From positions 1 through 47,928 of the forward strand of contig JAQCLG010000007.1 in NCBI GenBank assembly GCA_027592745.1: a stretch of 47,928 bases of DNA, in the 5' to 3' direction. Origin of the DNA: Pseudomonadota bacterium. GTDB lineage: Bacteria > Pseudomonadota > Alphaproteobacteria > SP197. Below the pieces are notes generated by a model. It had not been told where the DNA came from and searched no databases. It saw nothing but the letters and a program-made list of their open reading frames with translations. Positions 1 through 47,928 of the stretch are shown in pieces. Position 1 is the first letter of the stretch, and the number at the start of each line of letters is the position of its first letter. The translations under genes were made by a program, and so were the position numbers.

Positions 1-1429
1 ACCAGCCGGCCATGCCGGCCCCGCCATCGGGAAGCTGCTCGCCGAAGGCCAGGCGGAACAGCGGCCACAGCGCGGTGGCGCGGGCGGCGAAGTCTGCGCT
101 GCCCTGGGCGCGGTCCTGCAGCAGCGGCCACCAGCGCGCCGCCGATTCCGGCCGACCGGCCATGAGCAGGGCCGCCGAGGCATCGGCCGAGAACCAGGCC
201 AGTTCGCTGGCCGGGGTCAGTCCGGCGATCTGGCCCGCCGCTGCCCGGGCCGCGGCGAGATAACCCGAAGGACCGCCGGTTTCGGCGGCATGATGGAGCA
301 GCGCGGCCAGCGCCTCGGCCTTGGCCGCGGGCAGGACCTGGGTCTGCGCCGCCTGGAACAGCAGGGCGCGCGCCGAGGGCCCGTCCATGCCGTCGGCCTG
401 GGAAAGGGCGCTGGTGATCTCGGCGGGTCCATAGGGCACCGACGCGTAGAGCGCGGCAAGCTCGCTGCCGGCCATGGCGCCGTTTGCCGTGGCCTGTTCG
501 CCCGCGGCCAGGCGGATCTCGTTGTCCAGCACGGCGCTTTCAGCAATGGCGCGCTGGATGCCGGCCGGCGCCGAGGCGATCAGGGCGCCCGAGAGCGGCA
601 CGTCGGCGGCAAGCGCCATGGCCAGGATCAGCGGCGTTGCGCCCTCCAGGCTCTCGATCCGGCCGCGGGTGCCGCTGGCCGGGGCGCCGTCCAGGGCGAC
701 GTACTGCGGTTCGAGCACAATTCCCGACTCCTGGAGCAGGGACAGCCCCAGGTCGGCCGCCGCCTCCTCGCCGGCCAGGCGCTGGCAGAACACCAGGGCC
801 TTCTGCAGTTCCACACCGCCGCCCAGGTTCATGCCGTCGCGCACGTTGCGGCAGGCCTCGTCGGGCTGGCCGGCCAGGAACCCGGCATCGGCAAGCCCGG
901 CCAGAGCAGCCGCCGAAAGCGCGCTGCGCCCGGCACTGGCGGCAAGTTCGGCCACCGCGGCGTGGAGGCCCAGGGCATTGAGGCGCTCCATGCGCAGGGC
1001 AAGCAGGTCGGCGCTTTCGCCCTGGGGCGGGCTCGCCGCCGTCAGCAGCAGGCGGCGTGCCAGTTCGGTCGCCGTGGGCGAACCGTTGCCCGCCGGGATC
1101 GCCGGCAGCAGGGTCGCGACCAGGCCGGGATCGCTGCGATCCCACATGTCCATGGAAAAGCCGCCGCCGTTGATGTCGAGCGTGCCCGCGGCCGAGGAAC
1201 TGACCGCCTCCAGGCTCTCGACCTGCAGGCTGTCGGAGGAGCCCGGCACGCCGAACTGGCCGGTGCTGCCACCCGTGCCGTCCGTGGCGGCGCTGCCGAC
1301 ATCGTCGTCAAAGGGGATCAGCAGCATGGGATCGCTGCCGTCCGATTGTGCCAGCGCGCTCGCGGCGCTGCCCGTCACCACAAGGGCGAGAAGCAGCCCG
1401 AGCGCCGGCCTAGCGCGGGAAACGATCAT
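1..1429 (-). CDS. Secreted Ala-rich hypothetical protein (partial, C-terminus off left edge)
   Basis: The frame is open on the minus strand from 1450 to the left edge, so the C-terminus is missing. From the ATG at 1429 the product begins with a signal peptide: MIVSRARP, then a hydrophobic stretch (ALGLLLALVV) ending near ALAQ. An ATG at 1450 in the same frame would add seven residues. The mature part is rich in Ala, Leu and Gly and looks mostly helical, with short repeated helix pairs, and I see no catalytic motif. Export to the periplasm is inferred. The gene overlaps the end of the small upstream gene (stop 1410-1412), which suggests translational coupling. Similar Ala-rich exported proteins near aroK in related bacteria are sometimes labelled antifreeze-glycopeptide-like. 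That label reflects composition only, and I assign no function. Confidence 0.75.
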   Translation of the reverse strand, partial: MIVSRARPALGLLLALVVTGSAASALAQSDGSDPMLLIPFDDDVGSAATDGTGGSTGQFGVPGSSDSLQVESLEAVSSSAAGTLDINGGGFSMDMWDRSDPGLVATLLPAIPAGNGSPTATELARRLLLTAASPPQGESADLLALRMERLNALGLHAAVAELAASAGRSALSAAALAGLADAGFLAGQPDEACRNVRDGMNLGGGVELQKALVFCQRLAGEEAAADLGLSLLQESGIVLEPQYVALDGAPASGTRGRIESLEGATPLILAMALAADVPLSGALIASAPAGIQRAIAESAVLDNEIRLAAGEQATANGAMAGSELAALYASVPYGPAEITSALSQADGMDGPSARALLFQAAQTQVLPAAKAEALAALLHHAAETGGPSGYLAAARAAAGQIAGLTPASELAWFSADASAALLMAGRPESAARWWPLLQDRAQGSADFAARATALWPLFRLAFGEQLPDGGAGMAGW

Positions 1430-1550
1430 TCGGGATCGTCTGCTCGACATGGGTGGTAGGGGGTGGGATATCCCACGTCGCAAGGAAGGCGCCGCCGCCG
1501 GCGATGGCAACGACGATGACGAGCATGAGGAAACGGGCGATGAAACGCAT
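1410..1550 (-). CDS. Small 46-residue single-pass membrane protein
   Basis: This minus-strand ORF starts at ATG 1550 and ends in TAG at 1410-1412, encoding 46 residues. It has a basic N-terminus (MRFIARF), one hydrophobic segment at about residues 8-24 (LMLVIVVAIAGGGAFLA), and a short polar tail rich in Pro that ends in IPNDRFPR. The tail would lie in the periplasm if the positive-inside rule holds. The last 20 bases overlap the start of the exported Ala-rich gene downstream, so the two are probably co-translated. The conserved-looking WDIPPPT and PNDRFPR segments and the tight overlap argue for a real gene. I do not know its function; it may be a helper for the neighbouring secreted protein. 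Confidence 0.7.
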   Translation of the reverse strand: MRFIARFLMLVIVVAIAGGGAFLATWDIPPPTTHVEQTIPNDRFPR

Positions 1551-1688
1551 GGTCTTGACGGACCGTCCATGGGCAGCGGGTGATCGACTATGCTATCGTC
1601 GCACTATGGCGTTCGTGCGGCAATCGCAGACAGGACTGCACCTGCCCGCAACGCTGCCTGCCAGCCCGACCACCGCATCCGGTTCCCT

Positions 1689-2234
1689 GTGAGCGACGAC
1701 TCCCTACCCAAGCCAGACCGCACGATCACGCTCGTGGGCCTCATGGGCGCGGGAAAATCCACCGTGGGCCGCCGCCTGGCCGCGCGTCTGGACATACCCT
1801 TCGTCGATGCCGACAGCGAGATCGAGGCTGCGGCCGGCTGCACCATCCCCGAAATCTTCGAACGCCACGGCGAGGCCGAGTTCCGCTCCGGCGAGCGCCG
1901 GGTCATCGCCCGCCTGCTGCGCGGCCGGCCCAATGTCCTGGCCACCGGCGGCGGCGCCTTCATGGATGCCGACACCCGCCAGCGCATCAAGGCACGCGCC
2001 ATCTCGGTCTGGCTGCGCGCCGATCTCGAACTGCTCATGGCCCGCGTCGCGCGGCGCGACAACCGCCCCCTGCTCAAGCAGGGCGACCCGCGCGAGATCA
2101 TGGAGCGCCTGATGGCGCAGCGTTATCCCGTGTACGCCGAGGCCGACATCACGGTGGAAAGCAACGAGGGGCCGCACGACGCCATCGTCGAGCGCATCAT
2201 CGACGCCCTGCGAGAGAGGACATCCGCGGCATGA
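1689..2234 (+). CDS. aroK: Shikimate kinase
   Basis: This enzyme phosphorylates shikimate with ATP, the fifth step of the shikimate pathway, in the cytoplasm. From the GTG at 1689 the protein has 181 residues, the usual size. Residues 17-25 are the Walker A loop GLMGAGKST. The shikimate-binding stretch FVDADSEIE follows, then the ATGGGAF loop and the lid arginine region RRDNRPLL. The frame is open upstream to an ATG at 1590, but that extension (rich in Arg and Cys) does not resemble the family, so GTG 1689 is preferred. No clear ribosome-binding site decides the start. The stop overlaps the aroB start (ATGA), so the two genes form an operon. Confidence 0.93.
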
Positions 2235-3358
2235 CGAGCGAAACCATCAGCGTCAAGCTGGGCCGCCAGTCCTACGACATCCTGGTCGGCGACGGCCTGA
2301 TCGACGCCGCCGCACAGCACCTTTCCCCCGTGCTCAAGCGGCGCAAGGTCTTCATCGTCACCGACGAGACCGTGGCCGGGCTGCATCTCGAACGCCTGGT
2401 CGCCGCGCTGCAGGCCGGCGGCATCGCCAGCCACGCCACGATCCTGCCGCCGGGCGAGTGGAACAAGGATTTCGCCCATCTCCAGCAGATGACCGATTCC
2501 CTGCTCGACGCCGGGGCCGAGCGCAGCGACACGCTGCTTGCCCTGGGCGGCGGCGTGATCGGCGACATGACGGGTTTTGCCGCGGCGATCCTGCGCCGCG
2601 GCATGGATTTCGTGCAGGTGCCCACCACCCTGCTCGCCCAGGTCGACAGCTCGGTGGGCGGCAAGACCGGCATCGACACCCGCCAGGGCAAGAACCTGAT
2701 CGGCGCCTTCCACCAGCCCCGCCTGGTGCTGGCCGACACCGGCGTGCTCGACACCCTGCCCCGGCGCGAACTGCTGGCCGGCTACGCCGAGGTCGTGAAG
2801 TACGGTCTGCTGGGCGACGGCGTGTTCTTCGAATGGCTGACCCGGCGGGGCGCCGAGGTGATCGACGAGAACGGCCGCGCCCGGCGCCAGGCCATCGTCA
2901 CCTGCTGCCGGGCCAAGGCCGAGATCGTCGCCGCCGACGAGACCGAGACCGGCGAACGCGCCCTGCTCAACCTGGGCCACACCTTCGGCCATGCCCTGGA
3001 GGTCGCCGCCGGGTTCGACGGCGGCCTGCTGCACGGCGAGGCGGTTGCCATCGGCATGACCATGGCCTTTGCCCTGTCGGCCGAACTGGGTTTCTGCCCG
3101 CCCGAGGAGGCCGACTGGATGCGCCGCCACCTCGACGCCATCGGCCTGCCGACCCATCCGGCGCGCTGCGGCCTCGACGATCTCTCGGGCGCCGCCCTGG
3201 TCGCACACATGGCCCAGGACAAGAAGGTCCGCGACGGTCGTGTCACCTTCGTGCTGGTCCATGGCGTCGGCGAGGCCTTCCTGACGCGCGATATCGAGCC
3301 GGCCACCGTCGAGGCCTTTCTCGACGGCTTCCTCCACGACGTTCCCGATGCCGCCTGA
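2231..3358 (+). CDS. aroB: 3-Dehydroquinate synthase
   Basis: This enzyme converts DAHP to 3-dehydroquinate in the shikimate pathway, using NAD and a divalent metal. The 375-residue length fits the family. Visible signatures are the NAD-binding [11 protein letters not shown], the substrate loop [30 protein letters not shown], the metal-ligand Glu in [12 protein letters not shown], and the His ligands in [11 protein letters not shown] and [11 protein letters not shown], followed by QDKK. The ATG at 2231 overlaps the aroK stop by four bases, so the genes should be translationally coupled. Nothing is missing or unusual. Confidence 0.96.
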
Positions 3359-3412
3359 TCCATCCCCGCGGCATCGCCCGCCCCGTCACAACAGAACTGC
3401 GACCCCTGCGCC

Positions 3413-4699
3413 ATGACCGTGGTCTTTGAAATAGCCATTGCCGCCATCTTCGTGTCGCTGCTGTTTTCGGCCTTCTTCTCGGGCTCGGAGACGGCGCTGA
3501 CCGCGGCCAACCGCTCACGCATCCATCACCTGGAGATGGAGGGCAACAAGCGTGCGCGCACCGTCAACCACCTGATGCGCGACCGCGAGCACCTGATCGG
3601 CGCCATCCTGCTGGGCAACAACGTCGTCAACATCTTCGCGGCCTCGGTCGCCTCCTTTGCCTTCACCCAGGCCTTCGGCGAGGCGGGCGTGGCCTATGCC
3701 ACCGGCATCATGACCGTGCTGGTGCTGATCTTCGCCGAGGTCATGCCCAAGACCTACGCCATCCGCAATGCCGAGAAGGTGGCGCTCTTCGTCGCCCCAC
3801 CCATGAAATGGATCGTGCGCCTGCTCTCGCCGATCACCGGCACGATCCGCTGGCTGGTGATGATGATCTTCCGCCTGATCGGTGCCCATCAGGACGGCAG
3901 CGGCACCCCCTCGGAAGAGGAGATCCGCGGTGCGCTGGCGCTCTACAAACACGAGGGCGGCCTAGTCAAGGACGAGCACGCCATGCTCGACAGCATCCTC
4001 GATCTCTCCGAGGTCGAGGTCGGCGAGGTCATGACCCACCGGCGCAACATGTTCACCGTCAACATCGACCAGCCGGTCGATGCCCTGGTCGACGAGATTC
4101 TCAAGAGCCCCTACACACGCATACCGCTGTGGCGGGACGACCCCGACAACATCGTCGGCATGCTGCACGCCAAGAACCTGCTGCGCGAGGTGCTGCGCAA
4201 GGGCGGGCGCCTGCCCGGCATCGACATTATGAAGATCGCCAGCGAACCCTGGTTCGTGCCCGACACGACGACGCTGTCCGAACAGCTTGCCGCCTTCCGC
4301 GAGCGCCATGCCCACACCGCGCTGGTGGTCGACGAATACGGCACGATGATGGGCCTGATCACGCTGGAGGACATCCTCGAGGAGATCGTCGGCGACATCG
4401 AGGACGAACACGACATCGCCGCGTCCGACCACGCCGTCTCCGAGGACGGCTCGGTCGTGGTCGACGGCGCCGCGACGATCCGCGACATCAACCGCGAGTT
4501 CGACTGGAACCTGCCCGACGACGAGGCCAACACCATCGCGGGCCTGGTCATCCACGAGGCCCAGCTCATTCCCGACATCGGCCAGATCTTCGTCTTCCAC
4601 GATTTCCGCTTCGAGATCACCGGGCGCCAGCGCAACCAGATTACCCAGCTTCGGGTCACGCCCCTGGGCGAGAACTTCGAAGAAATGCCGGAAGGCTGA
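3413..4699 (+). CDS. HlyC/CorC (CNNM-type) membrane protein with CBS pair
   Basis: This 428-residue inner-membrane protein has three recognisable parts. The DUF21/CNNM transmembrane domain covers about residues 1-190, with the characteristic SGSETALTAANRSR start after the first helix. A CBS-domain pair covers about 200-325 (HRRNMFTV ... VVDEYGTMMGLITLEDILEE). A CorC_HlyC domain covers about 340-425 (VDGAATIRDINREFDWNLP). Members are linked to Mg/Co export or homeostasis, although transport by bacterial homologues is debated. It lies 54 bp after aroB on the same strand, a neighbourhood common in alphaproteobacteria, and is probably read from the aro operon. The assignment to family is firm; the substrate is inferred. 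Confidence 0.88.
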   Translation: MTVVFEIAIAAIFVSLLFSAFFSGSETALTAANRSRIHHLEMEGNKRARTVNHLMRDREHLIGAILLGNNVVNIFAASVASFAFTQAFGEAGVAYATGIMTVLVLIFAEVMPKTYAIRNAEKVALFVAPPMKWIVRLLSPITGTIRWLVMMIFRLIGAHQDGSGTPSEEEIRGALALYKHEGGLVKDEHAMLDSILDLSEVEVGEVMTHRRNMFTVNIDQPVDALVDEILKSPYTRIPLWRDDPDNIVGMLHAKNLLREVLRKGGRLPGIDIMKIASEPWFVPDTTTLSEQLAAFRERHAHTALVVDEYGTMMGLITLEDILEEIVGDIEDEHDIAASDHAVSEDGSVVVDGAATIRDINREFDWNLPDDEANTIAGLVIHEAQLIPDIGQIFVFHDFRFEITGRQRNQITQLRVTPLGENFEEMPEG

Positions 4700-4702
4700 C
4701 GC

Positions 4703-5608
4703 ATGGTCCTCGACCTGCTGGTTTCCCTCGTTCCGGTCCTCTCGCCGATCCTGATCGCGATCCTGGTCGGCTTCGTCTGGGCGAAAAAGGGCACGCCGGC
4801 CGAACCGGCGCACCTGACCCAGGTGATCCTGAACGTCGGCACGCCCTGCCTGGTCTTCTCGACGCTCTCGACGCTGACCGTCAGCCCGCTCGAGCTCGGC
4901 ACGATGGCGCTGGCCTGCGTCCTGATGCTGACCACCTTCATCGGCACCAGCTACCTGATGCTGCGCGGCGTCGGCCTGCCCCACCGCATCTACCTGGCGC
5001 CGACGATCTTCGGCAACCTCGGCAACCTCGGCCTGCCGGTCAGCCTCTACGCCTTCGGCGATACGGGGCTGGAGCTTGCCCTGATCATGTTCGCCACCCA
5101 GTCGGTGCTGTTCTTCACGATCAACATGTGGCTGATGTCGGGCAAGGCTTCGCCCGTCTCGATGCTGAAGACGCCCCATATCTACGCCATCGCCGCCGCG
5201 CTGGCCTTCACCCTGACCGACACGGCCCCGCCGGCCTGGGTCTCCAACACGACGCAGCTGCTGGGCGGCATGACGATCCCACTGATGCTGATCATGCTCG
5301 GCATCTCGCTTGCCCGCATGAAGGTCGTGGCCGTGACGCGGCCGCTGATCGTGGTCGTGCTGCGCCTGCTGGTCGGCGTCGGCGTCGCACTCGGCGTCAG
5401 CTGGCTGCTCGGACTCGACGGCATCGCCGCCGGCGTCATCTTCATCGCCTGTTGCATGCCCGCGGCGGTCTTCAACTACCTGATGGCCGTACGTTTCGAC
5501 CGCGATCCCGGCGAGGTGGCGAGTTTCATCGTGCTCAACACCCTCGCCATCCTGGTCCTGCTGCCGCTCCTGGTGCCGGTCGCCTGGTGGATCGCGGGTA
5601 TCTCCTGA
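4703..5608 (+). CDS. AEC family transporter (auxin efflux carrier-like)
   Basis: This 301-residue inner-membrane protein has about ten hydrophobic segments. It carries the family's helix-break motifs: NVGTPCLVF in the first half, IFGNLGNLGLPVSLYAFG at the middle, and MTIPLMLIMLGISLA plus CCMPAAVFNYL in the second half. AEC proteins move small organic anions such as malate, or amino-acid derivatives, by secondary transport. The substrate cannot be told from sequence. It starts three bases after the CorC-like gene, so it belongs to the same transcription unit. A GC hairpin follows the stop at 5615-5633. Confidence 0.88.
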   Translation: MVLDLLVSLVPVLSPILIAILVGFVWAKKGTPAEPAHLTQVILNVGTPCLVFSTLSTLTVSPLELGTMALACVLMLTTFIGTSYLMLRGVGLPHRIYLAPTIFGNLGNLGLPVSLYAFGDTGLELALIMFATQSVLFFTINMWLMSGKASPVSMLKTPHIYAIAAALAFTLTDTAPPAWVSNTTQLLGGMTIPLMLIMLGISLARMKVVAVTRPLIVVVLRLLVGVGVALGVSWLLGLDGIAAGVIFIACCMPAAVFNYLMAVRFDRDPGEVASFIVLNTLAILVLLPLLVPVAWWIAGIS

Positions 5609-5614
5609 ACCCTT

Positions 5615-5633
5615 GCGGGCCGGCGCGGCCCGC
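5615..5633 (+). terminator. GC hairpin after the AEC transporter gene
   Basis: Seven bases after the stop codon lies a perfect 7-bp inverted repeat, GCGGGCC and GGCCCGC, around a 5-base loop. It is followed by TTCTATG rather than a T run, so factor-independent termination is only possible. The same stretch contains TTGCGG and TATGCT with an 18-base spacer, which could be a promoter for the DUF2889 gene that starts at 5671. Confidence 0.4.
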
Positions 5634-5670
5634 TTCTATGCTGCGCTGCACAAAAGAACCGGAGACCGGC

Positions 5671-6243
5671 ATGCCCCTGCCCGAGCCCGCATCGCGCAAG
5701 CTGATGCACACGCGCCAGATCCATTGCCAGGGATTCAAGCGGGACGACGGCCTGTGGGACATCGAGGCCCACCTGACCGACGTCAAGACCTACGGCTTCG
5801 ACAGCCGCGACCGCACCCGCGTCGAGGCCGGCGAACCGATCCACGGCATGTGGCTGCGCCTGACGCTCGACACCGATTTCGTCGTGTGCGAGGTCGCCGC
5901 GGCGATGGACCACACGCCCTTCACGATCTGCAGCCAGATCGCCCCGGCCCACCAGAAGCTGGTCGGCGAGAGGATCGGCGCGGGCTGGAACCGGCGCGTG
6001 CGCGAACTGCTGGGCGGCACCAGCGGCTGCACCCACATGCGCGAGATGCTCGGGCGCATGGCCACCGTGGCGATCCAGTCGATGTTCGGCGAGAAGCGCA
6101 GGAACGGCGAGGAGATCCAGGAGAAACCCGGCACCAAACCCTTCGTGCTCGACGGCTGCTACTCCTGGGCCTCCGACAGTTCCGTGACGCAGCGCGAGTA
6201 TCCCGACTGGTACACCGGACCCAGGGACGCCGCCGACGCGTGA
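5671..6243 (+). CDS. DUF2889 family protein
   Basis: This is a cytoplasmic protein of 190 residues with no signal peptide or membrane segment. The order of conserved patches fits DUF2889: HTRQIHCQGFKRDDGLWDIE near residue 11, a TDVKTYGF segment, MWLRLTLD, and a C-terminal TSGCTHMREML region with Cys and His that could bind a ligand or metal. The biochemical role is not established. In other proteobacteria the family often sits with aromatic-compound or CoA-ester catabolism genes, so the hydantoinase gene downstream may be a functional neighbour, although 248 bp separate them. The ATG at 5671 follows a GGAGACC ribosome-binding site, which decides the start. Confidence 0.8.
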   Translation: MPLPEPASRKLMHTRQIHCQGFKRDDGLWDIEAHLTDVKTYGFDSRDRTRVEAGEPIHGMWLRLTLDTDFVVCEVAAAMDHTPFTICSQIAPAHQKLVGERIGAGWNRRVRELLGGTSGCTHMREMLGRMATVAIQSMFGEKRRNGEEIQEKPGTKPFVLDGCYSWASDSSVTQREYPDWYTGPRDAADA

Positions 6244-6491
6244 GGCCCGGCTTCGACCGCAGCGCAGATCGCCATTGCGGAGATCGGCCATTCGGTCCTA
6301 GCGTCGCTGCCTGTCGTGAGGACAAGGCGACCATGACCGATCAGGTGTTTCGCTGGGAATGCCGCCGCGTCAGCGGCTTTGCACTGTCGGTGGGATCACG
6401 CCGCGCGGGCCTGTAGGCACGCGCCGCAGGCTGCCGCCCGGTCCCGCGACCCGGCGGTTTCCGCCCCTCCGCTGACAGGACGTTTTCCTTC

Positions 6492-9400
6492 ATGGGCATG
6501 ACCCGCCTGGCCGTCGATATCGGCGGCACCTTCACCGACGTGGTTCTCGAGCGCGACGGCGCACTGCACGGCACCAAGGTTCCAACCACGCCCGAGGGCC
6601 CCCAGCGCGGCTTCCTGGACGGCGTGTTGCGCCTGCTGCGCGAAACCGGCACGGCGCCCGCTGCCATCGGCTCGATCATCCACGGCACGACCCTGGCGAC
6701 CAACGCACTGATCGAGCGCAAGGGCGCCCTCACGGCGCTGATCACCACACGCGGCTTCCGCGACAGCCTGGAGATCGGCTACGAGGCGCGCTTCGACCAG
6801 TACGACATCCAGCTCGAGAAACCCGAGCAGCTCGTGCCGCGCCACCTGCGCTTCACGGTCGAGGAGCGTCTGGCCGCCGACGGCCGCGTGCTCAAGCCGC
6901 TGGACGAGGCCGGTCTTGCAGCGCTCGTCCCGCTGCTGCGCGAGGCCGGGGTCGAGGCCGTGGCCATCGGCTTCCCGCACGCCTATGCCAATGCCGATCA
7001 CGAACGGCGCGCCGGGGCGCTCCTTGCCGGCCTGCTGCCGGAGATCCCGATCAGCCTGTCCAGCGAGGTCTGCTCGGAAATCCGCGAGTACGAACGGCTC
7101 TCGACCACGGTCGCCAACGCCTATGTCCGGCCCAGGATGGCGGGTTACCTCGATGCCCTGGCCCGCGACCTGGCCGGTGCCGGGCTTTCCTGCCCGCTCT
7201 TCATGGTGACCTCGGCGGGCGGCATCACGACGCTGGAGGCGGCCATGGCCTTTCCCATCCGCCTGGTCGAATCGGGTCCCTCGGGCGGCGCCGTGCTGGC
7301 CGAGATCACCGCCGAGCAGAACGGCGCCCGCGACGTGCTCTCCTACGACATGGGCGGCACCACGGCGAAGATCTGCCTGATCGGCGACTACCGCGCCGCC
7401 ACGGCGCGCGAGTTCGAGGCGGCACGCACCGCCCGCTTTGCCAAGGGCAGCGGCATCCCCCTGCGCATCCCCGTGGTCGAGATGATCGAGATCGGCGCCG
7501 GCGGCGGCTCGATCGCCGCCGTCGACAGCCTGCAGCGTGTCGCCGTCGGGCCGCACAGCGCGGGCGCAATGCCGGGTCCGGCCTGCTACGGCAACGGCGG
7601 CGACTGGCCCACCGTGACCGACGCCGACCTCGCCCTGGGCCGCCTGGATGCCGAACGATTCGCCGAGGGCCACCTGCGCCTCGATGCCGGCGCGACCGAA
7701 CGGGCGATCGCGGCCGTCATCGCCGCGCCGCTCGGCCTGAGCGGTCTGGACGGTTCCCGCGCAATCTGCGAGATAGTCGACGAGGCCATGGCCAATGCCG
7801 CCCGGGTCCACGCCGTCGAACACGCCCGCGACCTGCGCACCGCGACGATGATCGCCTTCGGCGGCGCCGGGCCGCTGCATGCCGGGCGGCTGGCCGAAAA
7901 GCTCGGCATCGCCCGCATCGTCGTGCCGGCCAATCCCGGCGTCGGCTCGGCCGTGGGCTTCCTCTCCATGCCGGTCTCCTACGAGGTCGTGCAGAGCCGC
8001 TACATGCTGCTGTCGCACTTCCGCGCCGGCGAGATCGCCGAGGTCCTGGCGGGACTGACCGCAACCGCGCAGGCCGTGGTCGCCCGTGCCGCGCCCGAGC
8101 AGCCGCGCACGATCCGGCGCAGCGCGCTGATGCGTTACATGGGCCAGGGCCACGAGGTCGAGATCGCGCTGCCCGACGGCGAGGTGACGGACGCAACGGC
8201 GCAGGCGCTGCGCGAGGCCTACGGCCGCCGCTACGCCGAACTCTACGGCCGCGCCATGACCGCGGGCGAAATCGAGATCCTGACCTGGACCGTCACCGTG
8301 GCGACCCGGCGGGCGCCGGTGGCGACCGTCGCGGCCGTGCCCGCACGACCCGCTGCCGGGCCGATCGGACGGCGTGCCGTCTTCGATCCCGGATCGGGCA
8401 GGATGCACGACACGCCGGTCTACCTGCGCGATACCCTGGTCCCCGGCATGGCCTTCGACGGCCCGGCGCTGGTCGTCGAGGGCCAGACCACGACCGTGGT
8501 TCCCGCGAGTTTCCGCGCCGGCGTCAACGGCGGCGGCCATCTCGTGCTCGACCGCATCGACACCCAGGCGACCAACGCCGGCGAAGCCGACGACATCCGC
8601 CTGCAGGTCATGTGGAACCGGCTGCAGGCCGTGGTCGACGAACAGGCCGGGGTGCTGATGCGCACCGCGTTCAGCCCGATCGTGCGCGAATCGGGCGACC
8701 TCTCGGTCGGCGTCTTCGACCTGGAGGGCCGCATGCTCGCGCAGGCGGTGACCGGCACGCCGGGCCACGTCAACACCATGGCCGCGGCCTGCGCGAAGTT
8801 CTTCGATGCCTTCCCGCGCCAGACCATGCGGCCGGGCGACATCTACCTCACCAACGACCCCTGGATGGGCTCGGGCCACCTCAACGACTTCGTCGTCGTG
8901 AAACCCTGCTTCCTCGGCGAAAGGCTGGTCGGCTTCGTCTCCTGCACCAGCCACCTGGTCGACATCGGCGGGCGCTGCCTGGGTCCCGACGGCAGCGACG
9001 TCTTCGACGAAGGCCTCTACGTGCCGCCGATCCGCCTGGTCGATGGCGGCAACCTGGCCGAACTCTTCATGACGCTGCTGAAGGCCAACTCCCGCTCGCC
9101 CGAAGCGGCCGAGGGCGACGTCCACGCCCTGATCGCCTGCTGCGAGACCGGCGAGAAACGCCTGGTCGCCATGATGGCCGATTTTGCCATCGACGACCTG
9201 GGCCCGCTCTCCGAGCGCATCCTGGCGACCTGCGAACGTGCGACCCGCGCGCGTATCGCCGCGCTGCCCAAAGGCACCTTCGACTTCGCGATGACGGTCG
9301 ATGGTTACGACGATCCCATCACCATCGAGGCCCGCCTCACCATCGCCGGCGACGACCTCCATCTCGACTTCCACGCCTCGGCGCCGCCCTCGCCCCACGG

Positions 9401-9617
9401 CATCAACGTGCCGCTGAACTATGCCGAGGCCTACACGGTGTTCGGCATCAAGTGCGTCATCGCCCCCGACATCCCCAACAACCACGGCTCCCTGCTGCCG
9501 ATGCGCGTCACTGCAACGCCCGGCACGATCCTGAATGCCGCCAAGCCGGCACCGGTCTGCTCGCGCCACATCCTGGGCCAGCTCCTGCCCGATGTCGCGC
9601 TGGGCTGCCTGGCCTAG
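6492..9617 (+). CDS. HyuA-HyuB fusion hydantoinase/5-oxoprolinase, stopped by in-frame TAG
   Basis: The reading frame encodes a fused ATP-dependent hydantoinase/oxoprolinase. Residues 1 to about 690 are the HyuA part, with the actin-like ATPase start DIGGTFTDVVLE, HGTTLATNALIERKGA, YDMGGTTAKICL, GAGGGSIA and FGGAGPLHA. About 700 onward is HyuB (MRTAFSPIVRESGDLSVGVFD, TNDPWMGSGHLNDFVV). The family opens cyclic amides such as hydantoins, 5-oxoproline or N-methylhydantoin with ATP. Codon 1042 is TAG at 9615-9617. The same frame continues with typical HyuB sequence to 10220, so the full protein would be about 1242 residues, the normal size for fused enzymes. A racemase-like gene follows. The TAG replaces what is usually a polar residue such as Gln (CAG) after GCLA. 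Confidence 0.88.
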   Translation: MGMTRLAVDIGGTFTDVVLERDGALHGTKVPTTPEGPQRGFLDGVLRLLRETGTAPAAIGSIIHGTTLATNALIERKGALTALITTRGFRDSLEIGYEARFDQYDIQLEKPEQLVPRHLRFTVEERLAADGRVLKPLDEAGLAALVPLLREAGVEAVAIGFPHAYANADHERRAGALLAGLLPEIPISLSSEVCSEIREYERLSTTVANAYVRPRMAGYLDALARDLAGAGLSCPLFMVTSAGGITTLEAAMAFPIRLVESGPSGGAVLAEITAEQNGARDVLSYDMGGTTAKICLIGDYRAATAREFEAARTARFAKGSGIPLRIPVVEMIEIGAGGGSIAAVDSLQRVAVGPHSAGAMPGPACYGNGGDWPTVTDADLALGRLDAERFAEGHLRLDAGATERAIAAVIAAPLGLSGLDGSRAICEIVDEAMANAARVHAVEHARDLRTATMIAFGGAGPLHAGRLAEKLGIARIVVPANPGVGSAVGFLSMPVSYEVVQSRYMLLSHFRAGEIAEVLAGLTATAQAVVARAAPEQPRTIRRSALMRYMGQGHEVEIALPDGEVTDATAQALREAYGRRYAELYGRAMTAGEIEILTWTVTVATRRAPVATVAAVPARPAAGPIGRRAVFDPGSGRMHDTPVYLRDTLVPGMAFDGPALVVEGQTTTVVPASFRAGVNGGGHLVLDRIDTQATNAGEADDIRLQVMWNRLQAVVDEQAGVLMRTAFSPIVRESGDLSVGVFDLEGRMLAQAVTGTPGHVNTMAAACAKFFDAFPRQTMRPGDIYLTNDPWMGSGHLNDFVVVKPCFLGERLVGFVSCTSHLVDIGGRCLGPDGSDVFDEGLYVPPIRLVDGGNLAELFMTLLKANSRSPEAAEGDVHALIACCETGEKRLVAMMADFAIDDLGPLSERILATCERATRARIAALPKGTFDFAMTVDGYDDPITIEARLTIAGDDLHLDFHASAPPSPHGINVPLNYAEAYTVFGIKCVIAPDIPNNHGSLLPMRVTATPGTILNAAKPAPVCSRHILGQLLPDVALGCLA

Positions 9618-10220
9618 GTCGTGCCCGATGCCGTGCCTGCCGAAGGCGCCGCCACGCTATGGGACCTGCCGATGAAGGGCCTCGTCGAGGCCACGGGGCA
9701 ACCCTTTGCCGCCGAACTGGTGTTCAACGGCGGCACCGGCGCGCGGCCGTCCAGGGACGGGCTTTCGGCCACCGCCTTCCCGAGCGGCGTCATGGGCAGC
9801 CTGGTCGAGATCACCGAAAGCACGACGCCGATCCTGGTCACCCGGCGCGAACTGCGCCCCGGTTCGAGCGGACCGGGAGAGTTCCGCGGCGGCCTGGGCC
9901 AGGTGATCGAGATCGAGGCCCTGCCCGGCACGCCGCTGGTCGTCTACGGCACGGTCGATCGCGTGCACTTTCCCGCGCGCGGCCGTGCAGGCGGCCAGGC
10001 CGGCGCCTGCGGCCGTTTCGAACACAGCGCCGGCACGCCCTTCTCCGGCAAGGGCTCCTGCACCCTCAGGCCCGGCGAGCGGCTGACCGTGTTCACCCCC
10101 GGCGGCGGCCATGGACCGCTGGCGGCGCGCCGGCCCGAACGTCACGCAAGGGACCGGCGCGACGGTCTCATCGGCGCCGATGCCGCGTCCGGCGGCACGG
10201 CCGGAAATGGAGACGACTGA
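9618..10220 (+). pseudogene. C-terminal part of the HyuA-HyuB fusion, after the in-frame TAG
   Basis: This 200-codon stretch is in the same frame as the preceding gene and directly continues HyuB. It contains VPAEGAATLWDLP, a NGGTGARPSRDG segment typical of HyuB, GSSGPGEFRGGLGQ, and a Gly-rich GGGHGPL near the end. There is no frameshift, gap or other lesion at the junction. If translated separately, it would have to start at an internal codon such as GTG 9621, and no ribosome-binding site is seen. Three readings remain open: a recent nonsense mutation, a base-calling error, or read-through of TAG. The stop at 10218-10220 lies one base before the ATG of the next gene. Confidence 0.75.
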
Positions 10221-10221
10221 G

Positions 10222-10968
10222 ATGGACGGACCAGGCATGGCGGCCTCTCGCGGGCGGGCACGGATCGGCGTCATCGTGCCCTTCTCCAACACCAACCTCG
10301 AACCCGACATGGCGATGCTGCGGCCCGATGGCGTCTCCATCCACACGGCGCGCGCCGGCGGCTACGACCTCGACGCGGTGCCCGATTCCGACCAGATGCG
10401 CAAGTTCGCCGCCGCCGGCCTCGACGACGTGCTGGAATCGCTCTGCGCTGCCCGGCCCGACGTCATCCTCTACGGCTGTACCTCGGCCACGCTGTCGATG
10501 GGCCCCGACTACGACCGGGAATTCTGCGCCCGCATCGAGGCCCGTGCCGGCGTTCCCGCAGTGACGGCGGCGGGCGCCCTGGTCGAGGCGCTCGACGCGC
10601 TCGATGCCCGCACCATCGGCTTCTGCTCGCCCTATACCGAGGAACTCAACCGCGAGGCCGCAGCCTTCCTCGGCGCCTGCGGCTGCCAGGTCATCGCCAG
10701 CGCCTATGTCGGCAGCGATCTCGGCAACTACGGCCAGAGCGGCCTGACACCGCCCGATATCCTGGCCCTGGGCCGGCGCGCGCACCACGAGCGCGCGCAA
10801 GCCATCGTGCTGTCCTGCACCGACATGCGCGCGGTCGAGGTGATCGGGGAGCTGGAGGCCGAAACCGGCCTCCCCGTCGTCACCAGCAACCAGGCCATGA
10901 TGTTCGCCGCGATCCGGCGGCTGGGCCTGACCGACGCGCGCGTGCCGGGCAGGCTGGGCGGGTACTGA
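10222..10968 (+). CDS. Asp/Glu racemase superfamily enzyme (maleate isomerase/arylmalonate decarboxylase-like)
   Basis: This 248-residue cytoplasmic protein has two half-domains, each with a catalytic-type cysteine. The first is in YGCTSATLSMG and the second in LSCTDMRAVEV. The N-terminus GVIVPFSNTNLEPDM and the TGLPVVTSNQAM segment near the end match the maleate isomerase/arylmalonate decarboxylase branch of the Asp/Glu racemase superfamily. Cofactor-free proton transfer on a carboxylate or ring carbon is the expected chemistry. The gene follows the hydantoinase by one base, and racemases often partner with hydantoinases, so a role in the same degradative pathway is likely. ATG 10222 is chosen because GGAG lies nine bases upstream; ATG 10207 is an alternative. 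Confidence 0.8.
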   Translation: MDGPGMAASRGRARIGVIVPFSNTNLEPDMAMLRPDGVSIHTARAGGYDLDAVPDSDQMRKFAAAGLDDVLESLCAARPDVILYGCTSATLSMGPDYDREFCARIEARAGVPAVTAAGALVEALDALDARTIGFCSPYTEELNREAAAFLGACGCQVIASAYVGSDLGNYGQSGLTPPDILALGRRAHHERAQAIVLSCTDMRAVEVIGELEAETGLPVVTSNQAMMFAAIRRLGLTDARVPGRLGGY

Positions 10969-10971
10969 AAC

Positions 10972-11244
10972 TCAGGCCGCCTCTGCCGGCGTCTTTGCCT
11001 CGATCGCCAGCGCGTGGATGTCGGTTTCGAGTTCGTCCTTCAGCGCGCCATAGACCAGGCGCTGGCGTGCGACGCGGTTGAGACCCTCGAACTTCGCGGA
11101 GACCACACGCACGGTGAAATGGCTCTCGCCCTGCGGGCGGGCGCCGGCATGGCCGGCATGCTTGTGGCTGTCGTCGATGACGTCGAGGGACGCGGGCGCC
11201 AGCGCGGCGGTGAGCTTTTCGCGGATGGCGTTGGCGACACGCAT
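10972..11244 (-). CDS. bolA: BolA family protein
   Basis: This 90-residue protein has the BolA fold signature. It begins MRVANAIREKLTAAL and continues through DDSHKHAGHAG, HFTVRVVSAKFEGLNRVARQRLVY and ELETDIHALAI. BolA proteins work with monothiol glutaredoxins in iron-sulfur cluster trafficking and in stress responses. The conserved His in the FEGLNRVARQR-to-IHALAI half is present (DIHAL). The start at 11244 has a GGAGGG ribosome-binding site seven bases upstream, so the longer frame is rejected. The gene is divergent from the DnaJ-domain gene, an arrangement well conserved in alphaproteobacteria, and converges with the racemase gene with a 3-bp gap. Confidence 0.93.
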   Translation of the reverse strand: MRVANAIREKLTAALAPASLDVIDDSHKHAGHAGARPQGESHFTVRVVSAKFEGLNRVARQRLVYGALKDELETDIHALAIEAKTPAEAA

Positions 11245-11294
11245 GGCAATCCCTCCACTGGTACGTATGGGCACATATGGCCCCGGGCGCGTTC

Positions 11295-11329
11295 TTGCAA
11301 GCGCGCGGGGCGCTTCCCATACTTGCACC
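11295..11329 (+). promoter_or_regulatory. Putative promoter of the DnaJ-domain gene, possibly leaderless
   Basis: A -35-like TTGCAA (11295-11300) and a -10-like CATACT (11318-11323) are 17 bases apart. The ATG of the DnaJ-domain gene starts at 11330, only seven bases after the -10 box. If the promoter is used, the transcript would begin at or next to the start codon. No ribosome-binding site lies in front of the ATG, which fits a leaderless message. Confidence 0.4.
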
Positions 11330-11929
11330 ATGGCGAATGTACGCTCTTCGCGCGCTTTCCGGCGCGAGCCCGAACCCGAGACGCATGTCTGCGCCTGGCC
11401 GGGCTGCAAGGCCGTGGGCGTGCATCGCGCACCGCTCTCGCGCCAGCAGCTGCGCGAGTACCAGTACTTCTGCCTCGACCACATCCGCGACTTCAACCGC
11501 TCCTGGAACTACTTCGAGGGCTGGAAGCAGGACGAGATCGAGAACTACCAGCACGAGGATCTTTCCTGGCACCGCCCGACCTGGAAGATGGGCGACCGCG
11601 AGGTCAAGAGCCAGGCCTTCCACAACGCCTTCTTCGCCGAGCGCATCAAGGACCATTTCAGCTTCACCGCTGAGGAGGAAGAGGCCCGGCGCGGCCGCAC
11701 CCGGCGCAAGGAAAGCCGCCTGGACGAGGCCGAGGCGGGCGAGCGGCGGCGCGCCTTTGCCGTGCTCGGACTGAAGCCCGATGCCGGGCAGGCCGAGATC
11801 AAGAGCCGCTTCAAGGCCGAGGTCAAACTCTGCCATCCCGACCTCAACGGCGGCGACAAGGAGGCCGAGGAGCGCCTGCGCGACGTCATCTGGGCCTACC
11901 GCCACCTGACGGCGCGCGACAGGGCCTGA
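11330..11929 (+). CDS. DnaJ-domain protein of the BolA/CobST neighbourhood
   Basis: This protein of 199 residues is soluble. Its N-terminal half has a Cys/His patch (HVCAWPGCKAVGVHRAP, then YFCLDHIRDFN) that could bind zinc, followed by an acidic and aromatic region. The C-terminal 55 residues form a J domain (AFAVLGLKPDAGQAEIKSRF) with the HPD tripeptide in LCHPDLNGG, so it should stimulate DnaK-type Hsp70 ATPase. It lacks the Gly/Phe and zinc-finger regions of true DnaJ. The position between bolA and cobS is conserved in alphaproteobacteria, suggesting a chaperone job linked to the CobST pair. The client is unknown. Confidence 0.88.
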   Translation: MANVRSSRAFRREPEPETHVCAWPGCKAVGVHRAPLSRQQLREYQYFCLDHIRDFNRSWNYFEGWKQDEIENYQHEDLSWHRPTWKMGDREVKSQAFHNAFFAERIKDHFSFTAEEEEARRGRTRRKESRLDEAEAGERRRAFAVLGLKPDAGQAEIKSRFKAEVKLCHPDLNGGDKEAEERLRDVIWAYRHLTARDRA

Positions 11930-11930
11930 A

Positions 11931-11948
11931 GGGCGCCCGGCGGCGCCC
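11931..11948 (+). terminator. GC hairpin after the DnaJ-domain gene
   Basis: A perfect 7-bp inverted repeat, GGGCGCC and GGCGCCC, encloses a 4-base loop and begins one base after the stop codon. No T run follows. It may act as a terminator or mRNA stabiliser in the 193-bp gap before cobS. I see no other clear element in that gap. Confidence 0.4.
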
Positions 11949-12122
11949 GGTCGGGGCAATTGCCTCGTGACAATTTGATCGCTGTGCACGGGTTGTAACC
12001 GGCCCGGCCGCCGTGCCAATCTACGCCCGCGTTCGCGCCGACCCCCGGTTTCCGGAGCGGTCAACAGCTGAGCGATTCCCGCCGTTCGGTCATCCTATCG
12101 AACCGGCCCCACATACGATCGA

Positions 12123-13136
12123 GTGACGACCGAGATGGTGAAGGATACCAGCGAGATCGCCCTGCTGCCCGAGGGCAACCCGGACCTGAAGATCAAGGCC
12201 CGTGAGATGTTCGGCATCGACTCCGACATGGAGGTGCCGGCCTTCTCGAAGCGTACCGAACATGTGCCTGCGGTCGATGAGGCCTACATCTTCGATCCCC
12301 AGACCACGATCGCGATCATGGCGGGATTCGCGCGCAACCGTCGCGTCATGATCCAGGGCTACCACGGCACCGGCAAGTCGACCCACATCGAGCAGGTCGC
12401 TGCCCGGCTGAACTGGCCCTGCGTGCGCGTCAACCTCGACAGCCACATCAGCCGCATCGATCTGATCGGCAAGGACGCCATCGTGCTGCGCGACGGCAAG
12501 CAGGTCACCGAGTACCGCGAGGGCATCCTGCCCTGGGCCGTGCAGCATCCCGTGGCGCTGGTCTTCGACGAATACGATGCCGGCCGCCCGGACGTCATGT
12601 TCGTCATCCAGCGAGTGCTGGAGGTCGCCGGCAAGATGACCCTGCTCGACCAGAACAAGGTGATCCATCCGCACCCGTACTTCCGCCTGTTCTCGACCGC
12701 CAACACGGTCGGCCTGGGCGACACCACGGGCCTCTATCACGGCACGCAGCAGATCAACCAGGGCCAGATGGACCGCTGGTCGATCGTCTCGACGCTGAAC
12801 TACCTGGAGCACCAGGAGGAGGAGAAGATCGTCCTCTCCAAGGTTCCGGCCTATGGCGACAAGAAGGGCAAGGAGACGATCAAGGCGATGGTCGCGGTCG
12901 CCGACCTGACGCGCAGCGCCTTCATGGCGGGCGATGTCTCGACGGTAATGTCGCCGCGTACCGTCATCACCTGGGCCGAGAACGCCGAGATCTTCGGCGA
13001 CCTGGGTTTTGCCTTCCGCGTCACCTTCCTCAACAAGTGCGACGAGACCGAACGGCCGCAGATCGCGGAGTTCTACCAGCGCAGCTTCGGCAAGGAACTG
13101 CCCGAGTCGATCGTCGCCGGCGTCGCGGGACGCTGA
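12123..13136 (+). CDS. cobS: CobS-type AAA+ ATPase (cobaltochelatase subunit family)
   Basis: This 337-residue MoxR-like AAA+ ATPase matches CobS. The N-terminus has [20 protein letters not shown]; Walker A is GYHGTGKST at about residues 79-87; Walker B is [11 protein letters not shown]; sensor and pore regions follow ([22 protein letters not shown]). CobS with CobT and CobN inserts cobalt into hydrogenobyrinic acid diamide in aerobic B12 synthesis. No cobN is in the window, and the bolA/dnaJ context is the conserved one for an orphan-looking CobST pair, so a different remodelling role is possible. The start is GTG 12123; ATG 12135 is an alternative, and neither has a good ribosome-binding site. 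Confidence 0.9.
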
Positions 13137-13147
13137 TCGGGAAGCCG

Positions 13148-15019
13148 ATGGCCCGCGACGACAAGAACATCGTCGAACCGTTCAAGCGCGCCATCACCGG
13201 CACGATGCGGGCCCTTGCCCGCGATCCCGAGCTGGAGGTCAGTTTCGGCGTCCAGGAACCGTCCGCCTCGGGCCACAGCGCCCAGGTGACCCAGCCGCCG
13301 CGCGACCTCGACGCCCACAGCGTCGCGATGACCCGCGGCGAGGCCGATTCCCTAGCCCTGAAGCTGCGCCACCACAATGCCAAGACCCATGCCCGGCGCA
13401 TGCCTGCCGGCGAGATCGGCCGGGCGGTCTACGAGGCCGTCGAACAGGCCCGCTGCGAGAGCCTGGGCGCGCGCCGCATGAAGGGCCTGGCCGAGAACCT
13501 CTCGGTCGTCCTGGAGGAGCGCTGCCGCGCCCGCGGCCTGCACCGCATCGCCAGCCAGGAGGAGGCACCGCTCGCCGACATCCTGGGCCTGCTGGTGCGC
13601 GAGAAGCTGACCGGGCAGGCGCCGCCCCCTTCGGCCACCAAGGCCGTCGACATGTCGCGCAAGTGGCTCGAACACAAGATCGGCGAGGACCTGCAGGCGC
13701 TGGCCGACAACATCGCCAACCAGGACGCCTTCTCCAAGGTCATGCGGACGATGATCTCGCACCTGGAGCTGGCCGACGAGGAAACCGACCAGACCAGCGA
13801 GACCTCCGATCCCGATGCCGCCGACGACCAGAGCGATCCTGACCAGGCCGAAGGCGAGGCCGAGGGCGAATCGGGCGAAAGCGGCAGCGACGACCAGAGC
13901 GAGGCCGACAGCTTCGACGAGCAGGCCGCCGACGACGATTCCATGGCCGCCGATTCGGAGGAATCCGACGACGACCAGATGATGCCCTCGGGCAGCGACG
14001 ACACCGATCCCTCGGGGCGCATGCGCCGGCCCGACAACATGTTCGGCAACCGCCGCGAGCCCCAGTACAAGGCCTACACGACCGAGTTCGACGAGATCGT
14101 CGATGCCGCCGACCTGTGCGATCCCGAGGAACTGGCCCGCCTGCGGACCCAGCTCGACCAGCAGATCGTCCATCTCAAGGGCGTCACCGGCAAGCTCGCC
14201 AACCGCCTGCAGCGCAAGCTGATGGCCCAGCAGAACCGCGCCTGGGAGTTCGACCTCGAGGAGGGCATGCTCGACACCGCGCGGCTCTCGCGCGTCGTCA
14301 CCGATCCCATGCAGCCGCTCTCGTTCAAGATCGAGCACGAGACCCAGTTCCGCGACACCGTGGTGACGCTGCTGATCGACAATTCCGGCTCGATGCGCGG
14401 CCGCCCCATCGGCATCGCCGCGATGAGCGCCGACATCCTGGCCCAGACCCTGGAGCGCTGCGCCGTCAAGACCGAGATCCTGGGTTTCACGACGCGCACC
14501 TGGAAGGGCGGGCGCAGCCGCGAGAAGTGGCTCTCGGAAGGCAAGAACACCAACCCCGGCCGCCTCAACGACCTGCGCCACATCGTCTACAAGGGTGCCG
14601 ACGCTCCCTGGCGGCGCGCACGCAAGAACCTCGGCCTGATGCTGCGCGAAGGCCTGCTGAAGGAGAACATCGACGGCGAGGCCCTGCTCTGGGCCCACGA
14701 GCGCCTCGTGCTGCGCCCCGAGCAGCGCCGCATCCTGATGGTCATCTCCGACGGCGCCCCGGTCGACGATTCGACCCTTTCGGTCAACTCCGGGAACTAC
14801 CTGGAGCGCCACCTGCGCGACGTCATCACCTGGATCGAGACCTTCTCGACCGTGGAACTCATCGCCATCGGCATCGGCCATGACGTGACGCGCTACTACA
14901 AGCGCGCCATCACCCTGGTCGATGTCGAGCAGCTCGGCGGCGCCGTGCTCAACGAGCTTGCCGCCCTGTTCGACGAGGAACCCCGCGGCGGTCGCGGCAA
15001 GGGCCGCAACGCGGCCTGA
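13148..15019 (+). CDS. cobT: CobT-type VWA protein (cobaltochelatase subunit family)
   Basis: This protein of 623 residues is the partner of CobS. It has an N-terminal helical domain, a long acidic linker at about residues 207-287 made of Asp, Glu, Ser and Gln, and a C-terminal von Willebrand A domain whose MIDAS motif DNSGSM lies near residue 411. The VWA domain binds metal and docks on CobN-type chelatases or other clients, while CobS supplies ATP hydrolysis. The gene begins 11 bp after the cobS stop, so the pair is co-transcribed. One Leu codon at 13352 is the rare CTA followed by G, like several others in this window. Confidence 0.9.
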
Positions 15020-15059
15020 TCGATCGGACGTGGCCGCCGCCGGGCGCCGCGCAAAGGAC

Positions 15060-15764
15060 ATGGCAAGCACCACGAGTTCCCCCAAGCGCACCTTCCGGCA
15101 GCGCCTGCGCCGCTGGACGCTCTGGCTTCTGCTCGTCGTCCTGCTGACGCCGGCCGCCCTGCTGCTGGTCTATCGCGTCGTGCCGCCGCCGATCACGCCG
15201 CTGATGGTCATCCGCTACGGCGAAGGCGAGGCGATCGACAGGGTCTGGCGCGGACTGGAGGAGATCGCGCCGGCCCTGCCCCGTTCGGTGATCGCGGCCG
15301 AGGACAACCTGTTCTGCCACCACATGGGCTTCGACCGCGCCGCCCTGCAGAGCCAGATCGAGACCGCCCAGGCCGGCGGCACGCCGCGCGGGGCGAGCAC
15401 GATCTCGATGCAGCTGGCCAAGAACCTCTTCCTGTGGCCGGACCGCAGCCTGCTGCGCAAGGGACTGGAGTTCTGGCTGACCCCTTATGTCGAGGCCCTG
15501 CTGCCCAAGCGCCGCATCCTGGAACTCTACCTCAACGTCGTCGAATGGGGGCCCGGCATCTACGGCGCCCAGGCCGCCGCGCAGGCCCATTTCGGCGTCG
15601 ATGCGGCCGATCTCTCCGGCCAGCAGGCCGCCCTGCTCGCGGCCGTGCTGCCCAACCCGCGCGAATGGATCGCCGGCGATGCCGGCGACTACGTGCACCA
15701 GCGCGCCGCGACCTACCGGCAGCGCGTCGAGCAGCTCGGGCCCGACTACTTCGGCTGCTGGTAG
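15060..15764 (+). CDS. mtgA: Monofunctional peptidoglycan glycosyltransferase
   Basis: This enzyme polymerises lipid II into glycan strands at the periplasmic face. The 234-residue protein has one N-terminal membrane helix at about residues 17-38, preceded by Arg/Lys residues. It then has the GT51 motifs in order: [18 protein letters not shown] with the catalytic Glu, [37 protein letters not shown], and [23 protein letters not shown]. The length is normal for MtgA. ATG 15060 is chosen; an in-frame GTG at 15030 would add ten residues. The stop (TAG) overlaps the convergent TetR gene by 19 bases. Confidence 0.93.
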
Positions 15765-16414
15765 CCGGTCGCGGGGACAGCATCCCGCGGCACCTGGCCC
15801 AGACCCGCCAGCAGGACATCGAGGCCGAAGGCGAAGTCGGCCTCGGCATCGGGCGAGGCGATGGTCTCGATCAGCCCCGCGATCGCGGGAAAGGCACCGC
15901 CGGCAAGGCTGGCCTCCAGGGCATGAAGCTCGCGCGGGCCCAGCGGTTCGAGCCAGCCGGTAAGTTCGTCGACCGCGAAGGATTCCGTGTAGGAGAGCAG
16001 CAGGCGTACCGCCCGGACGGCATCGCGCGCCGGGAAGCCAGCCGCCAGGAGTGTGGCATAGAGCTCCTCGTGCAGCAGGTGTTCGGCCGGCACCCAGTCC
16101 TCGAACACGACATAGGCGCGAAAGCTGCCGGGGTGGCGATGCGCCAGCTCGCGCAGGCCCTGGCACAACCCGCGCACGTCGGCACGCCAGTCGCCGGAGG
16201 GGTCAGGCAGGGGGCAGGACAGCATCAGCGCCTTCATCACCTCCTGCATCAGGGCGCGCCGGCTGGCGTGGCGGTGGTAGAGCGCCATCGGGTCGACGCC
16301 CAGTTCCCTCGCCAGCTTGCGCATGCTGAACCCCGCCTCGCCCTCGCGGTCCAGCAGGCCCATGGCGGCCTCCACGATGCCCTGCCGCGATAACGTCCCG
16401 CGCATGCCGCTCAC
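15746..16414 (-). CDS. TetR family transcriptional regulator
   Basis: This 222-residue protein has an N-terminal helix-turn-helix at about residues 9-52 ([20 protein letters not shown], then [19 protein letters not shown]). The C-terminal helical domain resembles the tetracycline-repressor C-terminal family. It is divergent from the amine oxidase gene 72 bp away. The gap holds a promoter and a perfect inverted repeat at 16462-16476. The simplest reading is a local repressor of the oxidase, released by an amine or related substrate, and probably autoregulated. The ligand is unknown. Confidence 0.88.
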
Positions 16415-16429
16415 CGGAGCCCTCCCGCA

Positions 16430-16476
16430 TTGACTTCCTGTACACCGCAGAAATACACTAACTCTACACTGTAGAG
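16430..16476 (+). promoter_or_regulatory. Promoter and TetR-type operator before the amine oxidase gene
   Basis: A -35-like TTGACT (16430-16435) and -10-like TACACT (16454-16459) are 18 bases apart. Just downstream, at 16462-16476, is a perfect inverted repeat with 7-base arms CTCTACA and TGTAGAG around one base. Its position over the expected transcription start would let the TetR protein block RNA polymerase. The repeat is the only strong palindrome in the divergent gap, and its size suits a TetR dimer. Confidence 0.6.
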
Positions 16477-16485
16477 GAAACGCCC

Positions 16486-17826
16486 ATGACCTCAGGATCC
16501 GACCCCTCCCGCCGGTTCAGCCGGCGCCAGGCTCTCTCCCTCGGCGCCGCGGGCGCCGTCACGCCCGCCTTGGCGTACGCGGCCCCGGCGAGCGACACCG
16601 ACGTCGTCATCGTGGGCGCGGGCGCGGCCGGCATCGCGGCCGCCCATGCGCTGCGCGCCGCGGGCGTCGAGCATGTCCTGATCGAGGCGGGCAACCGCAT
16701 CGGCGGACGGGCATGGACCGAATCGGTGACCTTCGGCGTGCCCTTCGACCATGGCGCCCACTGGGTGCAGAACCAGTGGCGCAACCCCCACTTCGCGCGG
16801 GGCGAACAGAGCGGCTACCGCTTCTATCCCGCACGCGACGACTACCGCATCTTTGCCGACGGAACGGAGGCGACCTCCGGCGAGGTCGATGCGCTCTGGC
16901 GCACCTGGGAGAACGTCGAGGAGGCGATTTCGCAGGCCGGCGACAACGGCTGGGACGTCTCCCCCGCCAGCGTCGCCCCCGACGGCGGGACCTGGACAAG
17001 GACGGCCTGGTACTACATCGGCCCCTGGGAGATGGGCAAGGACATGGATGCCTTCTCCTGCGTCGACTGGTGGAACTCGGCCGACAGCGTCGACTGGTAC
17101 TGCGCGGCGGGTTACGGAACCCTGGTCGCCGACCATGGCGCCGGACTGCCCGTCTCCCTCGACACCGCGGCGAGCGCGATCCGCTGGGACGGACCCGGCG
17201 TGGCGGTCGAGACCAACCGCGGCACGATCCGCGCCAGGGCGGTGATCGTCACCGTCTCCACCGGGGTCCTGGCCTCCGGCGCCATCGCCTTCCAGCCCGG
17301 CCTGCCGCAGGAGACGCTCGAAGCCTTCCACGGCATCTCCATGGGCGACTACAACCACATCGCGCTGCGCTTCAGCCAGGACATCTTCGCCATGGGCGAG
17401 GACGGCTACCTGTTTCACCGGGTCGACGACAGCATGGAAGCCTTCGGCGCCCTGACCAACGCCAGCGGCACGGGCATCGCCTATTGCGATGTCGGCGGCA
17501 GCTTCGCGCGCGACCTCGAGCAGGCGGGTCAGGACGCCGCGATCGACTTCGTCATGGAAAGGCTGCGCGGAATGCTGGGCAGCGAGGTCGACCGCACCTT
17601 CCTGGGCGGCACCGCCACGGCATGGACCTCCGACCCGCTGTTCCGCGGCTGCTACGCCTCGGCCCTCCCCGGTGCCTGGCCCCTGCGGCGGGTCCTGCGC
17701 GAGCCGGTCGGCGAGCGCATCTTCTTTGCCGGCGAGGCCTGCCATCCCGAGATGTGGGCCACCGTCGGCGGCGCCGATCTCTCCGGCAGCCAGGTGGCTG
17801 CCACAGTCATCGACACCCTGGCCTAG
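16486..17826 (+). CDS. Tat-exported FAD-dependent amine oxidase
   Basis: This flavin monoamine oxidase family protein has 446 residues. The N-terminus carries a twin-arginine signal, SRRFSRRQALSLGAAG, followed by a hydrophobic stretch and ALAYAAP, so the folded flavoprotein should be exported. The FAD-binding dinucleotide fold is VVIVGAGAAGIAAAHALRAA with IEAGNRIGGRAWTE at about residues 40-80. The C-terminal FAD motif is IFFAGEACHPEMWATVGGAD. It oxidises an amine to imine and hydrogen peroxide; the substrate is unknown. The divergent TetR gene is the likely regulator. The TAG stop is contributed by the edge of the palindromic repeat that begins at 17825. Confidence 0.88.
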   Translation: MTSGSDPSRRFSRRQALSLGAAGAVTPALAYAAPASDTDVVIVGAGAAGIAAAHALRAAGVEHVLIEAGNRIGGRAWTESVTFGVPFDHGAHWVQNQWRNPHFARGEQSGYRFYPARDDYRIFADGTEATSGEVDALWRTWENVEEAISQAGDNGWDVSPASVAPDGGTWTRTAWYYIGPWEMGKDMDAFSCVDWWNSADSVDWYCAAGYGTLVADHGAGLPVSLDTAASAIRWDGPGVAVETNRGTIRARAVIVTVSTGVLASGAIAFQPGLPQETLEAFHGISMGDYNHIALRFSQDIFAMGEDGYLFHRVDDSMEAFGALTNASGTGIAYCDVGGSFARDLEQAGQDAAIDFVMERLRGMLGSEVDRTFLGGTATAWTSDPLFRGCYASALPGAWPLRRVLREPVGERIFFAGEACHPEMWATVGGADLSGSQVAATVIDTLA

Positions 17827-17886
17827 AGTAAATCTTCCGCCGGCGGAATCGCTTCGCGATTGCGCAGAAGCATGTGAATCCGCTCT
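17825..17886. repeat. Palindromic intergenic repeat, copy A
   Basis: This is an imperfect palindrome of about 62 bases, bounded by AGAG and CTCT, with a central AATCGCTTCGCGATT hairpin and GCAGAAG in one outer arm. It resembles copies at 19789-19850 and 41372-41433, and the different palindrome at 41297-41358 shares its end sequences. It provides the TAG stop of the amine oxidase gene. It has no coding content and looks like a non-autonomous repeat family of the chromosome. Confidence 0.8.
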
Positions 17887-17971
17887 GGCAGGTCTCTTGG
17901 CATGGCGGTTGGCGGCGCCATACTTCTGCGGCGATCGCTGTTATCTTCCAGGGGACCTGCCAGAGCGCCCC

Positions 17972-19627
17972 ATGTCTGCCGCCACCACCATCATCGTTGC
18001 GCCGCGCGAGCGGTTCCGCTCGATCCTGACCTCGCTCGAATCGCTGTTTGCGACGGTACCCCGCGAAACGCCGGTCGTCGTCGAGGGCTGTTCGCCACCG
18101 GATGTCCGGGCGGCGCTTGCCGTCCTGCAGGCCGCGCGCCCCTTCACCTGGATCGCGCGCGACCACTTCGTCACGCCCCACGAGGCGCGCAACATCGGCT
18201 TCGAGACGGTGACGAGCGAGTTCGTCGTCTTTGCCGACAACGACATGATCTACGAGCCCGACTGGCTTGCCCGCCTGGAGGAGAACGCCCGGCGCAATAC
18301 CAGCGACATGGTCGCCCCGGCGATCTGCATCGGCCCGCCGCGTGCGACCACGGTCCATCATGCCGGAGGCTCCCTGGTGATCGACGGCACGCCCGACCGG
18401 CCCCATGTTACCGAACGGCACCGCATGAAGGACGAGGCGCTCGCCGCATTGCGGGACCAGCCCCCGAACGAGGACAACGAAGTCGTCGAGTTCCACTGTT
18501 TCCTGGCACGTTCAGCCTTCATCGCCCGGCATGGCCCCCTCGACGAACGGCTGATTACCCGCGAGCAGATCGACATCGCCCTGCGCGCAGCCCTTGCCGG
18601 TGCCCGCGTGACCTTCGAGGCCGGCGCCGTGGTCACCTACGATGCCCGCGTGCCGTTCGAGCGCGACGACCTCGTCTACCACCTCTTCCGCTGGTCCCAC
18701 GATCTGGCCCGCCGCTCCCTGGACGTCTTCCGCGCCACCTGGGGCACCGAGACCGATGGCACCCGCGTGCTGCACGGCTGGATCGCCAGGCACCGGCTGC
18801 GCGCGATCACCAGCGCCTATCCCGACGAGGCCGCGGCCATGGGGCCCAAACGCTTCCGCACGGAGTTCGCCGCGCCGCTGGAAGCGCGCCTGACCGCACA
18901 AGCCCTGGCAACACGCAGCGATCTGCCGGCGCAGCATCATCCCCGGGCGCTTCCGCGACAGAAGCGCCTGGCCTTCTTTTCCCGCCATGTCGCCGCTGCG
19001 CCCAGTCCGCCTTTCCTGCATCTGGGCGCTGCCCCGGGCAAGTCACGGCCCATGATCGTTGCCAGCATGGCGACGATGCCCTCACGCCACGCCACCCTGC
19101 AAGAGGCGCTGGGCTCGATCCTGCCCCAGGTCGATCGCCTATTCCTGTTCCTGGACGGCTTCGGGGAAGCCGCGGTCGTGCGCCACCCCAGGATCGTGCC
19201 GCTGCGCTCCGAGGCATTCGGGGATCTGGGCGCAGGCGGCAAGCTGCTGGGCCTGACCCTGTACAATCCTGGCGACCTCTACCTGACGCTCGACGACGAC
19301 ATTCGTTATCCCCCGGATTTCGTCGCGCGTATGTGCAGCCACCTGGAAACCACGAAGGGCATGGCTGCCTTCGGCGTTCACGGCAGCGTGCTCAAACCGG
19401 CCCTGAAGTCGTACCTGCTGGATCGCCAGGTCGCCCTGCGCAGCCATGGCCGTCCCCGGCCCAGCAGGGTCGATGTGCTGGGCACCGACGCGGTGCTGTT
19501 CTCCACCGCGCGCCTGGCGTTCGATGTCCGCGAATGGCAGCACCGCAACATGGTCGACCTGCAGTTTGCCGTGGAGTGCGCGCAACGCGGCATCGACCGG
19601 TTCACCGTCGCCCGGCCCGCCGGCTAG
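17972..19627 (+). CDS. Two-domain glycosyltransferase, stopped by in-frame TAG
   Basis: From ATG 17972 the frame gives 551 residues up to TAG at 19625-19627. The first half is a GT2-like nucleotide-sugar transferase: ARNIGFETVTSEFVVFADND contains the DND metal-binding triad near residue 88, with a later REQIDIALRAALAGARVTFE. The second half starts near residue 360 (MIVASMATMPSRHATLQEAL) and has a second acidic triad LTLDDDIRYPPDF near residue 440 plus LGTDAVLFSTA, so it is another transferase-like domain. After the TAG the frame continues for 46 more residues. The gene is alone between two palindromic repeats (17825-17886 and 19771-19850). The acceptor, probably a surface glycan, is not known. 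Confidence 0.8.
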   Translation: MSAATTIIVAPRERFRSILTSLESLFATVPRETPVVVEGCSPPDVRAALAVLQAARPFTWIARDHFVTPHEARNIGFETVTSEFVVFADNDMIYEPDWLARLEENARRNTSDMVAPAICIGPPRATTVHHAGGSLVIDGTPDRPHVTERHRMKDEALAALRDQPPNEDNEVVEFHCFLARSAFIARHGPLDERLITREQIDIALRAALAGARVTFEAGAVVTYDARVPFERDDLVYHLFRWSHDLARRSLDVFRATWGTETDGTRVLHGWIARHRLRAITSAYPDEAAAMGPKRFRTEFAAPLEARLTAQALATRSDLPAQHHPRALPRQKRLAFFSRHVAAAPSPPFLHLGAAPGKSRPMIVASMATMPSRHATLQEALGSILPQVDRLFLFLDGFGEAAVVRHPRIVPLRSEAFGDLGAGGKLLGLTLYNPGDLYLTLDDDIRYPPDFVARMCSHLETTKGMAAFGVHGSVLKPALKSYLLDRQVALRSHGRPRPSRVDVLGTDAVLFSTARLAFDVREWQHRNMVDLQFAVECAQRGIDRFTVARPAG

Positions 19628-19768
19628 CTGGTGGAACTGGAGGTCGATCAGCCCGACAGCATCGCCCGCGCGCTCAATGCAGACGACAGCGTGCAGACCC
19701 GGCTGGCGCAGGACTATCTCCAGCGCTTCGGCGGCATCGCTGCGCAACGCGCCAAGGCGCAGGGTTGA
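19628..19768 (+). pseudogene. C-terminal tail of the glycosyltransferase after the in-frame TAG
   Basis: This 46-residue continuation (LVELEVDQPDSIARAL then NADDSVQTRLAQDYLQRFGG) is in frame with the glycosyltransferase and reads as a helical C-terminus with low-cost, protein-like codons. It ends in TGA at 19766-19768, two bases before the next repeat block. A Trp (TGG) in place of the TAG would give PAGWLVEL, a natural-looking join. It has no start codon of its own with a ribosome-binding site. Confidence 0.65.
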
Positions 19769-19770
19769 AC

Positions 19771-19850
19771 GCTCTACATCAACAAGATAGAGCAAATGCA
19801 CATCCTTCTGCGCAATCGCGAGGCGATTCCGCAGAAGGATGATTCGCTCT
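19771..19850. repeat. Palindromic intergenic repeat, copy B, with short leading inverted repeat
   Basis: The block begins with GCTCTA...TAGAGC arms (19771-19793). It then has a long palindrome at 19789-19850: AGAGC, ATCCTTCTGCG, a central AATCGC...GCGATT hairpin, CGCAGAAGGAT and GCTCT. The same two-part layout occurs at 41354-41433. On the minus strand its edge supplies the natural TAG stop of the dienelactone hydrolase gene. It may also act as a bidirectional terminator between the convergent genes. Confidence 0.85.
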
Positions 19851-19887
19851 ATGCGAGATGGGCATCCAGGAACGCTGTGGTGCGCTC
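19849..19887 (-). pseudogene. C-terminal tail of dienelactone hydrolase after the in-frame TAG
   Basis: Twelve codons after the TAG at 19888-19890 continue in frame as ERTTAFLDAHLA and then end in TAG at 19849-19851, within the edge of repeat copy B. Dienelactone hydrolases commonly end with a segment of the form A-W-x-R-T-x-x-F-x-x-x-L, which matches if the internal TAG stands for Trp (ALA, Trp, ERTTAF). Confidence 0.65.
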
Positions 19888-20604
19888 CTAGGCGAGCGCG
19901 GCGTCGGCTTCGTCGTAGCGCGCGCCCGTCGGGTTGGCGAAGGCGTGATCGGCGTCGTACCAGTAGATCTCGTGGGCCTTGCCGGCCTCCTCCAGCGCCT
20001 GCTCGAAGCCCGACACCATCTCCTCGTTGATGCGCGCGTCCTGCAGGCCGAAATGGCCCTGCACGGTCCCGGCCAGGGGCGCCAGTTCCTCAGGCTTACG
20101 CTCGACGTTGCCGTAGTAGATGACGGTCGCCTGCACCGGGCGCACCAGCGAGGCGTTGAGCGACCAGCCGCCGCCGAAACACCAGCCCACGGTGCCCACC
20201 GCCCCGCTGCCGTCCTCGCGCCCGCGCAGCCAGTCGATCCAGGCGCCGCAGGTCTCGCTGGCCTCCTCGTTCTGCATCGCCTGCATGAAGGTCTTGGCCT
20301 CGTCGGGCGTGGTCGCCACCTTGCCGCCGTAGAGGCCGATCGCCAGGGCGCCGTAACCGCGCGCCACGAAGTCCGCGGCCACGCTCTTGATATAGTCGTT
20401 GAGGCCCCACCATTCGTGGATCAGGACCACCGAGGGGGCCGGCGCCGCGGCAGGCGCGCCCCAGGCCGCGGAAACTTCCCGACCCGAAGCGGTGGCAATC
20501 GTCACCGTTTCGAGGGAGGATGCCGCGGCGCGCGCAGCGTCGGGATTGGCCAGGACCGCAGCCAGGCTGTCGACCGCGACCGGTGCCGCTGCGAACTGTC
20601 TCAT
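19888..20604 (-). CDS. Dienelactone hydrolase family protein, in-frame TAG near the C-terminus
   Basis: This alpha/beta hydrolase is of the carboxymethylenebutenolidase family. The oxyanion region VVLIHEWWGLNDYIK, the nucleophile Cys in VGWCFGGGWSL, the acid Asp in GLQDARI and the His in YDADHAFANP form the Cys-Asp-His set of the family. It hydrolyses dienelactone or related lactones and esters in the cytoplasm. From ATG 20604 it has 238 residues before the TAG; starts at 20625, 20631 and 20679 are in frame but would overlap the divergent lipoprotein gene (20624). The TAG occurs where an aromatic residue is expected, only 12 codons before another stop, so the truncated protein could still be active. 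Confidence 0.82.
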   Translation of the reverse strand: MRQFAAAPVAVDSLAAVLANPDAARAAASSLETVTIATASGREVSAAWGAPAAAPAPSVVLIHEWWGLNDYIKSVAADFVARGYGALAIGLYGGKVATTPDEAKTFMQAMQNEEASETCGAWIDWLRGREDGSGAVGTVGWCFGGGWSLNASLVRPVQATVIYYGNVERKPEELAPLAGTVQGHFGLQDARINEEMVSGFEQALEEAGKAHEIYWYDADHAFANPTGARYDEADAALA

Positions 20605-20623
20605 CACCTCACGACGCGCCAAC

Positions 20624-21673
20624 ATGACCATGTCCGATCGATTCGAAGCCCTGGCACCAAGGTTAGCCAAGCAACGCAAGGGTCAAAACCCCGCCCGGCT
20701 CACAACTGCGTGTGCACTCGCGCTCGCCCTGCTCGCCGGCTGCAACACCCTTACGAGCGAAACCGGCGAACAGACGATCACCGCCGTCGATTTCGATCCC
20801 GCCCAGCCCGGCGAGATCCGCATCGGCAAGGTTGTCTTCATGGCGGGCTTCCGCCTGGAGTACGGGGCGCGCTTCTTCGGCGGGCTATCAGGCCTCTGGG
20901 TCTCGCCCGCGGGCGACCGTTTGGTCGCCGTCACCGATCACGGCGACTGGGTCGCCGCACCGCTCCAGCACGATGCAGACGGCCGCCTGACCGGCGTCGG
21001 CACCATCTCCATGCGGGCGCTCACCGGGATCGACGCCGATGCGATCGATACCATCCTCGATCCCCAGGAGCGCGATGCCGAGGGTCTGGCCGTGCTGCCG
21101 GACGGCCGCGTCATTGTCAGCTTCGAGCGGCGCCACCGCATCTGGGTCTATGACAGCCCGCTGACCGACAACGAACCGTTGGAGCTGGAGGCGCCCGAGC
21201 ACGTCGCGCGACTGCAGAACAACGAGGGCCTCGAGGCGATCGAGGCGATGCCCGACGGCCGCCTGATCGCCATCGCCGAGGGGCCGATCGGTCCCGGCGT
21301 CGTGCTCGACTTCTGGGTCCTGGAGCGCGACGGCAAGTGGCGCTCGGTCGGTTACCTGATGCGCGACGGCTTCAAGGTCACCGGCGCGGCGGCCCTGCCC
21401 GACGGCCGCGTCATCGTCCTGGAGCGCTGGTTTGCCGCGCCCATGGCGATCCGCAACCGCCTGCGCGTGCTCACCCCCGAACAGATCGACGGCACCGCGA
21501 TCGTCGACGGCGAGGTGATCGCCGAGTTCACCTCGGACTACAACATCGACAACTTCGAGGGGCTTTCGGCGCGTACCGGCCCGGGCGGCGAAACCTTCCT
21601 CTACATGGTCTCCGACGACAACTTCAACTTCGGGCAGAGGACCTACCTCTACCAGTTCCGCCTGGAGCCGTGA
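20624..21673 (+). CDS. Esterase-like/phytase-like lipoprotein
   Basis: This 349-residue exported lipoprotein has a basic N-terminus, a hydrophobic stretch (ACALALALLAG) and the lipobox LLAGC, so Cys should be lipidated. The mature part has repeated beta-propeller-like blades: GLSGLWVSPAGDRLVAVTDH, DAEGLAVLPDGRVIVSFE, NNEGLEAIEAMPDGRLIAIAE and FEGLSARTGPGGETFLYMVS. These patterns match the esterase-like activity of phytase family. Phosphoester or ester hydrolysis in the cell envelope is therefore plausible but unproven. ATG 20624 or 20630 may be used. Its start is nearly back-to-back with the divergent hydrolase gene. Confidence 0.82.
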   Translation: MTMSDRFEALAPRLAKQRKGQNPARLTTACALALALLAGCNTLTSETGEQTITAVDFDPAQPGEIRIGKVVFMAGFRLEYGARFFGGLSGLWVSPAGDRLVAVTDHGDWVAAPLQHDADGRLTGVGTISMRALTGIDADAIDTILDPQERDAEGLAVLPDGRVIVSFERRHRIWVYDSPLTDNEPLELEAPEHVARLQNNEGLEAIEAMPDGRLIAIAEGPIGPGVVLDFWVLERDGKWRSVGYLMRDGFKVTGAAALPDGRVIVLERWFAAPMAIRNRLRVLTPEQIDGTAIVDGEVIAEFTSDYNIDNFEGLSARTGPGGETFLYMVSDDNFNFGQRTYLYQFRLEP

Positions 21674-22164
21674 GCGACGCTGCCATCCTCCACCTGCGCG
21701 CGGCGACGGCAGAGGACCGGGACGCCTACTTCGCCCTGTTCTCGCAGGTCCATGCGCTCCACGTCGCGGCCCGGCCCGACCTGTTCCGCCCGGCGGTCAA
21801 CGATGCGGCCTTCGCCGCCCATTTCGCCGATGCCCTGGCCCAGTCGCACAAGCAGATCGTGCTCGCCTGGCTGAACGAGGAGGCGGTCGGGGCGATCCAC
21901 TGGGAAAGCACGCGGCTGGATGCCAGCGATTTCTACCTGATCGACCGGCCGATTCTCTGGGTCGAGTCCCTGGTGGTCCGCGCCGACATGCGGCGCAGGG
22001 GCATCGCGCGCGCCCTCGTCGACCTCGCCCGCCAGGTCGCCGACGTTCAGGGCATCGCCGAGATCGCCCTGGAGGTCTGGGCCTTCAACGAGGAGGCCGA
22101 ACGCGCCTTCACGGCCCTGGGCCTGATGCCGCATGCCCGCACCATGATCGGCAGGACGCGCTGA
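21670..22164 (+). CDS. GNAT family N-acetyltransferase
   Basis: This 164-residue protein has the GNAT fold. It begins VSDAAILHLRAATAEDRDAYF, has the beta-4/acetyl-CoA region ILWVESLVVRADMRRRGIARALV with the RRGIA pyrophosphate loop, and ends with ALEVWAFNEEAERAFTALGL. It transfers an acetyl group from acetyl-CoA to an unknown acceptor. The GTG start at 21670 overlaps the stop of the lipoprotein gene by four bases, so the two are translationally coupled. No membrane or signal segment is present. Confidence 0.85.
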   Translation: MSDAAILHLRAATAEDRDAYFALFSQVHALHVAARPDLFRPAVNDAAFAAHFADALAQSHKQIVLAWLNEEAVGAIHWESTRLDASDFYLIDRPILWVESLVVRADMRRRGIARALVDLARQVADVQGIAEIALEVWAFNEEAERAFTALGLMPHARTMIGRTR

Positions 22165-22195
22165 GGCGAGCAGGGAAACCGGAGGTGAACGGCCT

Positions 22196-22792
22196 TCAGG
22201 CCGAGCGGCGCGCCAGAAGCTGCGGGGCAAAGAAGCCCATGAGCATGCGGTAGGGTGCCAGCAGGCTGAGCGCCATGAGGGCCTTCACGCCGTAGTCGCC
22301 GACGCCCAGCTGGAACCAGTTGAGGCCCCACTCGGGGAAGAAGACGGCAAACAGCAGGTAGAAGAACACCAGCGTATCGAGCGCCGAGGCGAACGCGGAA
22401 CTCACCAGCGGCGCCATCCACCAAGCCTTGCGGCGCAGGCGCTGGAAGATCGCGATGTCGAGCAGCTGGCCCGAGAGGAAGGCGCTGCCCGAGGCGACGG
22501 CCGTCAGGATGGCGACCTGCGAGAGGATGTTGGGCGCCTCGAAGGGCACCCAGTCGGAGAACACCGCCGACATGGCGATGCCGACGACGAAGCCGACCAG
22601 CACCACGCGCGCGGCCCTGGCGGGGCCGAAGGCGCGGTTGGAAAGATCGGTCACCAGGAAGGCGAACGGGAAGGTGAAGGCGCCCCAGGTCAACCAGTCG
22701 TTGATCTGGAAGTGCACCAGGATGTTCGAGGCGACAACGACCACGACCATGGCCAGCGTCGGCAGCACCAGGCTGCGGATGCCGTGGTTCAT
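22196..22792 (-). CDS. Queuosine-precursor transporter (YhhQ/VUT family)
   Basis: This 198-residue inner-membrane protein has about six hydrophobic segments. The family markers are FPFAFLVTDLSNRAFGPARA after the second helix, SGQLLDIAIFQRLRRK, and SAFASALDTLVFFYLLF. Members take up queuine or preQ0/preQ1 for tRNA modification. The gene converges with the acetyltransferase gene across 31 bp and lies 23 bp downstream of rpmB on the same strand, so it may be read from the rpmB promoter. Confidence 0.87.
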   Translation of the reverse strand: MNHGIRSLVLPTLAMVVVVVASNILVHFQINDWLTWGAFTFPFAFLVTDLSNRAFGPARAARVVLVGFVVGIAMSAVFSDWVPFEAPNILSQVAILTAVASGSAFLSGQLLDIAIFQRLRRKAWWMAPLVSSAFASALDTLVFFYLLFAVFFPEWGLNWFQLGVGDYGVKALMALSLLAPYRMLMGFFAPQLLARRSA

Positions 22793-22815
22793 GGCGTCGC
22801 CCTGCCGGGGCTGGC

Positions 22816-23118
22816 TCAGGCCGCGCTCTCGGCCTGCTTGGCGCCGGCCTTCTCGACGCGGCGCTTCAGGCGCAGCGCCTCTTCGGGCAGGCGGCTGTCA
22901 CGGGTGTTGAGCAGGAAGGCATCGAGGCCGCCCTTCTTCTCGACCGTGCGCAGGGCATGGTTGGAAAGACGCACCGAGATCTGCTGGCCCAGCGTCTCCG
23001 AGAAGAGGCGGCTGGACTGCAGGTTGGGCTGGAACCGCCGCTTGGTCTTGTTGTTGGCGTGGCTCACGTTGTTGCCGGTCTGGGCGATCTTGCCGGTCAG
23101 CTCGCAGCGTCGCGACAT
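22816..23118 (-). CDS. rpmB: 50S ribosomal protein L28
   Basis: This 100-residue basic protein begins [20 protein letters not shown] and continues with [13 protein letters not shown] and [19 protein letters not shown], all characteristic of L28 from alphaproteobacteria, including the C-terminal extension. It is a structural protein of the large ribosomal subunit. An AGGAG ribosome-binding site lies nine bases before ATG 23118. A good promoter is visible at 23187-23215, inside the end of the upstream yjbR-like gene, with a hairpin in the untranslated leader. Confidence 0.97.
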
Positions 23119-23144
23119 GGCGGTTCTCCTCGTATAAACGAATG

Positions 23145-23170
23145 GCGGCGCCGTCCACAGGGGGCGCCGC
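23145..23170 (-). other. Hairpin in the rpmB leader
   Basis: The 8-base arms GCGGCGCC and GGCGCCGC surround a 10-base loop in the stretch between the rpmB promoter and its ribosome-binding site. Transcribed on the minus strand it would form a stable stem in the 5' untranslated region. It could be a ribosomal-protein autoregulatory element or simply a GC-rich stem. Confidence 0.4.
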
Positions 23171-23186
23171 ACGCAGGTCGGGCGCG

Positions 23187-23215
23187 TCTATACGCCCGCC
23201 CCGGTCCAGGGTCAA
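23187..23215 (-). promoter_or_regulatory. rpmB promoter
   Basis: On the minus strand TTGACC (23215-23210) and TATAGA (23192-23187) are separated by exactly 17 bases. This is the best sigma-70-like promoter in the window and fits strong constitutive expression of a ribosomal protein. The -35 box overlaps the stop codon of the upstream gene. Confidence 0.75.
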
Positions 23216-23574
23216 CCCGGCTCGGGCCCATCGAGCAGGGCCGCGACCTTCCGCGGGGCAACCAGCGCAAAGCTGCGGCGCACAAGGGCCGCCACCTCGT
23301 CCCAGTCGGGACCATTGTCGAGACGCATGCCGACCCAGCCCTTCGAGCCGACATAGGGCGGCACGAAGAATCGTTCCGAATCGGCGCCGACCAGGATCTC
23401 CTGGCTGCCCGCCGGCGCCTTGCACCAGACCGAGACGCGGCCATCGCCCTGTTTTTCCATCGCGAAGATCTTGCCGGCGACCCGCCAGGTGGGGTCGCCC
23501 CAGGTCTCCTGCTCGCTCGCCTGGGGCAGGGCAAGGCAGATGGTGCGGAGCCGCTCGCGGGGCGCTGCCGCCAC
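23212..23574 (-). CDS. MmcQ/YjbR family protein
   Basis: This 120-residue protein has the YjbR (CyaY-like) signature. It begins with ERLRTICLALPQASEQETWG, then PTWRVAGKIFAM, and ends with SKGWVGMRLDNGPDWDEVAALVRRSFALVAPRK. The fold is thought to bind nucleic acid or a ligand, but the function is not known. It starts two bases after the meaB stop on the same strand, so it belongs to the meaB operon. The gene's end overlaps the rpmB promoter. Confidence 0.85.
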   Translation of the reverse strand: MAAAPRERLRTICLALPQASEQETWGDPTWRVAGKIFAMEKQGDGRVSVWCKAPAGSQEILVGADSERFFVPPYVGSKGWVGMRLDNGPDWDEVAALVRRSFALVAPRKVAALLDGPEPG

Positions 23575-23576
23575 GT

Positions 23577-24527
23577 TCAGCCGTCCAGCAGGTCGCGGGC
23601 GGCCTGGCGCAGGGGAATGGCGCCGGCGGCGACCTCTTCCTCCAGGCGGGCCAGCCGGTCGCGCCGCGCCGGGTCGTCGCGCAACCGCGCGATGGCCAGG
23701 CGCGCAACCTCGTCGCGCAGGGCCGCGGCACCCTGGTGGCGGCGCTTGGCGGCGATGCCCTCGGACCCGGCGGCGGCCATGTAGTCGCCGATCGCGGCCC
23801 AGACCTGCGCGATGCCCATGCCAGTCAGGGCCGAACAGGCCTCGACACGGGGTTTCCAGAAGCTCTCGTGGGGCCGCATCAGGGAGAGCGCGGCACGGTG
23901 GTCGGAAACGACGTGGCGCGCCGCGTCGGCCAGCGCCCCGTCGGCCTTGTTGACCAGGATCAGGTCGGCCAATTCCATGATGCCGCGCTTGACGCCCTGC
24001 AGGCTGTCGCCCGCACCGGGCGCCAGCAGCAGCAGGAAGATGTCGGTCATGGCGGCGACCGCGGTCTCGGACTGCCCCACCCCCACGGTCTCGACGATCA
24101 CCAGATCGAATCCAGCGGCCTCGACCAGCGCGATGGTCTCGCGCGTGCGCCGCGCCACCCCGCCCAGTTCGCCGCCCGAGGGCGAGGGCCGGATGAAGGC
24201 GCGGGCATCGCGCGACAGCAGTTCCATGCGCGTCTTGTCGCCCAGGATCGAGCCGCCGGTCAGGCTGGACGAGGGATCGACCGCCAGCACGGCGACCTTC
24301 CTGCCCCGCTCCAGGGCATGCATGCCGAAGGCCTCGACGAAGGTCGACTTGCCGACACCCGGCGCGCCGGAGATGCCGATGCGCCAGCTGCCCTCGCCGG
24401 CCGGGCCGAGGTCGGCAAGCAATTGCTCGGCGCGCGGCTGGTCGTCGGGCCGCGTCGACTCGATCAGCGTGATCGCCCGCGCCAGGGCGCGGCGGTCACC
24501 GGCGCGGATGGCGGCGACCTCGGTCAT
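23577..24527 (-). CDS. meaB: Methylmalonyl-CoA mutase-associated GTPase MeaB
   Basis: This is a G-protein chaperone that protects methylmalonyl-CoA mutase and gates adenosylcobalamin loading. The 316-residue protein has the P-loop SGAPGVGKSTFVEAFG, the Mg-binding VAVLAVDPSSSLTGGSILGDKTRM, the switch region VETVGVGQSE and the guanine-specificity NKAD. The start at 24527 (MTEVAAIRAGDRRALARA) matches the family; the open frame further upstream runs into a repeat and is rejected. It lies downstream of the mutase gene on the same strand, separated by the 24556-24651 repeat. Confidence 0.94.
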   Translation of the reverse strand: MTEVAAIRAGDRRALARAITLIESTRPDDQPRAEQLLADLGPAGEGSWRIGISGAPGVGKSTFVEAFGMHALERGRKVAVLAVDPSSSLTGGSILGDKTRMELLSRDARAFIRPSPSGGELGGVARRTRETIALVEAAGFDLVIVETVGVGQSETAVAAMTDIFLLLLAPGAGDSLQGVKRGIMELADLILVNKADGALADAARHVVSDHRAALSLMRPHESFWKPRVEACSALTGMGIAQVWAAIGDYMAAAGSEGIAAKRRHQGAAALRDEVARLAIARLRDDPARRDRLARLEEEVAAGAIPLRQAARDLLDG

Positions 24528-24555
24528 GGCCGCGCCCGCCCTTCCCCCCGCTGTC

Positions 24556-24651
24556 GTCCCCGGACTTGTTCCGGGGACCCATACGCACCGACGGCCGTTC
24601 TCGCGCATCGTCTGTGCGTATGGGTTGCCGGGACAAGCCCGGCAATGACAG
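24556..24651. repeat. Nested inverted repeat between meaB and the mutase gene
   Basis: Two hairpins, CCCCGGA...TCCGGGG (24558-24576) and TTGCCGGG...CCCGGCAA (24625-24645), are joined by an 11-base inverted pair, CCCATACGCAC (24578-24588) and GTGCGTATGGG (24614-24624). The whole block is thus a large cruciform. The TTGCCGGGACAAGCCCGGCAATGAC type occurs widely in alphaproteobacterial intergenic regions. It fills most of the 178-bp gap and may attenuate transcription from the mutase into meaB. Confidence 0.8.
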
Positions 24652-24705
24652 GAAGGGAGGCGGAAGAGCCAGCCCGTGCCCAACTGCCTGCTTGCCGGCA
24701 GGAGG

Positions 24706-26871
24706 TCACGCCGCCGCCTGCTGTCCCTCGACCAGGTCGAGGATTTCCGCCGCCGCCTTGGGAATGTTCGTGCCCGGCCCGAAGACGGCCGAGACGCCGG
24801 CCTCCTTCAGCATGGCGTAGTCCTGGGGCGGCACGACGCCGCCGACCACGACCTTGATGTCGCCCGCACCCTGCTCGCGCAGCGCAGCGAGAAGCTGGGG
24901 CACCAGGGTCTTGTGGCCCGCCGCCTGACTGGAGACACCGACGACATGGACGTCGTTCTCGATCGCCTGGCGCGCGGCTTCCTCGGGCGTCTGGAAGAGC
25001 GGGCCGATGTCGACGTCGAAGCCGATGTCGGCAAAGGCGGTGGCGATCACCTTGGCGCCGCGGTCGTGGCCGTCCTGGCCCAGCTTGACCACCAGCATGC
25101 GCGGGCGCCGGCCCTGGGCGGCATGGAAGGCATCGATGCGGCTGCGGATCGCCTGGAAGCCGGGATCGTCCTCCCAGGCCGCGCCATAGACGCCCGAGAT
25201 CGAGCGGGTGACGGCGCGGTGGCGGGTGAAGACCGCCTCCATGGCGTCCGAGATCTCGCCCACCGTGGCGCGCACGCGGGCCGCCTCGATCGAGAGCGCG
25301 AGAAGGTTGCCATCCCCCTTCGCGCCTTCGGTCAGGGCGTCCAGCGCGGCCTTGCAGGCGGCCTCGTCGCGGCTGGCGCGGATCTTCTTCAGGCGGGCGA
25401 CCTGGGATTGCCGCACCGCCGTGTTGTCGATGTCGCGCACGTCGACCTGATCGGGATTCTTCGCACGGTACTTGTTGACGCCGACCACGACCTCCTCGCC
25501 GCGGTCGATCGCGGCCTGGCGGCGGGCGGCACTCTCCTCGATGCGCAGCTTGGGCATGCCGGTCTCGATCGCCTTGGTCATGCCGCCCAGCCCCTCGACC
25601 TCGTCGATCAGCTCCTGGGCCGCGGCGGCGAGCGAGTGGGTCAGCGCTTCGATGTAGTAGCTGCCGCCCAGGGGATCGACGACATGGGTGATGCCGGTTT
25701 CCTCCGAGAGGATGAGCTGGGTGTTGCGCGCGATGCGCGCGGCAAAGTCGCTGGGCAGGGCCAGCGCCTCGTCGAAGCTGTTGGTGTGCAGGCTCTGGGT
25801 GCCGCCCAGGACCGCCGCCATCGCCTCGTAGGCCGTGCGCACGACGTTGTTGTAGGGGTCCTGCTCGGTCAACGAGACGCCCGAGGTCTGGCAATGGGTG
25901 CGCAGCATCGAGGACTGCGGCTTCTTCGGGCCGAAGGGTTCCATCAGGCGCGCCCAGAGCAGGCGGGCGGCGCGCAGCTTGGCGACTTCCATGAAGAAGT
26001 TCATGCCGATGGCGAAGAAGAAGGACAGGCGCGGTGCGAACTCGTCGACGTCGAGGCCCCGGTCGGCCGCGGCGCGCACGTAGTCGACGCCGTCGGCCAG
26101 GGTGAAGGCCAGTTCCTGCACCGCCGTCGCCCCGGCTTCCTGCATGTGATAGCCGCTGATCGAGATCGAGTTGAAGCGCGGCATTTGGGACGCCGTGTGG
26201 GCGATGATGTCGGCGACGATCCGCATCGAGGGTTCGGGGGGATAGATGTAGGTGTTGCGGACCATGAACTCCTTGAGGATGTCGTTCTGGATGGTCCCGG
26301 AGAGTTTCTCCTGGGACACCCCCTGCTCCTCGGCGGCGACGACGAACATCGCCAGCACCGGCAGCACCGCACCGTTCATGGTCATGGAAACCGACATCTC
26401 GTCGAGCGGGATGCCGTCGAACAGGAGTTTCATGTCCTCGACCGAATCGATCGCCACGCCGGCCTTGCCGACGTCGCCCACGACGCGGGGGTGGTCGCTG
26501 TCGTAGCCGCGGTGGGTGGCAAGGTCGAAGGCGACCGACAGGCCCTTCTGCCCGGCTTCCAGGGCCTGGCGGTAGAAGGCGTTGGATTCCTCGGCAGTCG
26601 AGAAACCGGCGTACTGCCGGATCGTCCAGGGCCGGTTGGCATACATCGTGGCGCGCACGCCGCGGGTATAGGGCGCCACGCCTGGCAGGGTGTCGATGCC
26701 CTGCAGCGCCGCGAGGTCAGCCGCGGTGTAGAGCGGCTTGATGGCGAGGCCCTCGGGCGTCTTCCACAGCAGGCTCTCGACCGGCTGGTCGCGCAGTTCC
26801 TTGGAGGCAAGCTTGCGCCAGGCCTCCGGCAGATCGTCGGGGAAACCAGTCATCGTCTTCGAACCATTCAT
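24706..26871 (-). CDS. scpA: Methylmalonyl-CoA mutase
   Basis: This enzyme interconverts (R)-methylmalonyl-CoA and succinyl-CoA with adenosylcobalamin. The 721-residue chain is a full-length single-subunit mutase. The catalytic TIM barrel has [32 protein letters not shown], the [20 protein letters not shown] motif, [11 protein letters not shown] and [20 protein letters not shown]. The C-terminal B12-binding domain has the base-off His in GQDGHDRG near residue 598. The start may be ATG 26871 or 26853. With meaB it completes the propionyl-CoA route, which also drains odd-chain fatty acids and branched amino acids. Confidence 0.96.
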
Positions 26872-26938
26872 TTCGCAGGTGCGAGATAAGTATGGGAGGC
26901 GGCCGGGAAACCGTCAATCCGGGCCGCGGCCGCCGGCC

Positions 26939-27538
26939 TCAGTCCAGCAGTTCGAGCGCGACGTCGCGCGGTTTTCCGTCGCCGCCGTTGGTCGGATAGA
27001 CGTCGTCGGGACAGGCCGAAAAGACCATCAGGCAATCGGCCAGCGCGGTCAGCGTCACCGCATCGCCGGGCCGGGAGGTCGGGCGTTCGTAGGCGATGGT
27101 GCGCCCGTCGCGCACCGGGGCGAGCATGAACAGGTTCCAGGGCGCCGGCGTGAACGGGATGAGATGGCCGTGGCCCTCCAGGGCGTGGGCCAGGTTGTCG
27201 GCGCAGTTGGCGTGGTCGTGGCCGGCGCTGCTGCGGGCGTACATCGCTGCGCTGCAGGCCGCGATCAGCGTGTCGTGGCCGCCCGGCGAGCTGTCTTCGG
27301 TGAGCTCCAGCATCGGCCGGTAGCGGTTGGAGAGCAGCACGTCGCCGGGTTCGAAGACGATGCGCTGGAGCACCTCGCGGCAATGCTCCATCGAGAGGTG
27401 TTCGTAAGGGTCGCCCATGGCGAAGGCCCAGGTGTCGACGACCTGGGTGCCCGGCGTGTTGATCACGCGCAGGCGCGCGCCCTGCGCCAGCGCCACGGCA
27501 AGGCCCCGACCCGCAGGCACGGTCATGCGGCAGCTCAT
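26939..27538 (-). CDS. DUF1989 (urea carboxylase-associated family) protein
   Basis: This 199-residue soluble protein has the DUF1989 pattern: TVPAGRGLAVALAQGARLRV, GTQVVDTWAFAMGDPYEHLS, the Cys-rich DTLIAACSAAMYARS, DHANCADNL, and FTPAPWNLFMLAPV. The family is found near urea carboxylase and allophanate genes and includes putative carboxyguanidine deiminase subunits and tetrahydrofolate-dependent enzymes. No urea carboxylase gene is seen here, so its substrate is unclear. It lies between scpA and the IalB-like gene on the same strand with short gaps. An ATG at 27526 is a second possible start. Confidence 0.83.
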   Translation of the reverse strand: MSCRMTVPAGRGLAVALAQGARLRVINTPGTQVVDTWAFAMGDPYEHLSMEHCREVLQRIVFEPGDVLLSNRYRPMLELTEDSSPGGHDTLIAACSAAMYARSSAGHDHANCADNLAHALEGHGHLIPFTPAPWNLFMLAPVRDGRTIAYERPTSRPGDAVTLTALADCLMVFSACPDDVYPTNGGDGKPRDVALELLD

Positions 27539-27571
27539 GCCCCGGTCACCGCGGCGGGAGCGCGCACGGGC

Positions 27572-28075
27572 TCAAAGGTCGTTGAAGGCCGCGGTGAAGC
27601 CGGTCAGCGACAGTGGCAGGGAGATCGGCTGGTTGTCGAAGTCGTGCACCGTCACCGTCGCCTGGCTGCCGCCCTTGAGCTGGCCCAGGACCTCGTCGGA
27701 CATGCCGACCTGGGTCATGCAGCCATCGGGGAAACAGGCGACGAACCCGACCTCGCCGACACTGACGCCGTCGACCGTGAGGTTGAGGCCCGAGGGGATC
27801 AGCACGCCCAGCGGCACGGTGATGCGCAGGGCCGTGGTACCGTCGGGCGCCTTCATCACCATCACCGTCATCGCACGCTGGCCGCTGGTCTGGTCGTCGA
27901 GCGCCTGGCCCGCGAAACACTCCTCCAGGAGGTTTTCGTTCAGCACGCACAGCACCTGCCAGTCCCCATGGGTGGAACGCACGGTAGGCTCGGCGAAACT
28001 GGCCGACTCCTGGGCACGGGCAAGACCGGCGGCCAGGGACAGGGCGATCAGGGAAAGGGCAAGACGTCGCAGCAT
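27572..28075 (-). CDS. Invasion-associated locus B (IalB) family exported protein
   Basis: This 167-residue protein begins with a clear signal peptide (MLRRLALSLIALSLAAGLARAQ). The mature region has the IalB pattern: THGDWQVLC, LLEECFAGQ, RAMTVMVMKAPDG, LRITVPLGVLIPSGL, then GFVACFPDGCMTQVGM with paired cysteines likely to form a disulfide in the periplasm. IalB was named in Bartonella for erythrocyte invasion, but homologues are widespread in free-living alphaproteobacteria and the real role is not known. ATG 28075 is preferred over the upstream GTG at 28099 because it puts the Arg pair directly before the hydrophobic core. Confidence 0.85.
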   Translation of the reverse strand: MLRRLALSLIALSLAAGLARAQESASFAEPTVRSTHGDWQVLCVLNENLLEECFAGQALDDQTSGQRAMTVMVMKAPDGTTALRITVPLGVLIPSGLNLTVDGVSVGEVGFVACFPDGCMTQVGMSDEVLGQLKGGSQATVTVHDFDNQPISLPLSLTGFTAAFNDL

Positions 28076-28234
28076 GGGGGTTTCCAGTGTTGTTGGCACG
28101 ATGGCCGTGCAGCGCAGCGAAATACGCCAATCGGCGCGCCGTTACAATGCGGCCCGCGGCCACTGTTCGCCGCTACACGGGCCATGATAGGGTCGCGGCC
28201 AGCCGCAACCGAACTTCCTCAAGGTGACGAGAAC

Positions 28235-29572
28235 ATGGATAACAACGGATTCAACTATCCCGACAGGCCCAACGATCTGGAAGCCTTCTGGATGCCGTTC
28301 ACGGCCAACAAGGGCTTCAAGAACGCCCCCCGCATGATGGCCGGCGCCAAGGACATGCACTACTTCACGGTCGACGGCCGCAAGATCCTCGACGGCACCG
28401 CCGGCCTGTGGTGCTGCAATGCCGGCCACGGCCGCGAGAAGATCGCCGAGGCGATCAAGCTGCAGGCCGACCGCATGGACTTCGCGCCCAACTTCCAGCT
28501 CGGCCACCCCGCGGCCTTCGAATTCGCCAACCGCCTGGTCGAACTCACCCCCGGCGACCTCAACCACGTCTTCTTCACGAATTCGGGTTCGGAGTCGGCC
28601 GATACCGCGCTCAAGATCGCGCTGGCCTACCACAACGTCACCGGCAACGGCTCCAAGACCCGCCTGATCGGGCGCGAGCGCGGCTACCACGGCACCAACT
28701 TCGGCGGCACCTCGGTCGGCGGCATGGTCAAGAACCGCATGTTCTTCGGCGGCCTGCTGGGCGGCGTCGACCACATCCGCCACACCCACGACATCGAGCA
28801 CAACGCCTTCTCGAAGGGCCAGCCCGAATTCGGCGCGCACATGGCCGACGACCTGGAGCGCCTGGTCGCCCTGCACGACGCCTCGACCATCGCCGCCGTG
28901 ATCGTCGAGCCGGTGGCCGGTTCGACCGGCGTGCTGGTGCCGCCCAAGGGTTACCTCAAGCGCCTGCGCGAGATCTGCACCAAGCACAACATCCTGCTGA
29001 TCTTCGACGAGGTCATCACCGGCTTCGGCCGCCTTGGCACCGGCTTTGCCGTCGACTACTTCGGCGTCGAGGCCGACATCGTCACTACCGCCAAGGGCCT
29101 GACCAACGCCACGGTCCCCATGGGCGCGGTGTTCTGCAAGAAGAAGATCTACGACGCCTTCCTGGAGAACACCAAGGCCGGCATCGAGCTGTTCCACGGC
29201 TACACCTATTCGGGCCATCCGCTCGCGGCCGTGGCCGGCATCGCCACGCTTGACGTCTACAAGGAAGAGGGCCTGTTCGAGCGCGCCGCCGAACTTTCCT
29301 CCTACTGGGAGGACGGCCTGTGGTCGCTCAAGGGCGGCAACCATGTCGTCGACCTGCGCAACCTCGGCATCATGGCCGGCATCGAGCTGGAGCCGCGCCC
29401 CAACGCCCCCACGGCCCGCGCCATGGAGAGCTTCCACAAGTGCTTCGACGAGGGCCTGCTGGTGCGCGTCACCGGCGACATCATCGCGCTCTCGCCGCCG
29501 CTGATCGTGAGCAAGGAGCAGATCGACGAGATCTTCGACACCATCGGCAAGGTGTTGAAGACCGTCGACTGA
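28235..29572 (+). CDS. Omega-amino acid--pyruvate aminotransferase (class III)
   Basis: This 445-residue PLP enzyme is of the class III transaminases, closest by eye to beta-alanine/omega-amino acid:pyruvate transaminases. It starts with AFWMPFTANKGFKNAPRM and DGTAGLWCCNAGHG. It has FTNSGSESADTALKIA for phosphate binding, GYHGTNFGGTSVGG, the IFDEVITGFGRLG motif with the PLP-ring Asp, and the Schiff-base Lys in TTAKGLTNA near residue 287. It moves an amino group from an omega-amine to pyruvate, giving alanine and an aldehyde or oxo-acid. The open frame extends far upstream but is antisense to other genes. Start ATG 28235 follows AAGGTGACGAG. Confidence 0.92.
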   Translation: MDNNGFNYPDRPNDLEAFWMPFTANKGFKNAPRMMAGAKDMHYFTVDGRKILDGTAGLWCCNAGHGREKIAEAIKLQADRMDFAPNFQLGHPAAFEFANRLVELTPGDLNHVFFTNSGSESADTALKIALAYHNVTGNGSKTRLIGRERGYHGTNFGGTSVGGMVKNRMFFGGLLGGVDHIRHTHDIEHNAFSKGQPEFGAHMADDLERLVALHDASTIAAVIVEPVAGSTGVLVPPKGYLKRLREICTKHNILLIFDEVITGFGRLGTGFAVDYFGVEADIVTTAKGLTNATVPMGAVFCKKKIYDAFLENTKAGIELFHGYTYSGHPLAAVAGIATLDVYKEEGLFERAAELSSYWEDGLWSLKGGNHVVDLRNLGIMAGIELEPRPNAPTARAMESFHKCFDEGLLVRVTGDIIALSPPLIVSKEQIDEIFDTIGKVLKTVD

Positions 29573-29595
29573 TCCGCGTTCGGCGAACCCATGCG

Positions 29596-29627
29596 ACGGG
29601 CGGCGGCCGCGAGGCTGCCGCCCGTTT
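29596..29627. terminator. GC hairpin with T run between convergent genes
   Basis: Inverted arms ACGGGCGGC (29596-29604) and GCCGCCCGT (29617-29625) are followed by TT. The hairpin lies 24 bases after the aminotransferase stop and 13 bases before the convergent membrane-protein gene. A role in ending transcription from the plus strand is likely. Confidence 0.55.
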
Positions 29628-29639
29628 CGCGTTCCGGAC

Positions 29640-30413
29640 TCAGCGCATCGCCGGACGGCGCAGGCCGCGGGCCACGGCCAGGCCGATGAGACCCGCGGCA
29701 GCCAGGGCCAGCAGGTAGGTCGGCGCGATGCCGAGACTGTCGAGCTGGCTCCAGACCACCGTGTAGAAACCCAGGAACGAGATCTGCCCCAGCATCAGGC
29801 CGCGGATCACGGCGATGCCGCCCGGGGCGCCATGTTCGCGGTGGCCCGCCGCGGCCAGCACCGCGGCGACCACCAGGATCGTGGCGACGAACCCCGACAG
29901 CCCGGGCCCGAGCCAGGGGGCGATCGCCGTGATCGCCAGCACCATCGCCGTCGCCACGCCCACGCGCAGCATCAGCACCAGGTTCGAGGACAGGCTGACC
30001 AGCATCGGCCGGTCGCGCAGACCGACGCTGGCGATGCCCGCCGCCACCCCGGCAACCGCCAGGGCAAAGACCAGAAGCGGCGAAGGCGCGACGAGATGGA
30101 GCACCAGGAAGACGGCGCCATAGGCACCCTGGGATGCGAGCAGGCAGCCCAGCCAGCCGCCGCCGCGCTGCGCCAGCACGACATAGGCGATGCCGTAGGC
30201 CGCGATCGAGGGCATGGCGTAGAGCGTGCCGAGCGCCGCGTCGGTTGCAAAGGCCGGGCCGTATTCGATGGCCAGGAACAGGGAGATCGGGCCGGAGGTG
30301 ATCGGCACGCCGGCAAACCAGCCGCCGACCGCCGGTCCCCAGCGGCGCGAGGACCAGCCGGCCAGGCCGACCAGCGCCGGGGTGGCGAGCAGCTTGAGCA
30401 GCAGGAGGGACAC
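29640..30413 (-). CDS. Multi-pass membrane protein of unknown family
   Basis: This 257-residue protein has eight to nine hydrophobic segments and almost no soluble part. The first segment is LLLLKLLATPALVGLAGWSS; a WGPAVGGWFAGVPITSGPISLFLAIE loop follows, with conserved-looking Gly and Pro. Later regions include RDRPMLVSLSSN and LGQISFLGFYTVVWSQL. I do not recognise the family with confidence; small integral membrane proteins with a GVPITSGP-like motif occur in other proteobacteria. It lies 19 bp downstream of phaR on the same strand, so it could be co-transcribed with the PHA regulator. Confidence 0.75.
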   Translation of the reverse strand: MSLLLLKLLATPALVGLAGWSSRRWGPAVGGWFAGVPITSGPISLFLAIEYGPAFATDAALGTLYAMPSIAAYGIAYVVLAQRGGGWLGCLLASQGAYGAVFLVLHLVAPSPLLVFALAVAGVAAGIASVGLRDRPMLVSLSSNLVLMLRVGVATAMVLAITAIAPWLGPGLSGFVATILVVAAVLAAAGHREHGAPGGIAVIRGLMLGQISFLGFYTVVWSQLDSLGIAPTYLLALAAAGLIGLAVARGLRRPAMR

Positions 30414-30432
30414 GCGCCGTGCCCGCCCGCGG

Positions 30433-31044
30433 TCAGCCGCCGCGCTTGGCCAGTTCGTCGAGCTGCTTCTTCAGGGCGTCGATCTGGCCGCGCAGGGCAT
30501 CGAGATCGTCACGGCCGCCGGCCTGCCCGGCGGATGCGGCAACGTTTTCACCCTTGGGCGCGTTCAACGGATTGAACATCTCCATGGCCTTCTGGAACAT
30601 GACCATGTTGTTCTTGACCATGTCCTCGACGGCCCCGGCATTGGGCTGGGCCGGGAAGGGAAACATCTGGCCGAAGGCCTTGGTCATGGTCTCGCGCACC
30701 TGTTCCTGGTTCTTGGCCAGGTTCTCCATGCTCATCTCGAGATAACGGGGCACGAAGGTCTGCAGGCTGTCGCCGTAGAAGCCGATCAACTGGCGCAGGA
30801 AGCTGATGGGCAGCAGGTTAGCGCCCTTGGATTCCTCCTCGACGATGATCTGGGTCAGCACGGAGCGGGTGATGTCGTCGCCGGTCTTGGCGTCGAACAC
30901 CACGAATTCGACGCCGTCCTTCACCATCTGCGCCAGGTGGTCGAGCGTCACGTAGCTGCTCGTCGCCGTGTTGTAGAGACGGCGGTTGGCGTATTTCTTG
31001 ATGACGACGGCGTCGTTGCCGTCAGCGTCCTTGGCCCGGGCCAT
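30433..31044 (-). CDS. phaR: Polyhydroxyalkanoate synthesis repressor PhaR
   Basis: This 203-residue regulator has the N-terminal PHB/PHA accumulation DNA-binding domain (VVIKKYANRRLYNTATSSYV, TLDHLAQMV) and the following PHB_acc region (SFLRQLIGFYGDSLQTFVP). The tail is charged and coiled-coil-like (LDALRGQIDALKKQLDELAK). PhaR binds PHA granules and represses phasin and its own gene until polymer is present. A GGGGAC ribosome-binding site precedes ATG 31044; an ATG at 31071 would add nine residues. The gene is divergent from the FNT-channel gene and the PHA genes beyond it. Confidence 0.94.
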   Translation of the reverse strand: MARAKDADGNDAVVIKKYANRRLYNTATSSYVTLDHLAQMVKDGVEFVVFDAKTGDDITRSVLTQIIVEEESKGANLLPISFLRQLIGFYGDSLQTFVPRYLEMSMENLAKNQEQVRETMTKAFGQMFPFPAQPNAGAVEDMVKNNMVMFQKAMEMFNPLNAPKGENVAASAGQAGGRDDLDALRGQIDALKKQLDELAKRGG

Positions 31045-31151
31045 GACGTCCCCAATGTTGTGCCGCTTCATTATGAACAAGATGCTGCAATGCGAACAGG
31101 GCTTGTTGCAGCGCAAAGGAACCGGAGCCGGCAGGCAACAGGGAGCAAGCG

Positions 31152-31985
31152 GTGACCCAGAAACACGAGAAGGCGCAACCCCACCTCGAACACCAGGAAC
31201 CCGCTCCCACGCCCTTCGACGCGCTCTCGATCTACGAGATCGTGCGCACCGACGGCGAGAACGAACTCGACCGGCCCTGGGTTTCCCTGTGGTGGTCGGG
31301 GCTGGCGGCGGGCATAGCGGTCACCACCTCGGCGGTCGCCCAGGGCCTGCTCCACATGGTGCTGCCCGACACGCCCTGGCGCGGCGCCGTGACCGCGCTG
31401 GGTTACAGCGTCGGTTTCCTGCTGGTGATCCTGGGGCGCCTGCAGCTCTTCACCGAAAACACCATCACGGTCGTGCTGCCGCTGATGGCCGACTACTCCC
31501 ACCGGGCGCTGGGGCGTACCGCGCGCATGTGGGGCATCGTGCTGGGCGCCAACCTCGTCGGCGTGCTGCTGGCCGCCTGTTTCGCCCAGTTCCTCGGCAT
31601 CGCCAGCAAGGAGGAACTCGCCGCCTTCCGCGAGGTCGGCTCCCACATCTTCGAGAAATCGCCGTTCGAGCTGCTGGTGCGCGCGATCCCGGCGGGGTTC
31701 CTGGTCGCCGCGATCGTCTGGATGCTGCCCAATGCGCGCAACTTCGAGCTCTGGGTCATCGTCGTCTTCACCTGGCTCATCGCCTTTGCCGACATGACCC
31801 ATGTCATCGTCGGCTCGATGGAAGCCTTCCTCCTGCTGTTCTCCGGTGACATCGGCCCCTGGCAGATGGTCGGCGGCTTCTTCCTCCCGGCCCTGATCGG
31901 CAATATCATCGGCGGCACGGCACTGTTCTCGCTTCTGGCCTATGCCCAGGTGAAGCGCGAGATCGAGGAAATGCCGCCCGAGTGA
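31152..31985 (+). CDS. Formate/nitrite transporter (FNT) family protein
   Basis: This 277-residue membrane protein starts with a polar tail and FDALSIYEIVRTDGENELDR, then has six hydrophobic segments. FNT features include WWSGLAAGIAVTTSAVAQG, LGRLQLFTENTITVV and the LVGVLLAACFAQF and IPAGFLVAAIVWMLPNA segments in the second half. Channels of this fold pass formate, nitrite, lactate or hydrosulfide. The substrate cannot be assigned. It starts at GTG 31152 in the 107-bp gap divergent from phaR and lies 46 bp before the small PHA-linked gene. That position is unusual for an FNT gene. Confidence 0.85.
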   Translation: MTQKHEKAQPHLEHQEPAPTPFDALSIYEIVRTDGENELDRPWVSLWWSGLAAGIAVTTSAVAQGLLHMVLPDTPWRGAVTALGYSVGFLLVILGRLQLFTENTITVVLPLMADYSHRALGRTARMWGIVLGANLVGVLLAACFAQFLGIASKEELAAFREVGSHIFEKSPFELLVRAIPAGFLVAAIVWMLPNARNFELWVIVVFTWLIAFADMTHVIVGSMEAFLLLFSGDIGPWQMVGGFFLPALIGNIIGGTALFSLLAYAQVKREIEEMPPE

Positions 31986-32031
31986 GCGCACGAGGCGACG
32001 GGAGCCTGCCCATTGGGCTACATTGGCGGCC

Positions 32032-32355
32032 ATGAACGAGCAGGACGATCTGGCAAGGCTTGCGCAGGACTTCGTCGACCTGTGGCAGGAACACATGGCC
32101 GCGGCCGCGGCCGACCCGGCTCTGCTGGCCTGGACAAGGGCCTGGATGGCGCCGCTGCAGGCCGCGGCGGCAGACGGTGACGGGCCCGCGCAACGGCCCC
32201 CGGCCCCTGGGGCTGCACCTGGCGACTTCGGCAGCCGTCTGGATGAGTTCGCTCGCCGCCTTGCCGCCTGCGAGGAGCGGCTTGCTGCCCTGGAGCGCGG
32301 CCCAGGCAAGCGCGGCGGCCGCAATGCAGACAGCGATCGCCGCGGCCGATCCTGA
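32032..32355 (+). CDS. Small protein upstream of the PhaC-like gene (possible PHA synthase partner)
   Basis: This 107-residue protein begins MNEQDDLARLAQDFVDLWQEHM. The segment resembles N-terminal regions of PHA synthases and PhaE-like partners, where a leading helix with a Trp-Gln pair is common. The rest has a Pro/Ala-rich linker and a coiled-coil-like tail (RLDEFARRLAACEERLAALE), then a basic end. Its last 32 bases overlap the start of the PhaC-like gene in another frame, so the two are probably coupled. I infer a regulatory or stabilising subunit. It is far shorter than typical PhaE. Confidence 0.6.
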   Translation: MNEQDDLARLAQDFVDLWQEHMAAAAADPALLAWTRAWMAPLQAAAADGDGPAQRPPAPGAAPGDFGSRLDEFARRLAACEERLAALERGPGKRGGRNADSDRRGRS

Positions 32356-33379
32356 AGCCCTCTCGGCTGCGGTCGCACGCGAGGCCAGCGGTCGCCTCGG
32401 CCGTTTCGTCGCCGGCATCCGCGCCTACCACGCCCATCCCTACCGGCGGGCCCAGGCGGACCACCCGGTGCTCTGGCGGGAGGGTGCGACACAGGTGCTG
32501 GACTACGGCGGCGACGGCCGCCCCGTGCTGTTTTCGCCTTCCCTCATCAACCGCGCCTACATCCTCGACCTGCGTCCCGGCGCCAGCCTGATCGAACACC
32601 TGCGCGCCCATGGCCTGCGCCCGCTGCTGGTCGACTGGGGCGATCCCGCTGACGACGAGCGCGACTTCGACCTGGAGGCCTACATCACCCGCCGCCTGGC
32701 CGGCGCCCTGGAGGCCGCCAACACCCTGGCCGGCGGGCCGGTGCCGCTGGTCGGCTACTGCATGGGCGGCCTGCTGGCGCTCGCCGCCGCCCTGCTCCAT
32801 CCCGATCGGGTCGCCGGCCTGGGCCTGCTCGCCACGCCCTGGGACTTCCACGCCGAACAGGGCGGCCAGGGCGCCTTCATGGCGATGGGCGCCTCGGCAG
32901 CCACCGCCGTGCGCCTGGGCAGCCCGCCGGTACCGGTCGACCTGTTGCAGGCGATGTTCGCGACGCTGCAGCCCAGCCTGGTGCAGGCCAAGTTCCGCCG
33001 CTTGGCGGCCATGGACCCGCAGGCCGAGGCGACCCGCGATTTCGTCGCCCTGGAGGACTGGCTCAACGACGGCGTTGCGCTCGCCGCTCCCACCGCGCGC
33101 GACTGCTTCGTGGGCTGGTACGGCGACAACCTGCCGGGCAGGGGATTGTGGACCATCGCCGGCCAGGTCATGCGCCCGCAGGACCTGGCCGTACCCGCCT
33201 TTGTTGCCGTGCCGACCCGCGACCGCATCGTGCCGCCCGCCTCGGCCACCGCACTGGCCCGTGCCCTGCCCGCCCCGACCCTGCTGGAACCCCGCGCCGG
33301 CCACATCGGCATGGTCGTGGGCAGCCGGGCGCGCGAGGCATTGTGGGAGCCGCTGACGGACTGGCTCGCCGCGGTTTGA
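32324..33379 (+). CDS. Short PHA synthase-like alpha/beta hydrolase (PhaC-like)
   Basis: This 351-residue protein has the PHA synthase catalytic set. Cys is in LVGYCMGGLLAL near residue 147, where lipases would carry Ser. Asp is in PTRDRIVPP near 298 and His in AGHIGMVVG near 325, as in class III PhaC. It lacks the long N-terminal domain of class I synthases, and a separate small protein is encoded just upstream. The expected reaction is polymerisation of (R)-3-hydroxyacyl-CoA. A PHA depolymerase or acyltransferase role cannot be excluded. ATG 32324 is chosen; the upstream part of this frame is the antisense-like shadow of the small gene. Confidence 0.75.
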   Translation: MQTAIAAADPEALSAAVAREASGRLGRFVAGIRAYHAHPYRRAQADHPVLWREGATQVLDYGGDGRPVLFSPSLINRAYILDLRPGASLIEHLRAHGLRPLLVDWGDPADDERDFDLEAYITRRLAGALEAANTLAGGPVPLVGYCMGGLLALAAALLHPDRVAGLGLLATPWDFHAEQGGQGAFMAMGASAATAVRLGSPPVPVDLLQAMFATLQPSLVQAKFRRLAAMDPQAEATRDFVALEDWLNDGVALAAPTARDCFVGWYGDNLPGRGLWTIAGQVMRPQDLAVPAFVAVPTRDRIVPPASATALARALPAPTLLEPRAGHIGMVVGSRAREALWEPLTDWLAAV

Positions 33380-33467
33380 ACGGCGACATCTTTTCGCACA
33401 TGCGAAATGGTCATCGGCGCGCTATATGTAGGGCCGGACCATACAACGTCAGCAGGAGAACCCCGCC

Positions 33468-34640
<1,173 letters not shown>

Positions 34641-34864
34641 GCGCACCGCTTCCGGGCATGTCGCAATCGGAACCGGGACGCCCCGTCGCAAGCGCCCCGT
34701 GATTGTCAGGATTTCGCGCAAGTTTGCCGCGAAACAACCCCTTTGACACTCTGGACTCTGCCGGAGCGATTCGTTACACGCGCGTCGCAATCTAGGCATA
34801 AGGGTTGGGGACGGGGCGGCAACCGTCCGGCCCGGCGGCAGACGTTGAACGAGGGAGACAAAAC

Positions 34865-35587
34865 ATGGCTCGAGTTGCCCTGGTGACCGGAGGATCGCGC
34901 GGTATCGGTGCCGCGATCTCGATCAGCCTCAAGGAGGCCGGCTACGTGGTGGCCGCCAACTATGCCGGCAACGACGAGGCCGCCCGCGCCTTCTCGGCCG
35001 AGACCGGCATCCCCGTCTTCAAGTGGGACGTCTCCGACCACGACGCCTGCGCCGCCGGTGTCGCCCAGGTTGCCGAACAGCTCGGCCCGGTCGAGGTCCT
35101 GGTCAACAACGCCGGCATCAGCAAGGACGGCTTCCTGCACAAGATGACGCCGGACAACTGGCAGCGCGTCATCGATGTCGACCTTTCGTCCTGCTACCAC
35201 ATGAGCCATGCGGTGCTGACCGGCATGCGCGCGCGCAACTTCGGGCGCATCATCAACATCAGCTCGATCAACGGCCAGGCCGGCATGCTCGGCGTCGTCA
35301 ACTACGCCGCGGCCAAGGCCGGCATGCTCGGCTTCACCAAGGCGCTGGCGCTGGAGAACGCGGCCAAGGGCATCACGGTCAACGCCGTCTGCCCGGGCTA
35401 TGTGCGCACCAACCTGATCGCCCATGTCAGCGACGAGATGATGGCCCACATCGTGTCCAACATCCCGGTCGGGCGCATCGCCGAGGCCGACGAGATCGGC
35501 CACTGCATCGTCTTCCTGGCGGCCGAGAATTCCGGCTTCATCACCGGCTCGACGCTCTCGATCAACGGCGGCGCCTACATGGCGTGA
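34865..35587 (+). CDS. phaB: Acetoacetyl-CoA reductase
   Basis: This NADPH-dependent short-chain dehydrogenase makes (R)-3-hydroxybutyryl-CoA for PHA. The 240-residue protein has the cofactor loop VTGGSRGIG, LVNNAGISKDGFLHKM, the catalytic Ser in INISSINGQ and the YxxxK motif (YAAAK), with VCPGYVRT at the end of the fold. The start at 34865 follows GGGAGACAAAAC. The gap from phaA holds a TTGACA (34743-34748) but no clear -10 box, so phaB may have its own promoter. A GC hairpin lies at 35602-35620 after the stop. Confidence 0.95.
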   Translation: MARVALVTGGSRGIGAAISISLKEAGYVVAANYAGNDEAARAFSAETGIPVFKWDVSDHDACAAGVAQVAEQLGPVEVLVNNAGISKDGFLHKMTPDNWQRVIDVDLSSCYHMSHAVLTGMRARNFGRIINISSINGQAGMLGVVNYAAAKAGMLGFTKALALENAAKGITVNAVCPGYVRTNLIAHVSDEMMAHIVSNIPVGRIAEADEIGHCIVFLAAENSGFITGSTLSINGGAYMA

Positions 35588-35601
35588 TCCCGTGGCGTTG
35601 A

Positions 35602-35620
35602 CGGCGGCTTGATGCCGCCG
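35602..35620 (+). terminator. GC hairpin after phaB
   Basis: Arms CGGCGGC and GCCGCCG surround a 5-base TTGAT loop 14 bases after the phaB stop. There is no T run. It could end the phaA-phaB transcript before the Rieske gene at 35644. Confidence 0.35.
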
Positions 35621-35643
35621 CCTGCTGCCGCCACAGTGCGGGG

Positions 35644-36789
35644 ATGGACGCCGACATCTTCGATCCCGCGCACTACGCCGCCTGCCGCCTTCCCGTGCTG
35701 GAGGCCCAGACCCTGCCGGCCTGGTGCTACACCGATCCCGCATTCTTCGCGGCCGAGAAGGAGCGGGTCTTTGCCCGCGCCTGGCAGTTCGTCGGCCGCA
35801 TCGACGAGGTGCCCCAGGGCGGTTGGCTCGCCGTCGAGACGGTGGGCGGGCCGGTGCTGCTGCTGCGGGGCAAGGACGGCACGCTCGGCGCCTTCGCCAA
35901 CAGCTGCCGGCACCGCGGCGCGCGCCTGGCCGAGGGCTCCGGTTCCTGCCTGCGCCTGGTCTGCCCCTACCACGCCTGGAGCTACCGGCTGGACGGCAGC
36001 CTGGGCGGCGCCCCGGGCATGGACGAGACGGCCGGCTTCGACACCGCCGACTGGGGCCTGACACCCCTGCGCTTCGAGGCCTGGGCCGGTTTCGTCTTCG
36101 TCTGCTACGACGCGGCCACAGCCCCGCTCGCGACCTACTTCGGCGACATGACGGAACGCCTTGCCAGCCACCGCTTCGAGGATTTCGTCTGCGTGCGCCG
36201 GCGCGACTACCGGGTGCGCGCCAACTGGAAGCTGATCGCCGAAAACGCCATGGAAACCTACCACACCGGCACCGTGCACAGCGCCTCGCTGGGCCAGCAG
36301 GCCGCGCGCGAGCTGGAGACGACCGGCCACTGGGACGCCATCCAGGTGCTCGACGAGGCCTCGATCGGCGTGCTGCCCGGCCAGCAGGCGCCCTTCCCGC
36401 CGGTTCCCGGCCTGTCGGAGGAAGCCCGCGCCGGAACCTACTTCACCACCCTGCATCCCAACACGCAGTTTGCCTGCGTCCAGGACTGCATGTGGTGGCT
36501 CAACTTCCATCCGCTCGGCCCCGACCGCACCCTGCTGCGCGTCGGCCAGTGTTTCCCGCGCACGACGACGCAACAGCCCGGTTTCGACGCGCATGCCGCG
36601 CCCTACTTCCACCGCTGGGACACCGGGATCGACGAGGACAATACGATCTGTGAGGCCCAGCAGGCCGGCCTTGCCAGCAGCCTGCGCCGGCCCGGCCGCT
36701 TCTCCTCGCGCGAGCGCGCGGTCCATCGCCTGAACAACTGGCTGCTCGACCAGGTCCTGGGCGATGCAGGCGCGCAACGGCCCCTTTGA
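35644..36789 (+). CDS. Rieske aromatic ring-hydroxylating oxygenase, large subunit
   Basis: This 381-residue cytoplasmic oxygenase has the Rieske 2Fe-2S ligands in CRHRGA (about residue 88) and CPYHAW (about 107). The C-terminal catalytic domain has the mononuclear-iron motif region NWKLIAENAMETYHTGTVHS, containing the conserved Asn and two His. This branch includes choline monooxygenase and aromatic dioxygenase alpha subunits; the exact substrate is not clear. No reductase, ferredoxin or small subunit is next to it, so it probably borrows electron carriers. The following EthD and HyuA genes suggest a catabolic cluster. Confidence 0.88.
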   Translation: MDADIFDPAHYAACRLPVLEAQTLPAWCYTDPAFFAAEKERVFARAWQFVGRIDEVPQGGWLAVETVGGPVLLLRGKDGTLGAFANSCRHRGARLAEGSGSCLRLVCPYHAWSYRLDGSLGGAPGMDETAGFDTADWGLTPLRFEAWAGFVFVCYDAATAPLATYFGDMTERLASHRFEDFVCVRRRDYRVRANWKLIAENAMETYHTGTVHSASLGQQAARELETTGHWDAIQVLDEASIGVLPGQQAPFPPVPGLSEEARAGTYFTTLHPNTQFACVQDCMWWLNFHPLGPDRTLLRVGQCFPRTTTQQPGFDAHAAPYFHRWDTGIDEDNTICEAQQAGLASSLRRPGRFSSRERAVHRLNNWLLDQVLGDAGAQRPL

Positions 36790-36886
36790 ACCTGCAGTCG
36801 CTGCTTCCGACAGGCTCGCCACGCCAGTTCCGGGCGGCTAGCATGACGGGGTTGCAATCGGCCAGTCGCGAAGGGGGAAACGAACG

Positions 36887-37198
36887 ATGGCGGATGTACT
36901 GGTGCTCTACGGCCAGCCCGATGACCCGGCCGCGTTCGACGACTACTACGCCAACATCCACACGCCCCTGGCGCGCCAGATGCCGCACCTCAAGGAGCTG
37001 CGCGTCAGCAAGGGCGAGGTCACCGTCGTCGGCAGCGAACGTTCCCTCTACCTCGTCGCACGCCTGAGCTTCGCCAGCATGGCCGACCTGCGCGCCTCCA
37101 TGGCCTCGCCCGAGGGCAAGGCCACGGCCAACGACGTGCCCAACTTCGCCACCGGCGGCGTCGAGCTGCTGATCGTCGACACCGCCGACAAGCTGTAG
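36887..37198 (+). CDS. EthD family protein
   Basis: This 103-residue protein is a ferredoxin-like alpha/beta barrel of the EthD type. It begins ADVLVLYGQPDDPAAFDDYY and has IHTPLARQMPHLKELRVS, then LYLVARLSFASMADLRASMA. EthD was found with a cytochrome P450 that degrades ethyl tert-butyl ether; homologues serve as small helpers or cyclase-like enzymes in oxygenase pathways. A strong GGGGGAAACG site precedes ATG 36887. It follows the Rieske gene by 97 bp and converges with HyuA, so a shared catabolic job is likely. Confidence 0.85.
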   Translation: MADVLVLYGQPDDPAAFDDYYANIHTPLARQMPHLKELRVSKGEVTVVGSERSLYLVARLSFASMADLRASMASPEGKATANDVPNFATGGVELLIVDTADKL

Positions 37199-37219
37199 AC
37201 AGCAGCGGCAGACGCCGGC

Positions 37220-37720
37220 CTACCCCAGCGCGATCATGTGGTTGCCCCAGGGGTCGACGGTCAGGCGATCGTCCGGCCCGGCATAGACCGTGGTGGTCTC
37301 CTCCTCGATGAGCAGGGGGCCTTGCAGGGTCATGCCCGCGGCGAGGTCGGCACCGCGATAGACCGGCGTTGCCATCATGCCGCGTTCGCCGTCGGCGAAG
37401 GCCTGGCGCAGTTCGACCGGTTCGGGCGTCCGCATCGGCCTGCCGTCGCGCGCCGGCGCGATGCGCGGGATCAGGCCGCGGCCCGTGACGTGCAGGGCCG
37501 CCAGCTCGATCTCTCCGTCGGGCTGGATGTGGCCGAACATGCGCTGGTGGGTCGCCTCGAAGGCGGCACGCATGGCGGCGCGGTCGAAGGCCGGCGCGGC
37601 CACGCGGATCGACCACTGCTGGCCGCGGTAGCGCAGGTCGGCGCTGCGCTCCAGCGTCGCCGCATCGCCCGTGAAACCCTCGGCCGAAAGCGCTTCGGCC
37701 GCCTCGGCGTCGAGCGCCTG
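37220..37720 (-). pseudogene. C-terminal third of the second HyuA, after in-frame TAG 37721
   Basis: After the TAG at 37721-37723 the HyuA frame continues with QALDAEAAEALSAEGF, RSADLRYRGQQWSIRV, PDGEIELAALHVTGRGLIPR and ends with LIEEETTTVYAGPDDRLTV and GNHMIALG. This is a normal HyuA C-terminus ending in TAG at 37220-37222. An ATG at 37603 would be the first internal start but lacks a ribosome-binding site. There is no frameshift, so the piece is either the remains of a broken gene, or part of a protein made by TAG read-through. Confidence 0.7.
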
Positions 37721-38017
37721 CTAGGCGGTGGCGATGCGGCTGTCCTCCAGCCTGTCGAGATCGCCGATCAGCACGCGCATGACATCGCGCCGGATGTCGG
37801 CGTTGAGCATGCCCAGGGCGCAGAAGGCGCCGGCCTGGCGCGGCACGTGTACCGTGCTGCAGCCCAGGCGGCGGGCGACGGCGCTGCCGTGCATCGGCCC
37901 GGCGCCGCCGGCGGCGACTAGGATGCAGCGCGCCGGATCGTGGCCGCGCTCGATGCTGATCTTCTCCACCGCGTGCAGCAGGTTCTGCTCGAGCAGGCGC
38001 ACGATGCCCGCTGCGGC
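37721..38017 (-). pseudogene. Middle part of the second HyuA, between two in-frame TAG codons
   Basis: This 98-codon segment continues the same frame between TAG 38018-38020 and TAG 37721-37723. It reads AAAGIVRLLEQNLLHAVEKI, then ERGHDPARCILVAAGGAGPM and HGSAVARRLGCSTV, which are core HyuA sequences that hold the conserved AAGGAGPMHG loop. The absence of any other lesion in this stretch, including an intact Gly-rich loop, argues against long decay. Confidence 0.7.
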
Positions 38018-39289
38018 CTACTCGACGACGAGGCCGAGCGGCCCCGCGACATGTTCCTGGAGCGCCGCGCGTGCCAGGTCGAGGTCCAGGCTGACGGCAC
38101 CGCCGGCATAGGCGCCGGGGCGCAGGCGGCCCAGCACCAGCAGGGCGTCAGTCACCGTCGGGCGCGTCCCGCCCAGGCCGTAGCAGGCCGGCCCCGGCAT
38201 GGCCCCCGCCCCCTGCGGGCCGACGTGCAGCATGCCGCCCGCATCGACATAGGCGATGGTGCCGCCGCCCGCACCCACGGTATGGACGTCGATGGCCGGC
38301 GTGGCGACGTGGTAACCGGCAATCAGCAGGTCGTCGGACAGCGTGACGTCGCCGCCCTGCATCATCACGACATCGCAGCTCGTGCCGCCGATCTCCATGG
38401 AGATCAGGTTGTCGCTGCCGGTCTGGACCGCGACCAGGTTGAGCGCACCCACCGCCGCGGCCGGGCCTGAGAGCACCAGGCTGACCGGCCGGTCGGCGAC
38501 CTGGGCGACCGATGCGGCACCGCCGTTCGACTGCACCAGCAGCATCGGGTGGGCCAGGCCCAGCCCGGTCAGCTCGCGGTCGAGCGCCACGAGATAGGGC
38601 ACCACGCGCGGCGCCAGGCAGGCGTTGACCACGGTGGTCGAGCCGCGTTCGTATTCGCCCATGATCGGCGCGATGGCGCTGGAAAGGCTGATCCAGGGCA
38701 CGTCCAGCACCTCGCCCAGGATGGCGCCGACCTGCTCCTCGTGGCTGCCGTCGAGGAAGCTGTTCATCAGGCAGACCGCGACCGCCTCGACGCCCTCGGC
38801 GCCGAAGATCTCTGCGGCGGCGCGCACGCCCTCGCCGTCGAGCGGCGTCACCTCGTTGCCGTCGCGGTCGAGGCGGCCGGCGACGCCAAGACGCAGGTAA
38901 CGCGGCACCAGCACGGGGGCAAAGGGCGTGCGTTGGTCCCACATGTCCTCGCGCTTGCCCCGCCGGATCTCCAGGCTGTCGCGGAACCCTTCCGTCGCGA
39001 TCAGGCCGACACGGGCGCCCTTGCCTTCCAGCATGGTGTTGGTCGCTACGGTCGAGCCGTGGACGAAGAGCGCGCAGCCGGCCAGCAGCGCACCGGAGGT
39101 CATGCCGAACCGGCCGGCCATCTTCCCAACCGCGGCGATGACGCCGCGCGCGGGATCGTCGGGCGTCGAGGGCACCTTGGCGACGAACAGCGCCCCGGCA
39201 TCGTCGTGCAACACCAGGTCGGTGAAGGTGCCGCCGACATCGACGCCGATGCGCCAGGGCGCGGCAGGCTGGGGTTCGGCGCTGGTCAT
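38018..39289 (-). CDS. HyuA-type hydantoinase/oxoprolinase subunit, N-terminal part, stopped by TAG
   Basis: From ATG 39289 the frame encodes 423 residues of HyuA up to TAG at 38018-38020. Motifs are VDVGGTFTDLVLHD, HGSTVATNTMLEGKGA, EGFRDSLEIRRGKREDMWDQ, SLSSAIAPIMGEYERGST, SMEIGGTSCDV, VGAGGGTIAYVDAGG and GPACYGLGGTRPTVTDA. The full frame to 37220 is 690 codons, the usual HyuA length, with two internal TAG codons (424 and 523). No HyuB gene follows, unlike the fused enzyme at 6492. It could act in ATP-dependent opening of a cyclic amide made by the Rieske/EthD pathway. Confidence 0.85.
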   Translation of the reverse strand: MTSAEPQPAAPWRIGVDVGGTFTDLVLHDDAGALFVAKVPSTPDDPARGVIAAVGKMAGRFGMTSGALLAGCALFVHGSTVATNTMLEGKGARVGLIATEGFRDSLEIRRGKREDMWDQRTPFAPVLVPRYLRLGVAGRLDRDGNEVTPLDGEGVRAAAEIFGAEGVEAVAVCLMNSFLDGSHEEQVGAILGEVLDVPWISLSSAIAPIMGEYERGSTTVVNACLAPRVVPYLVALDRELTGLGLAHPMLLVQSNGGAASVAQVADRPVSLVLSGPAAAVGALNLVAVQTGSDNLISMEIGGTSCDVVMMQGGDVTLSDDLLIAGYHVATPAIDVHTVGAGGGTIAYVDAGGMLHVGPQGAGAMPGPACYGLGGTRPTVTDALLVLGRLRPGAYAGGAVSLDLDLARAALQEHVAGPLGLVVE

Positions 39290-39472
39290 GGGCTCTCCGG
39301 GCGATACGGGGGCCGACTTTCGCCGCTCCCACCCGGCCGGGCAAGCCGCTTTCCCCTGTCGTGCGATCTTCCGGGAACAGGGCGGATTCAGGTGCCGCCG
39401 CCGAACCTGCCATGGTTCCCCGCCGGGACGATCCGCACTATCGTCGCCCCTTCCAGCCAGAAGGCGCGGACC

Positions 39473-40423
39473 ATGGCGGATCGTGCCGCAACGCCTGCAG
39501 ACCTGCCCCGGACCCCGACGCAACTGCCCTCGCCGCTCAAGGGCACGCTGGTCGGCACCATTGCGGTCATCGTCTGGGCGACGGGCGGCCCGGTCATCAC
39601 CTTTGCCCCCGGCATTCCGCCGTTCCAGCTGATCGCCATGACCTTCGTCGCCTTTTTTCTGGCCCTGCTGCCGGTCTGGCTGGTGCGCGGCGAGAACATC
39701 GCGGCGAAGTTCCGTATGCCCGCGCGGGTCTGGATCGTCGGCACCCTGGGTCCCTGGGGCTACACGGTCTTCTTCTTCCATTCCTACCAGCTGATCCCGC
39801 CGGTCCATGCCAGCCTGATCCTGATGAGCTGGCCCATCGTGCTGCTGCTCGCCAACGCCGCGTTCAAGGGCCGGCGCATCCGCTGGTGGCATGGCGCGGG
39901 CGCTGCCGCGGGGTTCCTCGGCGCGGCGGTGCTGGTGGTCGGGCGCAACGACGGCATCGCGGGATTTTCCGACGGCTCGATCTGGGGTTACCTGATGGCC
40001 GCCGCCGGGGCGCTGACCTTCTGCGCCTATTCCTTTGCGCGCAGTTCCTGGCCCCAGGTGCCGACCGATGCCGGCGCCCTGTTCTGCCTGGCCGGTGCCG
40101 GCCTGGCGCTCGTCATCCATCTCCCGCTCGAGACAACCGTGATGCCCGATGCGACGGGCTGGGCGGTGGTCGCCTGTTTCGGCCTGCTCAGCGTCACGGT
40201 CTCGCTCTACACCTGGGACTACGGCATGAAATACGGCCAGGTCCGCGCCCTGGTCTCGCTCACCTACCTGACACCCCTGATGACCGCCTTCATCCTGATC
40301 GCGATCGGCGCCGACCAGCTCAGCACGGCCGTGGCGACCGCCTGTTTCCTGATCGTGGGCGGCGCGTTCCTGGGCAGCAAGGACATGTTCACCCGCGCCG
40401 GGCGGGCCGGGGCCGACGGATGA
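39473..40423 (+). CDS. EamA/DMT family transporter, first of a tandem pair
   Basis: This 316-residue inner-membrane protein has about ten hydrophobic segments in two EamA repeats. Clear marks are VIVWATGGPVITFAPGIPPF in the first helix and a HASLILMSWPIVLLLANAAF segment in the first repeat. The second repeat contains LLSVTVSLYTWDYGMKYGQV and SLTYLTPLMTAFILIAIG. Members export or import amino acids, metabolites or drugs. Its stop overlaps the start of the next DMT gene by four bases (ATGA), so the two proteins are made together and may form a heterodimer or serve separate substrates. Confidence 0.88.
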   Translation: MADRAATPADLPRTPTQLPSPLKGTLVGTIAVIVWATGGPVITFAPGIPPFQLIAMTFVAFFLALLPVWLVRGENIAAKFRMPARVWIVGTLGPWGYTVFFFHSYQLIPPVHASLILMSWPIVLLLANAAFKGRRIRWWHGAGAAAGFLGAAVLVVGRNDGIAGFSDGSIWGYLMAAAGALTFCAYSFARSSWPQVPTDAGALFCLAGAGLALVIHLPLETTVMPDATGWAVVACFGLLSVTVSLYTWDYGMKYGQVRALVSLTYLTPLMTAFILIAIGADQLSTAVATACFLIVGGAFLGSKDMFTRAGRAGADG

Positions 40424-41298
40424 GGCCTACCCTGGCGACCCTAGTCGGGGGCAGCGCCATCCTGATGTGGGGCGGCCTGGCGGCGCTGACCGCAACCGCC
40501 GGCGCGGTGCCGCCGCTGCTGCTGACGGCGCTGACCTTCGCCATCGGCACGGTCGTGCTGCTGCTCGCCAGCGCCCTGCGCGGCGTGCGCCTGCTCGCGC
40601 TGGCGCGCCAACCCCTGCGTGTCTGGCTGCTCGGCATCGGCGGCCTGTTCGGCTACCACGTCCTCTACTTCACCGCCCTGCAGAACGCGCCCACGGTCGA
40701 GGCCAGCCTGATCGCCTTCCTCTGGCCGCTGCTGATCGTGCTGCTTTCGGGCCTGCTGCCCGGCGAACGGGTGCGCTGGTTCCACATCCTGGGCGGCATC
40801 GCGGGTTTTGCCGGTTCGGCGATGCTGATGACCGGCGGCCGCTTCGACGGTTTCCGGAGCGAGTATGCGCTGGGGTACGCCGCCGCCCTGGGCTGCGCCC
40901 TGACCTGGTCGGGTTACTCCGTGCTGTCGCGCCGCCTGGGCCAGGTGCCCAGCGACATCGTCGGCCTGTTCTGCGGCGCCACCGCCGTGCTCGCACTGAT
41001 CGCCCATGGCGTCACCGGCGAGGCCACGCGCTGGCCCGAAGGGGCACAGTGGCTGGCCGTGATCGGCCTGGGCATCGGCCCGGTGGGCCTGGCCTTCGTC
41101 ACCTGGGACATCGGCGTCAAGCGCGGCGACATCCGCCTGCTGGGTGTTGCCTCCTACGGTGCGCCGCTGATCTCGACCCTGCTGCTGATCGCGCTCGCCA
41201 TGGCGCCGGGCAGCAGCACGGTGCTGGCCGCCTGCGCCCTGATCGTGGGCGGCGCCGTCATCGCCTCGGGCGACAGCCTGCGCCGCCGCAAGGGCTAG
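40420..41298 (+). CDS. EamA/DMT family transporter, second of a tandem pair
   Basis: This 292-residue protein again has about ten membrane segments and two EamA repeats (SAILMWGGLAALTATAGAVP, TVEASLIAFLWPLLIVLLSG, VGLAFVTWDIGVKRGDIRLL, SYGAPLISTLLLIALAMAPG). It is clearly related to its upstream partner, so the pair comes from a gene duplication. The WDIGVKRG and WDYGMKYG signatures occupy the same place in both. A rare CTA Leu codon followed by G lies at 40441. The stop (TAG) is supplied by the edge of the palindromic repeat that starts at 41297. Confidence 0.88.
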   Translation: MRPTLATLVGGSAILMWGGLAALTATAGAVPPLLLTALTFAIGTVVLLLASALRGVRLLALARQPLRVWLLGIGGLFGYHVLYFTALQNAPTVEASLIAFLWPLLIVLLSGLLPGERVRWFHILGGIAGFAGSAMLMTGGRFDGFRSEYALGYAAALGCALTWSGYSVLSRRLGQVPSDIVGLFCGATAVLALIAHGVTGEATRWPEGAQWLAVIGLGIGPVGLAFVTWDIGVKRGDIRLLGVASYGAPLISTLLLIALAMAPGSSTVLAACALIVGGAVIASGDSLRRRKG

Positions 41299-41358
41299 AG
41301 CGGATCACGATCACCCGGAACCGTTCCACGGTTCCGGGTGATCGTGTGAATCCGCTCT
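41297..41358. repeat. Palindromic intergenic repeat, copy C (different core)
   Basis: AGAGCGGATCACGATCACCC and its near-mirror (ending GAATCCGCTCT) enclose an almost perfect palindrome, CACCCGGAACCGTTCCACGG to TTCCGGGTGATCGTG. Its ends match copy A (GAATCCGCTCT), but the central hairpin is different. It lies directly between the DMT gene and the next repeat and supplies the DMT gene's stop codon. Confidence 0.85.
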
Positions 41359-41371
41359 ACATCAACAGGAT

Positions 41372-41433
41372 AGAGCAAATTCACATCCTTCTGCGCAATC
41401 GCGAAGCGATTCCGCAGAAGGATGATTTGCTCT
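41372..41433. repeat. Palindromic intergenic repeat, copy D
   Basis: This copy is nearly identical to copy B: AGAGCAAATTC, ACATCCTTCTGCG, the AATCGCGAAGCGATT hairpin, CGCAGAAGGATG and GATTTGCTCT. It is joined to copy C by GCTCTACATCAACAGGATAG, the same spacer type that precedes copy B at 19771 (one base different). On the minus strand it provides the TAG stop of the ferredoxin-like gene. Confidence 0.88.
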
Positions 41434-42088
41434 AACACGAACCCAGGAAGGCCGCCATGTGATAGGCCGCCTGGGATGGCAGGTAGGTCGCCTCCCGCCC
41501 GACCGGGCAGGCGCGGCGAGCGCGGCAGCCCAGATCGAGGCAATCGGCCCCTTCCGGACGGCGCAGATGGCCCGCGCAGGCCGGCATGTCATAAGCCTTG
41601 CCGTCGAAGGCGCCGACCGGGCAGGTCGTCAGGCAGGGCTTGTCGGCGCAGCTCTCGCAGGGGCTCGCCACGCCGCCGGGATCGGGCAGGCCCTCGACCG
41701 CCGCGTCGAAGGCCAGCGCACCGCGATAGGCATGCCACAGCCCGTGTTCGGGGTGGATCAGCATGCCGATGGGTGAGGGAAACACCGGTTCGGCCCGCTG
41801 CGCCCAGCGCTGGAAGGGATACCAGGGCGGGCCGTCGAAGGGATAAAGCGCAGCCGCCCCCAGTTCGGTGGCCACGGCGTCGATTGCCTGCCGGCTCCAG
41901 CGGTTCATGGCGTCGGGACCGGGCGTGCGCTGCGCACCGAATACCGGCCACATCGCCGGACCGGCATTGCCGATCATGACGACCACCGCGGGATCGCCCG
42001 GCACGCCGTCGGCGGCTTCCGGTTGGAAGCCGCCGCGCGCGATCAGGCCGAGCGGGGCGAGCCGTGCGGCGATGGTCTCGTAGTGCAT
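41432..42088 (-). CDS. Ferredoxin-like 4Fe-4S protein (QueG-related C-terminal type)
   Basis: This 218-residue protein has a non-cluster N-terminal half (GPAMWPVFGAQRTPGPDAMN, DAVATELGAAALYPFDGPPW) and a C-terminal ferredoxin-like region: CESCADKPCLTTCPVGA plus later cysteines in DCLDLGCRARRACPVG. The pattern resembles QueG-related iron-sulfur proteins, but it lacks the full cobalamin-binding length of QueG (about 380 residues). Electron transfer is likely; the partner is unknown. It begins 6 bp after the GST stop and ends in a TAG formed by repeat copy D. Confidence 0.75.
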   Translation of the reverse strand: MHYETIAARLAPLGLIARGGFQPEAADGVPGDPAVVVMIGNAGPAMWPVFGAQRTPGPDAMNRWSRQAIDAVATELGAAALYPFDGPPWYPFQRWAQRAEPVFPSPIGMLIHPEHGLWHAYRGALAFDAAVEGLPDPGGVASPCESCADKPCLTTCPVGAFDGKAYDMPACAGHLRRPEGADCLDLGCRARRACPVGREATYLPSQAAYHMAAFLGSC

Positions 42089-42094
42089 GACGCC

Positions 42095-42697
42095 TCAGGC
42101 CGGCGGCGGCGCCGTCCTGGCCATCGACGGACGCTTGGCGAAGGCCTCGTACCATGCGGCAAGCCGGGGCCGGCCGTTGCGCCAGTGCATGTCGCCGTAG
42201 CGGAAGTCGATGTAACCCAGGGCGCAGCCGACCGAGAGGGTGCCCAGGTCCAGCGTGTCGCCCATGGCGTCGGCCTGGCCCTCCAGGGCATCGAGCGCAC
42301 GTTCGATCTTGCCCTTCTGGCGCTTCAGGTTGTCGGACCAGAGCAGGCCTTCGGGCCGGCGCATCTCGCCCACACCCGCCACCGCCGAGTCCATCAGGCC
42401 GTCGGCCAGAGCGTGGCGCAGCAGCACGGCGACACGCGCCTTGGGTTCGGTGGGGGTGAGCACGGGACCGCTGCCGATGCTGTCGAGATAGTCGACGATG
42501 ACATGGCTGTCGTAGAGCGCGCGGCCGTCGTCATCGACCAGGCAGGGCACCTTCTCGAGCGGATTGTCGGCCCGCAGTTCGCCGGTCGTCATGGTCTCGG
42601 GCGAGGTCAGGTCGATGCGGTCGGCAAGGCCCTTTTCGTGGGCGGCGACCATGACCTTGCGCACGAACGGCGAGGTCGGGCTGAAATGCAGTTTCAT
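42095..42697 (-). CDS. Glutathione S-transferase
   Basis: This 200-residue protein has the thioredoxin-like N-terminal domain of GSTs (MKLHFSPTSPFVRKVMVAAH with the catalytic Ser region, NPLEKVPCLVDDDGRALYDS for glutathione binding, then HVIVDYLD) and an all-helical C-terminal domain. It probably conjugates glutathione to electrophiles or acts in an isomerisation step. The cis-Pro of the V-P-C segment is present. It lies upstream of the ferredoxin-like gene on the same strand with a 6-bp gap, forming a two-gene unit. Confidence 0.88.
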   Translation of the reverse strand: MKLHFSPTSPFVRKVMVAAHEKGLADRIDLTSPETMTTGELRADNPLEKVPCLVDDDGRALYDSHVIVDYLDSIGSGPVLTPTEPKARVAVLLRHALADGLMDSAVAGVGEMRRPEGLLWSDNLKRQKGKIERALDALEGQADAMGDTLDLGTLSVGCALGYIDFRYGDMHWRNGRPRLAAWYEAFAKRPSMARTAPPPA

Positions 42698-42816
42698 GTG
42701 GCGTGCGACTCCCTTGGTAGGCGACGACTCTAGGGCCGTGGCGTCTGGCCGTCACGAGACAAGAGGCCATGCGCGATGCCTCGTCCCCGCGGTCCGGCAC
42801 GTCTAGACTAGAGCCC

Positions 42817-43566
42817 ATGTACCAGGACGTCGCCGATCTCAATGCCTTCTACCGCTCCCGCCTGGGCCAGGTCGCCCGCCGCGTGCTGCTGGCCCGCGTG
42901 CGGGCGCTGTGGCCGGAGGTCGCCGGCCAGCGCGTCATGGGGCTGGGTTATGCCACGCCCTACCTGCGCATCTTCCAGGACGAGGCCGAACGGGTGATTT
43001 CGGTTTCGCCGGCCGCCCAGGGCGTCATCCGCTGGCCCGGCAGCGGCCCCTCCCAGGTCTGCCTGGCCGACGAGGACGCCATTCCCCTGCCCGATGCCTC
43101 CTTCGACCGCGTCCTGCTGATCCATGCCCTGGAACACAGCCAGTCGCTGGCAGCGATGATGCGCGAGGTCTGGCGTGTGACCACGGCGGGCGGGCGCATC
43201 ATGGTGGTGGTCGCCAACCGGCGCGGCATCTGGGCGCGCGCCGACCACACGCCCTTCGGCTTCGGCCATCCCTTCAGCGAAAGCCAGATCGAACGCCTGC
43301 TGCGCGACAGCATGTTCACGCCGCTGGCGACCGAATTCGCGCTCTACGTGCCGCCCAGCCAGCGCGGCCTATCCCTTTGGGCGGCCACGGCCTGGGAGCG
43401 CCTGGGCCGGCGCTGGGGCCTGCCCCTGCCCGGCGTCGTCATGGTCGAGGCGACCAAGCAGATGTACGGCGGCCTGCCGGTGAAGACCCGCCGGCGCATC
43501 GGCCGCCGCGCGATCGTGCCGGCCGGCGCGGCAGCCCGCGGCGAAGGCCCTCTTCCCGTCAGCTAG
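42817..43566 (+). CDS. Class I SAM-dependent methyltransferase
   Basis: This 249-residue protein has a Rossmann-type SAM-binding fold. The first loop is degenerate (VMGLGYATPYLRIF rather than a D-x-G-x-G-x-G). Then come LPDASFDRVLLIHALEHSQS and LAAMMREVWRVTTAGGRIMV, typical methyltransferase 11-type patterns. A short C-terminal basic tail follows (RRRIGRRAIVP). The substrate is unknown. It ends in TAG and overlaps the convergent metW gene by eight bases. There is no ribosome-binding site before ATG 42817, but TAGACT ends eight bases upstream and could be a -10 box of a leaderless transcript. Confidence 0.8.
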   Translation: MYQDVADLNAFYRSRLGQVARRVLLARVRALWPEVAGQRVMGLGYATPYLRIFQDEAERVISVSPAAQGVIRWPGSGPSQVCLADEDAIPLPDASFDRVLLIHALEHSQSLAAMMREVWRVTTAGGRIMVVVANRRGIWARADHTPFGFGHPFSESQIERLLRDSMFTPLATEFALYVPPSQRGLSLWAATAWERLGRRWGLPLPGVVMVEATKQMYGGLPVKTRRRIGRRAIVPAGAAARGEGPLPVS

Positions 43567-44251
43567 CGCGCCGCCGCCTGCCCTTGGGCAGCTCCGGGCG
43601 GAACAGTTCGAACACCGCCTGTTCGGCAAACAGGTTCGACTGGCCCTCGAAACCCTTGACGATGGTGGTGACCTCGCGCTCCTTGGCCAGGCCGTAGGCG
43701 CGCCCGGTGCCTAGCCCCAGGATGCGCGTCAGGTCGAGGAAGTCCTTGACCGTGCAGGGATGGATGTTGGGCGTCTCGAACCAGGGCGTGGAGAGCGCGC
43801 GCGTGTGGGGCATGCGGCCGCGACTCACCATCGACCAGCGCGCCGCCCAGTGGCCGTAGTTGAGGAAGGAGACGACCGTGGTGTCGGCCAGGCGCAGCAT
43901 CTGCAGCAGCACCTCGCGCGGGCTGCGCACGGCCTGCAGGGTCTGGCTGAGCAGGACATAGTCGAAGCTGTCGTCGGGGTAGTCGGCCAGGTGGCGGTCG
44001 GCATCGCCCTGCACGACCGACAGGCCGCGCGCGATGCAGGCGTTGACGCCGGCCTGGCTGATCTCCATGCCGCGGCCGTCGCAGCCCTTCTCCTTGACCA
44101 GGTATTCCAGCAGGGCGCCGTCGCCGCAGCCGACGTCGAGCAGCCGCGTGCCCGGCTCGACCATGCTGGCGACCAGCGCCAGGTCCGGGCGCAGGCCATA
44201 GGCATTGGGTCCCAGGACAAAGCGCCCGCGCGCGCCGCTCAGCAGGCTCAT
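43559..44251 (-). CDS. metW: Methionine biosynthesis protein MetW
   Basis: This 230-residue protein has the MetW methyltransferase-like fold: [19 protein letters not shown] with the SAM loop, [40 protein letters not shown] and [20 protein letters not shown]. MetW works with MetX in homoserine acylation for methionine synthesis. The ATG at 44251 overlaps the metX stop by four bases (ATGA), so metX and metW are translationally coupled. The TAG stop overlaps the convergent methyltransferase gene. Confidence 0.93.
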
Positions 44252-45414
44252 CGGCCGGCTCCCTGCTCGCGCGCGACGCTGTCGACGAAACCGCCGACCG
44301 TGGCGAACATGTCGGGTTCGTCGAGCAGGAAGGCATCGTGGCCCTTGTCGCTCTCGACCTCGACGAAGCTGACATTGGCCGCCGCGCGGTTCATCGCACG
44401 CACCACTTCCTTGCTCTCCGAGGTCGGGAACAGCCAGTCGCTGGTGAAGCTCACCAGCAGGAAACGGGTCCTGGCGCCGCGGAAGGCGTTGGCGAGGTCG
44501 CCCTCGAAATCGGCCTCCATGTCGAAATAGTCCATGGCGCGCGTGATGTAGAGATAGGCGTTGGCGTCGAAGCGCTGGACGAAGCTTGCGCCCTGGTAGC
44601 GCAGGTAGCTCTCGACCTGGAAATCGGCCTCGAAGCCGTAGGACTTCGTGTAGCGGTCCTGCAGGGCGCGGCCGAACTTGCGCCACAGCGCGGGTTCGGA
44701 GAGATAGGTGATGTGGGCGGCCATGCGCGCCACCGACAGGCCCGATTCCGGCCGCTTGCCCTCGCGGAAGTAGTAGCCGCCGCACCAGTCCGGATCGGCC
44801 ATGATGGCCTGGCGCCCGACCTCGTGGAAGGCGATGTTCTGGGCGCTGTGGCGCGCCGCGCCGGCAATCGCCACGGCGCTGACGACGCGCTGGGGGAAGC
44901 AGGCCGCCCAGTCGAGCACCTGCATGGCGCCCATGGAGCCGCCGATGACGCACATCACCTTGTCGATGCCCAGGGTGTCGAGCAGCATTGCCTGAGTCTG
45001 CACCATGTCGCGGATGGTGATGACCGGGAACGCGATGCCGTAGGGCTCGCCGGTCTCGGGATTGGTCGCCGCAGGCCCGGTCGTCCCCATGCAGCCGCCC
45101 AGGCAATTGGGGCAGATGACGAAGAAACGGTCGGTGTCGATGGACTTGCCGGGGCCGATCATGCTTTCCCACCAGCCCGGCTTGCCGGTGATGGGGTGGG
45201 CGCCCACGGCATACTGGTCGCCGGTCAGCGCATGGCAGACGAGCACGACGTTGGAACGGTCGGCGTTGAGTTCGCCCCAGGTCTGGTAGGCCACCGTGAC
45301 GGGCCCCAGCATGGCGCCGGACTCCAGGCGCACGGGCGCGCCGCCGTTGATCACGGCGCGCGGCCCGGCAAGGCTCTCCTGGAGTTCGTGAACGGCCGGC
45401 ATCGCCTTCGACAT
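44248..45414 (-). CDS. metX: Homoserine O-acyltransferase MetX
   Basis: This 388-residue enzyme acylates homoserine (acetyl or succinyl) as the first committed step of methionine synthesis. It begins with [17 protein letters not shown] and has the acyl-enzyme Ser in [15 protein letters not shown] near residue 158, with the Asp in FTSDWLFP and the His in [11 protein letters not shown] completing the triad. The substrate preference (acetyl or succinyl) cannot be told by eye. The gene lies opposite hisC across a 343-bp gap that contains promoters for both directions. I see no SAM riboswitch there. Confidence 0.93.
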
Positions 45415-45490
45415 ATCTACTCGCTCCGCAGCGACGGTTGGATGATCGCGGACAGAAAGGAACGGCTGTTATCCCGGCGGAGCGGCCATC

Positions 45491-45519
45491 TGCCTAGGGT
45501 TGGGGCCTGCGCCTGTCAA
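45491..45519 (-). promoter_or_regulatory. Possible metX promoter
   Basis: On the minus strand TTGACA (45519-45514) is a perfect -35 box. Seventeen bases later comes TAGGCA (45496-45491), a poor -10 match. The transcript would start about 80 bases before ATG 45414. The rest of the metX leader has no obvious riboswitch fold. Confidence 0.4.
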
Positions 45520-45616
45520 TGGTTTCTTCGTCCCCGGCCGCCGCTGGCGGCGGAGTCTAGCTCCGTTTGCCGTCATCGTCAGTGCGCATGACGGCAGGCC
45601 GGTCCCGCGCGACGGC

Positions 45617-45646
45617 TTGACGTGCCGCGCCCCGGGGGCCTATCCC
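45617..45646 (+). promoter_or_regulatory. Possible hisC-tyrA promoter
   Basis: TTGACG (45617-45622) and TATCCC (45641-45646) lie 18 bases apart on the plus strand, 112 bp before the hisC start. A GGAG ribosome-binding site is present just before ATG 45758. The remaining stretch between the two promoters (45520-45616) holds only a GC-rich GCCGCCGCTGGCGGCGG hairpin and no recognisable gene. Confidence 0.4.
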
Positions 45647-45757
45647 GCAGCGCTTGCTGCCCAACGCAGACCCATTTCCTGATCAAACAGGGAGCCGGGC
45701 GAAGCGCCGCGCCGGATCACGGCAAGGCGTGCCCGGTTCCAGCCAGCGGAGACGGCC

Positions 45758-46849
45758 ATGACGGCGCCTACCCCACGTCCGGGAATCCTCGACATCACTC
45801 CCTATGTGCCGGGCAAGAGCGGCGCCGACGACGGCCGCCCGGTGATCAAGCTCTCGTCCAACGAATCGGCCCTGGGTCCCAGCCCGAAGGCGATCGAGGC
45901 GGGCCGCAGGGCGGTCGAGACCATGGTGCGTTACCCCGACGGCTCGGCTGGCGCCCTGCGCGAGGCGCTAGGCAAGCGCTGGGGCCTCGATCCCGCGCGC
46001 CTGATCTGCGGCTGCGGTTCGGACGAACTGCTGGAGATGCTGCCGCGCGCCTTTGCCGGGCCGGGCGACGAGGTGCTCTACAGCCAGTACGGCTTTGCCG
46101 TCTATCCGATCGCCACCCTGGCCGCCGGCGCCACCCCGGTGACCGCGCCCGAGAGCGATTTCCGCACCGATGTCGACGCCATGCTGGCCGCCGTCACCGA
46201 GCGCACCAGGATCGTCTTCCTGGCCAACCCGAACAACCCGACCGGCAGCTACATTCCGGCCTCGGAGGTGCGGCGCCTGCGCGAGGGCCTGCCCGCCGAT
46301 GTCCTGCTGGTGATCGATTCGGCCTATGCCGAGTTCGTCGATCGGCCCGACTACAGCGACGGCGCCGAACTGGTCCACGATGCCGACAACACGGTGATGA
46401 CGCGGACCTTCTCGAAGATCTATTCGCTGGCCGGGCTGCGGGTCGGCTGGCTCTACGGCCCGGCGGGCATCGTCGATGTGCTCAACCGCATCCGCGCGCC
46501 GTTCAACGTCAACGCCGTGGCGCTCGCCGCCGCCGAGGCGGCCCTGGCCGACGAGGACCACGTCGGGAAGGCGCGCGCCCACAACGCCCACTGGATTCCG
46601 CGCCTGACCCAGAGCCTGCGCGGCATGGGCCTCACCGTGCACGACAGCGTCGTCAACTTCGTCCTGGTGCGCTTCCCCGGCGGTGCCGCCCAGGCCCAGG
46701 CGGCCGAGCGTTACCTCGCCGAGCGGCGCATCTACGTGCGCAACCTCAACGCCTACGGCATTCCCGACGGGTTGCGCATCAACATCGGCATCGAACACGA
46801 GATGGCCGCGCTGACCGACACCCTGGCCGCCTTCATGGACGCATCATGA
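45758..46849 (+). CDS. hisC: Histidinol-phosphate aminotransferase
   Basis: This PLP-dependent aminotransferase of 363 residues belongs to the HisC group. It begins with PTPRPGILDITPYVPGKSGA and has IKLSSNESALGPSPKAIEAG, then GSDELLEMLPRAFAGPGDEV, the FLANPNNPTGSY motif, the Asp region VIDSAYAEFVD and the Schiff-base Lys in TFSKIYSLAGLRVGW. Sitting directly upstream of tyrA, it may use aromatic keto acids as well as imidazole-acetol phosphate, as is common for such hisC copies. ATG 45758 follows CGGAGACGGCC. Confidence 0.92.
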   Translation: MTAPTPRPGILDITPYVPGKSGADDGRPVIKLSSNESALGPSPKAIEAGRRAVETMVRYPDGSAGALREALGKRWGLDPARLICGCGSDELLEMLPRAFAGPGDEVLYSQYGFAVYPIATLAAGATPVTAPESDFRTDVDAMLAAVTERTRIVFLANPNNPTGSYIPASEVRRLREGLPADVLLVIDSAYAEFVDRPDYSDGAELVHDADNTVMTRTFSKIYSLAGLRVGWLYGPAGIVDVLNRIRAPFNVNAVALAAAEAALADEDHVGKARAHNAHWIPRLTQSLRGMGLTVHDSVVNFVLVRFPGGAAQAQAAERYLAERRIYVRNLNAYGIPDGLRINIGIEHEMAALTDTLAAFMDAS

Positions 46850-47733
46850 GCAGCGAACCCCTGTTCGGCACCGTCTGTTTCATCGGCATCGGGCTGATCG
46901 GCAGTTCGCTCGCCCGCGTCATCCGCCGCGACGGCCTGGCGCGCGAGATCGTCGCCTGCGCCCGCCGCCAGGAGACTCTCGACAAGACCATGGCACTGGG
47001 GCTGGCCGATCGCGTCACCACCGACCCAGCGGACGCAGCCAAGGGCGCCGACCTCATCGTCATCTGCTCGCCCATCGGCACCTACGGCGCCATCGCCCAG
47101 GCCATCGCGCCGGTGCTGCAGCCCGGCCAGATCGTCAGCGACGTCGGCTCGGTCAAGCAGGCCGTGATCGCCGCGGTCGCCCCCCACCTGCCGCAGGGCG
47201 TCCACTTCGTGCCCGGCCATCCCATCGCCGGCACGGAACATTCCGGCCCCGAATCCGGCTTCGACACCATGTTCGAGGGCCGCTGGTGCATCCTCACGCC
47301 CCAGCCCGGCACCGACGAGGCGGCCATAGAGAAGGTTGCCGAACTGTGGCGCCGGGCCGGCTCGCGCATCGACCGGATGGACGCCTCGCACCACGACCAG
47401 GTGCTGGCGATCACCTCGCACCTGCCCCATCTCATCGCCTACACCATCGTCGGCACGGTCTTCGACCTGGAGACCAGCACCTCCCAGGAGGTGATCCAGT
47501 ATTCGGCTTCCGGCTTCCGCGACTTCACGCGCATCGCCGCCTCCGATCCCGTCATGTGGCGCGACATCTTCATGAACAACCGCGAGGCGGTGCTGGAGAT
47601 GCTGGGCCGCTTCAGCGAGGACCTCTCGCGCCTGCAGCGCGCCATCCGCTGGGGCGAGGCCGACGTTCTGGAAGACCTCTTCACCCGCACCCGCGACGTC
47701 CGCCGCAGCATTGTGGATGCGGGGCAGGTCTGA
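46846..47733 (+). CDS. tyrA: Prephenate/arogenate dehydrogenase
   Basis: This 295-residue enzyme oxidatively decarboxylates prephenate or arogenate for tyrosine synthesis. It has the NAD fold VCFIGIGLIGSSLARVIRRD, SPIGTYGAIAQAI, the SDVGSVKQAV region, and the active-site GHPIAGTEHSGPESGFDTMF with the catalytic His. A later SHLPHLIAYTIVGTVFDLE segment fits the helical dimerisation domain. The ATG overlaps the hisC stop by four bases (ATGA), so the pair is coupled. No ACT domain is present. A strong hairpin follows the gene at 47758-47780. Confidence 0.93.
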   Translation: MSSEPLFGTVCFIGIGLIGSSLARVIRRDGLAREIVACARRQETLDKTMALGLADRVTTDPADAAKGADLIVICSPIGTYGAIAQAIAPVLQPGQIVSDVGSVKQAVIAAVAPHLPQGVHFVPGHPIAGTEHSGPESGFDTMFEGRWCILTPQPGTDEAAIEKVAELWRRAGSRIDRMDASHHDQVLAITSHLPHLIAYTIVGTVFDLETSTSQEVIQYSASGFRDFTRIAASDPVMWRDIFMNNREAVLEMLGRFSEDLSRLQRAIRWGEADVLEDLFTRTRDVRRSIVDAGQV

Positions 47734-47757
47734 GGCCACCGTTCGAGTCTTCTCTTC

Positions 47758-47780
47758 CCCTCTCCCCTTGTGGGAGAGGG
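47758..47780. repeat. Short perfect inverted repeat after tyrA
   Basis: Arms CCCTCTCCC (47758-47766) and GGGAGAGGG (47772-47780) surround a 5-base loop. The sequence is followed by CAGGGTGAGGGG and a partial mirror (CCCCTCACCC) at about 47850. This type of intergenic repeat is widespread in alphaproteobacteria and can serve as a transcription terminator for tyrA although no T run follows. Confidence 0.7.
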
Positions 47781-47865
47781 CAGGGTGAGGGGTCTTACGC
47801 GCGGCAGCGCGGAAAAGCACACATGCACCCGGCCTCGCCGTTGCCGCCCCCTCACCCAGCTGCGC

Positions 47866-47928
47866 TCTAGAGCGTTTCCTGTTTAGACGGAAGCATATCC
47901 AGCGTTGGCGAAGTAGTTGCGGCATTCG
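47866..47928. repeat. Edge of another palindromic repeat, cut by the window end
   Basis: At 47864-47875 is CGCTCTAGAGCG, a perfect palindrome, followed by TTTCCTGTTTAGACGGAAGC. AGAGC at the start and the TTCC...GGAA pair are like the ends of other alphaproteobacterial AGAGCGTTTCC repeats. The rest lies beyond the window, so its family cannot be decided. I see no coding region in 47734-47928. Confidence 0.5.

Follow-up and report, generated by a model that had tools for sequence, protein, structure and literature searches.

The interrupted hydantoinase gene

The window analysed here, a stretch of 47,928 nt, corresponds to contig 56 in the draft genome G000, which comprises 3.85 Mb in 263 contigs and is 99% complete. 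It contains a HyuA-HyuB frame that begins at ATG 6492 on the forward strand and is complete to position 10220, its sole interruption being an in-frame TAG at 9615-9617 (codon 1042). Direct reading of the sequence confirmed what an earlier sequence-only reading had reported, namely that the frame continues past this TAG for 200 open codons, from 9618 to a TGA at 10218-10220. The parts of the gene are as follows, G001 being a genome of the same genus.

6492..9614, + strand: HyuA domains and first two thirds of HyuB, 1041 aa (PF05378, PF01968, PF19278 and PF02538 positions 1-343; PDB relatives 7hk5 and 6yra)
9615..9617, + strand: in-frame TAG replacing CAG (Gln) (direct reading; CAG in G001; Gln or Lys in most homologues)
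9618..10220, + strand: final third of HyuB plus a variable tail, closed by TGA (PF02538 positions 346-514, E 1e-32; dN/dS 0.12 relative to G001 as far as residue 1206)

The read-through frame carries Hydant_A_N, Hydantoinase_A, Hydant_A_C and Hydantoinase_B, all four above the Pfam cut-offs and all in one frame, which agrees with the fusion proposed earlier; the product is predicted from these domains to be a fused ATP-dependent hydantoinase/oxoprolinase-type enzyme. The TAG lies two-thirds along the HyuB half, within HILGQLLPDVALGCLA-x-VVPDAVPAEG, where x is the TAG position. The two PF02538 matches adjoin across the TAG with no part missing between them, so the proposal that the site involves neither a frameshift nor a gap also stands. 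Because these matches adjoin and the base composition downstream of the TAG is of the coding type (GC3 0.855), the downstream open frame is not a product of chance. The dN/dS ratio against G001 is 0.127 before the TAG and essentially the same after it. The 3' end of the fusion gene is adjoined by a gene of the arylmalonate decarboxylase / Asp-Glu racemase family (window 10264-10968, + strand), which is possibly its partner in one pathway.

Homologues at the TAG site

The G001 copy of the gene shares 87% identity and has no stop. Its codon at the TAG site is CAG, and the difference between the two genes at this site is therefore a single C-to-T substitution, exactly the change that had been predicted before any relative was compared. 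The expectation of glutamine at the site was likewise borne out by a wider alignment, in which 54 of 115 homologues have Gln and a further 43 have Lys. None of the 115 carries a stop at the site and none is split there; the refuting case named earlier, homologues that end at this point and are followed by a separate downstream gene, was not encountered among them.

Other in-frame stops in the window and genome

The interrupted fusion gene is not an isolated case, as the window holds five in-frame stops. The remaining four are listed below.

19625..19627, + strand: glycosyltransferase-like gene, in-frame TAG close to its end (G001 codon: TGG)
19888..19890, - strand: dienelactone hydrolase gene, in-frame TAG close to its end (G001 codon: TGG)
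37721..37723, - strand: a second HyuA gene, in-frame TAG (G001 codon: TGG)
38018..38020, - strand: second HyuA gene, in-frame TAG at another site (G001 codon: GAG)

The second HyuA gene (window 37223-39289, - strand) shows no frameshift over 689 codons despite its two TAGs, and its dN/dS is 0.15. Elsewhere in the genome, a PutA-like gene on the minus strand of L213, named from reading of the sequence, has a TAA at about 8980 and a TAG at about 9820 (TAT and GAG in G001, respectively). Also within the window, a stretch of about 140 bases at about 41295-41435 (13367-13506 of the segment 27929-47928) has copies on many contigs of G001, with identities reaching 96%, and is probably a dispersed short repeat.

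A sample of about 1.18 of the 3.85 Mb was examined. In regions aligned with G001, which were partly picked for stops, 33,117 codons yielded 11 in-frame stops for G000 as against two in the reverse direction. In less selected sets, comparison with G001 genes revealed three distinct in-frame stops over 28,024 codons and comparison with G006 genes a further two to three, and the two sets together gave one frameshift in all; no in-frame stops appeared when G006 served as the target. The draft carries an excess of in-frame stops, at a density of roughly one per 20-25 kb, and four genes contain two each. Overlapping contigs that could expose errors were absent from the sample.

The codons replaced by in-frame stops, judged by G001, are CAG, TGG, GAG, TAC and TAT, and random single-base change would be expected to yield such a set. 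TAA, TAG and TGA also occur in shares consistent with the uniform expectation of 19/67/14% under random substitution and G000 codon usage. Coding continuation past gene ends was found in G000 for 31% of TAA, 19% of TAG and 2.6% of TGA ends; the corresponding figures, many of which reflect gene boundaries, are 0%, 11% and 3% in G001 and 9%, 3% and 4% in G006. A special meaning of the TAG at 9615 is not supported; in-frame stops are scattered across the genome at residues unrelated to one another, and this codon is one of them. In another genome, G009, a HyuA gene on L026 had been reported with eight in-frame TGA codons; these are explained by frame changes in that assembly, which the alignment shows. 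The G009 assembly looks indel-rich, and its prfA is in pieces too.

Origin of the in-frame stop

We infer, as the somewhat more probable reading, that the TAG at 9615 is a base error located in the draft assembly and not a mutation in the living cell. In the draft sequence one C-to-T substitution has converted the CAG of an otherwise normal, selected HyuA-HyuB gene to TAG, which is still a stop codon in G000, and this substitution is one of many, dispersed over the whole assembly, that give in-frame stops. Low coverage, library damage and PCR error are candidate sources of such errors. Base errors are favored because the substitutions come nearly without frameshifts, are spread over many contigs and fall in genes under normal purifying selection. 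Consistent with this, at positions invariant in 10 other homologues, the G000 gene has five odd residues besides the stop, mostly radical, versus four in the G001 gene, all of them conservative. Other observations count against base error. It implies about 2 errors per 1000 bases, a high rate for an assembly that has been polished; the excess of residues found only in G000 (91 versus 76 in 14 genes compared with outgroups) is not significant; and the four genes with two stops apiece are a sign of mild clustering, which a small number of dead genes would produce as well.

It is possible, although we consider it distinctly less probable, that the TAG is real and represents a very recent nonsense mutation, in which case the strain would carry either a young pseudogene or a truncated form of the gene. 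The double stops in four genes would suit this reading, and the affected genes look dispensable, having catabolic, transport or surface roles. No stop was found inside 18 homologues of essential or core genes (7,497 codons), but only about one would be expected there, so that the zero is weakly informative. The product of a real mutation would end at residue 1041 and lack a third of HyuB. The metal ligands of the related CapB lie within its first 124 residues, and many of its active-site pocket residues lie beyond 343, in the part that would be missing (PMC8453981). By this comparison the shortened product would retain the whole of HyuA and the metal ligands of HyuB while missing a good part of the pocket, and is therefore probably inactive. 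Real gene decay, however, should bring several frameshifts for every nonsense change, judging from general mutation patterns, and hardly any frameshifts accompany the stops observed here. In addition, dN/dS is still 0.12-0.15 in the broken genes.

Coding status of TAG

Recoding of TAG was first considered because a search of the assembly for release factor 1 (RF1) yielded RF2 only and because two more TAGs were present in the second HyuA gene. Since G001 has CAG, TGG, GAG, TAC or TAT at the sites of the in-frame stops, these have no single meaning. Of the 679 genes called in a 730 kb sample, 142 (about a fifth) end in TAG, and coding continuation is seen at 27 of the 142, some of which are simply next to another gene. 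The mixture of G001 codons at in-frame TAGs (CAG, TGG and GAG), together with normal terminator use, is the ground for rejecting reassignment of TAG to one amino acid. A hint by eye in several genes that TAA might encode Tyr was also rejected; two of the sites have TAC or TAT in G001, but these are the expected single-base neighbors, and TAA still ends other genes.

A loss or weakening of RF1 would leave UAG, and some UAA, unassigned and tolerated in working genes, with near-cognate tRNAs inserting Gln, Trp, Tyr or Glu. The replaced residues do include Gln, Trp and Tyr, all reported to be inserted at UAG by E. coli lacking RF1 (PMC4434889), and none of the 11 cases aligned with G001 is a TGA, but a zero of that kind would be expected about one time in five. 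Moreover, TAG serves as terminator much as it does in the relatives and is retained at 11 orthologous gene ends. The absence of RF1 itself appears to have a simpler source. In G001, prfA is present between hemA and prmC, and in G000 contig 128 ends inside hemA (31999 of 32000) while contig 194 ends inside prmC (21666 of 21667). Because these contig ends cut the two G001 neighbors of prfA, the gene presumably falls in an assembly gap, which would explain its apparent absence; RF1 loss is considered very unlikely. G007, another family member, yielded just one RF1/RF2-like gene, probably through an assembly gap as well.

Least probable are a split gene restarting at GTG 9621, programmed readthrough, and decoding by a suppressor tRNA or as pyrrolysine. 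The GTG stands two codons past the TAG and the downstream part is under selection, but none of the 37 typed tRNAs, a set from which several expected tRNAs are missing, has a CUA anticodon, the sole PylS-profile match (23.9 bits against a cut-off of 178) resembles those that 13 of 14 control genomes also gave, no Shine-Dalgarno-like motif was seen by eye ahead of the GTG, and the homologues show no split at the site. A pyrrolysine system was rejected on the PylS and tRNA results.

The TAG is thus most likely an ordinary stop that one base change has placed in a normal gene, one of many such stops in this draft, and not a new genetic code. If so, it carries a caution, as a draft with a missing RF1 gene and in-frame TAGs can mimic a new code through an assembly gap combined with base substitutions. 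Codon-by-codon comparison with a relative tells the two apart.

Comparison with known systems

The nearest solved structure is that of a fused N-methylhydantoinase (PDB 7hk5), which aligns over residues 3-1233. The gene of the window resembles this fused ATP-dependent hydantoinase / 5-oxoprolinase family in domain order and in length (about 1240 aa) and differs from it in the TAG at codon 1042. Caprolactamase CapA/CapB (NF050156 and NF050157; related chains in PDB 6yra) is homologous along both halves, although CapAB consists of two chains and the gene described here is a fusion. Scores against the caprolactamase NCBIfam equivalog models, 458 and 184 bits, fall far under the cut-off of 1000, so the caprolactamase substrate is not assignable to this gene. 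With UAG reassignment and RF1-less UAG readthrough, G000 shares in-frame TAGs in conserved genes and an assembly from which RF1 is missing. It differs from both in that the residues replaced are mixed, TAG is still a terminator, no CUA tRNA was found among those typed, and the place of RF1 falls in an assembly gap.

What the first reader, a model, noticed from the sequence alone, without database searches (positions are those of the whole stretch)
37700..38040. Two in-frame TAG codons inside one HyuA gene
The gene at 39289-37220 keeps one continuous HyuA frame across TAG 38018-38020 and TAG 37721-37723. Core motifs lie between and after them (AAGGAGPMHG, EEETTTVYAGPDDRLTV). Two stops with no other visible damage is unusual for a decaying gene, where frameshifts would also be expected.
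Basis: partly seen in the sequence, partly recalled or inferred. Interest (0 to 1): 0.75.

Follow-up and report, generated by a model that had tools for sequence, protein, structure and literature searches.

The report
Amber stops inside conserved bacterial genes
A gene for a hydantoinase-type enzyme carries two premature stop codons yet is otherwise undamaged, and the same uncultured bacterium has some three dozen similar TAG/TAA (almost never TGA) stops in the third of its genome that was examined, which hints that this strain may partly read these stops through, although ordinary recent gene loss or assembly error is not excluded.

Summary
One HyuA frame (39289-37220, minus strand) is interrupted only by TAG at codons 424 and 523. 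The same-genus ortholog is intact (90% identical) with GAG (Glu) and TGG (Trp) there; other relatives have E/D and Y/F. So the TAGs are not one recoded residue. dN/dS before, between and after the stops is 0.14, 0.09 and 0.16: no decay beyond the stops.

The gene is not alone. In 1.17 Mb of this draft genome I found 36 in-frame stops in otherwise conserved genes: 26 TAG, 9 TAA, 1 TGA. Two more TAGs lie in this window (9615, 19625). Frameshifts are rare (about 4), seven genes carry two stops, and nearly all affected genes are accessory. Relatives show 1 such stop in 637 kb. This fits poorly with plain decay (too few frameshifts and TGAs) and with random base errors (no excess missense, stops clustered by gene).

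TAG is not reassigned: 20-23% of genes still end in it. My best reading is recent, partial readthrough of UAG/UAA. Proof is missing: no suppressor tRNA among 38 tRNA genes (about 8 appear unassembled), and prfA (RF1) falls in a contig gap. Confidence is moderate.

The parts
37220..39289 (-). HyuA (hydantoinase/oxoprolinase A) gene, one frame with two internal TAG codons
38018..38020 (-). TAG codon 424, inside the Hydantoinase_A domain; GAG (Glu) in the same-genus ortholog
37721..37723 (-). TAG codon 523, at the start of the C-terminal domain; TGG (Trp) in the same-genus ortholog, Tyr/Phe in others
6492..10220 (+). HyuA-HyuB fusion gene whose HyuB domain is interrupted by TAG at 9615-9617
   Evidence: the same-genus ortholog has Gln
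9615..9617 (+). In-frame TAG in the HyuB part of the fusion gene
17489..19765 (+). Glycosyltransferase-like gene with an in-frame TAG near its end
19625..19627 (+). In-frame TAG; TGG (Trp) in the same-genus ortholog

Best explanation
The two TAGs are single-base nonsense substitutions that arose in this lineage after it split from its same-genus relative. They belong to a genome-wide set of UAG/UAA nonsense codons in mostly non-essential genes. They persist because UAG and UAA are partly read through in this strain (natural nonsense suppression), giving enough full-length HyuA, while UGA and frameshifts are not rescued. The most likely agent is an ochre-type suppressor tRNA (anticodon UUA, reading both UAA and UAG), or less likely a weakened release factor 1. 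Shown: the stops, the intact relatives, continued constraint beyond the stops, the TAG/TAA excess over TGA, the scarcity of frameshifts. Inferred: readthrough itself, its efficiency, its agent and the amino acid inserted. TAG still works as a normal terminator, so this is not a code reassignment.
For: dN/dS after the stops equals that before them in HyuA, and segments between two stops in six double-hit genes have 0.139 against 0.157 in 95 control genes. 36 in-frame stops in 1.17 Mb are 26 TAG, 9 TAA and 1 TGA; so few TGAs has P 0.001-0.013 under random nonsense mutation, and 14 transition changes gave TAG but none gave TGA (P 0.008). Only about 4 frameshifts were found where about 27 would be expected at parity with nonsense. 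Seven genes have two stops where about one is expected, without excess missense change in those that could be tested. Relatives have 1 such stop in 637 kb.
Against: No CUA or UUA tRNA among the tRNA genes found. Terminal TAG use is normal and genes ending in TAG have no extra backup stops, so any readthrough is recent or weak. No stop seen here is shared with the same-genus genome. Low dN/dS is also expected if the stops are very young. One gene (PPK2 on L149) has both a TAG and a frameshift, so some real decay occurs. Classing stops as internal or terminal was partly by my reading of gene context.
Confidence: 0.4

Rival explanations
1. Ordinary recent loss-of-function: a burst of nonsense mutations in dispensable genes, so young that nothing else has decayed. 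HyuA is a fresh pseudogene and the enzyme is not made.
For: Nearly all affected genes are accessory. All stops are absent from the same-genus genome. Residues replaced are one-step mutational neighbours with many C>T changes. Terminal TAG use is unchanged. PPK2 on L149 carries both a stop and a frameshift.
Against: Frameshifts, normally at least as common as nonsense in new pseudogenes (general knowledge), are about ten times rarer here. TGA is depleted. Genes with two stops show no excess of missense change.
Confidence: 0.35
2. Assembly artefact: single-base consensus errors in a draft metagenome-assembled genome, perhaps in low-coverage accessory regions, created the stops.
For: Draft genome of 263 contigs with the excess seen in only this genome. 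Errors of this type would give few frameshifts. The TAG:TAA ratio fits random substitutions given codon usage.
Against: About 28 missense errors should accompany each nonsense error, but private missense changes are not in excess in affected genes (70 against 86 in the relative) and are milder than random, nor in the ribosomal operon. Only one of 444 acceptor and T-stem tRNA pairs is a mismatch. Stops cluster by gene, avoid core genes, and TGA is depleted.
Confidence: 0.2
3. Gene-specific regulation: programmed readthrough or internal re-initiation at these two TAGs in HyuA alone.
For: GTG codons that could start translation follow each stop (38002 and 37603).
Against: The first stop splits the Hydantoinase_A domain; orthologs are single open frames; similar stops occur in about 30 unrelated genes.
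Confidence: 0.05

Closest known systems
In-frame stop codons in functional bacterial genes (Belinky et al. 2021, PMC7918605)
   Same: In-frame stops, including CAG/TAG sites, in genes that keep low dN/dS; readthrough proposed
   Different: Here many stops are concentrated in one genome, almost only TAG and TAA, absent from the nearest relative; the paper focused on stops shared by two or more species
Natural nonsense suppression by suppressor tRNAs in standard-code bacteria (reported in 0.3% of genomes, PMC13092985)
   Same: Would explain tolerated UAG/UAA nonsense mutations while the standard code stays in use
   Different: No suppressor tRNA was found in the assembled part of this genome
UAG/UAA reassignment to an amino acid (for example ciliate Gln codes; PMC8629427)
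   Same: In-frame TAG and TAA in conserved genes
   Different: Mixed residues at the sites, normal terminal TAG use, no cognate tRNA found
HyuA, hydantoinase/oxoprolinase subunit A (Pfam PF05378, PF01968, PF19278)
   Same: All three domains in order, conserved motifs kept
   Different: Two TAG codons; no HyuB gene next to this copy in the window

Membership tests
HyuA / hydantoinase-oxoprolinase A | Hydant_A_N, Hydantoinase_A and Hydant_A_C domains in one frame | tested here: met
   (with X at the stops); orthologs
Genome-wide UAG reassignment | TAG absent or rare as a terminal stop | tested here: not met
   145 of 618 in this genome against 23 of 112 and 16 of 80 in relatives; rplN-TAG-rplX
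Genome-wide UAG reassignment | One amino acid at homologous positions | tested here: not met
   Gln, Trp, Lys, Glu, Tyr, Ser and others
Genome-wide UAG reassignment | Cognate tRNA (CUA) present | tested here: inconclusive
   none among the genes found; several tRNAs appear unassembled
Genome-wide UAG reassignment | RF1 (prfA) lost or altered | tested here: inconclusive
   prfA not in the assembly, but its locus is a contig gap
Natural UAG/UAA suppression | UAG and UAA tolerated in frame, UGA and frameshifts not | tested here: met
   (statistical, on about 30% of the genome)
Natural UAG/UAA suppression | Suppressor tRNA or altered release factor | tested here: inconclusive
Natural UAG/UAA suppression | Full-length product made | not testable with these tools
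   needs proteomics or a reporter assay
Decaying pseudogene | Relaxed selection beyond the stop | tested here: not met
   for HyuA and between stops; very young pseudogenes would also look like this
Decaying pseudogene | Frameshifts or deletions alongside stops | tested here: not met
   none in HyuA; about 4 genome-wide against 36 stops
Pyrrolysine-type UAG decoding | pylS and pylT genes | not tested
   no CUA tRNA was found; pylS was not searched for

The most novel reading that the evidence does not exclude
This alphaproteobacterium is caught in an ambiguous-decoding stage of stop-codon evolution: UAG and UAA act both as terminators and as poorly specified sense codons, with nonsense mutations accumulating in accessory genes because a suppressor tRNA or a lost or weakened RF1 rescues them.
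Probability: 0.15. Interest if true: 0.85.

Novelty: new member of a known kind. Interest (0 to 1): 0.5.

Why it matters
If UAG/UAA are read through here, many genes that annotation pipelines would call pseudogenes are active, and the organism would be a natural example of the ambiguous intermediate proposed for stop-codon reassignment, which a large code-inference screen says it cannot detect directly (PMC8629427). If it is not readthrough, the case warns that one genome can hold dozens of stop-only broken genes that mimic recoding.

Tried and rejected
1) TAG as one recoded amino acid: rejected, mixed residues and normal terminal TAG use. 2) Loss of RF1 as established: not accepted; prfA is missing from the assembly but its locus falls in a contig gap with both neighbours truncated. 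3) Suppressor tRNA: none found by Rfam at E up to 10, by ARAGORN, or by a pattern search whose two hits were no more than its control gave. 4) Unusual anticodon stems: Val-UAC has an open top pair and one Met tRNA a mismatch; nothing pointing to UAR reading. 5) Backup stops after terminal TAGs: no enrichment. 6) My first alignment mixed strands for minus-strand loci and was redone. 8) Two W-to-TAA sites looked like two-step changes but could come from Tyr in the ancestor; not used as evidence.

Full report
The observation. The minus-strand frame 39289-37220 is a HyuA gene with exactly two internal stops, TAG at codon 424 and at codon 523. Read with X at the stops it matches Hydant_A_N, Hydantoinase_A and Hydant_A_C; the first stop lies inside the Hydantoinase_A domain. 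The window is one contig of a 3.85 Mb, 263-contig draft genome; its same-genus relative is deposited as an uncultured Rhodospirillaceae bacterium.

Residues at the two codons. The same-genus ortholog (90% identical) and orthologs from seven more genomes are open throughout. Codon 424 is GAG in the same-genus ortholog and Glu or Asp in the rest; codon 523 is TGG there and Tyr or Phe in the rest. The two TAGs therefore stand for two unlike residues. Nei-Gojobori dN/dS against the same-genus ortholog is 0.143 before, 0.091 between and 0.157 after the stops, with similar values for a control pair. There is no frameshift.

Not a single case. A codon-usage scan of 580 kb from the same genome found many stops with coding signal on both sides in one frame, with an excess of TAG; they fall in recognisable genes. 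I extended the sample to 1.17 Mb and checked sites against the same-genus genome. Leaving out real gene ends, 36 in-frame stops remain: 26 TAG, 9 TAA, 1 TGA. About 30 genes are hit: transporters (ProW-type, MATE, DctP, solute-binding protein, amino-acid permease, CitMHS), regulators (histidine kinase, LysR, adenylate cyclase, response regulator), accessory enzymes (phytochelatin synthase, CoA-transferase III, PPK2, di-haem oxidoreductase, glycosyltransferases, flavodoxin-fold reductase) and malic enzyme. Pfam domains run across most of the stops. In this window two further genes are hit: the HyuA-HyuB fusion at 6492-10220 (TAG 9615) and a glycosyltransferase-like gene (TAG 19625). Some assignments (L099 14372, L135, L122, L268, L275) rest on family resemblance and coding signal, because no same-genus ortholog was at hand.

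Where they come from. Same-genus codons at the TAG sites are mainly CAG (Gln, about ten) and TGG (Trp), plus AAG, GAG, Tyr and Ser; TAA sites are mainly Tyr. These are mostly one-step neighbours of the stops, as nonsense mutation would give. Relatives show 1 such stop in 637 kb, so the phenomenon is special to this genome.

Not a code change. TAG ends 145 of 618 (by a later count 149 of 743) strongly coding ORFs, as in relatives, including rplN just before rplX. There is no enrichment of backup stops.

Against random base errors. Random substitutions yield about 28 missense per nonsense change. In the ribosomal operon the genome has 26 private changes at conserved columns against 20 in the relative, mostly conservative. 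In ten affected genes it has 70 against 86, with single-base changes milder than random expectation. tRNA stems are clean. Seven genes carry two stops where about one would be expected. A modest uniform error rate cannot be excluded by any one of these tests alone.

Against plain decay. Frameshifts number about 4 with a detector of 0.47 sensitivity, against 36 stops with 0.63 sensitivity. At parity 27 would be expected. The TGA deficit has P between 0.013 and 0.001 depending on the transition bias assumed. Segments between two stops in double-hit genes keep dN/dS 0.139, against 0.157 in controls. One gene, PPK2 on L149, has both a TAG and a frameshift, so true decay exists too.

Mechanism. UAG and UAA are tolerated about equally while UGA is not. 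That pattern fits an ochre-type suppressor tRNA better than loss of RF1, since RF2 would still read UAA (general knowledge). No such tRNA was found, but only 37 tRNA genes are recovered by Rfam (ARAGORN adds one) against 45 in a near-complete family member. prfA is absent from the assembly although present in the same-genus genome; its neighbours hemA and prmC are cut off at two contig ends, so its absence is most simply an assembly gap. The agent remains unknown.

Known background. In-frame stops with low dN/dS and proposed readthrough have been described across bacteria (PMC7918605), and suppressor tRNAs occur in 0.3% of bacteria with the standard code (PMC13092985). This would be a new, unusually stop-rich member of that kind. 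I put natural suppression at 0.4, recent stop-type gene loss at 0.35 and assembly artefact at 0.2.

Noticed in passing
window 9615-9617 (+): A second hydantoinase gene in the window, a HyuA-HyuB fusion, is also interrupted by an in-frame TAG in the middle of its HyuB domain; the same-genus relative has Gln.
   Followed up: yes
window 19625-19627 (+): In-frame TAG in a glycosyltransferase-like gene; the same-genus relative has Trp.
   Followed up: yes
L112 and L113 (G000:C128 and C194 contig ends): hemA and prmC are cut off exactly at two contig ends, so prfA (RF1) between them is missing from the draft genome.
   Followed up: partly
L178:1359 (same-genus genome): One in-frame TAG in a conserved gene of the same-genus relative, where the present genome has Gln; the only such case seen in 338 kb of that genome.
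   Followed up: no
L149:10880 and about 11606: A PPK2 gene with both an in-frame TAG and a probable frameshift; the clearest ordinary pseudogene in the sample.
   Followed up: partly
G009:C12:31536-32602: In another family member prfA matches in several fragments in different frames, so RF1 may be broken or badly assembled there; two further relatives (G007, G023) lack a full prfA match.
   Followed up: no
window 35644-41298: This HyuA copy has no HyuB next to it; neighbours are a Rieske dioxygenase, an EthD-domain protein and two EamA transporters on the opposite strand.
   Followed up: no
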